Assembly: GCA_016933745.1 (NCBI GenBank)
Contig: JAFGAK010000125.1
Span: forward strand, 1 to 52,938
Origin: Bacteroidales bacterium
GTDB taxonomy: Bacteria; Bacteroidota; Bacteroidia; Bacteroidales; UBA12170
DNA length: 52,938 bases
Direction: 5' to 3'
Part shown: positions 1 to 52,938 of the stretch, piece by piece
How the letters are laid out: each line of letters begins with the position of its first letter
Position numbering within the stretch: the first letter of the stretch is position 1
Position numbers and translations under genes: made by a program
Notes under the pieces: model-generated
The model's input: only the letters and a program-made list of their open reading frames with translations
What the model was told of the DNA's origin: nothing
Database searches by the model: none

Positions 1-1273
1 CATCTCCACTCCAATTTGAAGCTGTATTCCAGGCCTTGTTTGTTGATCCATCCCACGTAATGACTTCTTCTACCAGTAGACCAACTACTCCTGTACCATA
101 TCCTGAGCTTATGGCATAGACTGCTGCAAAGTGCGTAGGATCTAACATGACAGCTGCATTATAATTCGGGTTAGAAGAGGTGTATTCGTAATTTGTTCCC
201 CAGCTAATGTCTGTGCTTGAAACAGTTCCTACTCTGGCTGTTCCTTTCCACCAATTATCTCTATCCGTTACTAAAAAGCGAGATTCATCGATTGTAATTG
301 CAGAGATGTCATAGGAGGTTGACGTTCCATTAAAAATGAATTCAGAACCAAAGGTTATTGCGCCACCAGATATTGAACCAACGATGGCAGTTGCTTTACT
401 TGAATTGGAAGCGTCTTGATAGGCAACAATGAATTGATCTGAATTTAGTTTTGTTGCCGAAACATAATACGTTGTACCAGTATTAAAAGCAGATTTGGAA
501 GAATAAGAAATTGAACTTCCGGATAAAGTGCCATATACTGAAGCTCCAGCCGCATTGTCTGTGTCTCGAAAAGCGATTGCAAAATGAGTTGCATCAAATG
601 CAATAATTGAATTTTCAGCAGTCGTAGTGGTGTTGTATATATATTCAGCACCATAGGAAATAGAATTTCCACTTACATAACCATAGATAGCAGTTCCGCG
701 ATTTGAATTTCCTCCATCTAAATAAGCAACTACAAAACTTGAAGAATTCAATTTAGTGACTGAAATTTCCGAAGTCCAAGCTGCATTAAATATATATTCG
801 CTACCAAATGAGATAGAGCTGCCCGATACACTTCCAACAATGGCTGTTCCTTTATACGAGTTTGACCAATCTTGGTAGGCAATAACAAAATGAGAATCAT
901 CTAATGTGGTAACGCTTATGTCAAATGTCTGACCTGTATTAAAAATGATTTCTGTTCCCCAACTTATCGAATTACCATTTACAGTTGCAAGGCGCACAGT
1001 TCCTTTGCTGGAATTTCCCAAATCGGTATAGACCACAATAAAATGAGCTGCATCTAATGCAGCCACAGCACAATCTTGCGTGCTTGCAGGATTAAAAGTA
1101 CTTTCTGTACCAAAACTCATACTAATTGCTCCTTGAGAGCTCTTAAAAGCGGTAATATTTTCGGCGAGAATGAAGGTTCTTTCAGGTTGATCTCCGTAGT
1201 TTCCTGCATGATTAGGGAAAGTAGAAAGATAAAGCAAGAGGCCAATAACTGTTAAAAAATACGACTTTCTCAT
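1..1273 (-). CDS. Secreted repeat protein, seven ~50-aa repeats (putative seven-bladed beta-propeller), partial: C-terminus beyond window start
   Basis: Reverse-complement reading frame is open from ATG at 1273 to position 1 (MRKSYFLTVIGLLLYLSTFPNHAGNYGDQPERTF...). Absent from the ORF track, presumably because no stop lies in the window. Repeats such as GNSISWGTEIIFNTGQTFDISVTTLDDSHFVIAYQDWSNSYKGTAIVGSVS; ends in TWDGSTNKAWNTASNWSGD, typical of Bacteroidota secreted proteins. Confidence 0.85.
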   Translation of the reverse strand, partial: MRKSYFLTVIGLLLYLSTFPNHAGNYGDQPERTFILAENITAFKSSQGAISMSFGTESTFNPASTQDCAVAALDAAHFIVVYTDLGNSSKGTVRLATVNGNSISWGTEIIFNTGQTFDISVTTLDDSHFVIAYQDWSNSYKGTAIVGSVSGSSISFGSEYIFNAAWTSEISVTKLNSSSFVVAYLDGGNSNRGTAIYGYVSGNSISYGAEYIYNTTTTAENSIIAFDATHFAIAFRDTDNAAGASVYGTLSGSSISYSSKSAFNTGTTYYVSATKLNSDQFIVAYQDASNSSKATAIVGSISGGAITFGSEFIFNGTSTSYDISAITIDESRFLVTDRDNWWKGTARVGTVSSTDISWGTNYEYTSSNPNYNAAVMLDPTHFAAVYAISSGYGTGVVGLLVEEVITWDGSTNKAWNTASNWSGD

Positions 1274-1533
1274 AAGGCAAATGTTTTAATTTGACGACAC
1301 CAAAGACAGCATGAATTCATTTTAAAGTTATTTTCATTTTTTGCCGATCGCTTAACAAATCAAAATTCGATCTAATTGAATACATATTCGTATTAATTTA
1401 AGGAGAATTCGATTTTAGGAAATGATCTAACTAGTTGGTATTTCGTGTATAACAAAAAAATCGTTGATGAAATTTATGTTTGTTGCTAGATAAATCCTAA
1501 ATTCGCTCAAACTAATGAGCTAAATGAAAAGGA

Positions 1534-2421
1534 ATGATTCGCTTTTTAAAACGACACATACTTAAACGACGACCCTCCAAGCATAAAAAAGTAGAAATTG
1601 AAAAGCTGCCAATTCCGGAATCCCTCCGAGAAACTTCGCTCTATTCAACTATTGTTTTCGTTTTAGGAGCACTTTTAATTCAGTTTCTGATCACCTTTCA
1701 AACCAGATTATTTCTTCGGTATTTTAGCATTTCTTTTACCTACAATCTTTTTGGAATACGTTATTCTACGGTTAGTGCGGATGCCTGGCCCGAAGATCGT
1801 GTCTTTTTAGTGTACGGCTTTGGAATGTTATTGTATTTTTTGTTTGGGATATTGTTGCTTTTTTTGCTCAAAAAATTCAAACGTATACCTTGGAAACCGA
1901 AATTGATCCTTACTTGGTTTGCATTTCTCTTAATCCATACATTACCTGTCGGGATGTTGTATGGCGTGTTCTTATTTGATGGATTTGGTTATGCCTATTC
2001 ATGGTTAGTTGGCAGCATGATTATTCGAGGAATATTAGCCGTAATTGCCTTGTCTATCGCCATCTATAATCGTACTTTTTGGACCTCTTTATTTATTAAA
2101 GCTTCCAGCAGTGCTTCCTTAATTGTGAAGCCTAGCAAACGTAAGTTATTCATAAGTCGGGTTTTTATTTTGCCTTGGATATTCGGCGTTTTAATCTTAT
2201 CTGTCTTTGCTATTTCTATTCAAAGTTGGGCTTGGCTTGCTTATTTAATAGGAATGGGTTTGATCGTTCTTCCCATTTTTGGTAATCGAATTTCCAAACG
2301 TAGGTATAAGTTGGTGCGCTACCGCGAAGAAATATTCCGTTGGCCTTATCCTAAATTGATTTTTATAGTAGTATTGATACTTTTGTGGTTGGCAGATTTT
2401 TTTAGCAAAACTCAGTTTTAA
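1534..2421 (+). CDS. Multi-spanning integral membrane protein, unknown function
   Basis: 295 aa ORF with several strongly hydrophobic segments; no family recognised. Confidence 0.75.
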   Translation: MIRFLKRHILKRRPSKHKKVEIEKLPIPESLRETSLYSTIVFVLGALLIQFLITFQTRLFLRYFSISFTYNLFGIRYSTVSADAWPEDRVFLVYGFGMLLYFLFGILLLFLLKKFKRIPWKPKLILTWFAFLLIHTLPVGMLYGVFLFDGFGYAYSWLVGSMIIRGILAVIALSIAIYNRTFWTSLFIKASSSASLIVKPSKRKLFISRVFILPWIFGVLILSVFAISIQSWAWLAYLIGMGLIVLPIFGNRISKRRYKLVRYREEIFRWPYPKLIFIVVLILLWLADFFSKTQF

Positions 2422-2426
2422 GAAAA

Positions 2427-2456
2427 AACGCCCTAAACCTGATGGCATAGGGCGTT
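2427..2456. terminator. Bidirectional intrinsic terminator between convergent genes
   Basis: Perfect inverted repeat aacgcccta...tagggcgtt (2427-2435/2448-2456), preceded by A-run, between convergent CDSs ending 2421 and 2476. Confidence 0.75.
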
Positions 2457-2475
2457 AAGTTATTGATTTCCGAAA

Positions 2476-3309
2476 TTAATCCTCCGGAATAATATCAAAG
2501 CTTTTGTTGTATTGATCCATTGCTCGCATACTCATACCCATGCTCGAAAATCCACCATCGTGGAAGAGGTTTTGCATCGTAACTTTTCGTGTAAGATCAC
2601 TAAACATGGTAATACAATAATCGGCACATTCAGCAGCTGTTGCATTGCCTAAGGGCGACATGCGCTCCGTAAAATCCATCAATCCATCAAAACCTTTTAC
2701 TCCGCTTCCGGCAGTAGTAGGCGTTGGTGATTGAGAAATGGTGTTTATCCGAACTTTTTTCTCCCGTCCGTAAATATATCCAAAACTACGCGCAATCGAT
2801 TCTAAAAGCGATTTTGCATCAGCCATATCGTTGTAGCCATAGAGCGTTCTTTGGGCGGCAACATAAGATAAAGCAACTACGGAACCCCAATCATTGATTG
2901 CATCCAACTTCTTGCAAACAGCAATCATTTTGTGAAACGACAATGCGGAGATATCGAGCGTTTTTTGATAGTATTCGTAATTCAATTTATCGTAGGTCAA
3001 TTTTTTACGCACATTGGGCGACATGCCAATGGAGTGCAAAATGAAATCGATTTTACCGTACTTATCTACGGCTGCTTGAATTAAGTTTTCTAGATCTTTG
3101 GTACTAGTTGCATCGGCAGGAATAACTTCCGTATTGCATTTGGCTGCTAATTCGTCAATTTCTCCAAAACGCATCGAAACAGGTGTGTTGGTCAACAAGA
3201 ATTCTGCACCTTCTTCGTAGGCTCTTTCAGCCACTTTCCATGCAATGGATTTATCGTTTAAAGCTCCAAAAATGATTCCTTTTTTTCCTTTTAATAAGTT
3301 ATAGGCCAT
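2476..3309 (-). CDS. fabI: Enoyl-[acyl-carrier-protein] reductase (NADH)
   Basis: MAYNLLKGKKGIIFGALNDKSIAWKVAERAYEEGAEF..., SDR-type FabI motifs (LHSIGMSP, YNDMADAKSLLE). Confidence 0.93.
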   Translation of the reverse strand: MAYNLLKGKKGIIFGALNDKSIAWKVAERAYEEGAEFLLTNTPVSMRFGEIDELAAKCNTEVIPADATSTKDLENLIQAAVDKYGKIDFILHSIGMSPNVRKKLTYDKLNYEYYQKTLDISALSFHKMIAVCKKLDAINDWGSVVALSYVAAQRTLYGYNDMADAKSLLESIARSFGYIYGREKKVRINTISQSPTPTTAGSGVKGFDGLMDFTERMSPLGNATAAECADYCITMFSDLTRKVTMQNLFHDGGFSSMGMSMRAMDQYNKSFDIIPED

Positions 3310-3329
3310 AAAGATTTGTTTTTTATTGT

Positions 3330-4988
3330 CTACTTATTTCTTAATAATGCAAGCGCATTATCTCGTGCATACTGACTTATTTCTGAGCCACTTAACATGG
3401 CGGCAAGTTCTTCAACTCGTTCTTCTTGAGTCAGCTTTTTTATTTCTGTGCGGGCAAAAGTAGTTTCATTTTTCTTATAAACCAAATAATGGTTTTTCGC
3501 AAGCGCAGCAATCTGAGGTAGATGCGTGATAGAGAGTACTTGCATCCTAGTTCCAAGTTGTTGCATTAAGATTCCTAAGCGTTCAGCAATTTCGCCCGAA
3601 ACGCCGCTGTCAATTTCATCGAAGATGATACTTGGCAAATTTCTTTTCGAAGCAAGCAAATATTTAATGCTAAGCATTAAACGAGAAAGTTCGCCTCCTG
3701 AAGCTGTTTTAGATACTAAATCGGGTTTTAATCCTGCATTTGCAGAAAACAAAAAGGCGATTTCATCCAATCCTGTTTCTGCAAAATCAGGGAGCGTTTG
3801 GAGTTTAAAAACAATTTGCGCATCCGGAATTCCTAAAAGCATAAGCTGCTCTTGAAGCTGATTGGCCAATGGTTGGGCTGCTTTTTCTCGTTCCGAATTT
3901 AGATTCTTGGCTAGTATAGTTAATTCTTGCTGATCGATCTGAAGTCTTTTTTCGAGCTCATTTAGCTGGTTTTGCATTTCATCACTCGAGAATAATTGAT
4001 TGGCAAGTGACTCTTCTTTTAATTTTAATTCCTCCGCATTTTGAAGCTGATGTTTCTTAATCAATTTAAAAATGAGGCTGAGTCGTTCGTTTAAGAATTC
4101 TTGTTTCTTTGGGTCGATTTCTACACTGTCTTCCATTGAAACGGCTTCGCGAGCAAGGTCGTCTAATTCGATATAAACTGAATTTAATCGCTCATAAATA
4201 CTGCTTAATTCAGGTTGAAAATTTTGAACCGGACGCAATTGTTGCAACAATTGATTCACTTGACTCAGAACGCCTTGGTTATCGGAATTAAGTGTATCGC
4301 TTGTTTGTAACCAAGCCGTTTTAATTTCTTCGGCATGATTGAGTAGATTCAGTTCATTCTCAATCTCTTCGGTTTCGCCAATACCAATTTGTGCTGCTTC
4401 CAATTCTTCTAGCAAAAATCGAATATAATCATTATCCGCCTGTGCTTGTGCAAGTTGTTTTTGAAGCTTAATGGAGAGTGCTTGACTTTTCCGAAACTCA
4501 AGGTATTTCTCTAGGTACTTTTCTTTTAATTGATCATTTCCTGCAAATGCATCGAGCAAATCCAATTGGTAATCTAAATCATGAATTAGAAGTGTATTGT
4601 GCTGAGAATGAATGTCGATTAGTAATTCGCCGAGTTGTTTTAATAGATTCAAATTGACAGGCGTATCGTTTATAAATGCTCTGCTTTTTCCTTGGGGTGT
4701 GATTTCTCTTCGGATTCGCGTTAGCGCATCATAATCTAAATCGTTTTCTTCGAAAAATTGGGTAAGTTGAAACGCAGAAACATCAAAAGTACCTTCGATA
4801 ATGCATTTTTTTTCTTCGTTGAGTAAGGTTGCTGTATCGGCACGCTTACCTAATATCAATCCCAAACCGCCGATAATAATTGATTTTCCGGCTCCTGTTT
4901 CACCGGTAATCGCTGAAAAACCTTCATGGAAATCGATATGAAGGGAATCAATTAAAACGTAATTAGAAATCGATAAATTCTTTAACAT
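3330..4988 (-). CDS. recN: DNA repair protein RecN
   Basis: 552 aa SMC-like ATPase: N-terminal GETGAGKSIIIGGLGLILGKRAD, C-terminal ASGGELSRLMLSIKYLLA and IIFDEIDSGVSG. Confidence 0.95.
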   Translation of the reverse strand: MLKNLSISNYVLIDSLHIDFHEGFSAITGETGAGKSIIIGGLGLILGKRADTATLLNEEKKCIIEGTFDVSAFQLTQFFEENDLDYDALTRIRREITPQGKSRAFINDTPVNLNLLKQLGELLIDIHSQHNTLLIHDLDYQLDLLDAFAGNDQLKEKYLEKYLEFRKSQALSIKLQKQLAQAQADNDYIRFLLEELEAAQIGIGETEEIENELNLLNHAEEIKTAWLQTSDTLNSDNQGVLSQVNQLLQQLRPVQNFQPELSSIYERLNSVYIELDDLAREAVSMEDSVEIDPKKQEFLNERLSLIFKLIKKHQLQNAEELKLKEESLANQLFSSDEMQNQLNELEKRLQIDQQELTILAKNLNSEREKAAQPLANQLQEQLMLLGIPDAQIVFKLQTLPDFAETGLDEIAFLFSANAGLKPDLVSKTASGGELSRLMLSIKYLLASKRNLPSIIFDEIDSGVSGEIAERLGILMQQLGTRMQVLSITHLPQIAALAKNHYLVYKKNETTFARTEIKKLTQEERVEELAAMLSGSEISQYARDNALALLRNK

Positions 4989-4999
4989 AGTGGGTTAGG

Positions 5000-5911
5000 T
5001 TAACGAGCAATAATTCTTTGATATCGTGATCCGTTGGCGGGGTCCATTTCTTGTAAGATGTTTGAAACTTCTGTTTTCGATTGAGGCGATCCTTCAGTAA
5101 ATACTTGAATAATTTCATCACGTTTCGCTTCCAGTACCAATTGAATAAGAAAAGATCCGGGTTTTTGTTGATTTGCTTGTCCAAGTTGTTTGATGCTTTC
5201 AACAATTGCAGATCTTCCTGTTTCCGCATTGTCGTACATTTTATCCATTCCTTTTAAATGGTAGGTATAGTTACTTTCTCTAACACCTCGGTAGATTGGG
5301 TTGAGTAAGTTTTCGCTCAACCAATAGCGATTTTTCTGGTTTTCGAACGATTTCCAACCGGGTTCTGCAGCTCCTTGTGCACTTTGAACAATGGCTTGCG
5401 CGCGCTGAAAGTAAGGTGTACCGCCTAGAAGACTGAAGGAATCTGCATCGAATCCCAAGAAAATATTGATATAATAAGCGATTACTGCTGTTAGATTATT
5501 TGAAAACGAGCCTTCGCTAAATTCCAAGGGTTCATTTTCTACATAGGTAAATTCCACATCTTTATCGATGTAATTAAAAAGAGTGCTACTGTAGTTCGTT
5601 TTATAAACTGGTCTTTTAAGCACCAGATTAAGCTGTCCTTTGTATTTTTCAGACGAAATTTGTTCATTGATAGTGAGCAGAATAGTAGCTTCTACTCGTT
5701 CTTCTAATTTATAAGAATAAGGCGTCCATTTGTTGGCGTTAACAAACTCATATAAAGCAGTTTGCAAAGCTTCGTAAGCAGTTCGGTCAGTGCCTTGAAC
5801 TTGGCGCGAAGTGACTTGTACCTGACAGTTTAATTCCTGACTGAATCCCAAAGTCGTATGCATGAGCAAGACGAAAGATAAACCTGTGTATTTTAGTTTT
5901 TTGTGCAACAT
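5000..5911 (-). CDS. porD: DUF4835 family / type IX secretion system protein PorD
   Basis: Signal peptide then QELNCQVQVTSRQVQGTDRTAYEALQTALYEFVNANKWT, characteristic of the PorD/DUF4835 family; ATG (MLHKKLKY) preferred over the TTG start in the track. Confidence 0.85.
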   Translation of the reverse strand: MLHKKLKYTGLSFVLLMHTTLGFSQELNCQVQVTSRQVQGTDRTAYEALQTALYEFVNANKWTPYSYKLEERVEATILLTINEQISSEKYKGQLNLVLKRPVYKTNYSSTLFNYIDKDVEFTYVENEPLEFSEGSFSNNLTAVIAYYINIFLGFDADSFSLLGGTPYFQRAQAIVQSAQGAAEPGWKSFENQKNRYWLSENLLNPIYRGVRESNYTYHLKGMDKMYDNAETGRSAIVESIKQLGQANQQKPGSFLIQLVLEAKRDEIIQVFTEGSPQSKTEVSNILQEMDPANGSRYQRIIAR

Positions 5912-5983
5912 AGTTTCTTTGTTTAGCAATCAAACGATTTTAGCAAAATAATTAGTATTCACGATATAAATAAACATCTCTAA

Positions 5984-7192
5984 TTAATTGGATTTTTTCG
6001 TCATTTGAAGAATGAAATCACAAATATCGGAGGCTACGTCACTTTTGGATTTTAATTCAAAAGTTGTTTGCTGGAGCGATTTATCGATGATGGATATTTT
6101 ATTTGTATCGTGTTGAAACCCTGCTCCGGCATCTTGTAGCGAATTTAGTACAATAGCATCGCAGTTTTTTTCTTGCAATTTTCTTTTTGCATTTTCAAAT
6201 TCGTTGCTTGTTTCTAAAGCAAATCCGATTAGAAGTTGATTTTTCTTTTGCTTGCCGAGTGTTTTTAAAATATCTACCGTAGGAACTAACTGAATTGTAT
6301 CCAAACCGTCTTCTTTTTTAATTTTATGTGTTGGTACCTCTTTGGGTCGGAAATCGGCTACTGCTGCAGCTAAAATGGCGATATCAGCAGAATTGTAGAA
6401 ATTCTGACAAGCTTCGAACATTTGTTGTGCTGATTGAACTCCTAAGCGCTGAATATTTGGATGATTTACTTTTTGATTACTTGGTCCGCTCACCAAAATA
6501 ACTTCAGCTCCGCGTTCAGCAAATTCATGCGCAATGGCGTAGCCCATTCGTCCGCTTGAATAGTTCCCAATAAAGCGCACTGGATCAATAGCTTCGTAAG
6601 TTGGTCCGGCTGTTAAGAGTACTTTTTTTCCTTCGAAATCAGCTTTTTTTTTGAAATGTTTTAGAATGATTTCTAAGATTTTTTCAGGTTCTTCCATTCT
6701 TCCAGCTCCGCATAAACCACTTGCTAGTTCACCGGTTTGTGATGCAATTAAATGATTTCCGTAGGTGATAAGTGTATCGATATTTTTTTGAGTGCTTGGA
6801 TGAGCAAACATATCTAAATCCATCGCGGGAGCAAAATAAACCGGACATTTTGCGGATAAGTAGGTTGTGGTAAGCAAATTATCTGACTGCCCGTGTGCCA
6901 TTTTACTCAAAGTAGCAGCGGACAGAGGAGCTATTAACATTAAATCGGCCCAAAGGCCAAATTCCACATGGCTATTCCAACTTCCATCTTGAGTGTTAAA
7001 AGGAAGATGAAATGCTGGTCTTCCAGAAAGTGTGGCTAAGGTAAGCTGACTCACAAAATCGCGCGAAGATTCGGTCATAATGACTTGAACTTCGGCGCCT
7101 TCTTTTTTTAAAAGACGCACAAGTATTGGAATTTTATAAGCAGCAATGCTAGCTGTTACACCGATTAGAATTTTTTTTCCTTTTAATCGCAT
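5984..7192 (-). CDS. coaBC: Bifunctional phosphopantothenoylcysteine decarboxylase/phosphopantothenate-cysteine ligase
   Basis: MRLKGKKILIGVTASIAAYKIPILVRLLKKEGAEVQVIMT...; APAMDLDMF; VLLTAGPTYEAIDPVRFIGNYSSGRMGYAIA. Confidence 0.95.
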   Translation of the reverse strand: MRLKGKKILIGVTASIAAYKIPILVRLLKKEGAEVQVIMTESSRDFVSQLTLATLSGRPAFHLPFNTQDGSWNSHVEFGLWADLMLIAPLSAATLSKMAHGQSDNLLTTTYLSAKCPVYFAPAMDLDMFAHPSTQKNIDTLITYGNHLIASQTGELASGLCGAGRMEEPEKILEIILKHFKKKADFEGKKVLLTAGPTYEAIDPVRFIGNYSSGRMGYAIAHEFAERGAEVILVSGPSNQKVNHPNIQRLGVQSAQQMFEACQNFYNSADIAILAAAVADFRPKEVPTHKIKKEDGLDTIQLVPTVDILKTLGKQKKNQLLIGFALETSNEFENAKRKLQEKNCDAIVLNSLQDAGAGFQHDTNKISIIDKSLQQTTFELKSKSDVASDICDFILQMTKKSN

Positions 7193-7203
7193 AGTGATAA
7201 ATT

Positions 7204-7254
7204 AAAAAACTTCTTTTTAGTATCGCGGTGTACGAAATTACCAAAAAGAAGTTT
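7204..7254 (-). terminator. Long intercistronic hairpin (16-bp stem) between rpoZ and coaBC
   Basis: + strand aaacttctttttagta (7207-7222) / taccaaaaagaagttt (7239-7254), 16 pairs with one G-T; followed by a T-run on the minus strand. Confidence 0.6.
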
Positions 7255-7275
7255 ATAAAACTTAGAAAAGATATA

Positions 7276-7611
7276 TTAGCTTAAATTCTCAACGTCTTTT
7301 GCTGGATTTCTATAATAAATCTTGTCTTCAAGAAATTCTTGAATGGCAATAAGCGTTGGCTTTGGTAATCTTTCGTAAAATTTAGCCAATTCAATTTGCT
7401 CTCTATTTTCAAAGATTTCTTCTAGGTTATCGTTAGGCGAGGCAAATTCTTCAATCTTACGGTTTAACTCTTCTTTTATATCTTTTCCAATTTGATTTGC
7501 ACGTTTGGATAAAATGGCAACTGATTCATAGATGTTTCCGGTAGGAGCATCAAAATCTTTCAATTTGCGAGTTACTGCTTCGCTATCTGTTTTAATTTTT
7601 TTGTAATCCAT
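7276..7611 (-). CDS. rpoZ: DNA-directed RNA polymerase subunit omega (RpoZ/Rpb6-like)
   Basis: 111 aa, MDYKKIKTDSEAVTRKLKDFDAPTGNIYESVAILSKRANQIGKDIKEELNRKIEEF; position between bamD and coaBC is typical for Bacteroidota. Confidence 0.85.
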   Translation of the reverse strand: MDYKKIKTDSEAVTRKLKDFDAPTGNIYESVAILSKRANQIGKDIKEELNRKIEEFASPNDNLEEIFENREQIELAKFYERLPKPTLIAIQEFLEDKIYYRNPAKDVENLS

Positions 7612-7623
7612 GCGTATTTCAAT

Positions 7624-8445
7624 TTATATTTCTTCTTCTTCTACGGTTGATTTCTTTATGTATGTCAATGCTACAGCATTTATTTTTTCTGCTTCTTTTA
7701 AATATTTACTTTCAGGAAACTGAGAAATAAAATCCACGTAAGCTTCGGATGTTTCAGAGAAACGTTCTTCTTGTTTTATGCTGATGCTATTGATGGCATA
7801 TTCGTAATTTGCTTTTATAATTAAAAACATCGCCTCTTCGTGGTAAATACTTGATTGGTATTGTTTGATAAAAGCTTGGAATGAGGCAATTGCTGCTTTA
7901 AAATCATTCATTTTAAAGTAGAGTTTAGCCATATCGAACGACTTTAGTTCCAAACGTGATTCCATTTCAGCAATAAGATCTTTTGCCAGTATAGTTTTTT
8001 CGCTATTTGGAAATCTAGAAATGAAAAGTTTCATTTCCTGAATAGCGTCTACAGTTGTTTCTTGATCTAGACTAGATCGTGGAGAATCCAAATAATTAGC
8101 ATAAGCGCTCATGTATAATGCTTCTTCTGCTTTTGCTGATTTTGGATAAGATTGGTAATACCTCTTAAAATAGTAAGATGCTAATATGTAATCTTTTTGA
8201 TTGTAATGACACATAGCATACAGAAAATCAATGTTTTCTGCTTTATCAGTTCCTCGATAGATTGGAGTAACTTGATCAAGTAATTGAACTGTCTTGTTGT
8301 ATTTTTCTAAATCGTAAAATTCAATAGCCATTGCGTATTTTTCTTCATAGTCGTTGCTCTTTAGCAACTTTTGAAAGCGGCCACAAGAGCTCAAACTTGT
8401 AAGAATCAGCACGAAAGCGATAAGTGTTATTCTAGTCTTAAACAT
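7624..8445 (-). CDS. bamD: Outer membrane protein assembly factor BamD
   Basis: MFKTRITLIAFVLILTSLSSCGRFQKLLKSNDYEEKYAMAIEFYD, lipobox plus TPR-like repeats; ATG at 8445 preferred over TTG at 8472 in the track. Confidence 0.88.
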   Translation of the reverse strand: MFKTRITLIAFVLILTSLSSCGRFQKLLKSNDYEEKYAMAIEFYDLEKYNKTVQLLDQVTPIYRGTDKAENIDFLYAMCHYNQKDYILASYYFKRYYQSYPKSAKAEEALYMSAYANYLDSPRSSLDQETTVDAIQEMKLFISRFPNSEKTILAKDLIAEMESRLELKSFDMAKLYFKMNDFKAAIASFQAFIKQYQSSIYHEEAMFLIIKANYEYAINSISIKQEERFSETSEAYVDFISQFPESKYLKEAEKINAVALTYIKKSTVEEEEI

Positions 8446-8449
8446 TTTG

Positions 8450-8457
8450 CAAAAGTA
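8450..8457 (-). promoter_or_regulatory. Bacteroidota -7 box TACTTTTG upstream of bamD
   Basis: Minus strand TACTTTTG-CAAA-ATG, matches TAnnTTTG; no clear -33 TTTG identified. Confidence 0.45.
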
Positions 8458-8493
8458 TATCTTTTCAGTCAATAATGAAACATTTATTTTAGT

Positions 8494-8528
8494 GCCAATT
8501 TTTAGGTTTTTAAAACTTAAAAATAGGC
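8494..8528 (-). other. Hairpin in the M14 peptidase-bamD intergenic region
   Basis: gccaatttttaggtt-tttaa-aacttaaaaataggc: 15-bp stem with one A-A mismatch; no T-run after it on the minus strand. Confidence 0.4.
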
Positions 8529-8617
8529 TTCGAATTGCATTAAGGCTGCTAATTTCAGCTAATTTTCAGGAATCACCAACTTCGTATTCTTCTTTTAGGA
8601 AAATTTAACCAATGACT

Positions 8618-10312
8618 TTATCTTAACACTATTTTATTTCGAATAGATTGGTTGTTAATTGTTTTTAAATCAATGATATAAACACCTTTTGATAAAAAGG
8701 ATAAATCGATTTGTATAAAAGCTTCTGCTAAATTCTCCATCAAAACTAGTTGTCCGAGTGTGTTGTAAATTGTAATCTTGTTAAGCATTTGGCTCGATTC
8801 GATTTGTAATTGTTTGTTCAGTACAGGATTGTTAATTTTGATTGTTGGAACTAAGGTTGATTCCAGCCCTGAGTTTAATTTTTTCAAAGCGACATCAATC
8901 GTTTTGCTATCGTAATCGAGGATTGTTTGATTTTCGATGCGTTTTGTTTCGTAGCCATCGGCAGAAAAAATCAAATTGTAAACTCCGGATTTAATGGGTC
9001 TGAAATAATAACCATCGGCATTGGAGAAAACATCTGAATGATGCATATCGTGGTTCTCAATTTCAAGATTCCCAAGCAAAGGAGCCGAAGTTTCAAAATC
9101 AATAATTCGACCTTTAAAACCATAAGTCACTTGTTTTAAATAATTTAATAAGGAGTTTTTGTTATAGTCCCAATAATTGGTTAACTGACTTGCCGAAACC
9201 ATTTTTATGGTGGATTGTTCAATCGTAGTTTCTCTGCAATGCTGGAAATAATTCATATAATCTTGTCGTCCACCCGTAACAGAATACCAATCGTAACCGT
9301 TGGTTGTACCATCATCGAAACCAACCATGTAGCTAATGGAAGAAAAGTATTGCGCGGTATCTGCATATTCGTGCGCGACTAATTGCCACCAATCATTGTC
9401 AGCGTGGCGCGTAACCCATCGATCCCAAGGATAATTGAAAACTTCGGCTCCGGCGTGGGTATTGGCGGACATAACAAAGTTTTGTTCTTCTGCTAAAGCC
9501 ATGAAAATTTCCGTTTCTTTTTGCCAAGCTTTTCCATCCGGATGATCTCCATTCAATAAATCCGGGAAATTGCGGTTAATATCCACCGCATTGGCATTAA
9601 ATCGTGTGGCACCGTTCACTGTTTCATTGCCTCCAGCGTATAATCCATCTGGATTGGCTAAAGGATTAATCCATATTTCGATCTCATCTACCAATTGTTT
9701 TACTTTGTTATCTGTTTCGTAATTAGCCGTTAAATAGTCTATTAATCGTAAGAACAAAGTTGATGTAACAAGCTCATCGCCATGAATTTGTCCGGTGTAT
9801 AGGAATTGCGGTTCGTTTTCTTTGTTATCGATATTGTTTGATATTTTGGCGACTAATAATTCTCGACCTTCTACGGAAGTTCCTAAACTAAAAACTTGAC
9901 AAATGTCGGGATGGTTTTCGGCAAACTGATACATCAAGGTAACATAGTCGGAATAGGAGAGATACTGATTCCAGTCGTAGGTTTTTTTTAAGCTGCTATT
10001 GTACATGTCGGCTTGAAATCCGGTGTGGGGATGATCAAGCAATTCGTAAGTTTGGCGCTGTTGGAGAAACGCTTCAAAGTCAACTCGACTGGCATATGCA
10101 TACACCATTCCCTTATCGATTTTATCAATGGAAATAATTTTGCTTAATGACTGAACTTGACTTTTTGATTCCAAAGGAAATCGGAAATAGCATTCTTTAC
10201 TATCCTTGAAAATTTGATCAAGTTTTTGAGAAATAATAGGCTGACCCATTGCATTGTAAATTGTAATGAGCAGAACAATCAGAATTGCAAAATATTTGAA
10301 AGTTTTATTCAT
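8618..10312 (-). CDS. Secreted M14 zinc carboxypeptidase with regulatory-like domain and T9SS C-terminal sorting domain
   Basis: Zn ligands HGDE (GQIHGDELVTS) and later H, WINPLANPDG, RNFPD; C-terminus KITIYNTLGQLVLMENL...LSKGVYIIDLKTINNQSIRNKIVLR is a type A sorting domain. Confidence 0.9.
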   Translation of the reverse strand: MNKTFKYFAILIVLLITIYNAMGQPIISQKLDQIFKDSKECYFRFPLESKSQVQSLSKIISIDKIDKGMVYAYASRVDFEAFLQQRQTYELLDHPHTGFQADMYNSSLKKTYDWNQYLSYSDYVTLMYQFAENHPDICQVFSLGTSVEGRELLVAKISNNIDNKENEPQFLYTGQIHGDELVTSTLFLRLIDYLTANYETDNKVKQLVDEIEIWINPLANPDGLYAGGNETVNGATRFNANAVDINRNFPDLLNGDHPDGKAWQKETEIFMALAEEQNFVMSANTHAGAEVFNYPWDRWVTRHADNDWWQLVAHEYADTAQYFSSISYMVGFDDGTTNGYDWYSVTGGRQDYMNYFQHCRETTIEQSTIKMVSASQLTNYWDYNKNSLLNYLKQVTYGFKGRIIDFETSAPLLGNLEIENHDMHHSDVFSNADGYYFRPIKSGVYNLIFSADGYETKRIENQTILDYDSKTIDVALKKLNSGLESTLVPTIKINNPVLNKQLQIESSQMLNKITIYNTLGQLVLMENLAEAFIQIDLSFLSKGVYIIDLKTINNQSIRNKIVLR

Positions 10313-10338
10313 GAAAAATATTTGCTGTTTAAAAGATT

Positions 10339-11235
10339 CTATCGTAGCGGACTTTTATAGTCATCAACAAAAGTCTTGATACGATTGAATGTTGGTACAT
10401 TCACTTTAACCAAAGGCAAACGTAAATTATTTTTCATGATTCCCATCACACTAAGAGCCGCTTTAATTCCAGCTGGATTTCCATCTTCGAAAATGGCTTC
10501 CATAAACTCCAATAAAGAATTGGTGATCAGTCTCGTTTTTTCGGTGTCTTTTTTAAGTCCGCTTTTTACAAGTTGCTGAAATTCATTTGGATACGCGTTT
10601 GCGGTTACGCTTATAACTCCTTTGCCTCCAAGCGCAACGATCGATTCCGTTAAAGCATCATCACCAGAAATCATTAAAAAATCTTTGGGTTTATCCCTCA
10701 GAATTTTCATGACTTGAACCAAATCGCCTGAAGCTTCTTTGATTCCAATAATATTGGAAAATTCGTGTGCTAGTTTCAACGTTGTTTCGGCACTTAAATT
10801 AACGGAAGTTCTTCCAGGGACATTGTATAAAATGAGTGGAAGCGGCGAAATATTAGCCAAAGCTTTGTAATGGTAATACAAACCTTTTTGATTGGGCTTG
10901 TTATAATAAGGTGTTACCGATAGAATGGCATCGATGCCTTCTGTATCCAAATGTTTTATAGTTTCGACAAGTTCTTGGGTATTATTACCCCCAATTCCAA
11001 CAACAATTGGTACCCGTTTATTTACGTTTTCTATGATAAAGTCAACTACCGCTTGTCGCTCATCCGGCGTAAGAGTAGCTGCTTCGGAGGTAGTACCAAG
11101 TGCGACAATATAATCAACTCCTCCTTTGATTACATGTTCGATCAAATTGCCAAGGGATGTAAAATCAACCGTGCCATATTTGTGGAAAGGAGTAGTTAAA
11201 GCAACTCCAACACCATGAAATTTTGAATGCATCAT
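10339..11235 (-). CDS. dapA: 4-hydroxy-tetrahydrodipicolinate synthase
   Basis: GVGVALTTPFHKYGTVDFTSLGNLIEHVI..., LYNVPGRTSVNLS, GIKEASGDL. Confidence 0.95.
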   Translation of the reverse strand: MMHSKFHGVGVALTTPFHKYGTVDFTSLGNLIEHVIKGGVDYIVALGTTSEAATLTPDERQAVVDFIIENVNKRVPIVVGIGGNNTQELVETIKHLDTEGIDAILSVTPYYNKPNQKGLYYHYKALANISPLPLILYNVPGRTSVNLSAETTLKLAHEFSNIIGIKEASGDLVQVMKILRDKPKDFLMISGDDALTESIVALGGKGVISVTANAYPNEFQQLVKSGLKKDTEKTRLITNSLLEFMEAIFEDGNPAGIKAALSVMGIMKNNLRLPLVKVNVPTFNRIKTFVDDYKSPLR

Positions 11236-11236
11236 T

Positions 11237-11809
11237 CTAAACTTTATTTATGATCTCTAAATATTTTATCACTTCTTGCACAAACATATATTTGGATTTT
11301 GATGAATCGCTTTGAATCATCAAATCAGCATATAGTTTGCTAAATTCGCTGGTCGGCATTACTTTTAATCGTGCTCTTGACTGAACAAACACATACTGTA
11401 AACCAAAACTTGGAGAACTTGTCATATCAACAATGATATCGAATTCTGTTTCTGTAAATTTTTGTAAGTTTTGATCTTTTTTTGGTTTTCCAAACCAATT
11501 ACACGCAGATTTTGTAAGTACACTCCAACCTGTTTTATTTGTAAATATATCCTTTTCAATCAACTTGTCAAAAAATATCAACTGAAAAACTTGTTTATTA
11601 TAGGTCAACAAAAGCTTTTCGATGGCTTCAATTTCTTCTATTTCCTTCTTGTTTTTGGGATTTGATAAGATTGCAATGCTTTTAGCAGATGCAAAGTTAA
11701 GCGCTATAACACTTCTGTTATTGCTTTTGCATGCATTCTTTAAACTCACTTGTTGAATGAATTGAATTAGTCCCACCCCAAATATGTATTTTAATGAAAA
11801 GGAAAACAA
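11237..11809 (-). CDS. DUF6913-like conserved hypothetical protein (start uncertain)
   Basis: 190 aa; SAKSIAILSNPKNKKEIEEIEAIEKLL...SACNWFGKPK...FDIIVDMTSSPSFGLQYVFVQSRARLKV. Track start is TTG and overlaps a -7 box; GTG at 11776 is an alternative. Confidence 0.7.
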   Translation of the reverse strand: MFSFSLKYIFGVGLIQFIQQVSLKNACKSNNRSVIALNFASAKSIAILSNPKNKKEIEEIEAIEKLLLTYNKQVFQLIFFDKLIEKDIFTNKTGWSVLTKSACNWFGKPKKDQNLQKFTETEFDIIVDMTSSPSFGLQYVFVQSRARLKVMPTSEFSKLYADLMIQSDSSKSKYMFVQEVIKYLEIINKV

Positions 11810-11930
11810 ATTTACATTTTTTTCTTTGTCTTTAAAGATTCCACAAAGTATTGCATTGATTTTTAGAAATGAAGTGAGAAGTAGGAATGAATTTGTTTAT
11901 TTTTATAGGCTCTAATTAAAATTGTCATCT

Positions 11931-12995
11931 ATGAATTTAGAAAATAATGTTGCCAGTTCAAATGGATTAAAATTCTGGATCATCTCTGCCTCTTTGGTTA
12001 TTCTGATAGCGGGATTAAAAAGTGCTTCACAAATTGTTACTTTATTTTTATTGGCAATTCTAATAACGGCAATAAGTCTGGCTCCATTCGATTGGTTAAA
12101 AAAGAAAAAATTTTCAGAATCGATGGCCATGTTAACCATTTTATTTTCCTTGTGGATATTAACAACTGGTTTAGTTTTGCTCTTAGGATCTTCTATCAGC
12201 AATTTCATTGATACGATTCCAAGTTATCAAGCAAAAGTGGAACAATTGTGGGAATCCATAAGTCAATACCTTGTGAATTATGGTTTTATTGATGCAGACG
12301 TTACTGCAATGGATCAGATAAATCCAACAAAAATTTTATCATTAGCCGGGAATGTATTTTCGGGATTTAGTAATATGTTGAGCAATTCATTTTTAATTCT
12401 ATTGGTTTTTATTTTTATGTTGTTAGAAGTCTCAAGTTTTAAAAATAAATTGGTATTAATCTCTCCGGAATCTCTCAATAGGGTAGATAAAATAGTATCA
12501 AGTTTAAAGAAATATTTTGGAATTAAAACCGTGACTAGTTTATTAACAGGAGTTCTGGTAAGTATCGGTTTGGCTATTTTAGGAGTTGACTTCCCAATTT
12601 TATGGGGCGCGTTAGCTTTTTTGCTTAATTTTATTCCCAATATCGGATCCATTATTGCTGCTATTCCCGCTATTCTTCTGGCATTTTTACAGTTACCTCC
12701 TTGGGTTGGGATTAGTACAATTGTTTTGTTTTTCGTAATTAACTTTGTTATAGGAAGTGTTTTAGAACCTAAATTGATGGGAAAAAGTTTAGGTCTTTCA
12801 TCCTTTGTGGTATTTATATCCTTAATTATTTGGGGATGGATATTAGGAACTGTGGGTATGTTAATAGCCACGCCCTTAACCATTACGCTAAAGATTATCT
12901 TTGATAGTAAAGCTGAAACTCGAAATATTGGAATAATGCTTGGAGATAGTTCAGCAATTAAAGAGATTAAAAAAAATGAGAATTTTGAAAAATAA
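11931..12995 (+). CDS. AI-2E family transporter
   Basis: Permease with conserved GALAFLLNFIPNIGSIIAAIPAILLAFLQ and GSVLEPKLMGKSLGLSSFVVFISLIIWGWILGTVGMLIATPL. Confidence 0.92.
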   Translation: MNLENNVASSNGLKFWIISASLVILIAGLKSASQIVTLFLLAILITAISLAPFDWLKKKKFSESMAMLTILFSLWILTTGLVLLLGSSISNFIDTIPSYQAKVEQLWESISQYLVNYGFIDADVTAMDQINPTKILSLAGNVFSGFSNMLSNSFLILLVFIFMLLEVSSFKNKLVLISPESLNRVDKIVSSLKKYFGIKTVTSLLTGVLVSIGLAILGVDFPILWGALAFLLNFIPNIGSIIAAIPAILLAFLQLPPWVGISTIVLFFVINFVIGSVLEPKLMGKSLGLSSFVVFISLIIWGWILGTVGMLIATPLTITLKIIFDSKAETRNIGIMLGDSSAIKEIKKNENFEK

Positions 12996-13018
12996 GTTTT
13001 AATTGAACAAAAAAGTTG

Positions 13019-13026
13019 TAAATTTG
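13019..13026 (+). promoter_or_regulatory. -7 box TAAATTTG upstream of tRNA-Arg
   Basis: taaatttg 24 nt upstream of the tRNA 5' end; fits TAnnTTTG. Confidence 0.45.
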
Positions 13027-13049
13027 CAGCCGCAACAGCAAGTTGCTTT

Positions 13050-13126
13050 GGACCTGTAGCATAATTGGATAGTGCACCTGACTACGGATCAGGAGGTTAG
13101 GGGTTCGAATCCCTTCAGGTTCACCA
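13050..13126 (+). tRNA. tRNA-Arg (anticodon ACG), CCA encoded
   Basis: GGACCTG...CAGGTTC acceptor stem (one G-T), anticodon arm CCTGA-CTACGGA-TCAGG giving ACG, T-arm AGGGGTTCGAATCCCTT, then ACCA. Confidence 0.95.
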
Positions 13127-13133
13127 CAAAATC

Positions 13134-13170
13134 AAAGAGTTATAATCGAAAAGATTGTAGCTCTTTTTTT
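13134..13170 (+). terminator. Intrinsic terminator downstream of tRNA-Arg
   Basis: aaagagttataatc-gaaaa-gattgtagctcttt: 14-bp stem with G-T wobbles, followed by T-run. Confidence 0.85.
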
Positions 13171-13418
13171 GTACAAGCTTGGAACCTCCTTTTAAAAGAG
13201 ATTTAATACATTCTAAATTTTATATCCTCTTTTATCAGAAGGCGAAAAGAATCTCCCTTTAATCGCTTTTTATTTGCTGTTTTTTAAATTAGATGCGTGG
13301 TTAAAAACCTTTTGGTTGTTAACAATTTGCTGTTTGTTACTTTGTGAATGTCCAAACTCCCAAAGGTTCAATAATCTGTAAATTCACAAAATAGAATAGT
13401 GTCAAAAAATCACAGTTT

Positions 13419-14798
13419 ATGGATGCCGTGAAAAAATACAAAGTAAAATTTAAAAGTAGGAGTCGCAGAGTGACTGTTCTGCTTGGAATATTAATGCTCT
13501 CAGGTGCAATGTTTGCACAGTCGGGGAATCAGGGTGAAGTTTTGGATACGAATAATCCGGATTATACAGCGCCTAAAAACGGACTTTTGAAAAACTGGTT
13601 TATCGGTGTAAATGGAGGTGGAACTTTTATGCTTTCCAGTTTGCATGAGAAACCATATAGTTGGGCTGCTGGCGCTGTTTTGGGAAAACAATTGAATAGA
13701 AAAGTTGCCATTCGTGCCGATTATTTGTACGGAAAAATGCATGCGGAAGGAACATTAGGTGGCTTGACACTAGCCAACGATGTAGATTTCATGGATGCTG
13801 CACTGCTTTTTAAAATGAGTTTGAACGATTTCGTTTTTACTAATACACCAAAATTTCTGCGGGAGTTTTATGTTTTTGGAGGAGGTGGTGTTACCCTTTT
13901 TAATTCAAAAGTGGTAAATACAACTACCAATACTTTTGTAATTGGACAAGGTTGGGATGCTACAGGAACTGTTAAGACTGACAAAGTGATGACTCCATTT
14001 GTGCCTTTGGGTGCTGGTTTAGCATTTAATATTTCAGATCGTTTTTATATTACTACAGAATTCAGTTACCGTTATTCACAAGATAATTTAATGGACGGTG
14101 GAATTAGCACCAAAGCAACAAATTATACGTACACTTCCTTGGGTTTTGTTTATAATATTGGCAAACCAAGTTTTACACCACAGCAAATTACATCGGATGT
14201 GATTGAGAATAAAGTGAAATCTTCTGTTTCGGAGGAAGTAAAAAAGGAAATGACTGCTAAGATTGAATCAGAAATGGCTCCTTTGAAAGAAGAAGTACAA
14301 AACCAAACGAAAGCATTAAATACAAATAAAGAGGCGGTACTCGCGCTACAAGAAGAAATAGAGACACGTATCAACGCTTTGAACGAATCCTTGAAAGCCG
14401 GAACGGTTACCACCCAAATGCCTGATGGAACAACACAACAAACACCTGTTACTCAAATTGCCGGAGGTTCTGTCCCCACTTTAACAAGTATTTATTTTGC
14501 ATTCAATTCTTTATACATTACTGCCGAAATGCAAAGAGAAATTGCAGTTATTGCAAAGATCATGAAGAAAAACAGAGATTTGAAATGCGAAATTACCGGA
14601 AATGCTAGCAATGTGGGAAGTCCGGAATACAATATGATGCTTAGTCAAAAACGTGCCGAAGCGGTTGCTCGTTTGTTGGTGGATGAATTTGGAATCAGTG
14701 AAAATCGTCTGACGATTAAATCCATCGGATTAACGGATCCTCTAGCCAAGAATTTGCAAAATATTAATAGAAGAGTAGATCTACAATTGTTTAGGTAA
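13419..14798 (+). CDS. OmpA family outer membrane protein (N-terminal beta-barrel, C-terminal peptidoglycan-binding domain)
   Basis: Signal peptide; barrel domain with FYVFGGGGVTLFN; C-terminal IYFAFNSLYITAEMQREIAVIAKIMKKN...EITGNASNVGSPEYNMMLSQKRAEAVARLLVDEFGI...NRRVDLQL. Confidence 0.9.
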   Translation: MDAVKKYKVKFKSRSRRVTVLLGILMLSGAMFAQSGNQGEVLDTNNPDYTAPKNGLLKNWFIGVNGGGTFMLSSLHEKPYSWAAGAVLGKQLNRKVAIRADYLYGKMHAEGTLGGLTLANDVDFMDAALLFKMSLNDFVFTNTPKFLREFYVFGGGGVTLFNSKVVNTTTNTFVIGQGWDATGTVKTDKVMTPFVPLGAGLAFNISDRFYITTEFSYRYSQDNLMDGGISTKATNYTYTSLGFVYNIGKPSFTPQQITSDVIENKVKSSVSEEVKKEMTAKIESEMAPLKEEVQNQTKALNTNKEAVLALQEEIETRINALNESLKAGTVTTQMPDGTTQQTPVTQIAGGSVPTLTSIYFAFNSLYITAEMQREIAVIAKIMKKNRDLKCEITGNASNVGSPEYNMMLSQKRAEAVARLLVDEFGISENRLTIKSIGLTDPLAKNLQNINRRVDLQLFR

Positions 14799-14816
14799 TA
14801 TAATTTATTTAGAGAA

Positions 14817-14850
14817 GAAAGGCGGTCGATTTCGACCGCCTTTTCTTTTT
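14817..14850 (+). terminator. Intrinsic terminator after ompA-like gene (may also serve convergent pyrI)
   Basis: aaaggcggtcga-tt-tcgaccgccttt perfect stem followed by tcttttt. Confidence 0.9.
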
Positions 14851-15320
14851 TATTGAAACCTCATATTTTCCTGAGTTGTTGTTTTTTCGCAATAATTACA
14901 AAGAAGTTTTATCACTCCTTTATCATCTGTAAATACTTTGAATTTGGTTGGAACACTTTGGTGGTTTGTAATACATTTAGGGTTAAAGCACTTTACAAAA
15001 GATTGAACTTCTTTTGGCGTTTCAACGGAATACTTACTTACTACTTTATAATCTTTTATTTCGATAAGCGTTGCTGTTGGAGCAACGAGAGCGATTTTAT
15101 TAATTTCTTCTCGATCAAAAAAACGATCGCTAATTTTAATGATGCCTTTACTTCCATACTTCTTGCTACTCATATTGGTGCCAAAATACACCGGATTATC
15201 ATTTTTATCTAAATTTAAAATATGAATGGCTGTAAAGAGTCTGTTCGATGGAATATGATCGATTACCGTCCCATTTTCTAGGGCAGAAACTTTTAATTCT
15301 TTTTGTATGTTATGATCCAT
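14850..15320 (-). CDS. pyrI: Aspartate carbamoyltransferase regulatory subunit
   Basis: LKVSALENGTVIDHIPSNRLFTAIHIL; zinc site CFNPKC...LLCNYCEK. Confidence 0.95.
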   Translation of the reverse strand: MDHNIQKELKVSALENGTVIDHIPSNRLFTAIHILNLDKNDNPVYFGTNMSSKKYGSKGIIKISDRFFDREEINKIALVAPTATLIEIKDYKVVSKYSVETPKEVQSFVKCFNPKCITNHQSVPTKFKVFTDDKGVIKLLCNYCEKTTTQENMRFQ

Positions 15321-15339
15321 TTTATTCTTCTTTTTGAAA

Positions 15340-16257
15340 TTATTTTAAACCTAAGATTGTTGCCACAATGGCTTCGCGCACATAAACCCCGTTAAGTGCT
15401 TGCTGAAAATAGTAAGCTTTTGGGTTTTTGTCAACGGCTTCTTCTATTTCGTTAACCCGAGGAAGCGGATGTAAAACTCGCATATTGGTTTTTGTATTCT
15501 TAAGCATATGATCTTTTAGAATATAAGAATTTTTAACTCGTTCGTATTCAATTGGGTCTGCAAATCGCTCGCGCTGAATTCGAGTCATATATAGAATATC
15601 TACCTGATCGATAACTTCTTCAATTTCTGTATATTGATGATATTTTAATCCCGCCTCTTTGATGTATTTTTTGATTGCGCTTGGAAGTTTCAATTCTTCG
15701 GGAGATACCAAATGAAAGGTTGCATTAAATTGTGATAATGCGATAACCAAAGAATGAACGGTTCTTCCGTATTTTAAATCGCCAACAAAAGCAATATGAA
15801 TGTTTTCTAAAGTGCCTTGTGTTTTTCGAATGGAATACATATCCAACAAGCATTGTGTAGGGTGCTGGTTGGCTCCATCTCCGGCATTGATAATTGGCAC
15901 GCTGGAAACTTCGCTCGCCCATCTAGCGCTTCCGTCTAATGGATGACGCATCACAATAAGGTCGGAATAGTTAGCTACGGTTTTGATCGTGTCCATCAAG
16001 GTTTCGCCTTTAGATGTGCTCGAACTAGCAGCATCTGTAAAGCCAATGATTTTTCCTCCTAATTGCGAAATAGCACTTTCAAAGCTGAGTCGTGTTCGTG
16101 TAGATGGCTCAAAAAAAAGTGTTGCTACCACGTGATTTTCTAGAATTTTTTGTCTGGGATTTTTTTCAAAATCTTCGGCAACATCCAGAATGTGCAAATA
16201 CTCTTCTTTGCTGTAATCGTTGATTGAAATTAAACTTCGATTCTTCATACGGTTCAT
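15340..16257 (-). CDS. pyrB: Aspartate carbamoyltransferase catalytic subunit
   Basis: [43 protein letters not shown]. Confidence 0.97.
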
Positions 16258-16281
16258 TTTTGTTAAAGGTTGTTAGGTTTC

Positions 16282-16312
16282 AAAAAAAATGGCGACTAAT
16301 CCTAGCCGCCAT
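16282..16312 (-). terminator. Intrinsic terminator between the cDPGS-like gene and pyrB
   Basis: Minus strand ATGGCGGCTA-GGAT-TAGTCGCCAT (10-bp stem, one G-T) then a run of T. Confidence 0.85.
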
Positions 16313-16317
16313 CAAAA

Positions 16318-17658
16318 TTATTTCTCTAAATGATATTTGTTTACAAAATCATCAATAATGCCAACCAAATCGGGCTGTCCTATTTCTTGCAGATCATAAT
16401 AGACCCGAGTTGCCGGCTTATTGATTTTTATTTCACGCTGCAAATCAATGGGTGTTCCAATTACTACGGAATCGCAATCTGTATTGTTTACAGTGGTTTC
16501 TAAATCTCTTAATTGTTGCTCGCTGTATCCCATTGCTGGTAATAAAGTACCGATATTGGGATAGATTTTAAATGTTTCAGCTAATTTTCCAACGGTATAT
16601 GGTCTTGGATCGATAAGCTCTTTGGCGCCATATTTCATAGCAGCTACTGTTCCTGCACCAATTTTCATTTCACCGTGTGTTAGAGTTGGCCCATCTTCAA
16701 TAACTAACACTCTTTTTCCTTTGATGATGCTTGGATTATCCACTTTTAATGGAGAAGCTGCATCAACCACAATGGCATTTGGGGCAACTTTTTCTATACT
16801 TTCTCTAACAATTTGAATGTTTTCGGGAGAGGCAGAGTCTATTTTGTTGATAATCACTACATCAGCTAAACGAAGAGTAACTTCGCCAGGATAATAGTTT
16901 AATTCATGCCCTGGACGATGTGGATCTACCACAGTCATATTTAAATCGGGTTTGTAAAATGGAAAATCGTTATTCCCTCCATCCCATAAAATCACATCAC
17001 AACCATCTGGATCTTTTTCTGCTGCCCGAACAATGGCTTCATAATCAACTCCAGCATAAATCACATTTCCTCTTACAACATGAGGCTCGTATTCTTCCAT
17101 TTCTTCGATGGTGCATTTATGCTTATGCAAGTCTTCTACAGTTGCAAAACGCTGAACTTTTTGAGCTACCAAGTCGCCGTAAGGCATTGGATGACGAATG
17201 GCAACCACTTTTAAACCTTTCGCCATCAATAATTCAATAACTCGCCTCGATGTTTGACTCTTTCCACAACCCGTGCGAACAGCGCCAACAGCAATAACAG
17301 GTTTACTACTTTTTATCATGGTGTCTTTCGGGCCTAGTAAGATAAAATTAGCTCCAGCTGCATTAACGCGGGCACTCATTGCCATTACTCTTGCGTAGGG
17401 AACATCGCTGTAAGAAAACACACAATCGTCAATTTTTAATTCAAGAATTAAGCGTTCCAAATCATCTTCGGCATAAATTGGAATTCCTTTTGGATAAAGG
17501 TCTCCAGCCAATTCTGTTGGATATTTTCTGCCGTCAATATCAGGTATTTGTGCTGCTGTAAATGCAGCTACATGGTAGTTTTTATTGCCGCGGTAATAGG
17601 TGTTGAAATTGTGAAAATCTCTGCCTGCCGCTCCAATGATTAATACGTTTTTAGTCAT
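16318..17658 (-). CDS. Cyclic 2,3-diphosphoglycerate synthetase-like P-loop GTPase (COG2403-type)
   Basis: 446 aa; MTKNVLIIGAAGRDFHNFNTYYRGNKNYHVAAFTAAQIPDIDGRKYP, P-loop AVGAVRTGCGKSQTSRRVIELL, DVILWDGGNNDFPF, NKIDSASPENI. Confidence 0.82.
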   Translation of the reverse strand: MTKNVLIIGAAGRDFHNFNTYYRGNKNYHVAAFTAAQIPDIDGRKYPTELAGDLYPKGIPIYAEDDLERLILELKIDDCVFSYSDVPYARVMAMSARVNAAGANFILLGPKDTMIKSSKPVIAVGAVRTGCGKSQTSRRVIELLMAKGLKVVAIRHPMPYGDLVAQKVQRFATVEDLHKHKCTIEEMEEYEPHVVRGNVIYAGVDYEAIVRAAEKDPDGCDVILWDGGNNDFPFYKPDLNMTVVDPHRPGHELNYYPGEVTLRLADVVIINKIDSASPENIQIVRESIEKVAPNAIVVDAASPLKVDNPSIIKGKRVLVIEDGPTLTHGEMKIGAGTVAAMKYGAKELIDPRPYTVGKLAETFKIYPNIGTLLPAMGYSEQQLRDLETTVNNTDCDSVVIGTPIDLQREIKINKPATRVYYDLQEIGQPDLVGIIDDFVNKYHLEK

Positions 17659-17841
17659 CTGTTTATTATTTAATTAATGGGTTTTCAGATGTTAGCTTCC
17701 CTAAATTAGCATGACTTTCCTTCGTTCCTACCTGTTTCGCTTTTTTAGGCAATGTATTAATATAGGTTTTGGTTATTTACAAAGTTATTGGTTTAAATGA
17801 GTTGAACAAATTAATTCTTTCATTTTTTATTAACGAAAAAA

Positions 17842-17878
17842 AAGGCTAACAAAATTAATCTGCTAGCCTTGTTTTTTT
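17842..17878 (-). terminator. Intrinsic terminator of TonB-dependent receptor gene
   Basis: aaggcta...tagcctt inverted repeat (17842-17848/17864-17870) with flanking A/T runs, just downstream of the minus-strand stop. Confidence 0.65.
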
Positions 17879-17890
17879 TGTGTTCTAATT

Positions 17891-20401
17891 TTAAATTTCG
17901 AAGTCTCCCAAATCCTCACCACTTTCTTGTTCACTTCTTTTTTCCCGATTTTTATCCTTGTTTAGCTTCCCAAATTTATAGCTGACGCTAATTTGTAAAA
18001 CACGGGTGGTTGGAAAACGTTCTGTAAACTGCGTAAAATTAGAACCTGTGGAGGTGTAGGCGAATTTTCGTGTATTAAAGATATCACGTACGCGCAGATT
18101 TACACTGGCTTTTTTCTTTAAAAAATCTTGCTTTAGACCCGCGTCAACAGCAAATCGTGCGTCCATACTTCCTTGTGAGGTAACTCGGGCGGCGTCGTAT
18201 CTTCCTGATAATTGCGCACTTAAGTTGGAGTTGATTTTGAAATTGTTACTTGCTTTTAAATTCCAAGTAAAACCGGCATTGGATAATTCAGTGCTTTCAC
18301 CACTGTTATAAGTTAATTGGTAAAAATTCAAGCCGGCGTTCATGCTCCACCATTTGTAAAACTGACCCGAATAAGTTACTTCACCTCCGTAAGATTCTCT
18401 TGAACCAATGTTTTGATAGGTAATTGTTGAAACTCCAAAGTCGTCTACTAAGTTGATTGTTTCTATAACATCTGTTACATAACGGTAATACAACGTTGCG
18501 TTGAGCATCGATTTATTGATGTAACGAGTATAAGCAACTTCAATTGCGTTTACATACTCAGGACTTAAATCCGGATTTCCTTTTCGAATATTGTATGGAT
18601 CGCTGGTATTTCCAAAAGGATTTAGCTGGCGCGAATTTGGCCGATTTACTCTTCGACTGTAATTGAAATTGATTTCGTTGTCTGCATTGATCTTTTGTAA
18701 CAAGAATAAGCTTGGATAAAGACTGAAATACTCGTTCGGATAAGAATCGTTTGTAGTAACTAGTTCTGATTGAATATCTGCATATTCTGCACGTAAACCT
18801 GTTTGGTAGCTAAATTTCCCTATTTCTCCAGCAAATTGAGTATACAGTGCATGAATATTTTCATTATAAATGAAATTGTTGGTCAGATTTTCGTTTGGAA
18901 TTATATGCTCATTCTCATCCAATTGACCGGCAATATAATCGTTGTTTGATTTTTTCAACGTGCTTTTAGCACCTAGTTCCAGTTTGCTATGTTCAAAAGT
19001 TTGCAAATAATCTAAACGGAAGGTGCTTACTTGATTTGTTGATAACGTATTTTCACTTAAATCGTTTGGTGTAAATCCATCAGGATAATAAAGATCGCTT
19101 ATTGCGGAGGTTGTTCGGTTCTGATCCATTTCAGAATCGTAATTAGAATATGCAATTTCTGCTTCTACATAATGATCTTTTGAACTTAATGTTTTGCGAT
19201 AATTGGTGTTTAAATCATACGAAAAACCTAAATTTGAGCTAGTGATGTCGTTCAGATAATAATCGGTTATTTCAAAGGGTTCATAGTAATTTTGATAGAT
19301 ACTTTCCTGAGTTCTTCTCATATTTCTACTTCCTCCTCTGGCTCCAAAACTCCAAACATTTTTAGGATTTAAAAAGAAATCAGCGTTTAGAGAAAAATTA
19401 TGTCCACCGCCAGTTCGGTCACTTTCATTCGTGTCATTAAAAAGTTTAATGGTATCATTTACCAATACTGTTTTCTCACTGGCTCCGCTCATCGGTTGTT
19501 TAAATTGACGGAAACCATAGGTCGCACTCAAATTCATTTTTGAAGTTCGGTAATTTAAATTTGCACCAATACTGTAAGAGCCATCTGTTCCCAAGCCGCT
19601 ATTCACTTGACCGTTGAATCCGGAAAATTTATTCTTTTTTAAAATGACGTTTAAAATGCCGCTAACTCCTTCCGGATCATATTTAGCAGAAGGGTTGGTG
19701 ATAATTTCGATGGATTCGATACTTTCCGAAGGAATAGCTTCCAACAAAGCGCCGGTAGATTCAGCAGATAAACCACTTGGTCGGCCATCGATGAGAATAG
19801 TTAAATTCTGACTGCCTCTCAAACTTACGTTTCCTTCTGTATCCACTTCGATTGAAGGTACATTCTCCAATACATCAATGGCAGTTCCTCCTGCAGAAAC
19901 TAAATCTTTATCAACACTCACTACTTTTCTGTCAATTTTGTTCACAATAACCGCTCGTTCGGCAGTAATGTTTACTTCATTCAAATCGGTAGCTTTCGAA
20001 GAAATTTTAAGGTTATTGAAAATATGTTCGGATTCCTCATTAGTGATTTTTAAATTTTTAATCACGTAAGGTTCATAACCGATAAATTCAATTTTCATTT
20101 CGTATTGACCCATTGGAATGTTTTCGATACTAAAATTACCTTTTTCATCTGTAATTCCACCCGCTGTTATCTTTTTTAAACGTAAGTTATAAAAGGCAAC
20201 TGTGGCATATTCAACACCTTCACCTGTTTGAGCATCAATTACGTTGCCTTTAACAAGTCCTGATTTAGGAATATTATTCGGATCCATTGGTCCGTGTAGC
20301 TTTTCGGTATTTTGAGGTGCAGCACTCGTTGGTACTTGCGCAAAGTTTATTTGCGTAATAAGCAAAAGTAAACTTGTAAATAGGATTATTTTGTTGGTCA
20401 T
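17891..20401 (-). CDS. TonB-dependent receptor, outer membrane beta-barrel family with carboxypeptidase-regulatory-like N-terminus
   Basis: 836 aa: signal peptide, GNVIDAQTGEGVEYATVAFYNL, plug VSAGGTAIDVLENVPSIEVDTEGNVSLRGSQNLTILIDGRPSG, long beta-barrel. Confidence 0.92.
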   Translation of the reverse strand: MTNKIILFTSLLLLITQINFAQVPTSAAPQNTEKLHGPMDPNNIPKSGLVKGNVIDAQTGEGVEYATVAFYNLRLKKITAGGITDEKGNFSIENIPMGQYEMKIEFIGYEPYVIKNLKITNEESEHIFNNLKISSKATDLNEVNITAERAVIVNKIDRKVVSVDKDLVSAGGTAIDVLENVPSIEVDTEGNVSLRGSQNLTILIDGRPSGLSAESTGALLEAIPSESIESIEIITNPSAKYDPEGVSGILNVILKKNKFSGFNGQVNSGLGTDGSYSIGANLNYRTSKMNLSATYGFRQFKQPMSGASEKTVLVNDTIKLFNDTNESDRTGGGHNFSLNADFFLNPKNVWSFGARGGSRNMRRTQESIYQNYYEPFEITDYYLNDITSSNLGFSYDLNTNYRKTLSSKDHYVEAEIAYSNYDSEMDQNRTTSAISDLYYPDGFTPNDLSENTLSTNQVSTFRLDYLQTFEHSKLELGAKSTLKKSNNDYIAGQLDENEHIIPNENLTNNFIYNENIHALYTQFAGEIGKFSYQTGLRAEYADIQSELVTTNDSYPNEYFSLYPSLFLLQKINADNEINFNYSRRVNRPNSRQLNPFGNTSDPYNIRKGNPDLSPEYVNAIEVAYTRYINKSMLNATLYYRYVTDVIETINLVDDFGVSTITYQNIGSRESYGGEVTYSGQFYKWWSMNAGLNFYQLTYNSGESTELSNAGFTWNLKASNNFKINSNLSAQLSGRYDAARVTSQGSMDARFAVDAGLKQDFLKKKASVNLRVRDIFNTRKFAYTSTGSNFTQFTERFPTTRVLQISVSYKFGKLNKDKNREKRSEQESGEDLGDFEI

Positions 20402-20488
20402 GTTTTGTGTATTTTGGGTTTTTGACTCCTTTTGTCCTGAAAGGTTTAAAGGCCGGCAAAGATATATTTTTTTGTAATTTAAAAAGCT

Positions 20489-20496
20489 TAAATTTG
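20489..20496 (+). promoter_or_regulatory. -7 box TAAATTTG upstream of holB-like gene
   Basis: taaatttg 16 nt before ATG at 20513; a TTTG lies at 20471-20474 but spacing is short. Confidence 0.4.
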
Positions 20497-20512
20497 TACA
20501 TCAATAATAGCT

Positions 20513-21691
20513 ATGCAGTTTAAAGATATCATTGGTCAGGATGCCCTGAAAATGCGCTTAATTAATTCGGTTAAAGAAAACCGGATTAGTCATGCGCAAT
20601 TATTTCTTGGGAAAGGAACAATCGGAAAGTTTGCTCTCGCTTTTGCCTATGCACAATACATTAATTGTACTAATAAACAAGAGAATGATTCTTGCGGAAC
20701 GTGCAGTTCTTGTCGGAAATATGCCGCTATGAGTCATCCCGACTTATTTTTCAGTTATCCCGTAAATACCAATAAAAATACAACTTCCAAAACAACCGAA
20801 ACTCGCGTTTCTAAAGATCCTGTGAGTCGAGATTTTATCAATGATTGGAAAAATTACATCGACGAAGTAAAAGGCTATCCAGATTTGTTTCAATGGTATC
20901 AGAAAATTGGAATCGAAAATAAGCAAGGACTGATAAGCAGAGAGGAATCGCGCAAAATTGTTCAGCAACTTCAATACAAAGCTGTAGAAGCAAATTTTAA
21001 AGTATTGATTGTATGGATGGTTGAAAAAATGAATGATGTCGCTTCGAATGCCTTGCTAAAGTTAATTGAAGAACCTCCAGATAATACATTGATTTTTTTG
21101 ATCGCGAATGAAAGAGAAAAGCTTTTACCAACGATTTTGTCGCGAGTTCAAGTGGTGGTAGTTCCTCCAATCGAAGATATAAAATTGCAGGATTTTATAA
21201 GTGATTTCAATCCAAAATTATCTCAAGCTGAAATTAGAGACATTGCAAATCTTGCAGCCGGCGATGTTTTTGAGGCGAAAGAAATTATGAATGATTCAAC
21301 TGAGTTAAGAGAGAATTTTGATCTCTTCGTGGAATGGATGCGCCTATGTTATAAAAAAGGAAGTCTAGAAGGTATCAAAACCTGGGTTGATAAAGTGAGT
21401 AAATTCGGAAGAGAAAAACAAAAAAGTTTTTTGAATTATTCCTTGCGAATGCTTCGCGAAAGCTTGTTGTTAAACTATGGAAAAGACCAATTGGTGCATA
21501 TAATGCTGCACGAAGAATCGTTTCTAATTAAATTTGCTCCATTCATTCATTTGAAAAATGCACCTGATATTCAAAAAATTCTCGACTTAGGAATATACGA
21601 AATAGAACGAAATGTGGCGAGTGCATCTCTTTTTACTGATCTTTCCTTGCAAATGAGCATCCTTCTCAAGATGGATTCTGCTGAAAGATAA
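20513..21691 (+). CDS. holB: DNA polymerase III subunit delta' (clamp loader)
   Basis: MQFKDIIGQDALKMRLINSVKENRISHAQLFLGKGTIGKFALAFAYAQYINC, zinc cysteines CGTCSSCRK, NALLKLIEEPPDNTLIFLI. Confidence 0.9.
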   Translation: MQFKDIIGQDALKMRLINSVKENRISHAQLFLGKGTIGKFALAFAYAQYINCTNKQENDSCGTCSSCRKYAAMSHPDLFFSYPVNTNKNTTSKTTETRVSKDPVSRDFINDWKNYIDEVKGYPDLFQWYQKIGIENKQGLISREESRKIVQQLQYKAVEANFKVLIVWMVEKMNDVASNALLKLIEEPPDNTLIFLIANEREKLLPTILSRVQVVVVPPIEDIKLQDFISDFNPKLSQAEIRDIANLAAGDVFEAKEIMNDSTELRENFDLFVEWMRLCYKKGSLEGIKTWVDKVSKFGREKQKSFLNYSLRMLRESLLLNYGKDQLVHIMLHEESFLIKFAPFIHLKNAPDIQKILDLGIYEIERNVASASLFTDLSLQMSILLKMDSAER

Positions 21692-21821
21692 AATTGCTTT
21701 TTCTCCTTCGATTAACAGAAATTAATGATTACTTTTGTGTGATTATTTAGCTGTTTCTGCCCTTATAGGAAAGGATTTTTTTGACGGAAAAGGGAAGTAC
21801 AGTGATTTATTATATCTATCT

Positions 21822-22928
21822 ATGGAAGAGAGTCAAACGAATGGCAAGAGTCTCCTGACAAGAGGTTGTTGTGCATCTCAATTAATAACAGATAAAGCCA
21901 AAAGTACGCAGCATTTTTCGTGTTCCAAACTGGATGCACATAATTGGTTATCATCCATTCCGGCATCGGCTAGTCAACCGATTTTTGATTGTGTAGAAGT
22001 CCGCTTTAAAAATAGTCACAAAGATTTTTATCGAATTCCAAGTGATGTTCAAGTTGAAAAAAATGACATCGTAGCAGTGGAAGCTTCTCCCGGTCACGAT
22101 ATTGGAATTGTTACCCTCAGCGGCGAAACAGCTCGATTGCAAATGAAACGGAAAAAGGTAGATCCAAGCTCCGATGCAATCAAGAAAATCTACCGACTAG
22201 CTCGCCCAAACGACATTGAGAAGTGGATCAAATCAGCAGAAAGAGAAGATGCTACTTTACTCAAAGCACGAAAGCTTGTTAGCGATTTAGGCCTGAAGAT
22301 GAAAGTGAATGATATTGAATTTCAGGGCGACGAAACCAAAGCGATTTTCTATTATACAGCGGAAGATCGAGTAGATTTCCGTCAGCTAATCCGAGTTTTG
22401 GCAGATAGTTTCCATGTTCGTATCGAAATGCGACAAATAGGAGTTCGACAAGAAGCTGCACGCGTTGGAGGGATTGGATCGTGCGGAAGAGAATTATGCT
22501 GCTCCACTTGGCTTACTAGTTTTACATCGGTTACAACCAATGTAGCTCGTACCCAACAACTATCTTTAAACCCTCAAAAATTAGCCGGACAATGCGGTAA
22601 ATTGAAGTGTTGCCTGAATTTTGAATACGATGCCTATACAGATGCACAAGTCGATTTTCCGGATACAAACGTGCTTCTGAAAACAAAAAAAGGAGATGCA
22701 ACTTTCCAGAAAATGGATGTTTTCAAAGAGATTTTTTGGTACACTTATTTGAATGATCCGGGAAATTTTATCGCTTTACCCGTAAAAAAAGTAAAATACA
22801 TTGTTAGTAGAAATCTTGCTGGCAAAAAGCCCGACGACCTCGAAAGTTTCATGATTAAAACAGTTGAGAAAAAAGTTCTGAACGGAATTGAAGAAGGCGA
22901 CTTAACCCGATTCGACCATAAAAAATAA
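21822..22928 (+). CDS. PSP1 domain protein, RicT/YaaT-like
   Basis: PSP1 hallmark GIGSCGRELCCSTWLTSFTSVTTNVARTQQLSLNPQKLAGQCGKLKCCLNFEYDAY; ATG at 21822 preferred over TTG at 21735. Confidence 0.88.
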   Translation: MEESQTNGKSLLTRGCCASQLITDKAKSTQHFSCSKLDAHNWLSSIPASASQPIFDCVEVRFKNSHKDFYRIPSDVQVEKNDIVAVEASPGHDIGIVTLSGETARLQMKRKKVDPSSDAIKKIYRLARPNDIEKWIKSAEREDATLLKARKLVSDLGLKMKVNDIEFQGDETKAIFYYTAEDRVDFRQLIRVLADSFHVRIEMRQIGVRQEAARVGGIGSCGRELCCSTWLTSFTSVTTNVARTQQLSLNPQKLAGQCGKLKCCLNFEYDAYTDAQVDFPDTNVLLKTKKGDATFQKMDVFKEIFWYTYLNDPGNFIALPVKKVKYIVSRNLAGKKPDDLESFMIKTVEKKVLNGIEEGDLTRFDHKK

Positions 22929-22932
22929 AGCA

Positions 22933-23430
22933 ATGAGAAAAAATAGTGTGCATTTCTTTATAAATAAATGGATCAGAATTATTGCCTTTGCTTGGATTGG
23001 GATTGTTGCAATATCATGCGATCGAAATCGTTACTATGAAGAAAATGTGGCCATTACTAATGAAAACTGGTTTTATCAAGATGCAAAGACATTTGAACTC
23101 GAAATGTTAGATACGTTGAGTCCTTTTAATTTTTATCTAAATGTTAGAAATACAATCGATTATAAATATGCTAATTTGTATTTCTTTATTCAAACAGATT
23201 TGCCTAATGGGACCAAAGCCATTGATACAATCGAATGTCAATTGGCTAATTACGAAGGAAAATGGTTAGGAAGTGGACACGGAAAATTTAGAGATAATCA
23301 ATTTATCCTACGTAAAAACATGCAATTTCAGCAATCAGGAAAATATCGGTTTTCACTCCGTCAAGGAATGCGCGAAGACAGCTTGAAAGGAATTGTTGAT
23401 GTTGGAATTCGATTAGAAAAAGCATATTAA
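22933..23430 (+). CDS. gldH: Gliding motility lipoprotein GldH
   Basis: Lipobox (AISC-DRNRYYEEN), DLPNGTKAIDTIECQLANYEGKWLGSGHGKFRDNQFILRKNMQFQQSGKYRFSLRQGMREDSLKGIVDVGIRLEK. Confidence 0.9.
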   Translation: MRKNSVHFFINKWIRIIAFAWIGIVAISCDRNRYYEENVAITNENWFYQDAKTFELEMLDTLSPFNFYLNVRNTIDYKYANLYFFIQTDLPNGTKAIDTIECQLANYEGKWLGSGHGKFRDNQFILRKNMQFQQSGKYRFSLRQGMREDSLKGIVDVGIRLEKAY

Positions 23431-23448
23431 TAAAGAACACTGAATCAG

Positions 23449-25731
23449 ATGAGTGTGAAAAAAAATACCAAAACAAAGGGGAAATCTGAGGCAAAAAAGC
23501 CGGGGTTTCTTAAGTGGTTGTTGATTTTGTGGGGAGGATTTTTCCTTAGCATTTTTCTTCTTTTTGGACTGTTTGTTTTAATATCCAATGGTTATTTAGG
23601 CAAAATGCCAAGCTTCGAAGAATTGGAAAATCCGGAATCTTCTCAAGCTTCGCTTATTTTTGCTGATGATGGTCGATTATTGGGTTCCTATTTTATCGAA
23701 AATCGATCAGATGTTGATTTTAGAGACTTATCGCCCAACTTAGTAAATGCACTTATTGCCACCGAAGATATACGATTTTATCAGCATCCCGGTATTGATT
23801 TTAAAGCAATGGGGCGAGTGCTTGTTGGTGTAATTACCGGCTCCTTAAAAGGTGGAGGTTCTACCATTACGCAACAGCTTGCAAAACTCCTTTTTACCGA
23901 AGAACCCGGCTCAAGCTTGCTTCGTGTGAAACAAAAATTGAACGAATGGGTGATAGCGGTTAAATTGGAGAAGAGCTATTCAAAAGAAGAAATTATTGCC
24001 ATGTATTTGAATAAATACGATTTTATTAATAATGCAGATGGAATACAAACTGCTGCGCGTGTTTATTTTGGTACAACTCCAGATTCTCTCACTTTAACTC
24101 AATCGGCTACTTTAGTGGGGATGTTGCAGAATTCTTCCTTGTACAATCCTTTCCGTCGTCCTGAATTAGTTACGCAACGCCGGAATGTCGTTCTCGGACA
24201 AATGTATCGCAACGATTTTATCGATGAAATAACTTACGATTCAGCCATTGTTCAACCGCTTGCTCTAAATGTAAATAAACAAGGACATGACCAAGGTTTA
24301 GCCAGCTATTTTAGAGAGTATTTACGTGGATATCTTACCGATTGGGCTTCGGAAAATTTAAAACCCGATGGAACACCCTATAACCTATATCGAGATGGTT
24401 TGCGAATTTATACTACCGTTAATTACGATATGCAGGTTTATGCCGAAGCTGCTGTAAAAGAGCATCTAGGAAAAGACTTACAGCCGTCTTTTTATCGCCA
24501 TTGGAAGGGATATACCAATGGTCCATTCGATTTTGAGAATGATGCTGTTCAGGAAATTCAAAAAATATTGAATACGGCAAAAAAACGATCGGAACGTTAT
24601 CGTTTAATGAAAAAAGCAGGTTATTCAAACGACTCGATCGATATTGCTTTTAAAACACCAACTCCAATGACGCTTTTTTCGTGGAATGGAGATATTGATA
24701 CCGTATTAACACCAATGGATAGTATCCGATATTATAAAGGTATTTTGCAAGCCGGATTGATGTCGGTGCAGCCACAAACCGGACAAGTGAAAGCCTATGT
24801 GGGAGGAATTGATTATCGTTATTTTAAATACGATCACGTGACTCAAGCAAAAAGGCAAGTGGGATCAACATTCAAACCAATTGTTTATTCGCTGGCAATG
24901 CAAGAAGGAAATATGTCGCCTTGTAGCAAAATGGCCAATGTGCAGCCAATGATTCGTTTGCCCGACGGAACTTTTTGGAAACCGAAAAATTCAAATTCCA
25001 AATTTGAAGGGAGCGAAGTTACATTGAAATGGGCACTGGCAAATTCAATCAATTGGATTTCAGCGCAATTAATTGATAAATACAATCCGGCAGCTGTAGT
25101 AAAAATGGCCCGAAACTTAGGAATCACAAGTTATATTCCTCCGCTGCATGCAATTGCATTGGGAACTCCGGATATCTCGCTTTACGAAATGGTGGGAGCC
25201 ATGTCCACTTTTGCAAATAAAGGCGTTCATATGAAACCAATCTTTATTACTCGTATCGAAGATAAAAACGGAAATGTATTGGAGCGCTTTACACCTGAAT
25301 CCAACGAAGCAATGAGCGAAGAAACGGCTTATTTAATGCTATCTTTGATGAAAGGTGTGGTGGAAAGTGGAACAGGAGTTCGATTGAAATACACTTACGG
25401 GTTTACAAATCCAATTGCGGGAAAAACCGGTACAACACAAAATCAATCCGATGGTTGGTTTATGGGAATTACACCTAAGTTAATGACTGGAGTTTGGGTT
25501 GGAGCAGAAGACCGCTCCGTGCATTTTAGGACGATTACCGAAGGACAAGGAGCAAATATGGCGCTTCCAATTTGGGCTCTATTTATGAAAGCGGTTTATG
25601 CTGATAAAAAAATCGATTTGTATCAAGGTGATTTCGAAAAACCGCTAAAACCTTTATCTGTGGAAATTGATTGTGATGTGTACGACGCCCAACATCGAAA
25701 GAAAATATTTGAGAAAACAAGCGATTTTTAA
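23449..25731 (+). CDS. Penicillin-binding protein 1A-type bifunctional transglycosylase/transpeptidase
   Basis: GT51 motifs ATEDIRFYQHPGID, GGSTITQQLAKLLF; transpeptidase motifs KRQVGSTFKPIVYSLAM, SINW, KTGTTQNQSDGWFMG. Confidence 0.95.
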   Translation: MSVKKNTKTKGKSEAKKPGFLKWLLILWGGFFLSIFLLFGLFVLISNGYLGKMPSFEELENPESSQASLIFADDGRLLGSYFIENRSDVDFRDLSPNLVNALIATEDIRFYQHPGIDFKAMGRVLVGVITGSLKGGGSTITQQLAKLLFTEEPGSSLLRVKQKLNEWVIAVKLEKSYSKEEIIAMYLNKYDFINNADGIQTAARVYFGTTPDSLTLTQSATLVGMLQNSSLYNPFRRPELVTQRRNVVLGQMYRNDFIDEITYDSAIVQPLALNVNKQGHDQGLASYFREYLRGYLTDWASENLKPDGTPYNLYRDGLRIYTTVNYDMQVYAEAAVKEHLGKDLQPSFYRHWKGYTNGPFDFENDAVQEIQKILNTAKKRSERYRLMKKAGYSNDSIDIAFKTPTPMTLFSWNGDIDTVLTPMDSIRYYKGILQAGLMSVQPQTGQVKAYVGGIDYRYFKYDHVTQAKRQVGSTFKPIVYSLAMQEGNMSPCSKMANVQPMIRLPDGTFWKPKNSNSKFEGSEVTLKWALANSINWISAQLIDKYNPAAVVKMARNLGITSYIPPLHAIALGTPDISLYEMVGAMSTFANKGVHMKPIFITRIEDKNGNVLERFTPESNEAMSEETAYLMLSLMKGVVESGTGVRLKYTYGFTNPIAGKTGTTQNQSDGWFMGITPKLMTGVWVGAEDRSVHFRTITEGQGANMALPIWALFMKAVYADKKIDLYQGDFEKPLKPLSVEIDCDVYDAQHRKKIFEKTSDF

Positions 25732-25763
25732 TCGTAATTTATATCTAAAGAAAAATTGAAGTC

Positions 25764-26444
25764 ATGGAAGACAAATGGAATCTGTTTCAGAAGTTTTTAA
25801 TTACTGAAAATGCAAATATCTCGATTTACGATTTTCTGATTAACTCCGCAGTAGTAGTGGTTTTGTCGATACTTCTTGACTTTACCTATCGTAAATGCGG
25901 CACTAGTTTGTCAAACAAAAAAGGTTTTGCTAGCAATTTTATCTTATTGGCTTTCACAACCATGCTGATTATCACCATTGTAAAATCTTCACTTGCTTTA
26001 TCTTTGGGATTGGTGGGTGCACTATCCATCGTTCGATTTAGAGCAGCAATTAAAGAGCCCGAAGAGTTAGCTTATTTGTTTATTGCTATCGCGATCGGTT
26101 TGGGTTTAGGCGCGAATCAAACACTTATTGTTTTACTTGCTTTTTTGATTTTGATGATCATTCTTTGGGGCCGATTTTTACTTACCAACAAGCAACAAAC
26201 TCAGAATTTATTTCTAAATCTTAGTGTGGATAACGCTACTGATTTTGATCTAGAAAAATTAAATACATTGGTTGCTAAGCATTTTGGCCACTTTCGGATG
26301 AAACGTTACGATAAGTCTATGAATATGGTGGAAGTGGCTTTTTTTGTTGAACTTAAAAAAACGGATGCCATTCAAGCTTTTCAAACAGATTTAGCTGCTA
26401 ACTCTTGGAAGTTTCATTTGAGTTTTCTTGATCAAGAACTTTAA
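25764..26444 (+). CDS. DUF4956 family membrane protein
   Basis: Conserved segment LALSLGLVGALSIVRFRAAIKEPEELAYLFIAIAIGLGLGANQTLI with several TM helices. Confidence 0.88.
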   Translation: MEDKWNLFQKFLITENANISIYDFLINSAVVVVLSILLDFTYRKCGTSLSNKKGFASNFILLAFTTMLIITIVKSSLALSLGLVGALSIVRFRAAIKEPEELAYLFIAIAIGLGLGANQTLIVLLAFLILMIILWGRFLLTNKQQTQNLFLNLSVDNATDFDLEKLNTLVAKHFGHFRMKRYDKSMNMVEVAFFVELKKTDAIQAFQTDLAANSWKFHLSFLDQEL

Positions 26445-26449
26445 ACCTA

Positions 26450-27151
26450 ATGACGGCTTTTTTTGAGCATAATCACACAAGATATGAGCGTAAGTTTGTA
26501 GTCGAAGGAAAAGGCAGAGCTTACGGCGAAATGCTTATTAAGCAAAATCCGGCAAATTTTCATCCCATTTTTCAACTTCGGTCAATCAATAATATTTATT
26601 TTGACACGACTAGATTCAAAAATTATTCTGATAATTTTGAAGGAAATAGCAATCGGCAAAAAATTAGAATTCGTTGGTATGGAAATACGTTCGGATACAT
26701 TAAAAATCCGATTTTAGAATTTAAAATTAAAAGGGGAGAACTAGGAATTAAAAAATCATTTCCGCTTCCTGACTTTACTTTGGAATCAGGATTTAACGCT
26801 TTCCAATTTGAAAAATATTTCGAACAAGCCGACTTACCTACTGCGATTCTGGAAATCATGAAATCGCAAGCTCCACGCTTATTAAATACGTATCAACGAA
26901 CCTATTTCAGATCTTTTGATCATGCTTTTCGTTTTACAGTGGATGATCAATTGGAGTACCGCAGTTTTAGGAATCAAAACAATCAATTCTTGGAAATAAT
27001 CAAGGATGACAATAAGATTATCTTGGAATTGAAATACGAGCAGAAATTTGGAAACAATGCCGCTTTCATTACCAATTCCTTGCCGTTACGATTGAATAAA
27101 TTCTCCAAATATATTGCCGGACTAGAATTGCTAAAATCAGGATTTATATAA
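26450..27151 (+). CDS. VTC domain-containing putative polyphosphate polymerase
   Basis: RYERKFVVEG, INNIYFDTTRFKNY, RQKIRIRWYG, ILEFKIKRGELGIKKSF, TYQRTYF, IILELKYEQ, KFSKYIAGLEL: VTC/TTM-tunnel motifs. Confidence 0.87.
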   Translation: MTAFFEHNHTRYERKFVVEGKGRAYGEMLIKQNPANFHPIFQLRSINNIYFDTTRFKNYSDNFEGNSNRQKIRIRWYGNTFGYIKNPILEFKIKRGELGIKKSFPLPDFTLESGFNAFQFEKYFEQADLPTAILEIMKSQAPRLLNTYQRTYFRSFDHAFRFTVDDQLEYRSFRNQNNQFLEIIKDDNKIILELKYEQKFGNNAAFITNSLPLRLNKFSKYIAGLELLKSGFI

Positions 27152-27153
27152 CG

Positions 27154-30147
27154 ATGAAAGGTTTAAAAGCAATCGGAATATATCTTGCATTTGCACTTGC
27201 TTTCAGTGCTTGCACGCTTCAACCTGAAACAAAAAATGCGGAGGTTAAATTCAGTTGTGATGCTGAATTGATAGACTCTACGGGTAAATTTCTCTTGGGT
27301 GATTCGGCAAATAAACAGATCGCATTTGAATTGGGCGGAACGCATTCACTTGAATATTCAAAAAGTGGTAAATATGCTGTAAAAGTAGATGCAAAAAAGG
27401 CCTATGCCTTAACGTTCAAATTGAAATCTTTAAAAGGGAATGAGCGGTATAAAGCAAGTATTTGGCGTTACGATCCAAGTGGAAAATCAGCTCTAGTAGT
27501 TGCCGGAAACAAAACACATATGCTCTATAAAGCGCAAAAAGAACCTGCTTTTAGAACCAAAAATGGATGGGAATTGCTGGAAGTTGAATTTGATATTACA
27601 CCTGCTCTAGACTACGTGAAAATTTACGCTTGGCGCATTGATGCAGATTCTGCTTGGTTCGATGATTTATCGATTGAACAATTGCCCCAGATTGAATATC
27701 CATCTTATAGCGACCAAGCAAAATTGCACCTGTATTTTCAGGAAACCGATTGGCAGATTTTAGAAAATACGCGTAAACGTGCTTTTTTAGAAGGGATTTT
27801 AGTTCAAAACGAAAGCGATTGGGCCACCGGAATTTTATCGGATGAACTTGATGTTTTACCCGTAAAAGCCAGATTAAAAGGCGATTGGTTAGATCATCTT
27901 GAAGGGGTGAAGTGGTCGTATCGAATTAAAATGCGAAAAGATAAACGATTCAATGGATTACAGGTGTTTTCGTTGCAGAGTCCGGAAACTAGATCTTTTT
28001 TAAGCGAATATTTGGCGCATACACTTTTTCTTGAGAATCAAGTATTAAGCACAAAATACGAATTTACTCCTTTGTATGTAAATGGCCAAAGTAGAGGAAT
28101 TTACGCTTTGGAAGAGCATTTTACGAAACAATTAGTCGAAGCAAATCAACGTCGCGAAGGCATTATCGTACGGTTTAATGAAGAAGCGTTTTGGGGAATT
28201 CAGAAATATTTGAAACTAGAGAATAAATGGTATGTGTTGCCTTATTTTCAAGCATCTTTGGTGGAGAGTTTTCAAAGTTCAAAAGCTTTGGCAGAACCTT
28301 TGATGAAAACTCAGTTTTCGATTGCTCAATCGTTGATGTATCAATACAAAAATCATATCAAACCGATTGATCAAGTATTTGATATCGATAAATTTGCGAA
28401 ATATTGGGCTTTGGTGGATCTTACTAAAGCTCGACATGGGATGGCTTGGCATAACCAGAGGTTTTATTACAATCCGATTTTGTGTTTGCTCGAACCAATT
28501 GCTTTTGATGCCTATATGGGAGCAATGGTAATGTATAAAGAAGATCGAAGTATATTTGGAAATATGTGGTTTCCCGATAATGCTGTGGTTGCTCTTAATG
28601 ATGAGCTATTGTATAAAATATTTCAGGACGAACAATTCCAAGAGAAATATCTTCAGTATCTTAAACTCTATTCCGATCCATCATTCGTATCCGATTTTTT
28701 AGCTGAACATCGAGAAGAAATTCAAAAAAATGAAAACTTAATCCGCGAGGAATATCCGGAGTATAAATACGACCGAACTTTTCTCGTTTCTAATGCAAAT
28801 CAAATTAGAACGGAATTACCACTTTACAAAAATCGTTTGGCTTCCGGCGTAATTCAAAGTTATCTTCAAAAAGCGCAAGTATTAACCATTGATACGCTTT
28901 ACCGAAAAGATTTGGCTCCTTTATTTGTAAACGCTTTTGTTTATAAAGATGACGGTGGAATTCGAATGTTTGAAGCTGAAAATTACTATGGTCGTTCGAT
29001 TCAACTTGTCGGACTAAGCGATAAACAGAATCGTATTCGCATCGAAATTCCTTCCGAAAAAAGCAATTTAAATCCATATCAATTAGGCACCAATGTAATT
29101 TCCTTTCCAATTGGAAACGACTCCACAATTACTCATTTAGCTTTTAGGGTTGACGGAAAAACAGAATTACTTTATACTTCTTTGCATCCTTGGCAAAAGA
29201 AAATGATTAATACACCGCGACAAGAATTGCTAAACTCCAATGTATATCAATCGGGAGAATTATTTGCAGAAAAAGGCGATACACTTATCTTGGAAAAAGG
29301 AAATTATCAACTCAAAAAACTCCTGCTAATTCCAGCCAATAAGTTCATTGTTTTTGAAAAAGGAGTGGAGTTGGACATGGTTAATGGCGGTGGAATTCTT
29401 TTCTTTTCGCCCATTTATATGAACGGAAGAGAACAGGAGCCAATTCGTATTTTTTCGAGCGATTCCACAAGTCTGGGATTTGGTATTTTGCAAGCTTCCA
29501 AGGAAAGTACGCTTACTCATGTGAGTTTTGAAGGATTGAAGAATTTCGCTTATAAAGGTTGGGAATTAACGGGTTGTGTTAACTTTTACGAGTCGGATGT
29601 GCAAATGTCTTTTGTTCACTTTAAGAATAACCATAGCGAAGACGCTTTAAATATTGTTCGTTCTGAATTTCGTATAGATCATGCTTCTTTTGAGAATATT
29701 TCGAGCGATGCATTTGATGGAGATTTTGTGCATGGACAAGTCAACAATTCTACTTTCGAAAATATTACGAACGATGCTTTGGACTTTTCCGGCTCTCAAG
29801 TTACTGTGAATGATTGTAAGATTAATCATGCGGGTGATAAAGGAATTAGTGCCGGAGAAAATTCACAGCTGGTGGTGAATAGGATTCGGATCGAAAATGG
29901 AAATATTGGAATGGCATCCAAAGATTGGTCGCGCATCGAAGCCACCGGTGTGGAATTAGAGGGTTTGAATTATGGCTTACTCGTTTTTCAAAAAAAACCG
30001 GAATATAGCTCGGCAGAAATGTACATCGATAAAGTGAACTTCAAGCAAATCAAATACAATTATCTGATCGAAATAAATTCAAAATTTAGGCTAAATGAGC
30101 GTGTGATTATTGGAAATCAGAAGAAATTAGCCGAAAAGTTTTATTGA
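27154..30147 (+). CDS. CotH kinase-like lipoprotein with N-terminal sugar-binding-like region and C-terminal right-handed beta-helix
   Basis: Lipobox ALAFSAC; CotH-like VKARLKGDWLDHLEGVKWSYRIKMRKDKRFNGLQVFSLQSPETRSFLSEYLAHTLF...YVNGQSRGIYALEEHFTKQLVEANQRREGIIVRFNEE; C-terminal NISSDAFDGDFVHGQVNNSTFENITNDALDFSGSQVTVNDCKINHAGDKGISAGENSQ repeats. Confidence 0.82.
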   Translation: MKGLKAIGIYLAFALAFSACTLQPETKNAEVKFSCDAELIDSTGKFLLGDSANKQIAFELGGTHSLEYSKSGKYAVKVDAKKAYALTFKLKSLKGNERYKASIWRYDPSGKSALVVAGNKTHMLYKAQKEPAFRTKNGWELLEVEFDITPALDYVKIYAWRIDADSAWFDDLSIEQLPQIEYPSYSDQAKLHLYFQETDWQILENTRKRAFLEGILVQNESDWATGILSDELDVLPVKARLKGDWLDHLEGVKWSYRIKMRKDKRFNGLQVFSLQSPETRSFLSEYLAHTLFLENQVLSTKYEFTPLYVNGQSRGIYALEEHFTKQLVEANQRREGIIVRFNEEAFWGIQKYLKLENKWYVLPYFQASLVESFQSSKALAEPLMKTQFSIAQSLMYQYKNHIKPIDQVFDIDKFAKYWALVDLTKARHGMAWHNQRFYYNPILCLLEPIAFDAYMGAMVMYKEDRSIFGNMWFPDNAVVALNDELLYKIFQDEQFQEKYLQYLKLYSDPSFVSDFLAEHREEIQKNENLIREEYPEYKYDRTFLVSNANQIRTELPLYKNRLASGVIQSYLQKAQVLTIDTLYRKDLAPLFVNAFVYKDDGGIRMFEAENYYGRSIQLVGLSDKQNRIRIEIPSEKSNLNPYQLGTNVISFPIGNDSTITHLAFRVDGKTELLYTSLHPWQKKMINTPRQELLNSNVYQSGELFAEKGDTLILEKGNYQLKKLLLIPANKFIVFEKGVELDMVNGGGILFFSPIYMNGREQEPIRIFSSDSTSLGFGILQASKESTLTHVSFEGLKNFAYKGWELTGCVNFYESDVQMSFVHFKNNHSEDALNIVRSEFRIDHASFENISSDAFDGDFVHGQVNNSTFENITNDALDFSGSQVTVNDCKINHAGDKGISAGENSQLVVNRIRIENGNIGMASKDWSRIEATGVELEGLNYGLLVFQKKPEYSSAEMYIDKVNFKQIKYNYLIEINSKFRLNERVIIGNQKKLAEKFY

Positions 30148-30154
30148 ATAATGC

Positions 30155-30820
30155 TTATTTAAGTTTGCGCATATAAAGTAAACTTATTATTATCAAGCAA
30201 ATAGCTAAGCCAATACTTGCGCCTAATAAAATGGGTTGATCGGCAAGATTTTGATCTTGTTTTATAAAATAGCCCATACTTACATTGATAATCGATGTAG
30301 GCAATAATCCGATGGCCGATCCCCAAAAATAAGCGCTTGGTTTAATTTTTGAAATGGAAAAGGCGGCATTTAAAAAACTAGTTGGAAAAATGTATAAACT
30401 CCGTAAAATTACAATCGCTGAAAAGCCTTTTTGTTCCACCAACCGATTGATTTTAAGTATTTGAGGTTGTTCGCCATATTTTCGAGTGAATAGTTCGAAA
30501 AACAGAAAATGAATATTGTAATAAGCTAAAATAACACCTAAAGTTCTGCTTATCAAACTAATGATTAAACCAGGGATAAATCCAAATAAAAATCCAAAGA
30601 GAATAGAAAAATAAAAAGTAGGTAGATTTAAAACCGAAAAAGCTACTAAAATCAACGAAAGTAAAAAAGCGCTGAGCGTCAGGTTTCCATGTACTTTTTG
30701 CAAAAACCAATCCACGTAACTTAACTGAAAATAATGTTGAAGATCGAAAAGATAGAAAACCAATGCGCCCGCGACAACTAGCAGAAGATAAAGAATTCTT
30801 AAAAGCGTTTTTTTTGTCAT
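30155..30820 (-). CDS. TVP38/TMEM64 (VTT domain) family membrane protein
   Basis: FYFSILFGFLFGFIPGLIISLISRTLGVILAYY and FLNAAFSISKIKPSAYFWGSAIGLLPTSIINVSMGYF. Confidence 0.82.
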   Translation of the reverse strand: MTKKTLLRILYLLLVVAGALVFYLFDLQHYFQLSYVDWFLQKVHGNLTLSAFLLSLILVAFSVLNLPTFYFSILFGFLFGFIPGLIISLISRTLGVILAYYNIHFLFFELFTRKYGEQPQILKINRLVEQKGFSAIVILRSLYIFPTSFLNAAFSISKIKPSAYFWGSAIGLLPTSIINVSMGYFIKQDQNLADQPILLGASIGLAICLIIISLLYMRKLK

Positions 30821-30821
30821 A

Positions 30822-33293
30822 TTATTCCTTAAAGTACACGCGTTTTACTCTTCGAGAAATTCCGCTTAGAATCTCATAAGGAATGGTTTGCGCTGCGTTA
30901 GCGAGCTCTCTGATGTCCTGTTGAGTTTTAAAAATAATCACTTCATCGCCTTCTTTGGCCGGAATATCTGTTAGATCGACCATGCACATATCCATACAAA
31001 CATTTCCAATAACAGGCACTTTGATGCCATTCACGCTTATAAAACTTTTTTCATTACCCAATAATCGGTTAAATCCATCGGCATAACCAATAGGAACAAT
31101 GCCAATTGTTTTGTTTGATTTACAAAGATAAGCACGATTATATCCTACACTATCGCCCGCTTTTAGATGTTTTATTTGAGTAAGAGTTGTTTTTAATACG
31201 CCAATATTTTCCAAGTTTTTTTCTTCTTCTACATGAGAAGAAATTCCGTACAATCCAATTCCTAATCGAACCATATCAAATTGATAATCTGGAAATTTGT
31301 TGATTCCTGCCGAATTGAGAATGTGTTTGAAAATTTTATGATCAAACTGCGCTTGAATTTGTTCGCTTACCGCTGTTAAAATAGCTGTTTGTTCATGAGT
31401 AAACGAATCAAATCGAACATCATCACTGGCAGCTAAATGACTGAATATCGAAGTTGGATAAATGAGCTCATTTGCTTTTAACCGATTGATTAATAAATTA
31501 ATATCTTTCGGTTCAAAACCTAAGCGATGCATTCCTGTGTCCAGCTTAATGTGAATCTTTACCGGTTTGTTTTTTGGTAGAATATTTTTCTTGATGGCTT
31601 CTTCAAGCTTGTCTAAAATCCCAAAACCATAGATTTCAGGTTCCAAATCAAATTTTAAGATCGTATCAAAACTTTGTTCGTCGGGACTCATAACCATAAT
31701 CGGTAAATTGATTCCAGATTTCCGAAGCTCAACTCCTTCGTCTGCGTAGGCAACTGCAAGATAATCAACCCGAAAATACTGCATAATATTCGCGATTTCA
31801 AAGCTTCCGCTTCCATATGAAAACGCCTTCACCATAATCATTAATTTGGTTTCGGGTTTCAATTTGAGTTTGAAATAATTCAAGTTATTAATCATCGCAT
31901 CCAAATTAATTTCTAATACGGTTTGATGTGATTTCTGCTGCAAGGCTTTCGAAATATTTTCAAACTCAAAAAAACGAGCTCCTTTTAGTAAGATGCTTTC
32001 GCTTTGAAAATTAGAAAGTGGAAACTGATTTAAAAACTCTTCGGTCGAAGCAAAGAAATGACTTTCGATTTTAAATTGATCGCGCATGCGTCCAATAGCC
32101 GGACCAATAGCAATTAGTTTTTGGATTTTTTTTTCGGCTAATAGATTTGCTATTTCTTGATACAAATCAAAGTCGCTTTTCCCACTTTGTAAAATATCAG
32201 AAAGAATAACCGTTTTTGTTGTATGTTGATTTTGTTGATTGAGAAAATCAAGAGCAATCGCAAGTGAATCAATATCAGAATTATAACTGTCGTTGATTAC
32301 CGAACAGTTGTTAATTCCTTCTTTGAGTTCCAATCGCATGGCAATTGGGTTTAATTTCAGAATTCGCTCTTTAATTATTTTGTTTTCGTAACCTTGATAA
32401 AGCATAAAAGCCCACACATGACAGCTATTTTCGATCGAAGCGGCATCCGTAAAAGGAATCGTAATGTCTATTTCTTTATCGAGATAGATGGCGGTTAAAT
32501 GCGTTTGCTGATTGATTTTTTCGGAATTGACAATCTTTAAATTGGCTTCTTGTTTGGTGCTCCAAGTAAATGCGCTTACACTCTCTAAAATTTGTGAACG
32601 AATGATAATTCCTTGAATATCTGAATGATCTAGACAGTATATTAGCGTTTTGACTTTTGTAAATAGCTTGAGTTTTTCGCCAATTTTCTGATTCGTATTG
32701 ATAAAATTTTCGTCGTGTGCCTGACCAATATTGGTAAATATTCCAACGCTTGGTTGAATGATCATTTGGAGCTTTTGCATTTCTTCCGGTTCAGAAATAC
32801 CCGCTTCGAAAATAGCTAATTCGTGTTCCGGCTTCATTTGCCAAACACTCAATGGAACGCCAATCTGAGAATTGTAACTTTTCGGACTCCGAACAATTTC
32901 GTAATCATCTTGCAACATTTGATTTAGCCACTCTTTGATGATTGTTTTTCCGTTGCTTCCAGTAATGCCAATAACCGGAATACTGAATTTTTTACGTTTG
33001 TGACTAGCAAGTGTTTGCAAAGCAATCAAAGTGTCTTTCACCACAATGAAATTTGCAGTGTTTAAGAGAGTTCCTTCGGGAATTTCAGATACTAAAAAAC
33101 TGCGTAATCCTCTTTTGTAGAGAGAATCGATGTATTTATGTCCGTCGTTTTTTTTGGTTTTCAGCGCTATAAATAAAGTGCCTTGTGCCGAAATAAGTTT
33201 ACGACTATCAATTAGAATATCGCTAATCTCTGCATCACTCGATGCGTGAAGTTGTCCGTTGACTTCGGCGGCAATAGATGAAAGTGTATACAT
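30822..33293 (-). CDS. Fused UDP-N-acetylmuramoyl-tripeptide:D-Ala-D-Ala ligase / alanine racemase (MurF-Alr)
   Basis: MurF P-loop GITGSNGKTIIKEWLNQML; Alr domain MIMVKAFSYGSGSFEIANIMQ, HIKLDTGMHRLGF, VGYNRAY, GNVCMDMCMVDLTD. Confidence 0.93.
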   Translation of the reverse strand: MYTLSSIAAEVNGQLHASSDAEISDILIDSRKLISAQGTLFIALKTKKNDGHKYIDSLYKRGLRSFLVSEIPEGTLLNTANFIVVKDTLIALQTLASHKRKKFSIPVIGITGSNGKTIIKEWLNQMLQDDYEIVRSPKSYNSQIGVPLSVWQMKPEHELAIFEAGISEPEEMQKLQMIIQPSVGIFTNIGQAHDENFINTNQKIGEKLKLFTKVKTLIYCLDHSDIQGIIIRSQILESVSAFTWSTKQEANLKIVNSEKINQQTHLTAIYLDKEIDITIPFTDAASIENSCHVWAFMLYQGYENKIIKERILKLNPIAMRLELKEGINNCSVINDSYNSDIDSLAIALDFLNQQNQHTTKTVILSDILQSGKSDFDLYQEIANLLAEKKIQKLIAIGPAIGRMRDQFKIESHFFASTEEFLNQFPLSNFQSESILLKGARFFEFENISKALQQKSHQTVLEINLDAMINNLNYFKLKLKPETKLMIMVKAFSYGSGSFEIANIMQYFRVDYLAVAYADEGVELRKSGINLPIMVMSPDEQSFDTILKFDLEPEIYGFGILDKLEEAIKKNILPKNKPVKIHIKLDTGMHRLGFEPKDINLLINRLKANELIYPTSIFSHLAASDDVRFDSFTHEQTAILTAVSEQIQAQFDHKIFKHILNSAGINKFPDYQFDMVRLGIGLYGISSHVEEEKNLENIGVLKTTLTQIKHLKAGDSVGYNRAYLCKSNKTIGIVPIGYADGFNRLLGNEKSFISVNGIKVPVIGNVCMDMCMVDLTDIPAKEGDEVIIFKTQQDIRELANAAQTIPYEILSGISRRVKRVYFKE

Positions 33294-33327
33294 TATTCGT
33301 TTGTGTTACAATAGAATACGTTAACTA

Positions 33328-34470
33328 TTAATAAGGTAATCCTTCTGCTTTTTCTCCGTTATCTTCGCTTAAACTGGAAGCATCCACATCTCTGGCTGTT
33401 TTCTGATTGATCTTTTTCAAGGTTGATTGCAAAGGGTTTTCATTAATTTCCTCGTAAAGCATTCGGTTTTTGAAAATTTCAATTCCTAGAAAGATAGCCT
33501 GCCGAAAAGAATCAGGCGAAGCTAAGTTTTTCCCAGCTATTTCGTAGGCAGTTCCGTGCGCTGGCGAAGTTCTTACACCCGCCAATCCGGCTGTAAAATT
33601 TACACCATCTTTAAAAGCCAATGTTTTAAATGGAATCAAACCTTGATCGTGATACATGGCTAGTATAGCGTCAAAATTTTTGTAGTTTTCGGATGCGAAA
33701 AATCCATCGGCAGGATAAGGTCCATACACCAACATTCCTTGGTCTTGAGCTTCTAAAATTGCAGGGGAAATAATTTCGGCCTCTTCATTTCCAACCAATC
33801 CATTATCCGAAGCGTGTGGATTCAATCCCAACAAAGCTATTTTTGGTTTACGAATAGCAAAATCGTAAATAAGTGAATGGTGAAGTGTTTTTATTTTTTC
33901 TAAAATCAAACTTTTGGTAATTGTAGATGCTACTTCGGCAAGTGGAATATGATCCGTAATAACACCAATGCGGAGATCGTTTTGTACCATCAACATGAGG
34001 TAATTCTTTTCTTCGAAAATAGATCCTAAATAACCTGTATGTCCTGGAAAATGAAACTTATCCGATTGAATATTGTCTTTATTAATGGGCGCAGTAACTA
34101 AAACATCAATGCTTTGATTCTTCAAATCTCTTGCTGCCAATTCCAAAGCGTTGAACGCACTTTCGCCCGCTTTTTTAGTCGATTTTCCGGGTTCTGCTTT
34201 CGTATTTTTATCAGCAACGTTTAAAATATTTAGTTTGTTTGCCTGAAGTTTTGTGGCTTCTTTAACGAGGTTCGTAGGAATTGAATCTAATTTCAATTCT
34301 TTTGTATAGAAATCTACAAGTTCGGAAGATCCATATAATACAGTCGAAGAAAACTCAAACATGCGTCGATCGTTGTAAGATTTTAGAATCACCTCGTAGC
34401 CAATTCCATTGTAGTCACCATGACTAATTCCAACACTAATCTGACTGTCTTTATTTCGTCGTGTTTCCAT
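33328..34470 (-). CDS. pdxA: 4-hydroxythreonine-4-phosphate dehydrogenase PdxA
   Basis: VGISHGDYNGIGYEVILK, VTAPINKDNI, FPGHTGYLGSIF, LLGLNPHASDNGLVGNEE, AMYHDQGLIPFKTLAF, RTSPAHGTAYEIAGK; ATG at 34470 preferred over TTG at 34476. Confidence 0.94.
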   Translation of the reverse strand: METRRNKDSQISVGISHGDYNGIGYEVILKSYNDRRMFEFSSTVLYGSSELVDFYTKELKLDSIPTNLVKEATKLQANKLNILNVADKNTKAEPGKSTKKAGESAFNALELAARDLKNQSIDVLVTAPINKDNIQSDKFHFPGHTGYLGSIFEEKNYLMLMVQNDLRIGVITDHIPLAEVASTITKSLILEKIKTLHHSLIYDFAIRKPKIALLGLNPHASDNGLVGNEEAEIISPAILEAQDQGMLVYGPYPADGFFASENYKNFDAILAMYHDQGLIPFKTLAFKDGVNFTAGLAGVRTSPAHGTAYEIAGKNLASPDSFRQAIFLGIEIFKNRMLYEEINENPLQSTLKKINQKTARDVDASSLSEDNGEKAEGLPY

Positions 34471-34483
34471 ATTCAATTTTTTA

Positions 34484-34491
34484 CAAAGATA
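34484..34491 (-). promoter_or_regulatory. -7 box TATCTTTG upstream of pdxA
   Basis: Plus-strand caaagata = minus TATCTTTG, 13 nt upstream of the pdxA ATG. Confidence 0.45.
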
Positions 34492-34581
34492 CTATATTTT
34501 GTATGTTTCACTTGCTTTCGCTCGCTTTGTTTTTAACAGCAAAAGCTTTATTTAACTATCGGGTAGTAACGGTTTATTTTG

Positions 34582-34589
34582 TAGATTTG
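34582..34589 (+). promoter_or_regulatory. -7 box TAGATTTG upstream of GH3-family gene
   Basis: tagatttg 20 nt upstream of ATG at 34610. Confidence 0.45.
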
Positions 34590-34609
34590 GCACAGAAATA
34601 AACTTAAAA

Positions 34610-36124
34610 ATGGCACTACTCAATTCCGTCATCAGTTGGATTATGAAAAAGCGAATGCATCAAATTGAGCTTTTTATTAAATATCCTCATGATGTGCAAA
34701 CAGAGTGGTTTAAAACGCTTATATTCAAAGCTTCTGAAACAGAATGGGGCAGAAAATACGACTACAATAGTATTCGGAATGTAGATGAATTTCGCGCTCG
34801 AGTTCCAATCTCAAATTACGAAGCACTAAAACCCTATATTGATCGAAATCGTGCTGGCGAACAAAATATTTTGTGGCCTTCAGATATAAAATGGTTTGCC
34901 AAATCGAGTGGCACTACGGCCGACCGAAGCAAATACATACCTGTGAGTAAACAGGCTTTGGAAGATTGTCATTTTAAGGGTGGAAAAGACTTATTGTCTT
35001 TGTATATCAATGCGCACCCCAATTCGCAAATATTTGATGGTAAGAGCATTGCTATGGGTGGAAGTCATCGTATCAACGAGATCAATAATGAATCTTTTTA
35101 CGACGGCGACTTATCTGCAATCTTGATTCAGAATTTACCTTTTTGGGCTGAGATGCATCGAACGCCTAACCTTGCTGTTGCTTTAATGGATGAATGGGAG
35201 TCGAAAATTGATAAAATGGCTCAAATAACAAGAGAACACAATGTGACTAATATGGCGGGTGTTCCGTCTTGGACCATGGTGCTTATCAAGAAAGTATTGG
35301 AAATTACCGGAGAATCGAATATCAAGAATGTTTGGCCTAATTTCGAAGTCTTTTTTTGGGGAGGTGTAAATTTTGAGCCTTATCGTAAACAATTCAATAA
35401 TTTATTTGGAAATCAACCTGTTAATTATTGGCAAACTTACAATGCATCAGAAGGTTTCTTTGGTATTCAAGATCAAAAAGATTCGAACGATTTACTGCTA
35501 ATGCTTGATTATGGAGTTTTCTACGAGTTTTTGCCAATGGATCAACTCGAGGCTGAAAACCCAATTACCATTGGTTTAGAAGATGTTCAATTAGGTGTTA
35601 ATTATGCATTAATCATTACTACCAATGCAGGTTTGTGGCGCTATAAAATTGGCGATACTATTCAGTTTACCTCGCTTGCTCCTTATCGAATTCAGGTGAG
35701 TGGAAGAACCAAGAATTTTATCAATGCCGTTGGCGAAGAACTTATTGTTGACAATGCAAATAAAGCGATTAAAATAGCTTGCGATAAATGCGGAGTAAAT
35801 GTAAATGAATATACGGCTGGTCCGGTGTATTCTCTGAGCACGAATACCGCACGTCATGAGTGGATTTTTGAATTTGAGAAGGAACCCAAAGATTTGGCAA
35901 AGTTTACGGATGCGCTTGATAACGCGTTGAAATCCTTGAACTCCGATTATGAAGCAAAGCGATATAAGAACATGGTTCTAAATGAGCCGCTTATTCATTC
36001 CGTTCCTCCTAAAACTTTTTATAATTGGCTGAAAATGAAAAATAAATTGGGAGGTCAACACAAAGTTCCACGTTTGGCGAATGACCGTAAATACCTCGAT
36101 GAGATTTTGAAAGCAATCAATTAA
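34610..36124 (+). CDS. GH3 auxin-responsive promoter family protein (putative acyl-adenylating amidosynthetase)
   Basis: WFAKSSGTTADRSKYIPVS (phosphate-binding motif), YNASEGFFGIQ, GLWRYKIGDTIQF, SGRTKNFINAVGEEL. Confidence 0.9.
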   Translation: MALLNSVISWIMKKRMHQIELFIKYPHDVQTEWFKTLIFKASETEWGRKYDYNSIRNVDEFRARVPISNYEALKPYIDRNRAGEQNILWPSDIKWFAKSSGTTADRSKYIPVSKQALEDCHFKGGKDLLSLYINAHPNSQIFDGKSIAMGGSHRINEINNESFYDGDLSAILIQNLPFWAEMHRTPNLAVALMDEWESKIDKMAQITREHNVTNMAGVPSWTMVLIKKVLEITGESNIKNVWPNFEVFFWGGVNFEPYRKQFNNLFGNQPVNYWQTYNASEGFFGIQDQKDSNDLLLMLDYGVFYEFLPMDQLEAENPITIGLEDVQLGVNYALIITTNAGLWRYKIGDTIQFTSLAPYRIQVSGRTKNFINAVGEELIVDNANKAIKIACDKCGVNVNEYTAGPVYSLSTNTARHEWIFEFEKEPKDLAKFTDALDNALKSLNSDYEAKRYKNMVLNEPLIHSVPPKTFYNWLKMKNKLGGQHKVPRLANDRKYLDEILKAIN

Positions 36125-36410
36125 TTGGATGTAAAAATTCTTTTTTTCAACATTTGCATAAAAAATATCAACAATCATTAGTCATCCTCTTCGCCTATTA
36201 TTCAACCAATTGACTAAAAAATGGATGCTTTACAAATGCTTTAGTTGACAGAATCTATAATTAGCCTGTCCATACCAATACATATATATTTTACCTTTGT
36301 TGGTTTTGTGAATAGGTAATATAATAAACCTGTTTTTTAGTAAATAGGAAACAAGATACCATCTACAAAACAAATTCTAAGAAGTTGAAAGCAAATAAAA
36401 TTCAAACGTT

Positions 36411-37025
36411 ATGCACATTGCCATTGCAGGGAATATTGGATCGGGAAAAACCACATTAACAGGACTTCTAGCCAAACAAATGGGTTGGAAAGCTTTGTAC
36501 GAAAGTGTTGATGATAATCCATATTTGGATAGTTTTTATGAAGATATGAAGCGTTGGTCTTTCAATCTTCAAGTGTACTTTTTGAATAGCCGTTTCCGCC
36601 AAGTGGTTGATATTCGGAAAAGTAATAAAACCATAATTCAAGATCGGACGATTTATGAAGATGCCTATATTTTTGCACCTAACTTGCATTCAATGAATTT
36701 AATGACAACGCGCGACTTTGATAATTATCTTTCGCTTTTCGAGCTCATGAGTTCCTTTATCGAAGCTCCTGATTTACTCATTTATTTGCGTGCAAGCGTT
36801 CCAACCTTGGTCAATCAAATTCAAAAAAGAGGCCGCGATTATGAAGAATCCATTCGAATTGACTATTTAAAGAAATTAAATGAGCGCTACGAAGATTGGA
36901 TCAATTCTTATACCATTGGTAAATTGCTTGTTATTGATGTTGATAATACCGATTTTACGGATAATCCGGAAGATTTAGGTAATGTTATTGAGAAAATAAA
37001 TGCCGAAATTCACGGTTTGTTTTAA
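36411..37025 (+). CDS. Deoxynucleoside kinase
   Basis: HIAIAGNIGSGKTTLTGLLAKQMGWKALYESVDDNPYL, QDRTIYEDAYIFA, RGRDYEESI. Confidence 0.92.
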   Translation: MHIAIAGNIGSGKTTLTGLLAKQMGWKALYESVDDNPYLDSFYEDMKRWSFNLQVYFLNSRFRQVVDIRKSNKTIIQDRTIYEDAYIFAPNLHSMNLMTTRDFDNYLSLFELMSSFIEAPDLLIYLRASVPTLVNQIQKRGRDYEESIRIDYLKKLNERYEDWINSYTIGKLLVIDVDNTDFTDNPEDLGNVIEKINAEIHGLF

Positions 37026-37049
37026 TCTTTTCTTCCTCAAATTAAGATC

Positions 37050-37793
37050 ATGCGTTGTTTAGGAATTATTCCTGCCCGATATGCTTCCAGTCGTTTCCCT
37101 GGCAAACCATTGGCAATGATTGATGGGAAAACCATGATTCAACGTGTTTACGAACAAGCTAGCAAAGCCAGTTCTTTGTCGGAAGTTATTGTTGCTACTG
37201 ACGATGAAAGAATCTTTACACACGTTAAAAGTTTTGGAGGCCAAGTTCAAATGACTAGTGAATCGCACACTTCCGGTACCGACCGATGCAACGAAGTAGT
37301 AAATAGCTTAGCTAAGGAGGAAAAGTTTTTCGATGTGGTGGTTAATATCCAAGGCGATGAACCTTATATCAATCCAATTCAGATTGAACAATTAACAACT
37401 GCTTTTGAAAACGAACAAACAGAAATAGCTACTTTGATTAAATCAATTAGCAATGCGGACGAAGTTGTGAGTCCGAATGTGGTGAAAGTAATAACTCAAA
37501 AAAACGGACAAGCAATTTACTTCAGTCGATTTGCCATTCCGTTTATTCGGTCGCAAAATATTGCTGATATACAATCACATACGTTTTATAAGCATTTAGG
37601 AATTTATGCCTATCGCACCGATGTATTACAGCAAATTTGTGCGTTGCCCAACAGTGTTTTGGAGTTGGCAGAATCTTTAGAGCAGCTTCGTTGGATTGAA
37701 AATGGATTTACAATTCAAACCAAAATAACTGATTTTGAATCGATCGCAGTAGATGTTCCTGAAGATTTGCTAAAACTTACCAACAAATCTTGA
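37050..37793 (+). CDS. kdsB: 3-deoxy-manno-octulosonate cytidylyltransferase (CMP-KDO synthetase)
   Basis: CLGIIPARYASSRFPGKPLAMIDGKTMIQRVYEQ, SGTDRCNEV, VNIQGDEPYI. Confidence 0.96.
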   Translation: MRCLGIIPARYASSRFPGKPLAMIDGKTMIQRVYEQASKASSLSEVIVATDDERIFTHVKSFGGQVQMTSESHTSGTDRCNEVVNSLAKEEKFFDVVVNIQGDEPYINPIQIEQLTTAFENEQTEIATLIKSISNADEVVSPNVVKVITQKNGQAIYFSRFAIPFIRSQNIADIQSHTFYKHLGIYAYRTDVLQQICALPNSVLELAESLEQLRWIENGFTIQTKITDFESIAVDVPEDLLKLTNKS

Positions 37794-37820
37794 TTTATTC
37801 TAGATTCCGCGCTACATTTG
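37790..37820 (+). promoter_or_regulatory. Bacteroidota-type promoter TTG-N20-TACATTTG
   Basis: TTG at 37790-37792, TACATTTG at 37813-37820, ATG at 37838. Confidence 0.55.
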
Positions 37821-37837
37821 ACTTCTTAAAATAAACA

Positions 37838-38872
37838 ATGGATATTGCGGCTCATATCGGGAAGTTAATCGTGAAACACGAGTGTGTTATCATCCCTGGT
37901 TTGGGCGGTTTTTTAACCAATTATCACGGAGCAGAAATCAATTCAAAGCAGCAAAGAATAAATCCTCCCGCTCGCAAATTAGTTTTCAATGCTGAGTTAA
38001 AGTCGAACGATGGCATGCTGGCTCATTACCTTTCGCAAGAAATGCAGTTATCATACAAATCGAGTTTGCAAATGCTCGATCTTTTTGTTCATTATTGTCA
38101 TCGCGATTTGACGGAAGGAAAACAAATTGCTTTTGGCGATTTAGGCGTTTTGGATTTGAATCGTTCTGGTAAATTGGAGTTTTTGCCCAATGAGAAAATA
38201 AACTACAACGAAGAAGTATTTGGGCTTAAACCCATTGCTATAAAGCAGATTGATCGTCGGAATGATTATCAAGCCAAAGCACCCATTCTAGTCGATCTCA
38301 GAAAACCGAACTCAAAAGTTCGCTCGATTAATACCAAGCTCATTACAAAAGTAGCTGCAGTTTTGCTTCCGTTTGCTATTCTTATCGGAGCTGCTTTTTA
38401 CCTACCGGGATGGCTCGGGAATAAAGAGAATGTTCAAGAGGTTTCTTTCTTTTCATACCTGGATAGTTTGAAATCTACCTTGTTTGGAAATGAGGACAAA
38501 GCTACCAAAGAAATTCAAAGTTCGGAATTCGAAAAAGCAAATGAACCAGCGCTTGTTGCAGAGCCAGAGCCAACATCCAAAGATGAAGTCTTAGCACCTG
38601 TGGTTGAATTGATAGTGAAAGAACCAGCCAACGACGTAAGTGGCGAATTTCATATTATCTGTGGTTCTTTCCTTGAGAAAAACCGAGCCGATTTACTTGT
38701 GAATGACCTCAAAGAGCAAGGGTTTCGTGCTTTTATTGCCGGACAAAGTAATTCCGGTACCTATCGCGTTGCAATTCAATCATTTGTTAATAATAGCGAA
38801 GCAAATACGCAAATGGAATGGATCCGACAGCAAGGGTTTAAAAATGCTTGGATTTTGCATAAAACCTTCTAA
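37838..38872 (+). CDS. HU/CCDC81-type N-terminal domain plus TM segment plus C-terminal SPOR domain protein
   Basis: IGKLIVKHECVIIPGLGGFLTNYHGAEINSKQQRINPPARKLVFNAELKSNDGMLAHYL; TM VAAVLLPFAILIGAAFYLP; SPOR FHIICGSFLEKNRADLLVNDLKEQGFRAFI. Confidence 0.88.
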   Translation: MDIAAHIGKLIVKHECVIIPGLGGFLTNYHGAEINSKQQRINPPARKLVFNAELKSNDGMLAHYLSQEMQLSYKSSLQMLDLFVHYCHRDLTEGKQIAFGDLGVLDLNRSGKLEFLPNEKINYNEEVFGLKPIAIKQIDRRNDYQAKAPILVDLRKPNSKVRSINTKLITKVAAVLLPFAILIGAAFYLPGWLGNKENVQEVSFFSYLDSLKSTLFGNEDKATKEIQSSEFEKANEPALVAEPEPTSKDEVLAPVVELIVKEPANDVSGEFHIICGSFLEKNRADLLVNDLKEQGFRAFIAGQSNSGTYRVAIQSFVNNSEANTQMEWIRQQGFKNAWILHKTF

Positions 38873-38946
38873 TAATTCCAATAAAATTTAATTCTTAATA
38901 AAGTATAAGTCAGAATTTTTTACTTTCGTAGGAAAGAAAGAATACC

Positions 38947-40302
38947 ATGACAATCGATCGGAGACAATTCCTCAGAAACTCTGCCATTGCCGGTTTAGGA
39001 TTAACTTTTTTCCCTGAATTAAGTTTTGGCAATCCACTTAAACAAAAACTCAATCTGGCATTTATCGGATGCGGATTACGCGGAGAAGAGCATCTTAAAA
39101 ATGCCTTGCAACGAAATGATATCGAAGTAAAAGCAATTTGCGATATCGATCCCAATCGGCTGAAATTAGCTCAAAGTATGCTCAAAGAAGAGGGATATCC
39201 AAAAGCATTGGAGTTTGGTGTAGATGAGTATGATTATCGGAATTTGCTCAAATTGCCCGAAGTGGATGCCGTGATTATTGCAACGCCTTGGGTTTGGCAT
39301 ACGCCGATGAGTGTGGATGCCATGAAAGCAGGAAAATACACAGGTGTGGAAGTTTCTGCGGCCATGACCCTAGAAGAATGTTGGGATTTAGTAGATACAC
39401 ACGAAGCTACAGGCTCACATTTGATGATTTTAGAAAATGTCAATTATCGACGAGATGTTATGGCTGTTTTAAATATGGTTCGCCAAGGTGTTTTTGGAGA
39501 ATTGATGCATTTTCGTTGTGGCTATCAGCACGATTTACGTGAAGTTAAATTCAACGATGGCATTCATCCTTATGGTTATGGTGTTGAGTTTGGCGAAAAA
39601 GGATTTAGCGAGGCACGCTGGCGAACTTTACATAGCTTAAAAAAGAATGGAGATTTGTATCCAACTCACGGAGTGGGTCCGGTAGCTACTTATGCCAATA
39701 TCAACAGAGGAAATCGATTTGTATCATTAACATCGCATGCAACTAAATCCAGAGGTTTGCACAATCATATTGTTGAAAAAGGAGGAGAAGATCATCCAAA
39801 TGCGAAGTTAGAATGGAAATTGGGTGATATTGTAACCACAACAATCGATACATCAAACGGAGAAACAATTATTGTTACACACGATACCAATTTGCCGCGC
39901 CCTTATTCTTTAGGTTTCCGTGTGCAAGGAACCAAAGGGATTTGGGAAGTGGATGGAAATAGGATTTATATCGAAGGAGAAGCACAAAAGCCGCACCGTT
40001 GGGACGAAGCAAGCGAATGGTTGGAAAAATACGATCATCCTCTTTGGAAACGTTTTGCTTCAGATGCTGAAGGAGCAGGACATGGAGGAATGGATTTCTT
40101 TGTTTTGAATGCTTTTGTGGAATCTGCAAAAAGGCTGATTGCGCCGCCTTTGGACGTTTATGACGCTGCAAGTTGGAGTTCAATCACTCCGCTTTCAGAA
40201 GATTCCATTGCGAGTGGTGGTCAGTTACAATTCTTCCCCGATTTTACCAGAGGTAAATGGATAAAACGTCGATCTTACAATTGGATCAAAGATTCGTATT
40301 GA
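38947..40302 (+). CDS. Gfo/Idh/MocA family oxidoreductase, GH109-like, Tat-type signal
   Basis: MTIDRRQFLRNSAIAGLGLTF signal; NLAFIGCGLRGEEHLKNALQRNDIEVKAICDID; GH109-like VEVSAAMTLEECWDLVDTHEATGSHLMILENVNYRRDVMAVLNMVRQGVFGEL. Confidence 0.88.
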   Translation: MTIDRRQFLRNSAIAGLGLTFFPELSFGNPLKQKLNLAFIGCGLRGEEHLKNALQRNDIEVKAICDIDPNRLKLAQSMLKEEGYPKALEFGVDEYDYRNLLKLPEVDAVIIATPWVWHTPMSVDAMKAGKYTGVEVSAAMTLEECWDLVDTHEATGSHLMILENVNYRRDVMAVLNMVRQGVFGELMHFRCGYQHDLREVKFNDGIHPYGYGVEFGEKGFSEARWRTLHSLKKNGDLYPTHGVGPVATYANINRGNRFVSLTSHATKSRGLHNHIVEKGGEDHPNAKLEWKLGDIVTTTIDTSNGETIIVTHDTNLPRPYSLGFRVQGTKGIWEVDGNRIYIEGEAQKPHRWDEASEWLEKYDHPLWKRFASDAEGAGHGGMDFFVLNAFVESAKRLIAPPLDVYDAASWSSITPLSEDSIASGGQLQFFPDFTRGKWIKRRSYNWIKDSY

Positions 40303-40305
40303 TTT

Positions 40306-41775
40306 TTAAACTCTCAGTTTTCCAATCACTTCCGTTCGCACAATCGACCACTCATGACCGCAGGCGCTGCATAATCTGTAATCTCTGTATTTTCGTGTAG
40401 TCTGTCGATTGGTTTCTGAAGAACCATCGCTAAAACGAACACGCTGAGTAACTGTATTCCCACCTAAAAATTCGGTCCCATTATCTGTTCCCGTCCATCG
40501 ATGACAAGTAGAAGCATTGCAGCGGTTGTAATCCAAATCGTTTCGCCATTTAGAAAAATTACCAAACAACATTCCTAAACTAAACAGACTGGTGATCCAA
40601 AAGAAATCATTAAAAGGATAAATATGCACAGTCACCAACACATAGTATGGATATCCTACAAGCAGCGTTCCGATGATGGCGTAAGTCAATATTCTTCCGT
40701 TATATAATTTTCGATCCAAACTAACTTTAAAAAGGAATCTATTCAGTATGTAATACGGAAGTTTAAGAATGAAATAAAGAATAGCAAGGAAAGTTAAAAA
40801 GATTAAAACCATGACCACATACGAAAGCCATTCGGGCATATAGTCACTCAGTTGTTTGGTTTCTGCCTCCGGATTATCTTCATCAATAATCGTGGTTTGC
40901 CAATTCCCGATATAATTTGCAAGGAAATCAATTCTTAATGCTGATGAAAGTGGCAAATAACCAATCCAATTGGTTTTTCTTCCTCCGCCATCAATGGATT
41001 CGATCAGTCCATCTTTAACATAAACTCGCGTGCCAAAATATTTGACAGGTCCTTCAAATAAATAAATATTATTGAAGTATTGAATCGTTTTTCCATCTTT
41101 TAGAGCAATGCCTGATGGCTCTTTGTATTTTTGCCAAAAATCACTGATGGGTTCTCCAACCCACGACTTGTTAAAACTTTTTAAACCATATTGCCAGTCT
41201 TTTCTTGCAACTATTCGAGGTGTATCTTGAACTATTCTGTAAAGATAATCCGACATGATCCATCCTTCAATTCCATCTTCGGTTCTTACTCTTGTCCAAT
41301 CAATTATACTTCCCCGTGCCCCTTCTTGGCTAACTTCTTCTAATCGGGTAACCGCAGTTTTTTCATTGACTTCCTTCACGATTTTACGGTTGGCGCCCAC
41401 TGCCCCAATATTCGAAGCGATATGTCTATTGGTGGATGTTCCGTTGATTTTGATAAACGTATGTTTTTCGGGAGCAATATATTGAGCATCAATCCATCCC
41501 ATCGTTCCATCAGGCAATTGAATTTTGTACTTTTCCCAACCACCAGTTTCAAGTATCAGAATATTTTGTCCGGGATAAGCTGTTCCAACTATTTCGGAAT
41601 TGTATTTTTTATTGTATTCGCTGGTTTGTAATGCGAGTGTAGAGTACACTTTTGTTTCTTTAGCAATTTTAGCTGTTGGATAAACTACCGTTTCAACTTG
41701 GTTGGAGCAGGAACTAAGTGCCAAAAAACTGCTGAGAAATAGGAGAGATGTAATTAATCTAAAGAACTTTTTCAT
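40306..41775 (-). CDS. Lipoprotein with two SH3-like domains, C-terminal TM helices and a zinc-ribbon-like tail
   Basis: Lipobox ALSSC; SH3-like YKIQLPDGTMGWIDAQYIAPE and WTRVRTEDGIEGWIMSDYLYRI; hydrophobic helices; tail YNRCNASTCHRWT...YRLCSACGHEW. Confidence 0.72.
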   Translation of the reverse strand: MKKFFRLITSLLFLSSFLALSSCSNQVETVVYPTAKIAKETKVYSTLALQTSEYNKKYNSEIVGTAYPGQNILILETGGWEKYKIQLPDGTMGWIDAQYIAPEKHTFIKINGTSTNRHIASNIGAVGANRKIVKEVNEKTAVTRLEEVSQEGARGSIIDWTRVRTEDGIEGWIMSDYLYRIVQDTPRIVARKDWQYGLKSFNKSWVGEPISDFWQKYKEPSGIALKDGKTIQYFNNIYLFEGPVKYFGTRVYVKDGLIESIDGGGRKTNWIGYLPLSSALRIDFLANYIGNWQTTIIDEDNPEAETKQLSDYMPEWLSYVVMVLIFLTFLAILYFILKLPYYILNRFLFKVSLDRKLYNGRILTYAIIGTLLVGYPYYVLVTVHIYPFNDFFWITSLFSLGMLFGNFSKWRNDLDYNRCNASTCHRWTGTDNGTEFLGGNTVTQRVRFSDGSSETNRQTTRKYRDYRLCSACGHEWSIVRTEVIGKLRV

Positions 41776-41812
41776 GAGTAGTTAATTTATATTTTACGAA
41801 TTCATTTGGTTT

Positions 41813-42952
41813 TTAATGTGTTATGATAGGTATCAAGGTGTCTAAATAATCCTGTAAACTCAGTTTTTCCTTGGCGTAATCACAGTTAATTTGCAGGGCA
41901 ACAGCAATTTGCAAATCAGGATAATAAGCAAATATCGAAACATATCCAGGAATAAATCCGGTATGTCCGTAAGCCGTTCCTGATTTTGTATGAAAAATAA
42001 AGCTACCTATTCCGTAATCAGTAGATGGGAAAACGTTCCTTCCATTTGCATTTGGAGTAATAATTTGTTGCCGAAAATATTCAGGAATCAGTTCACTTGT
42101 ATAATATATTTTTGCCCATTTTGCCAAATCAGATGTTGTAGAAGCTATACCTCCTCCGGTCCATTCCAATTGCGGATTGAATGCATAGAAACCATCGCTT
42201 ACCGTTTTATACGGCATTTTAAAAAGGCTGTCTAATTTGGAATAACCACAAGCTAAATTGTAAAGATTACGGACAATTGCCGGATGCGTTTCGTATAGTT
42301 CGTACGGCTTTAAAATCTTAGCAACTAATTGATCGTAATAAGGTTCTCGATTCAGTTTCTCAATCAACATCCCAAGCAAAATATAGTTGGTATCGGAATA
42401 AGCCCATCCTTTTCCTGGAGCATGAACAGCAGGCTCTCCAACGATAAGTTCCAATCGATCGTGGTAACTCCAAACTTTATTTGGATTGGTCGCTAAGCTA
42501 TCCCAAACGCCTGGATTCATTACATATCGAGGCAATCCACTCGTATGCTGAAGAAGCATTTCAATGGTAATCTCTTCGATATTTGGTATTTCTTTGAGCC
42601 ATTCAACATTCGGAAAGAATTCGATAAATTTATCTTTCAAACCCAATCTTCCTTCGCTGAATAATTTGTATATCATACTGGCAGCAAATGTTTTACCGAT
42701 ACTTCCGGTAAATAAAACATGCTTTTCGTTCAGCTTTTCTTTTTTCTCTAGGTCGGCATAACCATAAGAAAAGTTTTCCTGCTTTCCATCATTGATGATT
42801 ACTGAAAAATTGATACCAGGCAAATCATTTTCGCATGCTAGTTTTTCTAAAGCAGCATTGATTTTTTTTTGTTGGTTTCTTGAAAGACCATCCTTTTTGC
42901 ACCCAGTGAATACGGTGCTAATAATAAGGAGGAAAAGGATTTTTTTTATCAC
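41813..42952 (-). CDS. Serine hydrolase, beta-lactamase/class C family
   Basis: Lipobox TGC; FTGSIGKTFAA (SxxK), YSDTNYILLG (YxN), GTAYGHTGFIPGY (HxG). Confidence 0.92.
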   Translation of the reverse strand: MIKKILFLLIISTVFTGCKKDGLSRNQQKKINAALEKLACENDLPGINFSVIINDGKQENFSYGYADLEKKEKLNEKHVLFTGSIGKTFAASMIYKLFSEGRLGLKDKFIEFFPNVEWLKEIPNIEEITIEMLLQHTSGLPRYVMNPGVWDSLATNPNKVWSYHDRLELIVGEPAVHAPGKGWAYSDTNYILLGMLIEKLNREPYYDQLVAKILKPYELYETHPAIVRNLYNLACGYSKLDSLFKMPYKTVSDGFYAFNPQLEWTGGGIASTTSDLAKWAKIYYTSELIPEYFRQQIITPNANGRNVFPSTDYGIGSFIFHTKSGTAYGHTGFIPGYVSIFAYYPDLQIAVALQINCDYAKEKLSLQDYLDTLIPIITH

Positions 42953-42975
42953 TTCGAAAATATTTTTTAGGGTTA

Positions 42976-43503
42976 TTAATAAACCATGACCCGAACTTTT
43001 GGCTCTTCTCCGGTTGGAACTCGAATATTTAAAACTTTATTTAGCGTAGCTCCGCCAACAAATTGAGTTCCAACAATGGCCATTTTGGTATAATATTCGT
43101 TGGGGTCTTCGTCTTTTTTTGTTGGAGGAGGACATTTTTTGCAGGCATAGGATACCTTCACACTTAAAGGATGTGGGAATAAACGAGCATCGGTTGCTGA
43201 AAGCGCTTTTCCTGTGGCATTTGTAAATTGGAAAAATGCAATTGCATGCTCCGGCTTTTCGATATAAACATCCGGTGCTGATTCAAAAATGCGCAAATAG
43301 TCATTTCCTTGGTTGGTAATAGTAACGGTGATTTTATATAAATCAGCCTCTTTTTTTGTTTCCTTAAGAACTGCTGAAAATCCTACCAACATTCCATTTA
43401 TTTGTTGATCTTGTCCGTTCTCTAAAACGATAAATTCTTGAGCACTTAAGGCGTTCAAAAGGAATCCAAGTGCAACGATTGTAGTGATAATAATTTTTTT
43501 CAT
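42976..43503 (-). CDS. Secreted protein of unknown function
   Basis: 175 aa with signal peptide MKKIIITTIVALGFLLNALSAQ and a YACKKCPPPTKKDEDP motif. Confidence 0.7.
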   Translation of the reverse strand: MKKIIITTIVALGFLLNALSAQEFIVLENGQDQQINGMLVGFSAVLKETKKEADLYKITVTITNQGNDYLRIFESAPDVYIEKPEHAIAFFQFTNATGKALSATDARLFPHPLSVKVSYACKKCPPPTKKDEDPNEYYTKMAIVGTQFVGGATLNKVLNIRVPTGEEPKVRVMVY

Positions 43504-43632
43504 GAAGGCTATTATTTAATGATTGCATTTATTTGGAATAAAGTTACAATTGTTTTTTTAAATTAGCTGTGAAAAAACACGATTGATTGATCAAATTAAC
43601 CTTTAAAAACCTAAAATTTTAGAATATACATT

Positions 43633-46245
43633 ATGAAAAGAACACACACCTTTTTTCTAAGCATTGCATTGCTGCTGTTTAGTTTCAGCAGCTTGTCTGC
43701 ACAAAAACAGAGCATGCAAACCCCAAAAGATTTCTTTGGATTTCAACCCGGAAGTGCCGGTAATTTATTTAACTACAATCAACTTATCGATTATTTAAGT
43801 CTTTTAGATGCGAATTCTCCACGACTAAAAATGGAACAAATTGGCGAAAGTCCAATGGGACAGCCGATGTACATTTTATTTATTTCTTCGGAAGAGAATA
43901 TTCAAAATCTGGAGAAATACAAAGCGATTAATAAAACGCTTATGCTCGATCCAAATCTGAATCATGAGCAGCAAACAGATCTGGCGGAAAAAGGAAAAGT
44001 TTTTGTGTTAGCCACTCTTTCCATGCATTCTACCGAAGTAGCTCCTTCGCAGGCAGCTTCCTTAATTGCGTACGATTATGCAACCACTAACGATCCGGAA
44101 ATGCTTAGTTATTTGGATGATGTAGTGTATATGATGGTTCCGAATCACAATCCCGATGGAATGAATATGATTGTTGAGAATTATTTGGAATACAAAGGAA
44201 CCAAATACGAAGGTTCTACCATGCCTGGCTTGTATCATAAATATGTAGGACATGATAATAATCGAGATTTTATCACTTTATCACAATCAGATTCTCGCGC
44301 TATTTCAACCATAACAAGTACCACTTGGTTTCCTCAAGTGATGGTAGAAAAACATCAAATGGGATCGAGAGGTCCGCGGTATTTTGTACCACCAAATCAC
44401 GATCCAATTGCGGAAAATATTGACGCTGGTTTGTGGAATTGGAATGGATTGTTTGGTACAAACATGATTAAAGATCTTACAGGCGCCGGATTAAAAGGTG
44501 TATCGCAAGGATATGCTTTTGATAATTATTGGCCGGGATCAACCGAAACTTGTTTATGGAAAAATGTAATGGCTTTTCTAACAGAAGCCGCTAGTGTAGC
44601 AACTGCAACTTCTATTTACATCGAACCAAATGAATTATCTGTTAGTGGTAAAGGTTTAGCCGAATATGAAATCAGCGCCAATATGCCTGATCCTTGGATG
44701 GGTGGCTGGTGGACTTTAAACGACATTGTTCAACTAGAATTGGTTTCCACGAAGTCGATTATCAAAACAGCTTCTTTTCATAAGAAGGAAATTCTAAACT
44801 TTACGAATACTCTTTGTAAAAAAGAAGTGAGCAAAGGCGATAACCAAGCTCCATTTTATTATATTTTACCCGCTAAACAGCACGACCAAGGACAACTTTT
44901 AGCCTTTGTAAATTTGATGTTGGAACATGGAATTCAGGTAAATAAATTAACTAAGGAGCAAGTAATCAATCAAACTGTTTTTTCGGAAGGATCTATTGTT
45001 GTTCCTCTTTCTCAACCTTTTAGAGCTTTTGTGAAAGAGGTGATGGAAAAACAATCTTTTCCTGTACGTCATTATTCTAAAGACGGACCTATGATTGAGC
45101 CTTACGATATTACGTCTTGGTCATTACCTTTACATATGGGTTTGGAATCGGTTGAGGTGAATGATAAGATAGCCGGATTAAAGGAAAATCTACAACCGAT
45201 TACCGAAAAAATAACTATTCAGAATTCAATTCCCGAAAAGGCTTTGTATGTGATTTTGCCAGTTGAACAAAACAGAAGTTTTGCAATGGCATTTGAACTT
45301 TTGTCGGAAGCACAAGCCGTTTATCGCTTTAGCGAAGATCAAGAAAATGTGCATATTGGTAGTTTTGCTATTAAAATCAATGCGAAAAATAAAAAACTAC
45401 TCGAAGAAAAACTAGTTGCAAATAAAGTGTATGCTACTTTCAGCGAATCAAAATTAGAAGGATTGAAAAAACTCGAGAATCCTAAAGTGGGCATTATCGA
45501 AACGTGGAATCATGATATGGATGCAGGTTGGACACGGTATGTGCTCGACGATCATTCTATTCCATTTCAATTGATTCGTCCGGATGAATTGCAAACAATG
45601 GATCTTTCCGGTTTTGGTGTGCTGTTATTTCCTTCTTCAGAGAAAGATATTTTATTGGAAGGAAAACGAAAAACTTCTTCGGGCGATTATAATCCAAGTA
45701 GTTTGCCTCCACAATTTGCCAAGGGAATGGGTAAAGCAGGCTTAAAACGCGTGATGGAATTTGTGAATAATGGTGGTCATGTAGTGACTTGGGGAAATTC
45801 AGTAGATCTTTTTATGGGACCCATGAAAATTACTTCTGGAAAAGAGGAAGAAGACTTTAGTTTACCTATTTCAAATATAGCCAATCAGTTGGAGAAGAAA
45901 GGTTTGTATGTGGCTGGTAGTTTAGCAACCGTTTTGCTTAAAACAAATCTTCCATTGACCTACGGAATGCGTGAAACAGAAAATGTTTTCTTTAGAGGCG
46001 ATCCTGTTTTCCAAACAAGTATTCCCGGATTTGATATGGATCGAAGAGTAATTGCTTCTTTCCCAAAAGATGATATTTGTCCGAGTGGTTATATGAAAAA
46101 CGAAGATTTGCTAAGCAAATTACCTGCGGCTGTTTGTATTAAAAAAGGCAAAGGGAAAATGGTTTTTTATTCGTTTAGTCCACAATTCAGGTCTTCGACA
46201 AGTAGCGTTTACAAATTCTTGTTTAATGCACTTTTACTCGATTAA
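43633..46245 (+). CDS. M14 family zinc carboxypeptidase-like secreted protein (870 aa)
   Basis: Signal peptide; SMHSTEVAPSQAAS (HxxE), PNHNPDGMN, GHDNNRDF, VEKHQMGSRGPRYFVPP; C-terminal glutamine-amidotransferase-like region (VLLFPSSEKD, VNNGGHVVTWGNS). Confidence 0.88.
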   Translation: MKRTHTFFLSIALLLFSFSSLSAQKQSMQTPKDFFGFQPGSAGNLFNYNQLIDYLSLLDANSPRLKMEQIGESPMGQPMYILFISSEENIQNLEKYKAINKTLMLDPNLNHEQQTDLAEKGKVFVLATLSMHSTEVAPSQAASLIAYDYATTNDPEMLSYLDDVVYMMVPNHNPDGMNMIVENYLEYKGTKYEGSTMPGLYHKYVGHDNNRDFITLSQSDSRAISTITSTTWFPQVMVEKHQMGSRGPRYFVPPNHDPIAENIDAGLWNWNGLFGTNMIKDLTGAGLKGVSQGYAFDNYWPGSTETCLWKNVMAFLTEAASVATATSIYIEPNELSVSGKGLAEYEISANMPDPWMGGWWTLNDIVQLELVSTKSIIKTASFHKKEILNFTNTLCKKEVSKGDNQAPFYYILPAKQHDQGQLLAFVNLMLEHGIQVNKLTKEQVINQTVFSEGSIVVPLSQPFRAFVKEVMEKQSFPVRHYSKDGPMIEPYDITSWSLPLHMGLESVEVNDKIAGLKENLQPITEKITIQNSIPEKALYVILPVEQNRSFAMAFELLSEAQAVYRFSEDQENVHIGSFAIKINAKNKKLLEEKLVANKVYATFSESKLEGLKKLENPKVGIIETWNHDMDAGWTRYVLDDHSIPFQLIRPDELQTMDLSGFGVLLFPSSEKDILLEGKRKTSSGDYNPSSLPPQFAKGMGKAGLKRVMEFVNNGGHVVTWGNSVDLFMGPMKITSGKEEEDFSLPISNIANQLEKKGLYVAGSLATVLLKTNLPLTYGMRETENVFFRGDPVFQTSIPGFDMDRRVIASFPKDDICPSGYMKNEDLLSKLPAAVCIKKGKGKMVFYSFSPQFRSSTSSVYKFLFNALLLD

Positions 46246-46266
46246 TTTCTAAAAAAAGAATTTTAG

Positions 46267-46302
46267 CAGCGAGGAGATTTTTCTTTTCGCTGTTTTTTTT
46301 TT
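46267..46302 (+). terminator. Intrinsic terminator after M14 peptidase gene
   Basis: cagcgaggaga-tttt-tcttttcgctg (11-bp stem with G-T wobbles) followed by T10. Confidence 0.75.
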
Positions 46303-46337
46303 GAATGAATTGGAGGTGAATTTTGATTTTCGAAAAA

Positions 46338-46994
46338 TTAACCTAAGAGCAGATCAGAAAGCTCTTCAACAGATTGACAAACATATTCCGGATTCTCCTT
46401 TAGAACCATCGACGATTCGCCATAGCCATAGGTCACCCAGCAAGCTGGTATGGAATGAAAGTGCGCACTAGCAATATCGTATTCACGGTCACCAATCATC
46501 AAATAATTTTCTGCCGACCGATTTCCGGTTAGTTCTTTTGCATACGCAACAATTTCTTTTTTATCTGTTCTGCTTCCATCCAAATTTGCTCCGGAGATAG
46601 CATCTATATAGCTGTCAATTTGAAAGTGTTCGACGACTTGTTTTGCAAAATGTGTTGGCTTTGCGGTAGCTAAAGAAATGATTTTATTTTTCTTTTTGAG
46701 CGATTTCAAAAGCGCTGGAATTGCAGGATAGATGGCATTTTGGAAAATACCTTTTTGTGCAAAATATTCTCTAAAAATGCGCACAATTTCAACGGTTTCA
46801 TTATCTGATAATTGATAGCGATGCTGAAAAGACCATTGTAAAGGCGGACCTATAAAACTTCGAAGCTCCTCTGGATGTTTCTCAATAATTCCTTTTTTCT
46901 TTAAAGCATAATGGATTGAGTTGAGAATTCCTTCTGCGGGATCTGTGAGTGTTCCATCTAAGTCGAAAAGTAAAACTTTAGCCTTAATTCCCAT
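46338..46994 (-). CDS. HAD family hydrolase, phosphoglycolate phosphatase-like
   Basis: VLLFDLDGTLTDPAEGILNSIHYALKK, LATAKPTHFAKQVVEHF, MIGDREYDIASAHFHSIPACWVTYGYG. Confidence 0.93.
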   Translation of the reverse strand: MGIKAKVLLFDLDGTLTDPAEGILNSIHYALKKKGIIEKHPEELRSFIGPPLQWSFQHRYQLSDNETVEIVRIFREYFAQKGIFQNAIYPAIPALLKSLKKKNKIISLATAKPTHFAKQVVEHFQIDSYIDAISGANLDGSRTDKKEIVAYAKELTGNRSAENYLMIGDREYDIASAHFHSIPACWVTYGYGESSMVLKENPEYVCQSVEELSDLLLG

Positions 46995-47655
46995 GTTTTA
47001 ATAGATATTGATAGCTGAGCGTAATTCCAATTGTTTGGAGGTTGGAATAATCGAGTCCTGTGGTGGTCGAATCATAGAGGTTTTGGAAGCTGTAAGTAAA
47101 TCGCGCTTCGGTCTGAATCAAGCCAAAGCCTGTTTGCAAACGAATTCCGGCTCCACCAGTCAAGCCAAAATCGCCTTTACGTGGAATTCTATTTTCGTAA
47201 TAAGGAAAAGCAGCAGCTGCAGCATCGATGTTATCACTCCATTCTTTTTTTACTAAAAGTGATAAATGGGGTCCAAAATTGACGAAGAACTTCATTCGAT
47301 TTCCAAAATGAAGCGTTGTGAGTAAAGGGATTTCGAGGTAGTCTAATTTGGATTGAAAAAGATAATCGGCACTTGGGTTTTCTTCCCAACGTTTGCTCTT
47401 GTAGTTTACTTCTATTTGAATTCCAACCGTTTTTTGATCGATATAGGAAAATATTAAGCCGTAAGTAGGTTCTATAAATCCTTGGCTATTTTGTAGCGGA
47501 ATTCCCACCGAAAGATTACTATAACTTGCGCCTGCTTTGAATCCGATTCCGATGGTTTTTGGATAATCTTCGGCGCTTTGCGCTGCAACCAGTAAAGGTG
47601 CTAAAACAATTAGCAAGAATCCTATTTTACGTATTATGTAGGAATTATTTTGCAC
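46984..47655 (-). CDS. Outer membrane beta-barrel protein (PorT-like fold)
   Basis: Signal peptide; GIGFKAGASYSNLSVGIP, YLEIPLLTTLHFGNRMKFFVNFGPHLSLLVK, DFGLTGGAGIRLQTGFGLIQTEARFTYSFQNLY. Confidence 0.83.
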   Translation of the reverse strand: MQNNSYIIRKIGFLLIVLAPLLVAAQSAEDYPKTIGIGFKAGASYSNLSVGIPLQNSQGFIEPTYGLIFSYIDQKTVGIQIEVNYKSKRWEENPSADYLFQSKLDYLEIPLLTTLHFGNRMKFFVNFGPHLSLLVKKEWSDNIDAAAAAFPYYENRIPRKGDFGLTGGAGIRLQTGFGLIQTEARFTYSFQNLYDSTTTGLDYSNLQTIGITLSYQYLLKHGN

Positions 47656-48412
47656 GGTTAGCTGTTTTTTTCGAGTAATTTAATGGGAAATTATAATAGA
47701 TATTGTAGTTGAATCCAACTACAATGGTTCCGCCTGTTTTGCCGTATCCGGGCACGAATGGGGCAGGTTTAATTACTTTATCGCCAGTCTGGAAAAGCAT
47801 TGCTTTAAATCGCAATCCCGCGCCCAGAAAAATATTTTTGATGATTTCAACTTTAAAGCCGGCAACCGTTTCTATCCAATGTGCTTGGTCTTTGTAGTTT
47901 GTGTTTTCAACTGTAAGTGTTGGCCAGAAAGACGAAGAAATAACATAGTTATCTAATTGTTGATTAAAAGATGAAAACCCGTATCGTATTCCAAGAACAA
48001 ATAAATCGCGACTAAAGGCTTTGTCTTTTTTTCGCATATCAAAATCAACGCCTAGCTTGAAGTAATTTCCGTTTGATTGATAGCTGAGCAAATCGCTGCT
48101 GCTATTATAGGTATTATTACCAAACTCAAGAATGGCATAGGTTTTATCTTTTACACTATAATCAATCGAAAAATCCAAACCTGTTCTACCAGGTGAAAGA
48201 GAACCAATCAGCAAATTGCTTAAATCCCAACCAATCTTCAAATCGCGTTCGTAAAACACTTTGACAGGTTTTATTTTTTTGGCTTTTACAGTTGTTTGTT
48301 CCAATTTGCTCGCCACTTTGGTGCTGTCTTGGCTTTCTTGAGCCGAAACTTGGGTAGCAAAAAGAATTAGAATGCTAAAAAACCAATTGAATATTTTCAG
48401 CTGTAACGACAT
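47645..48412 (-). CDS. DUF6048-like outer membrane protein
   Basis: KPVKVFYERDLKIGWDLSNLLIGSLSPGRTGLDFSIDYSVKDKTYAILEFGNN...GVDFDMRKKD; position next to a DUF6452-like lipoprotein. Confidence 0.75.
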   Translation of the reverse strand: MSLQLKIFNWFFSILILFATQVSAQESQDSTKVASKLEQTTVKAKKIKPVKVFYERDLKIGWDLSNLLIGSLSPGRTGLDFSIDYSVKDKTYAILEFGNNTYNSSSDLLSYQSNGNYFKLGVDFDMRKKDKAFSRDLFVLGIRYGFSSFNQQLDNYVISSSFWPTLTVENTNYKDQAHWIETVAGFKVEIIKNIFLGAGLRFKAMLFQTGDKVIKPAPFVPGYGKTGGTIVVGFNYNIYYNFPLNYSKKTANRAK

Positions 48413-48851
48413 TTACCGCGGGATTAATTAATAGTATTTCTTTTATAGAGTTTGTAGTATAACTGATATTTGTGATTGTGTACGTGTAGGTTGCCCCACA
48501 TTTCACGGAGTAAAAAAACAAAGCTTTTTCATAATTAAGATAGATAGTATCTTTGATTCCATCGATGCTCAAAACAAAACCACTCTGATTTTCAACATTG
48601 TTTAAAGGCAAATTAAAACTGTTTATCTGATCTTTTTGGTACAAAATGTTTTCTGAAGAATAACTCAGACTATACAAGGAGTCGATGTTTTTCATCGTTA
48701 ATACAGTATCGTAAAGGCCATTGTTTTCTGTAACTGTATAAATACCCGCTACCGGCTCAATGAGCACAGGACTGCAAATTTCATTTTTCAGACAAGCAGA
48801 AAAAAAACCTAACAGCACAAGCAGAAAACTAATCTTTACTAAATCTTTCAA
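48375..48851 (-). CDS. DUF6452-like lipoprotein (probable TTG start)
   Basis: KDLVKISFLLVLLGFFSAC lipoprotein signal, CLKNEICSPVLIEPVAGIYT; track start (48905) is upstream of a -7 box at 48872-48879. Confidence 0.65.
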   Translation of the reverse strand: MKDLVKISFLLVLLGFFSACLKNEICSPVLIEPVAGIYTVTENNGLYDTVLTMKNIDSLYSLSYSSENILYQKDQINSFNLPLNNVENQSGFVLSIDGIKDTIYLNYEKALFFYSVKCGATYTYTITNISYTTNSIKEILLINPAVNVVTAENIQLVF

Positions 48852-48871
48852 ATTGATTTTTTTGAGTTGAA

Positions 48872-48879
48872 CAAAGGTA
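48872..48879 (-). promoter_or_regulatory. -7 box TACCTTTG upstream of DUF6452-like gene
   Basis: Plus-strand caaaggta = minus TACCTTTG, inside the N-terminus of the track ORF. Confidence 0.4.
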
Positions 48880-48913
48880 GTAAAAGCCATATGAATTCGC
48901 TCCATCTAAAACA

Positions 48914-49258
48914 TTAATTGTTCTTAAATCCGGCACATCGAACGCATTTTCTACTTTCCGGCATCACAAATAAGCGTCCTAATGGTATGGTATTGCCGCA
49001 AACACTGCATTTTTCAATTTCATTGCTATCCAAGAGTGTAAGTGCGTGTTCCAAACCATTCAATTGTTCCACCTTTTTTCTTAAACCCGCTTCGTTTACA
49101 CTTTTATTATTGATGGCATCCATTCTGCTAACCCGACCGATTGCGCAATCCGGTTCAATCGGTTGAGTAAGTTCTTTGAGGTCGCTAATTTGAACTTTTA
49201 AGCGAACGAGTTTACTTTCGATTAACGTTTTTAATTGGACGCTTTCTTCTTTTGTCAT
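48914..49258 (-). CDS. TraR/DksA-type C4 zinc finger protein
   Basis: MTKEESVQLKTLIESKLVRLKVQISDLKELTQPIEPDCAIGRVSRMDAINNK...EKCSVCGNTIPLGRLFVMPESRKCVRC; ATG at 49258 preferred. Confidence 0.87.
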   Translation of the reverse strand: MTKEESVQLKTLIESKLVRLKVQISDLKELTQPIEPDCAIGRVSRMDAINNKSVNEAGLRKKVEQLNGLEHALTLLDSNEIEKCSVCGNTIPLGRLFVMPESRKCVRCAGFKNN

Positions 49259-49271
49259 GCAATTCTTTTGG

Positions 49272-49279
49272 CAAAGGTA
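49272..49279 (-). promoter_or_regulatory. -7 box TACCTTTG upstream of DksA-like gene
   Basis: caaaggta on plus strand, 13 nt upstream of ATG at 49258. Confidence 0.45.
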
Positions 49280-49320
49280 CATTTTCTCGGAAAACATGCT
49301 TCATTTTCGATGGATAGACT

Positions 49321-49328
49321 TATTTTTG
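49321..49328 (+). promoter_or_regulatory. -7 box TATTTTTG upstream of thioesterase-menF operon
   Basis: tatttttg, 21 nt upstream of ATG at 49350; divergent from the box at 49272-49279. Confidence 0.35.
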
Positions 49329-49349
49329 CTCAACACTAAATCAATTTAC

Positions 49350-49757
49350 ATGGATATTTCGCTGGAAAAAATGAATCAAAGCAGCAAAGGAACGCTGATG
49401 GAAGTGCTCGGTATAGAGTATTTAATAGTAGAACCAGGATTTATTAAAGCTAAAATGCCAGTGGATCATCGCACACGACAGCCCTATGGAATATTACACG
49501 GAGGAGCCAGTGTGGCTTTAGCCGAAACGATTGGAAGTATCGGCTCTGCTGTATTAGTTGCGGATAAGAAAGCGGATGTTAGAGGCGCTGGAATTTCTGC
49601 CAATCATGTAAAAGCAGTTAAAAATGGCTGGGTATTTGGCGAAGCTCGTACTATACACGTTGGGAAAAATACACATATTTGGGATATTCAAATCAAAGAT
49701 GAATCGGGCGATTTAGTATCTACAGCACGATTAACCAATTTTATTCTTTTCAAATAG
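49350..49757 (+). CDS. PaaI family hotdog-fold thioesterase (candidate DHNA-CoA thioesterase)
   Basis: MEVLGIEYLIVEPGFIKAKMPVDHRTRQPYGILHGGASVALAETIGS; adjacent to isochorismate synthase. Confidence 0.9.
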   Translation: MDISLEKMNQSSKGTLMEVLGIEYLIVEPGFIKAKMPVDHRTRQPYGILHGGASVALAETIGSIGSAVLVADKKADVRGAGISANHVKAVKNGWVFGEARTIHVGKNTHIWDIQIKDESGDLVSTARLTNFILFK

Positions 49758-50858
49758 ATGACAAATTCTGTGACTCATTTTCATGAATTGCTTTTGAAGA
49801 AGGAAGTTGGATTTGTTTGCTATCGAGTTCCGGGTCAAAACACCGAAACATTACTCTCTTTTCAACCAAAACAAGTATTGGACTTGACCCAGATTGAGTT
49901 AACGAAGAAAAAAAACTTTCTTTTTGCTCCATTTGAGATGGATCAGTTACATCCTATATGGATTTTGGAATCGGATGAATTACTGAGTTCTTTTGAGATC
50001 GACAAATCGGTTATTGAAAAATTGAATGGCATGCCTGATTGTAATCCTGTTGATTTAGAGAAATTAGAATCTACTTCAAAAGAGGTTTACGTAGCTGCTT
50101 TTCAGAATATGATGCATGAATTGCAAACCGAGATATTGGACAAAGTCATTCTTTCCAAAATAAAGGTTCTGCAACCGAATCAAGTTTCTTTATTTTCTCT
50201 TTTTGAAAAGTTGGAGGAAGCGTATCCGCATGCATTTGTTTATTTAATTCATTTGCCAGATGGAAGTAATTGGCTGGGAGCGAGTCCGGAAGTTCTACTT
50301 GCCAAACAAAATAATCTGCTTAAAACGATGGCCTTAGCCGGAACGCAGGTTTTGGGTTCTCAAAACATTTCAAATATCCAATGGAAGAAAAAAGAGCAAG
50401 AAGAGCAGGTGTATGTTCGTAAATATGTGAAAGCTATTTTGCAAGAGTTTTTTGATGAAAATCAAATCCTTGAATCTGATACCTATACTTCGCAAGCCGG
50501 AAATTTAGTTCATCTGTGTACTGATTTTGAAATTGAAAGTTTACTTCGCCCAAAAATATTTTTACGATTAGTAAATCAGTTGCATCCTACACCTGCCATT
50601 TGTGGAATCCCAATGGAAAAATCAAAACAATGTATTCTGAATGTAGAGACCCATAAACGTGATTATTATACGGGCTTCTTAGGCCCGATTTCAGCGGATT
50701 TTGCTCACCTGTATGTTAATTTAAGATGTATGCAAGTTATTCACAATCAAGTTGTATTGTATACGGGAGGAGGAATTACTCGCGATTCTGAAATGGAAAA
50801 AGAATGGCAAGAAACTGAAGCGAAAGCGCAGACTTTATTGTCGGTTTTTATGCGATAG
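49758..50858 (+). CDS. menF: Isochorismate synthase (chorismate-binding enzyme)
   Basis: LDKVILSKIKV, WLGASPEVLLA, MALAGTQ, LVHLCTDFEI, LHPTPAICGIPME, RDYYTGFLGPIS, YTGGGITRDSEMEKEWQET. Confidence 0.92.
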   Translation: MTNSVTHFHELLLKKEVGFVCYRVPGQNTETLLSFQPKQVLDLTQIELTKKKNFLFAPFEMDQLHPIWILESDELLSSFEIDKSVIEKLNGMPDCNPVDLEKLESTSKEVYVAAFQNMMHELQTEILDKVILSKIKVLQPNQVSLFSLFEKLEEAYPHAFVYLIHLPDGSNWLGASPEVLLAKQNNLLKTMALAGTQVLGSQNISNIQWKKKEQEEQVYVRKYVKAILQEFFDENQILESDTYTSQAGNLVHLCTDFEIESLLRPKIFLRLVNQLHPTPAICGIPMEKSKQCILNVETHKRDYYTGFLGPISADFAHLYVNLRCMQVIHNQVVLYTGGGITRDSEMEKEWQETEAKAQTLLSVFMR

Positions 50859-50884
50859 CTTTCTCTCATTCTGCAGTCGGTTTT

Positions 50885-51035
50885 CCCTTCATTTTGAACC
50901 CAGAGAGGAATCTCATTCTAATAGTTTGAGATCTACCTTCGTTGAGGGCTGCGCCGTTCTCACTTCGCTCCGTTCGAGATGAGGGGTTCGCTTCGTTCGG
51001 TCGAGATGACGGGGTTTGCTGTTATTCCAAGCAGA
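50885..51035. repeat. Degenerate Bacteroidota interspersed intergenic repeat
   Basis: gaacccagagaggaatctcattctaatagtttgagatctacc...cacttcgctccgttcgagatgaggggttcgcttcgttcggtcgagatgacggggtttgctgttattccaagcagag; noncoding, with internal duplicated cgctccgttcgagatgagggg / cgcttcgttcggtcgagatgacgggg. Confidence 0.65.
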
Positions 51036-51111
51036 GTTGGGATTTGACTATAAGTCAAGACTTTACTCTAATTTACTTTTACCGAGTAGCAGGTTAAAAA
51101 ATTGCAAGAAA

Positions 51112-52938
51112 TTAAGCCTTTTTCTCAATTCGGATTCGTGCATCCACAGCGACTACCGATTTTGAAGTTCCAAGAAGTGGATTCAAATCGAGTTCGATAA
51201 TTTCGGGAGCAGCTTGAAGTAGTGCTGATAATCGAACTAATACATCAGCAAATTTAGATTCATTGATTCCTGATTTCCCTCGTATTCCTTGGATAATTGG
51301 ATAGCTTTTTAAGCTTTGAATCATTTTTTGAGCTTCCGTCAAACAAATCGGAGCAAGGCTTGTACTCACATCTTTCAGTACTTCAATAAAAATTCCACCT
51401 AATCCGCATAATACCAAATGCCCGAATTTTTCTTCATATTTAGCACCCACAAATAATTCTGTACCGGAAAGCATTGGCTGAATTAAAACAGCTGTGGTAT
51501 CGGGAATTTTCATCATGCGTTTGAATTCCTTTTTAACGGTTGCAGAATCTTTTACATTCAATACAACACCGCCAACATCGGATTTATGAACAGGGCCAAC
51601 CACTTTCATTACGACAGGAAACCCCAATCGTTCCGCATTTGAAATTGCATTTTCTTCCGTTCCACACGTTGCTTCGCCAGCGCGAGGAATTCCGGCGCCA
51701 TCCAACAAAGATCGAACAGCCGACGGCGGCAAGTAGCCATTTTCATTGCTATCGATAATGGCTCTAATATATCCCAAATCTATTTTGGTTGGATTAATCG
51801 AATGTTTTTCCGGTTTAGGTGTATTATAAACTCGTGCCAAAGCATTGCCCAAAGTCACTTCATCGGGAAAATTAATTCGTCCTTTTTCGATAAAGTATTT
51901 AACTTCTTCGGAAGCTGTAAAAGTGGATGGGAGCACTGGATAAATTGGTTTTTTCGAATTCGATATTTTCTGATCTAGAAGCTCGTACACATCAAAGATT
52001 GGCGCTAATCCTGGAGTTCCAAAAATAACGACCATTGCATCAATCCAATCAAAATCTTCATTCACTGCATCAATAATTTCTCCGAGTTGTTCGGCTGTTC
52101 CGGTAGCTAAGAAATCGATTGGATTTGTTACAGAAGAACCAGGAAAAAGTTTTGCTTTCAATTTTTCCGCTTTTTCTCCAATGATAGCCGGAATTTCTAA
52201 TCCACCTTTTGAAAGAGCATCTGTAAGCATAACGGCCGGCCCTCCTGCATGTGTAATAATAGCGATTCGATTTCCTGATAAGGGAGGATACATGAAGACG
52301 GAAGCAACAGATATTAAATCTTCGCGACCATAGCAACGCACAATTCCAGCTTTCTTAAACAAGGCATTTACGGCTTCGTCCGGGCTCGCCAATGCGCCAG
52401 TATGCGAAGAAGCAGCCCTACTTCCCGCTTCTGATGAACCTGCTTTTATGGCGGCAATCCTGCACCCTTTTTGGATCAAAGACTGTGCATGTTTTAATAA
52501 TTTCTGAGGTTTATTGATGGTTTCGATATACAGTAATTTTACTTTGCTCGAAGATTTTGGATCGAAGGTATTATCCAAATGTTCTAATAAATCTTCAACG
52601 CCAATTTGAGCTGAATTTCCTACGGTGAAAATACTTGAAAAACTCAAGCCTTTAGCAATTCCGGCTTCCATAATAAAGGCAGCGGTGGCTCCTGATCCGG
52701 AAATAAAATCACAGCCTTTTGGATCGAGTTTTGGAATCGGTTCTGTAAAAATACTGTGATGCTTTGGTGTTAGCACGCCTGTACAATTGGGGCCAATTAA
52801 AGCTCCTTTGTATTTATTAATCTGATCAACAATTTGACTTTCCAATTCGGTACCAGCTTCATTTTCTTCACTAAATCCGGCAGAAAGGATTATAAAGGCT
52901 TTGGTGCTTTTGCTTTCTGTGAGTAGTTTAACGGCATC
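51112..52938 (-). CDS. ADP-forming acetate/acyl-CoA ligase, fused alpha-beta subunits (partial; N-terminus beyond window end)
   Basis: GPNCTGVLTPKHHSIFTEP, ASSHTGALASPDEAVNALFKKAGI, THAGGPAVMLTDAL, ATP-grasp PVVMKVVGPVHKSDVGGVVLNV; frame stays open past 52845 (DAVKLLTESKSTKAFIILSAGFSEENEAGTELESQ). Confidence 0.9.
   Translation of the reverse strand, partial: DAVKLLTESKSTKAFIILSAGFSEENEAGTELESQIVDQINKYKGALIGPNCTGVLTPKHHSIFTEPIPKLDPKGCDFISGSGATAAFIMEAGIAKGLSFSSIFTVGNSAQIGVEDLLEHLDNTFDPKSSSKVKLLYIETINKPQKLLKHAQSLIQKGCRIAAIKAGSSEAGSRAASSHTGALASPDEAVNALFKKAGIVRCYGREDLISVASVFMYPPLSGNRIAIITHAGGPAVMLTDALSKGGLEIPAIIGEKAEKLKAKLFPGSSVTNPIDFLATGTAEQLGEIIDAVNEDFDWIDAMVVIFGTPGLAPIFDVYELLDQKISNSKKPIYPVLPSTFTASEEVKYFIEKGRINFPDEVTLGNALARVYNTPKPEKHSINPTKIDLGYIRAIIDSNENGYLPPSAVRSLLDGAGIPRAGEATCGTEENAISNAERLGFPVVMKVVGPVHKSDVGGVVLNVKDSATVKKEFKRMMKIPDTTAVLIQPMLSGTELFVGAKYEEKFGHLVLCGLGGIFIEVLKDVSTSLAPICLTEAQKMIQSLKSYPIIQGIRGKSGINESKFADVLVRLSALLQAAPEIIELDLNPLLGTSKSVVAVDARIRIEKKA

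Follow-up and report, generated by a model that had tools for sequence, protein, structure and literature searches.

The window analysed here is a stretch of 52,938 nucleotides from a Bacteroidales bacterium (contig JAFGAK010000125.1). It carries a three-gene operon that encodes, head to tail on the plus strand, a DUF4956 membrane protein, a VTC-domain protein and a CotH/beta-helix lipoprotein (Table 1). The open reading frames lie exactly where an earlier sequence-only reading had placed them, all Pfam matches greatly exceed chance, and its description of three genes packed with gaps of 2-5 bp was confirmed, with 5 nt between DUF4956 and VTC (26444 to 26450) and 2 nt between VTC and the lipoprotein gene (27151 to 27154). 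Upstream are genes for a PSP1-like protein, GldH and PBP1a, the last separated from DUF4956 by 32 nt (25731 to 25764), and downstream are a convergent gene for a VTT-domain protein and a MurF/Alr fusion. The genus has a second genome, and the gene order is repeated there, although its contig is broken between VTC and CotH. Scans for promoters and terminators did not exceed what shuffled sequence yields. A plasmid-borne operon was rejected because relatives are absent from the plasmid collection.

Table 1. Genes and protein features of the operon, in positions of the window.
Feature	Position	Strand	Basis or remark
DUF4956 membrane protein, 226 aa	25764..26444	+	Pfam PF16316 2.2e-15, alignment, AlphaFold
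VTC-domain protein, 233 aa	26450..27151	+	Pfam PF09359 1.6e-26, alignment, Vtc4 profile match
CotH/beta-helix lipoprotein, 997 aa	27154..30147	+	Pfam, family alignment, AlphaFold, Foldseek
Lipoprotein signal peptide with lipobox FSA-C20 (residues 1-20)	27154..27213	+	translation: MKGLKAIGIYLAFALAFSA-C20
N-terminal beta-sandwich, residues ~30-180, CBM-like	27241..27693	+	weak CBM_4_9, Foldseek and profile matches
CotH-fold domain, residues 241-539	27874..28770	+	Pfam PF08757 1.7e-13; hhalign
His428 codon, replaces essential Asp228 of B. subtilis CotH	28435..28437	+	His in 105/107 members
Asp452 codon, equivalent of essential Asp251	28507..28509	+	Asp in 105/107 of family, 15/15 of comparison set
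Right-handed beta-helix, residues ~700-985	29251..30108	+	Pfam Beta_helix 1.5e-6, model, Foldseek

The neighbourhood survey of DUF4956, VTC and CotH proposed by the sequence-only reading was carried out across Bacteroidota, and the synteny proved to be conserved. A same-strand DUF4956 gene adjoins VTC in 42 of 43 Bacteroidota matches and in 106 of 111 Bacteroidales matches. The lipoprotein is one member of a large family in Bacteroidota, with loci also in the cultured relatives Puteibacter caeruleilacunae JC036 and Prolixibacteraceae JC049; DUF4956 lies within 6 kb of family members at 25 of the 38 fully flanked loci, and at 23 VTC is present too. About one third of these loci are without linked VTC/DUF4956, which counts against the trio acting as a module that delivers polyphosphate (polyP) to the envelope. 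Several gene orders were observed among all 79 CotH/beta-helix family loci (CDV in 28, DVC in 5 and DCV in 4, for CotH, DUF4956 and VTC), so the linkage outlasts rearrangement. The lipoprotein family and the DUF4956-first VTC subtype occur together in 16 genomes, singly in 5 and 2, and are both missing from 175 (p=2e-17). They co-occur even where unlinked, as removal of the physically linked genomes left counts of 6, 5, 2 and 175 (p=2e-7). Given the neighbour counts for VTC and DUF4956 in phylum and order and these co-occurrence statistics, chance adjacency was rejected.

The VTC protein matches the Pfam profile over positions 2-234 of 235 and, with no visible signal peptide or membrane segment, is predicted to be a cytosolic polyphosphate polymerase. 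Its profile matches the yeast Vtc4 structures 3g3q/8i6v (1.1e-7). Counterparts of seven Vtc4 tunnel residues were mapped (K15=K200, R73/R75=R264/R266, K92=K281, R150=R361, R161=R373 and K220=K458), and all seven are invariant in the VTC family alignment, in agreement with the earlier view that the polymerase motifs look intact. They include the R264/R266 pair that was mutated to inactivate yeast VTC (PMC9911596) and the catalytic Lys, K458 (PMC4641920). E193 is likely the equivalent of Vtc4 E426, a position outside the profile alignment. The first basic position, R11, is likewise invariant and basic as in Vtc4. Counting against a polymerase, Glu13 stands two positions before Lys15 and occupies one acidic-patch position of the triphosphate-tunnel (TTM) hydrolases; a Glu there is found in these hydrolases and is not found in Vtc4 (PMC4641920). 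As TTM enzymes are functionally broad (PMC4641920), the protein might instead be a hydrolase of the triphosphate-tunnel type or some other nucleotide enzyme, with a different chemistry for the trio, but this is very improbable when R11 and the Lys458 equivalent are invariant and Pfam matches the protein to VTC rather than CYTH. To our knowledge, neither VTC nor DUF4956 proteins have an established function in bacteria, and we know of no biochemical evidence for any bacterial VTC. The genome also encodes PPK1, so bulk polyP storage need not be the role of VTC.

The lipoprotein was modelled by AlphaFold with a pLDDT of 88 and a pTM of 0.85, and the alignment of its family comprises 20 sequences. 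Pfam, Foldseek and the lipobox Cys20 bear out the earlier description of a lipoprotein that combines a CotH-like region with a right-handed beta-helix. A lipobox-like motif is found in 57 of the 76 long family members and most others have a plain hydrophobic N-terminal helix; the family bears export signals. The CBM_4_9 match in the beta-sandwich (0.0016, residues 70-159) is under the Pfam cut-off; the Foldseek matches of this domain are to CBM16 and other CBMs, and those of the beta-helix are to the GH87 and PfbA beta-helices. Multi-membrane-span proteins whose genes adjoin related loci have this beta-sandwich at their C-terminus. These neighbours of 640-690 aa may be GT-C-like, a weakly supported assignment (PMT_2 at 0.00057 at best, in 2 of 8 members); their membrane part gave no PDB match. 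A glycan connection is further indicated by GT2, MBOAT and AlgX-like genes among the neighbours at family loci, as well as by the shared CBM-like domain and the Gram-positive Pel loci (PMC7112168).

The CotH assignment is supported by hhalign of the family against VTC-linked canonical CotHs (98.9% probability) and by the best Foldseek matches, the CotH kinase structures 5jd9/5jda (E 1.4e-10, TM 0.68). The sequence-only reading had made its case depend on the Mg/ATP-binding Asp of CotH, and the outcome is divided: D452, the equivalent of D251, is kept, and the equivalent of D228 is the near-invariant His428. No family member has Asp in the Asp228 column, and in the preceding loop, 4-9 residues ahead of the conserved Asn, an Asp is present in 1 of 107 family members versus 12 of 13 canonical CotHs. 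That Asn (N434, equivalent to Asn233) is kept in 105 of 107 members, and R280, R333, R334 and R436 are family-specific and near-invariant. With the Asp228 equivalent replaced by His, the protein is not a standard CotH kinase and "kinase" should not be assumed; an ordinary CotH kinase was therefore rejected as stated.

One possibility, which we consider rather unlikely, is that polyP is indeed exported and the CotH-fold lipoprotein is a pseudokinase, binding and anchoring polyP and/or glycan at the surface with no phosphate transfer. The missing Asp would be in line with this, as D228Q inactivates B. subtilis CotH (PMC7821199); the four arginines could hold a polyanion, and both the beta-helix and the CBM-like domain have the folds of binding domains. 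Nevertheless, the near-invariance of the His, together with retention of the Asn and the second Asp, goes beyond the needs of a dead scaffold. A more doubtful proposal is that of an ATP-independent donor, in which VTC-DUF4956 would export polyP and the His-based site with its extra arginines would use it to phosphorylate envelope glycans. If true, this would be a polyP-powered extracytoplasmic phosphotransferase.

At other loci of the phylum, HlyD-like adaptors adjoin VTC-DUF4956 in 21 cases, with an OEP/TolC gene in one, and DUF2490 proteins, which are probably outer-membrane barrels, lie beside the pair in 13. The adaptors point to export, and the HlyD/TolC-type neighbours are a genomic hint that the product is exported. 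No HlyD or TolC genes were found at loci of the window type, which counts against delivery. These HlyD/DUF2490 loci share the VTC-DUF4956 core and frequently have a CotH gene close by, but are usually VTC-first with canonical CotHs, whereas the operon in the window is DUF4956-first and is without adaptor or DUF2490.

The DUF4956 protein has four to five helices with an invariant R91-x-R93 and E101 (alignment and AlphaFold model, pLDDT 79) and a ferredoxin/ACT-like C-terminal domain (residues ~147-223). In Foldseek, ACT/PII-like folds matched the C-terminal half weakly (E about 0.01), among them 2lqj, the C-terminal domain of MgtC; the topology fits the MgtC type, the Pfam MgtC match (0.96) was not significant and the DUF4956 profile gave no match to PDB sequences. 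DUF4956 may resemble MgtC, a regulator or sensor, and not the yeast DUF202 channel, a further point against delivery. The module could be regulatory: DUF4956, MgtC-like and bearing an ACT-like domain, would sense phosphate, Mg2+ or a nucleotide and tune envelope polymer synthesis, with VTC setting a local polyP signal and no export. A similar view is taken in PMC12345266, where Pel was up in a DUF4956 deletion and down in a CotH deletion, and the operon begins just after PBP1a. We regard this as improbable, since the Foldseek matches cover the ACT-like half only and the HlyD/TolC and DUF2490 neighbours better fit transport.

The best reading is still the earlier inference of a membrane complex for making or moving polyP, and it is strengthened by the HlyD/TolC-type neighbours in other Bacteroidota. 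The conserved linkage suggests that polyP made inside is handed to the cell envelope. In the form we favour, at a probability slightly short of even, the operon would be an envelope polyP synthesis-and-delivery module with a cytosolic polymerase, a membrane exporter and a CotH-fold lipoprotein acting on envelope glycans; architecture, synteny, co-occurrence and residue conservation are the support observed here. VTC would polymerise polyP from ATP in the cytosol, as its conserved residues suggest. By analogy with yeast VTC and from the HlyD/TolC-type neighbours elsewhere, DUF4956 would dock the polymerase at the inner membrane and let the growing chain cross, possibly gated by the ACT-like domain. 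Outside, the lipid-anchored CotH-fold/beta-helix protein would receive polyP or phosphate, which may be bound to or transferred onto an envelope glycan or glycoconjugate held by the CBM-like and beta-helix domains. Little is understood of the ways in which bacteria add phosphate or other decorations to molecules beyond the cytosol, where ATP is scarce, and the family offers a compact, widespread test case that predicts polyP outside the inner membrane and a His428-dependent activity.

Among known systems, the yeast VTC complex likewise joins a polymerase that has a tunnel domain and these basic residues to a membrane partner (PMC9911596), but here the polymerase is soluble, separate and without SPX domain, and the unrelated DUF4956 replaces the VTC1-type membrane domain. 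The Bacillus CotH spore-coat kinase shares the fold and the Asn233 and Asp251 equivalents; here, in contrast, Asp228 is His and the protein is an exported lipoprotein with beta-sandwich and beta-helix, with no spore coat. The three families are also adjacent in Streptococcus intermedius SIR_1592-1594, which encode a secreted CotH, an MgtC/ACT-type membrane protein and a predicted polyP polymerase (PMC7112168, PMC12345266); the present operon differs in having no Pel genes, a lipid-anchored, beta-helix-fused CotH and His for the catalytic Asp. Deletion mutants of that Pel-linked set exist (PMC7112168, PMC12345266). For the polymerase gene no change in aggregation or Pel was reported, only the DUF4956 and CotH deletions being altered (PMC12345266), and this counts against delivery. 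Our literature searches yielded no paper that pairs VTC with DUF4956 or the VTC domain with CotH. The earlier suggestion of an under-characterised system holds only in part, since CotH-polyP polymerase-DUF4956 sets are published in Gram-positive Pel loci (PMC7112168, PMC12345266) and the linkage is partly characterised through the S. intermedius deletions. Pel operon membership was rejected here, with PelG above cut-off in 0 of 198 Bacteroidales genomes, this one included. A 2025 paper did not find such sets outside Pel; the present loci correct that impression, as the CotH-polymerase-DUF4956 arrangement is not confined to Pel loci.

The sequence-only reading had described three genes packed with gaps of 2-5 bp, and their coordinates, spacing (5 nt between the DUF4956 and VTC genes, 2 nt between VTC and CotH) and Pfam identities were all borne out. 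The trio is a real, conserved gene set. The synteny expected in related genomes was found: a same-strand DUF4956 gene lay within 4 kb of 42 of the 43 VTC matches in 198 Bacteroidota genomes, the lone unpaired match being a fragment, and 106/111 VTC genes in 198 Bacteroidales genomes had DUF4956 within 5 kb. VTC comes first in 39/42 phylum pairs and 87/106 order pairs; the window pair is reversed, as are 18 other order-level pairs.

Coordinates of the trio in the window and of a gene adjoining related loci
Feature	Location	Strand	Pfam match
DUF4956 gene	25764-26444	+	2.2e-15
VTC gene	26450-27151	+	1.6e-26
CotH/beta-helix gene, 997 aa	27154-30147	+	CotH 1.7e-13, beta-helix 1.5e-6
DUF5122 beta-propeller gene, related loci	L147:4432-5895 and 19 others among L114-L192		

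Strong relatives of the 997-aa lipoprotein (E<1e-70) were present in 21 of the 198 Bacteroidales genomes, and a scan of bacterial genomes returned at least 457 relatives, from which 79 loci were retained (record labels Bacteroidales, Flavobacteriales, Saprospiraceae, Prolixibacteraceae and others). Among the 38 fully flanked loci, VTC and DUF4956 were both found within 6 kb in 23, and DUF4956 alone in 2 more. Gene orders among all 79 include CotH-DUF-VTC (28), DUF-VTC-CotH (5) and DUF-CotH-VTC (4), and the persistence of the linkage through this reshuffling argues for a functional association. DUF4956-first VTC pairs occurred in 18 of the 198 Bacteroidales genomes, and the lipoprotein family in 16 of these 18 versus 5 of the 180 others (p=2e-17); with physically linked genomes removed, six genomes from five families keep both (p=2e-7), these p-values being descriptive and inflated by shared ancestry. 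Six loci (L123, L131, L145, L163, L176 and L180) carry duplicate CotH/beta-helix genes, in tandem or close by.

The window comes from a fragmented MAG (2.45 Mb, 76% complete). In a second genome of the genus, PSP1-GldH-PBP1a-DUF4956-VTC runs to a contig end and another contig holds CotH-VTT-MurF/Alr-PdxA, consistent with the window's gene order split by assembly. Genes for the gliding lipoprotein GldH and PBP1a lie immediately upstream of the trio (22933-25731), and PBP1a and MurF/Alr neighbours were seen again at several related loci of other genomes (gene clusters 8 and 11). The window's genome carries a second, canonical VTC-DUF4956 pair (G000:C49, locus L073:9250-11392) that has a DUF2490 gene next in line but no CotH; DUF2490 proteins occur at 13 VTC-DUF4956 loci, including this one.

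Pel loci of streptococci, clostridia and bifidobacteria have been reported to carry CotH, a poly-phosphate polymerase and DUF4956 as accessory genes (PMC7112168). The trio is a variant of an already known gene set, not a new kind of system. In S. intermedius, deletion of DUF4956 or CotH alters aggregation and Pel level, no change being reported for the polymerase deletion, and the authors state that they know the three-gene arrangement from Pel loci only, their search elsewhere having found none (PMC12345266). The set described here is not Pel-linked: no PelG was found above cut-off in the 198 Bacteroidales genomes, and these loci thus contradict that restriction.

The Lys/Arg tunnel residues anticipated for the VTC protein were present: K15, R73, R75, K92, R150, R161 and K220 align by profile with yeast Vtc4 K200, R264, R266, K281, R361, R373 and K458, and on this alignment we assign the protein to the VTC type. 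K458 has been termed catalytic (PMC4641920), and inactive yeast VTC has been obtained with the triple change R264A/R266A/E426N (PMC9911596); invariant E193 is likely the E426 equivalent, at a position beyond the reach of the profile alignment. A point for caution is Glu13, which occupies the acidic-patch Glu position of TTM hydrolases, where Vtc4 has no Glu. PPK1 is present in the window's genome, so that the VTC protein is not the sole possible polyphosphate (polyP) source, and in 9 of 21 tested carriers of the lipoprotein family.

In the DUF4956 model (pLDDT 79, built with 13 sequences), four to five helices precede a beta-alpha-beta-beta-alpha-beta domain. All Foldseek matches were weak; most lay on the C-terminal part and were to ferredoxin-like, ACT and PII-like folds, the MgtC C-terminal domain among them. 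The streptococcal homologue has been described in similar MgtC/ACT terms (PMC12345266). R91, R93 and E101 are invariant in the family alignment.

The full-length lipoprotein model is confident (pLDDT 88, pTM 0.85) and had B. cereus CotH (5jd9/5jda, E 1.4e-10) as its best PDB matches; the protein is placed in the CotH fold. B. subtilis CotH has two essential Asp, D228Q and D251A both being inactive (PMC7821199, citing earlier work). An alignment was built from 107 members of the family together with canonical CotHs linked to VTC and the 5jd9 sequence. The Mg/ATP-binding Asp named by the sequence-only reading stood at one position and failed at the other: the D251 column is Asp in 105/107 members (D452 in the window protein), with the preceding Asn likewise retained in 105/107 (N434), and the D228 column is His in 105/107 (H428). 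Because loop lengths vary, Asp was also counted anywhere 4-9 residues ahead of the Asn, and was found in 1/107 family members versus 12/13 canonical CotHs. Nearly all family members share R280, R333, R334 and R436, which canonical CotHs mostly lack. One relative-scan pattern spanned residues near 438-447, so conservation in that stretch may partly reflect how the members were picked; H428 lies outside all scan patterns. With one essential residue replaced, the protein cannot be placed with confidence among the CotH kinases.

We tentatively favor, as the most likely mechanism, polyP synthesis coupled to export: the VTC protein would make polyP, which would be exported in a coupled fashion, and the lipoprotein outside would act as acceptor or as a transferase on a glycan. 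That the lipoprotein is instead a non-catalytic scaffold ranks second and seems rather unlikely.

In other Bacteroidota, VTC-DUF4956 adjoins a ~356-aa protein (15 loci) or a ~370-aa protein (6 loci). The latter matches HlyD_3 and EmrA/MacA structures; the former gave 97.3% to the ~370-aa protein in profile comparison and a weak match to EmrA/AcrA-type adaptors. These HlyD-like adaptors stand at 21 loci (L076, L079-L084, L088, L094 and others), one of which, L094, also has an OEP (TolC-type) gene. We know of no published description of such adaptors next to VTC-DUF4956 in Bacteroidota.

Near the lipoprotein family, raw counts among the 79 loci were 22 for GT2-type glycosyltransferases, 7 for MBOAT and 7 for an AlgX-like gene. 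The N-terminal beta-sandwich of the lipoprotein reappears as the C-terminus of adjoining multi-span proteins of 640-690 aa (L056:4731-6797, L063:2701-4770, L055:3168-7098, L174:11780 and others), which are possibly GT-C-type. At 20 of the 79 loci, the CotH/beta-helix gene is adjoined by a divergent gene for a ~487-aa secreted DUF5122 beta-propeller with a type IX secretion tail.
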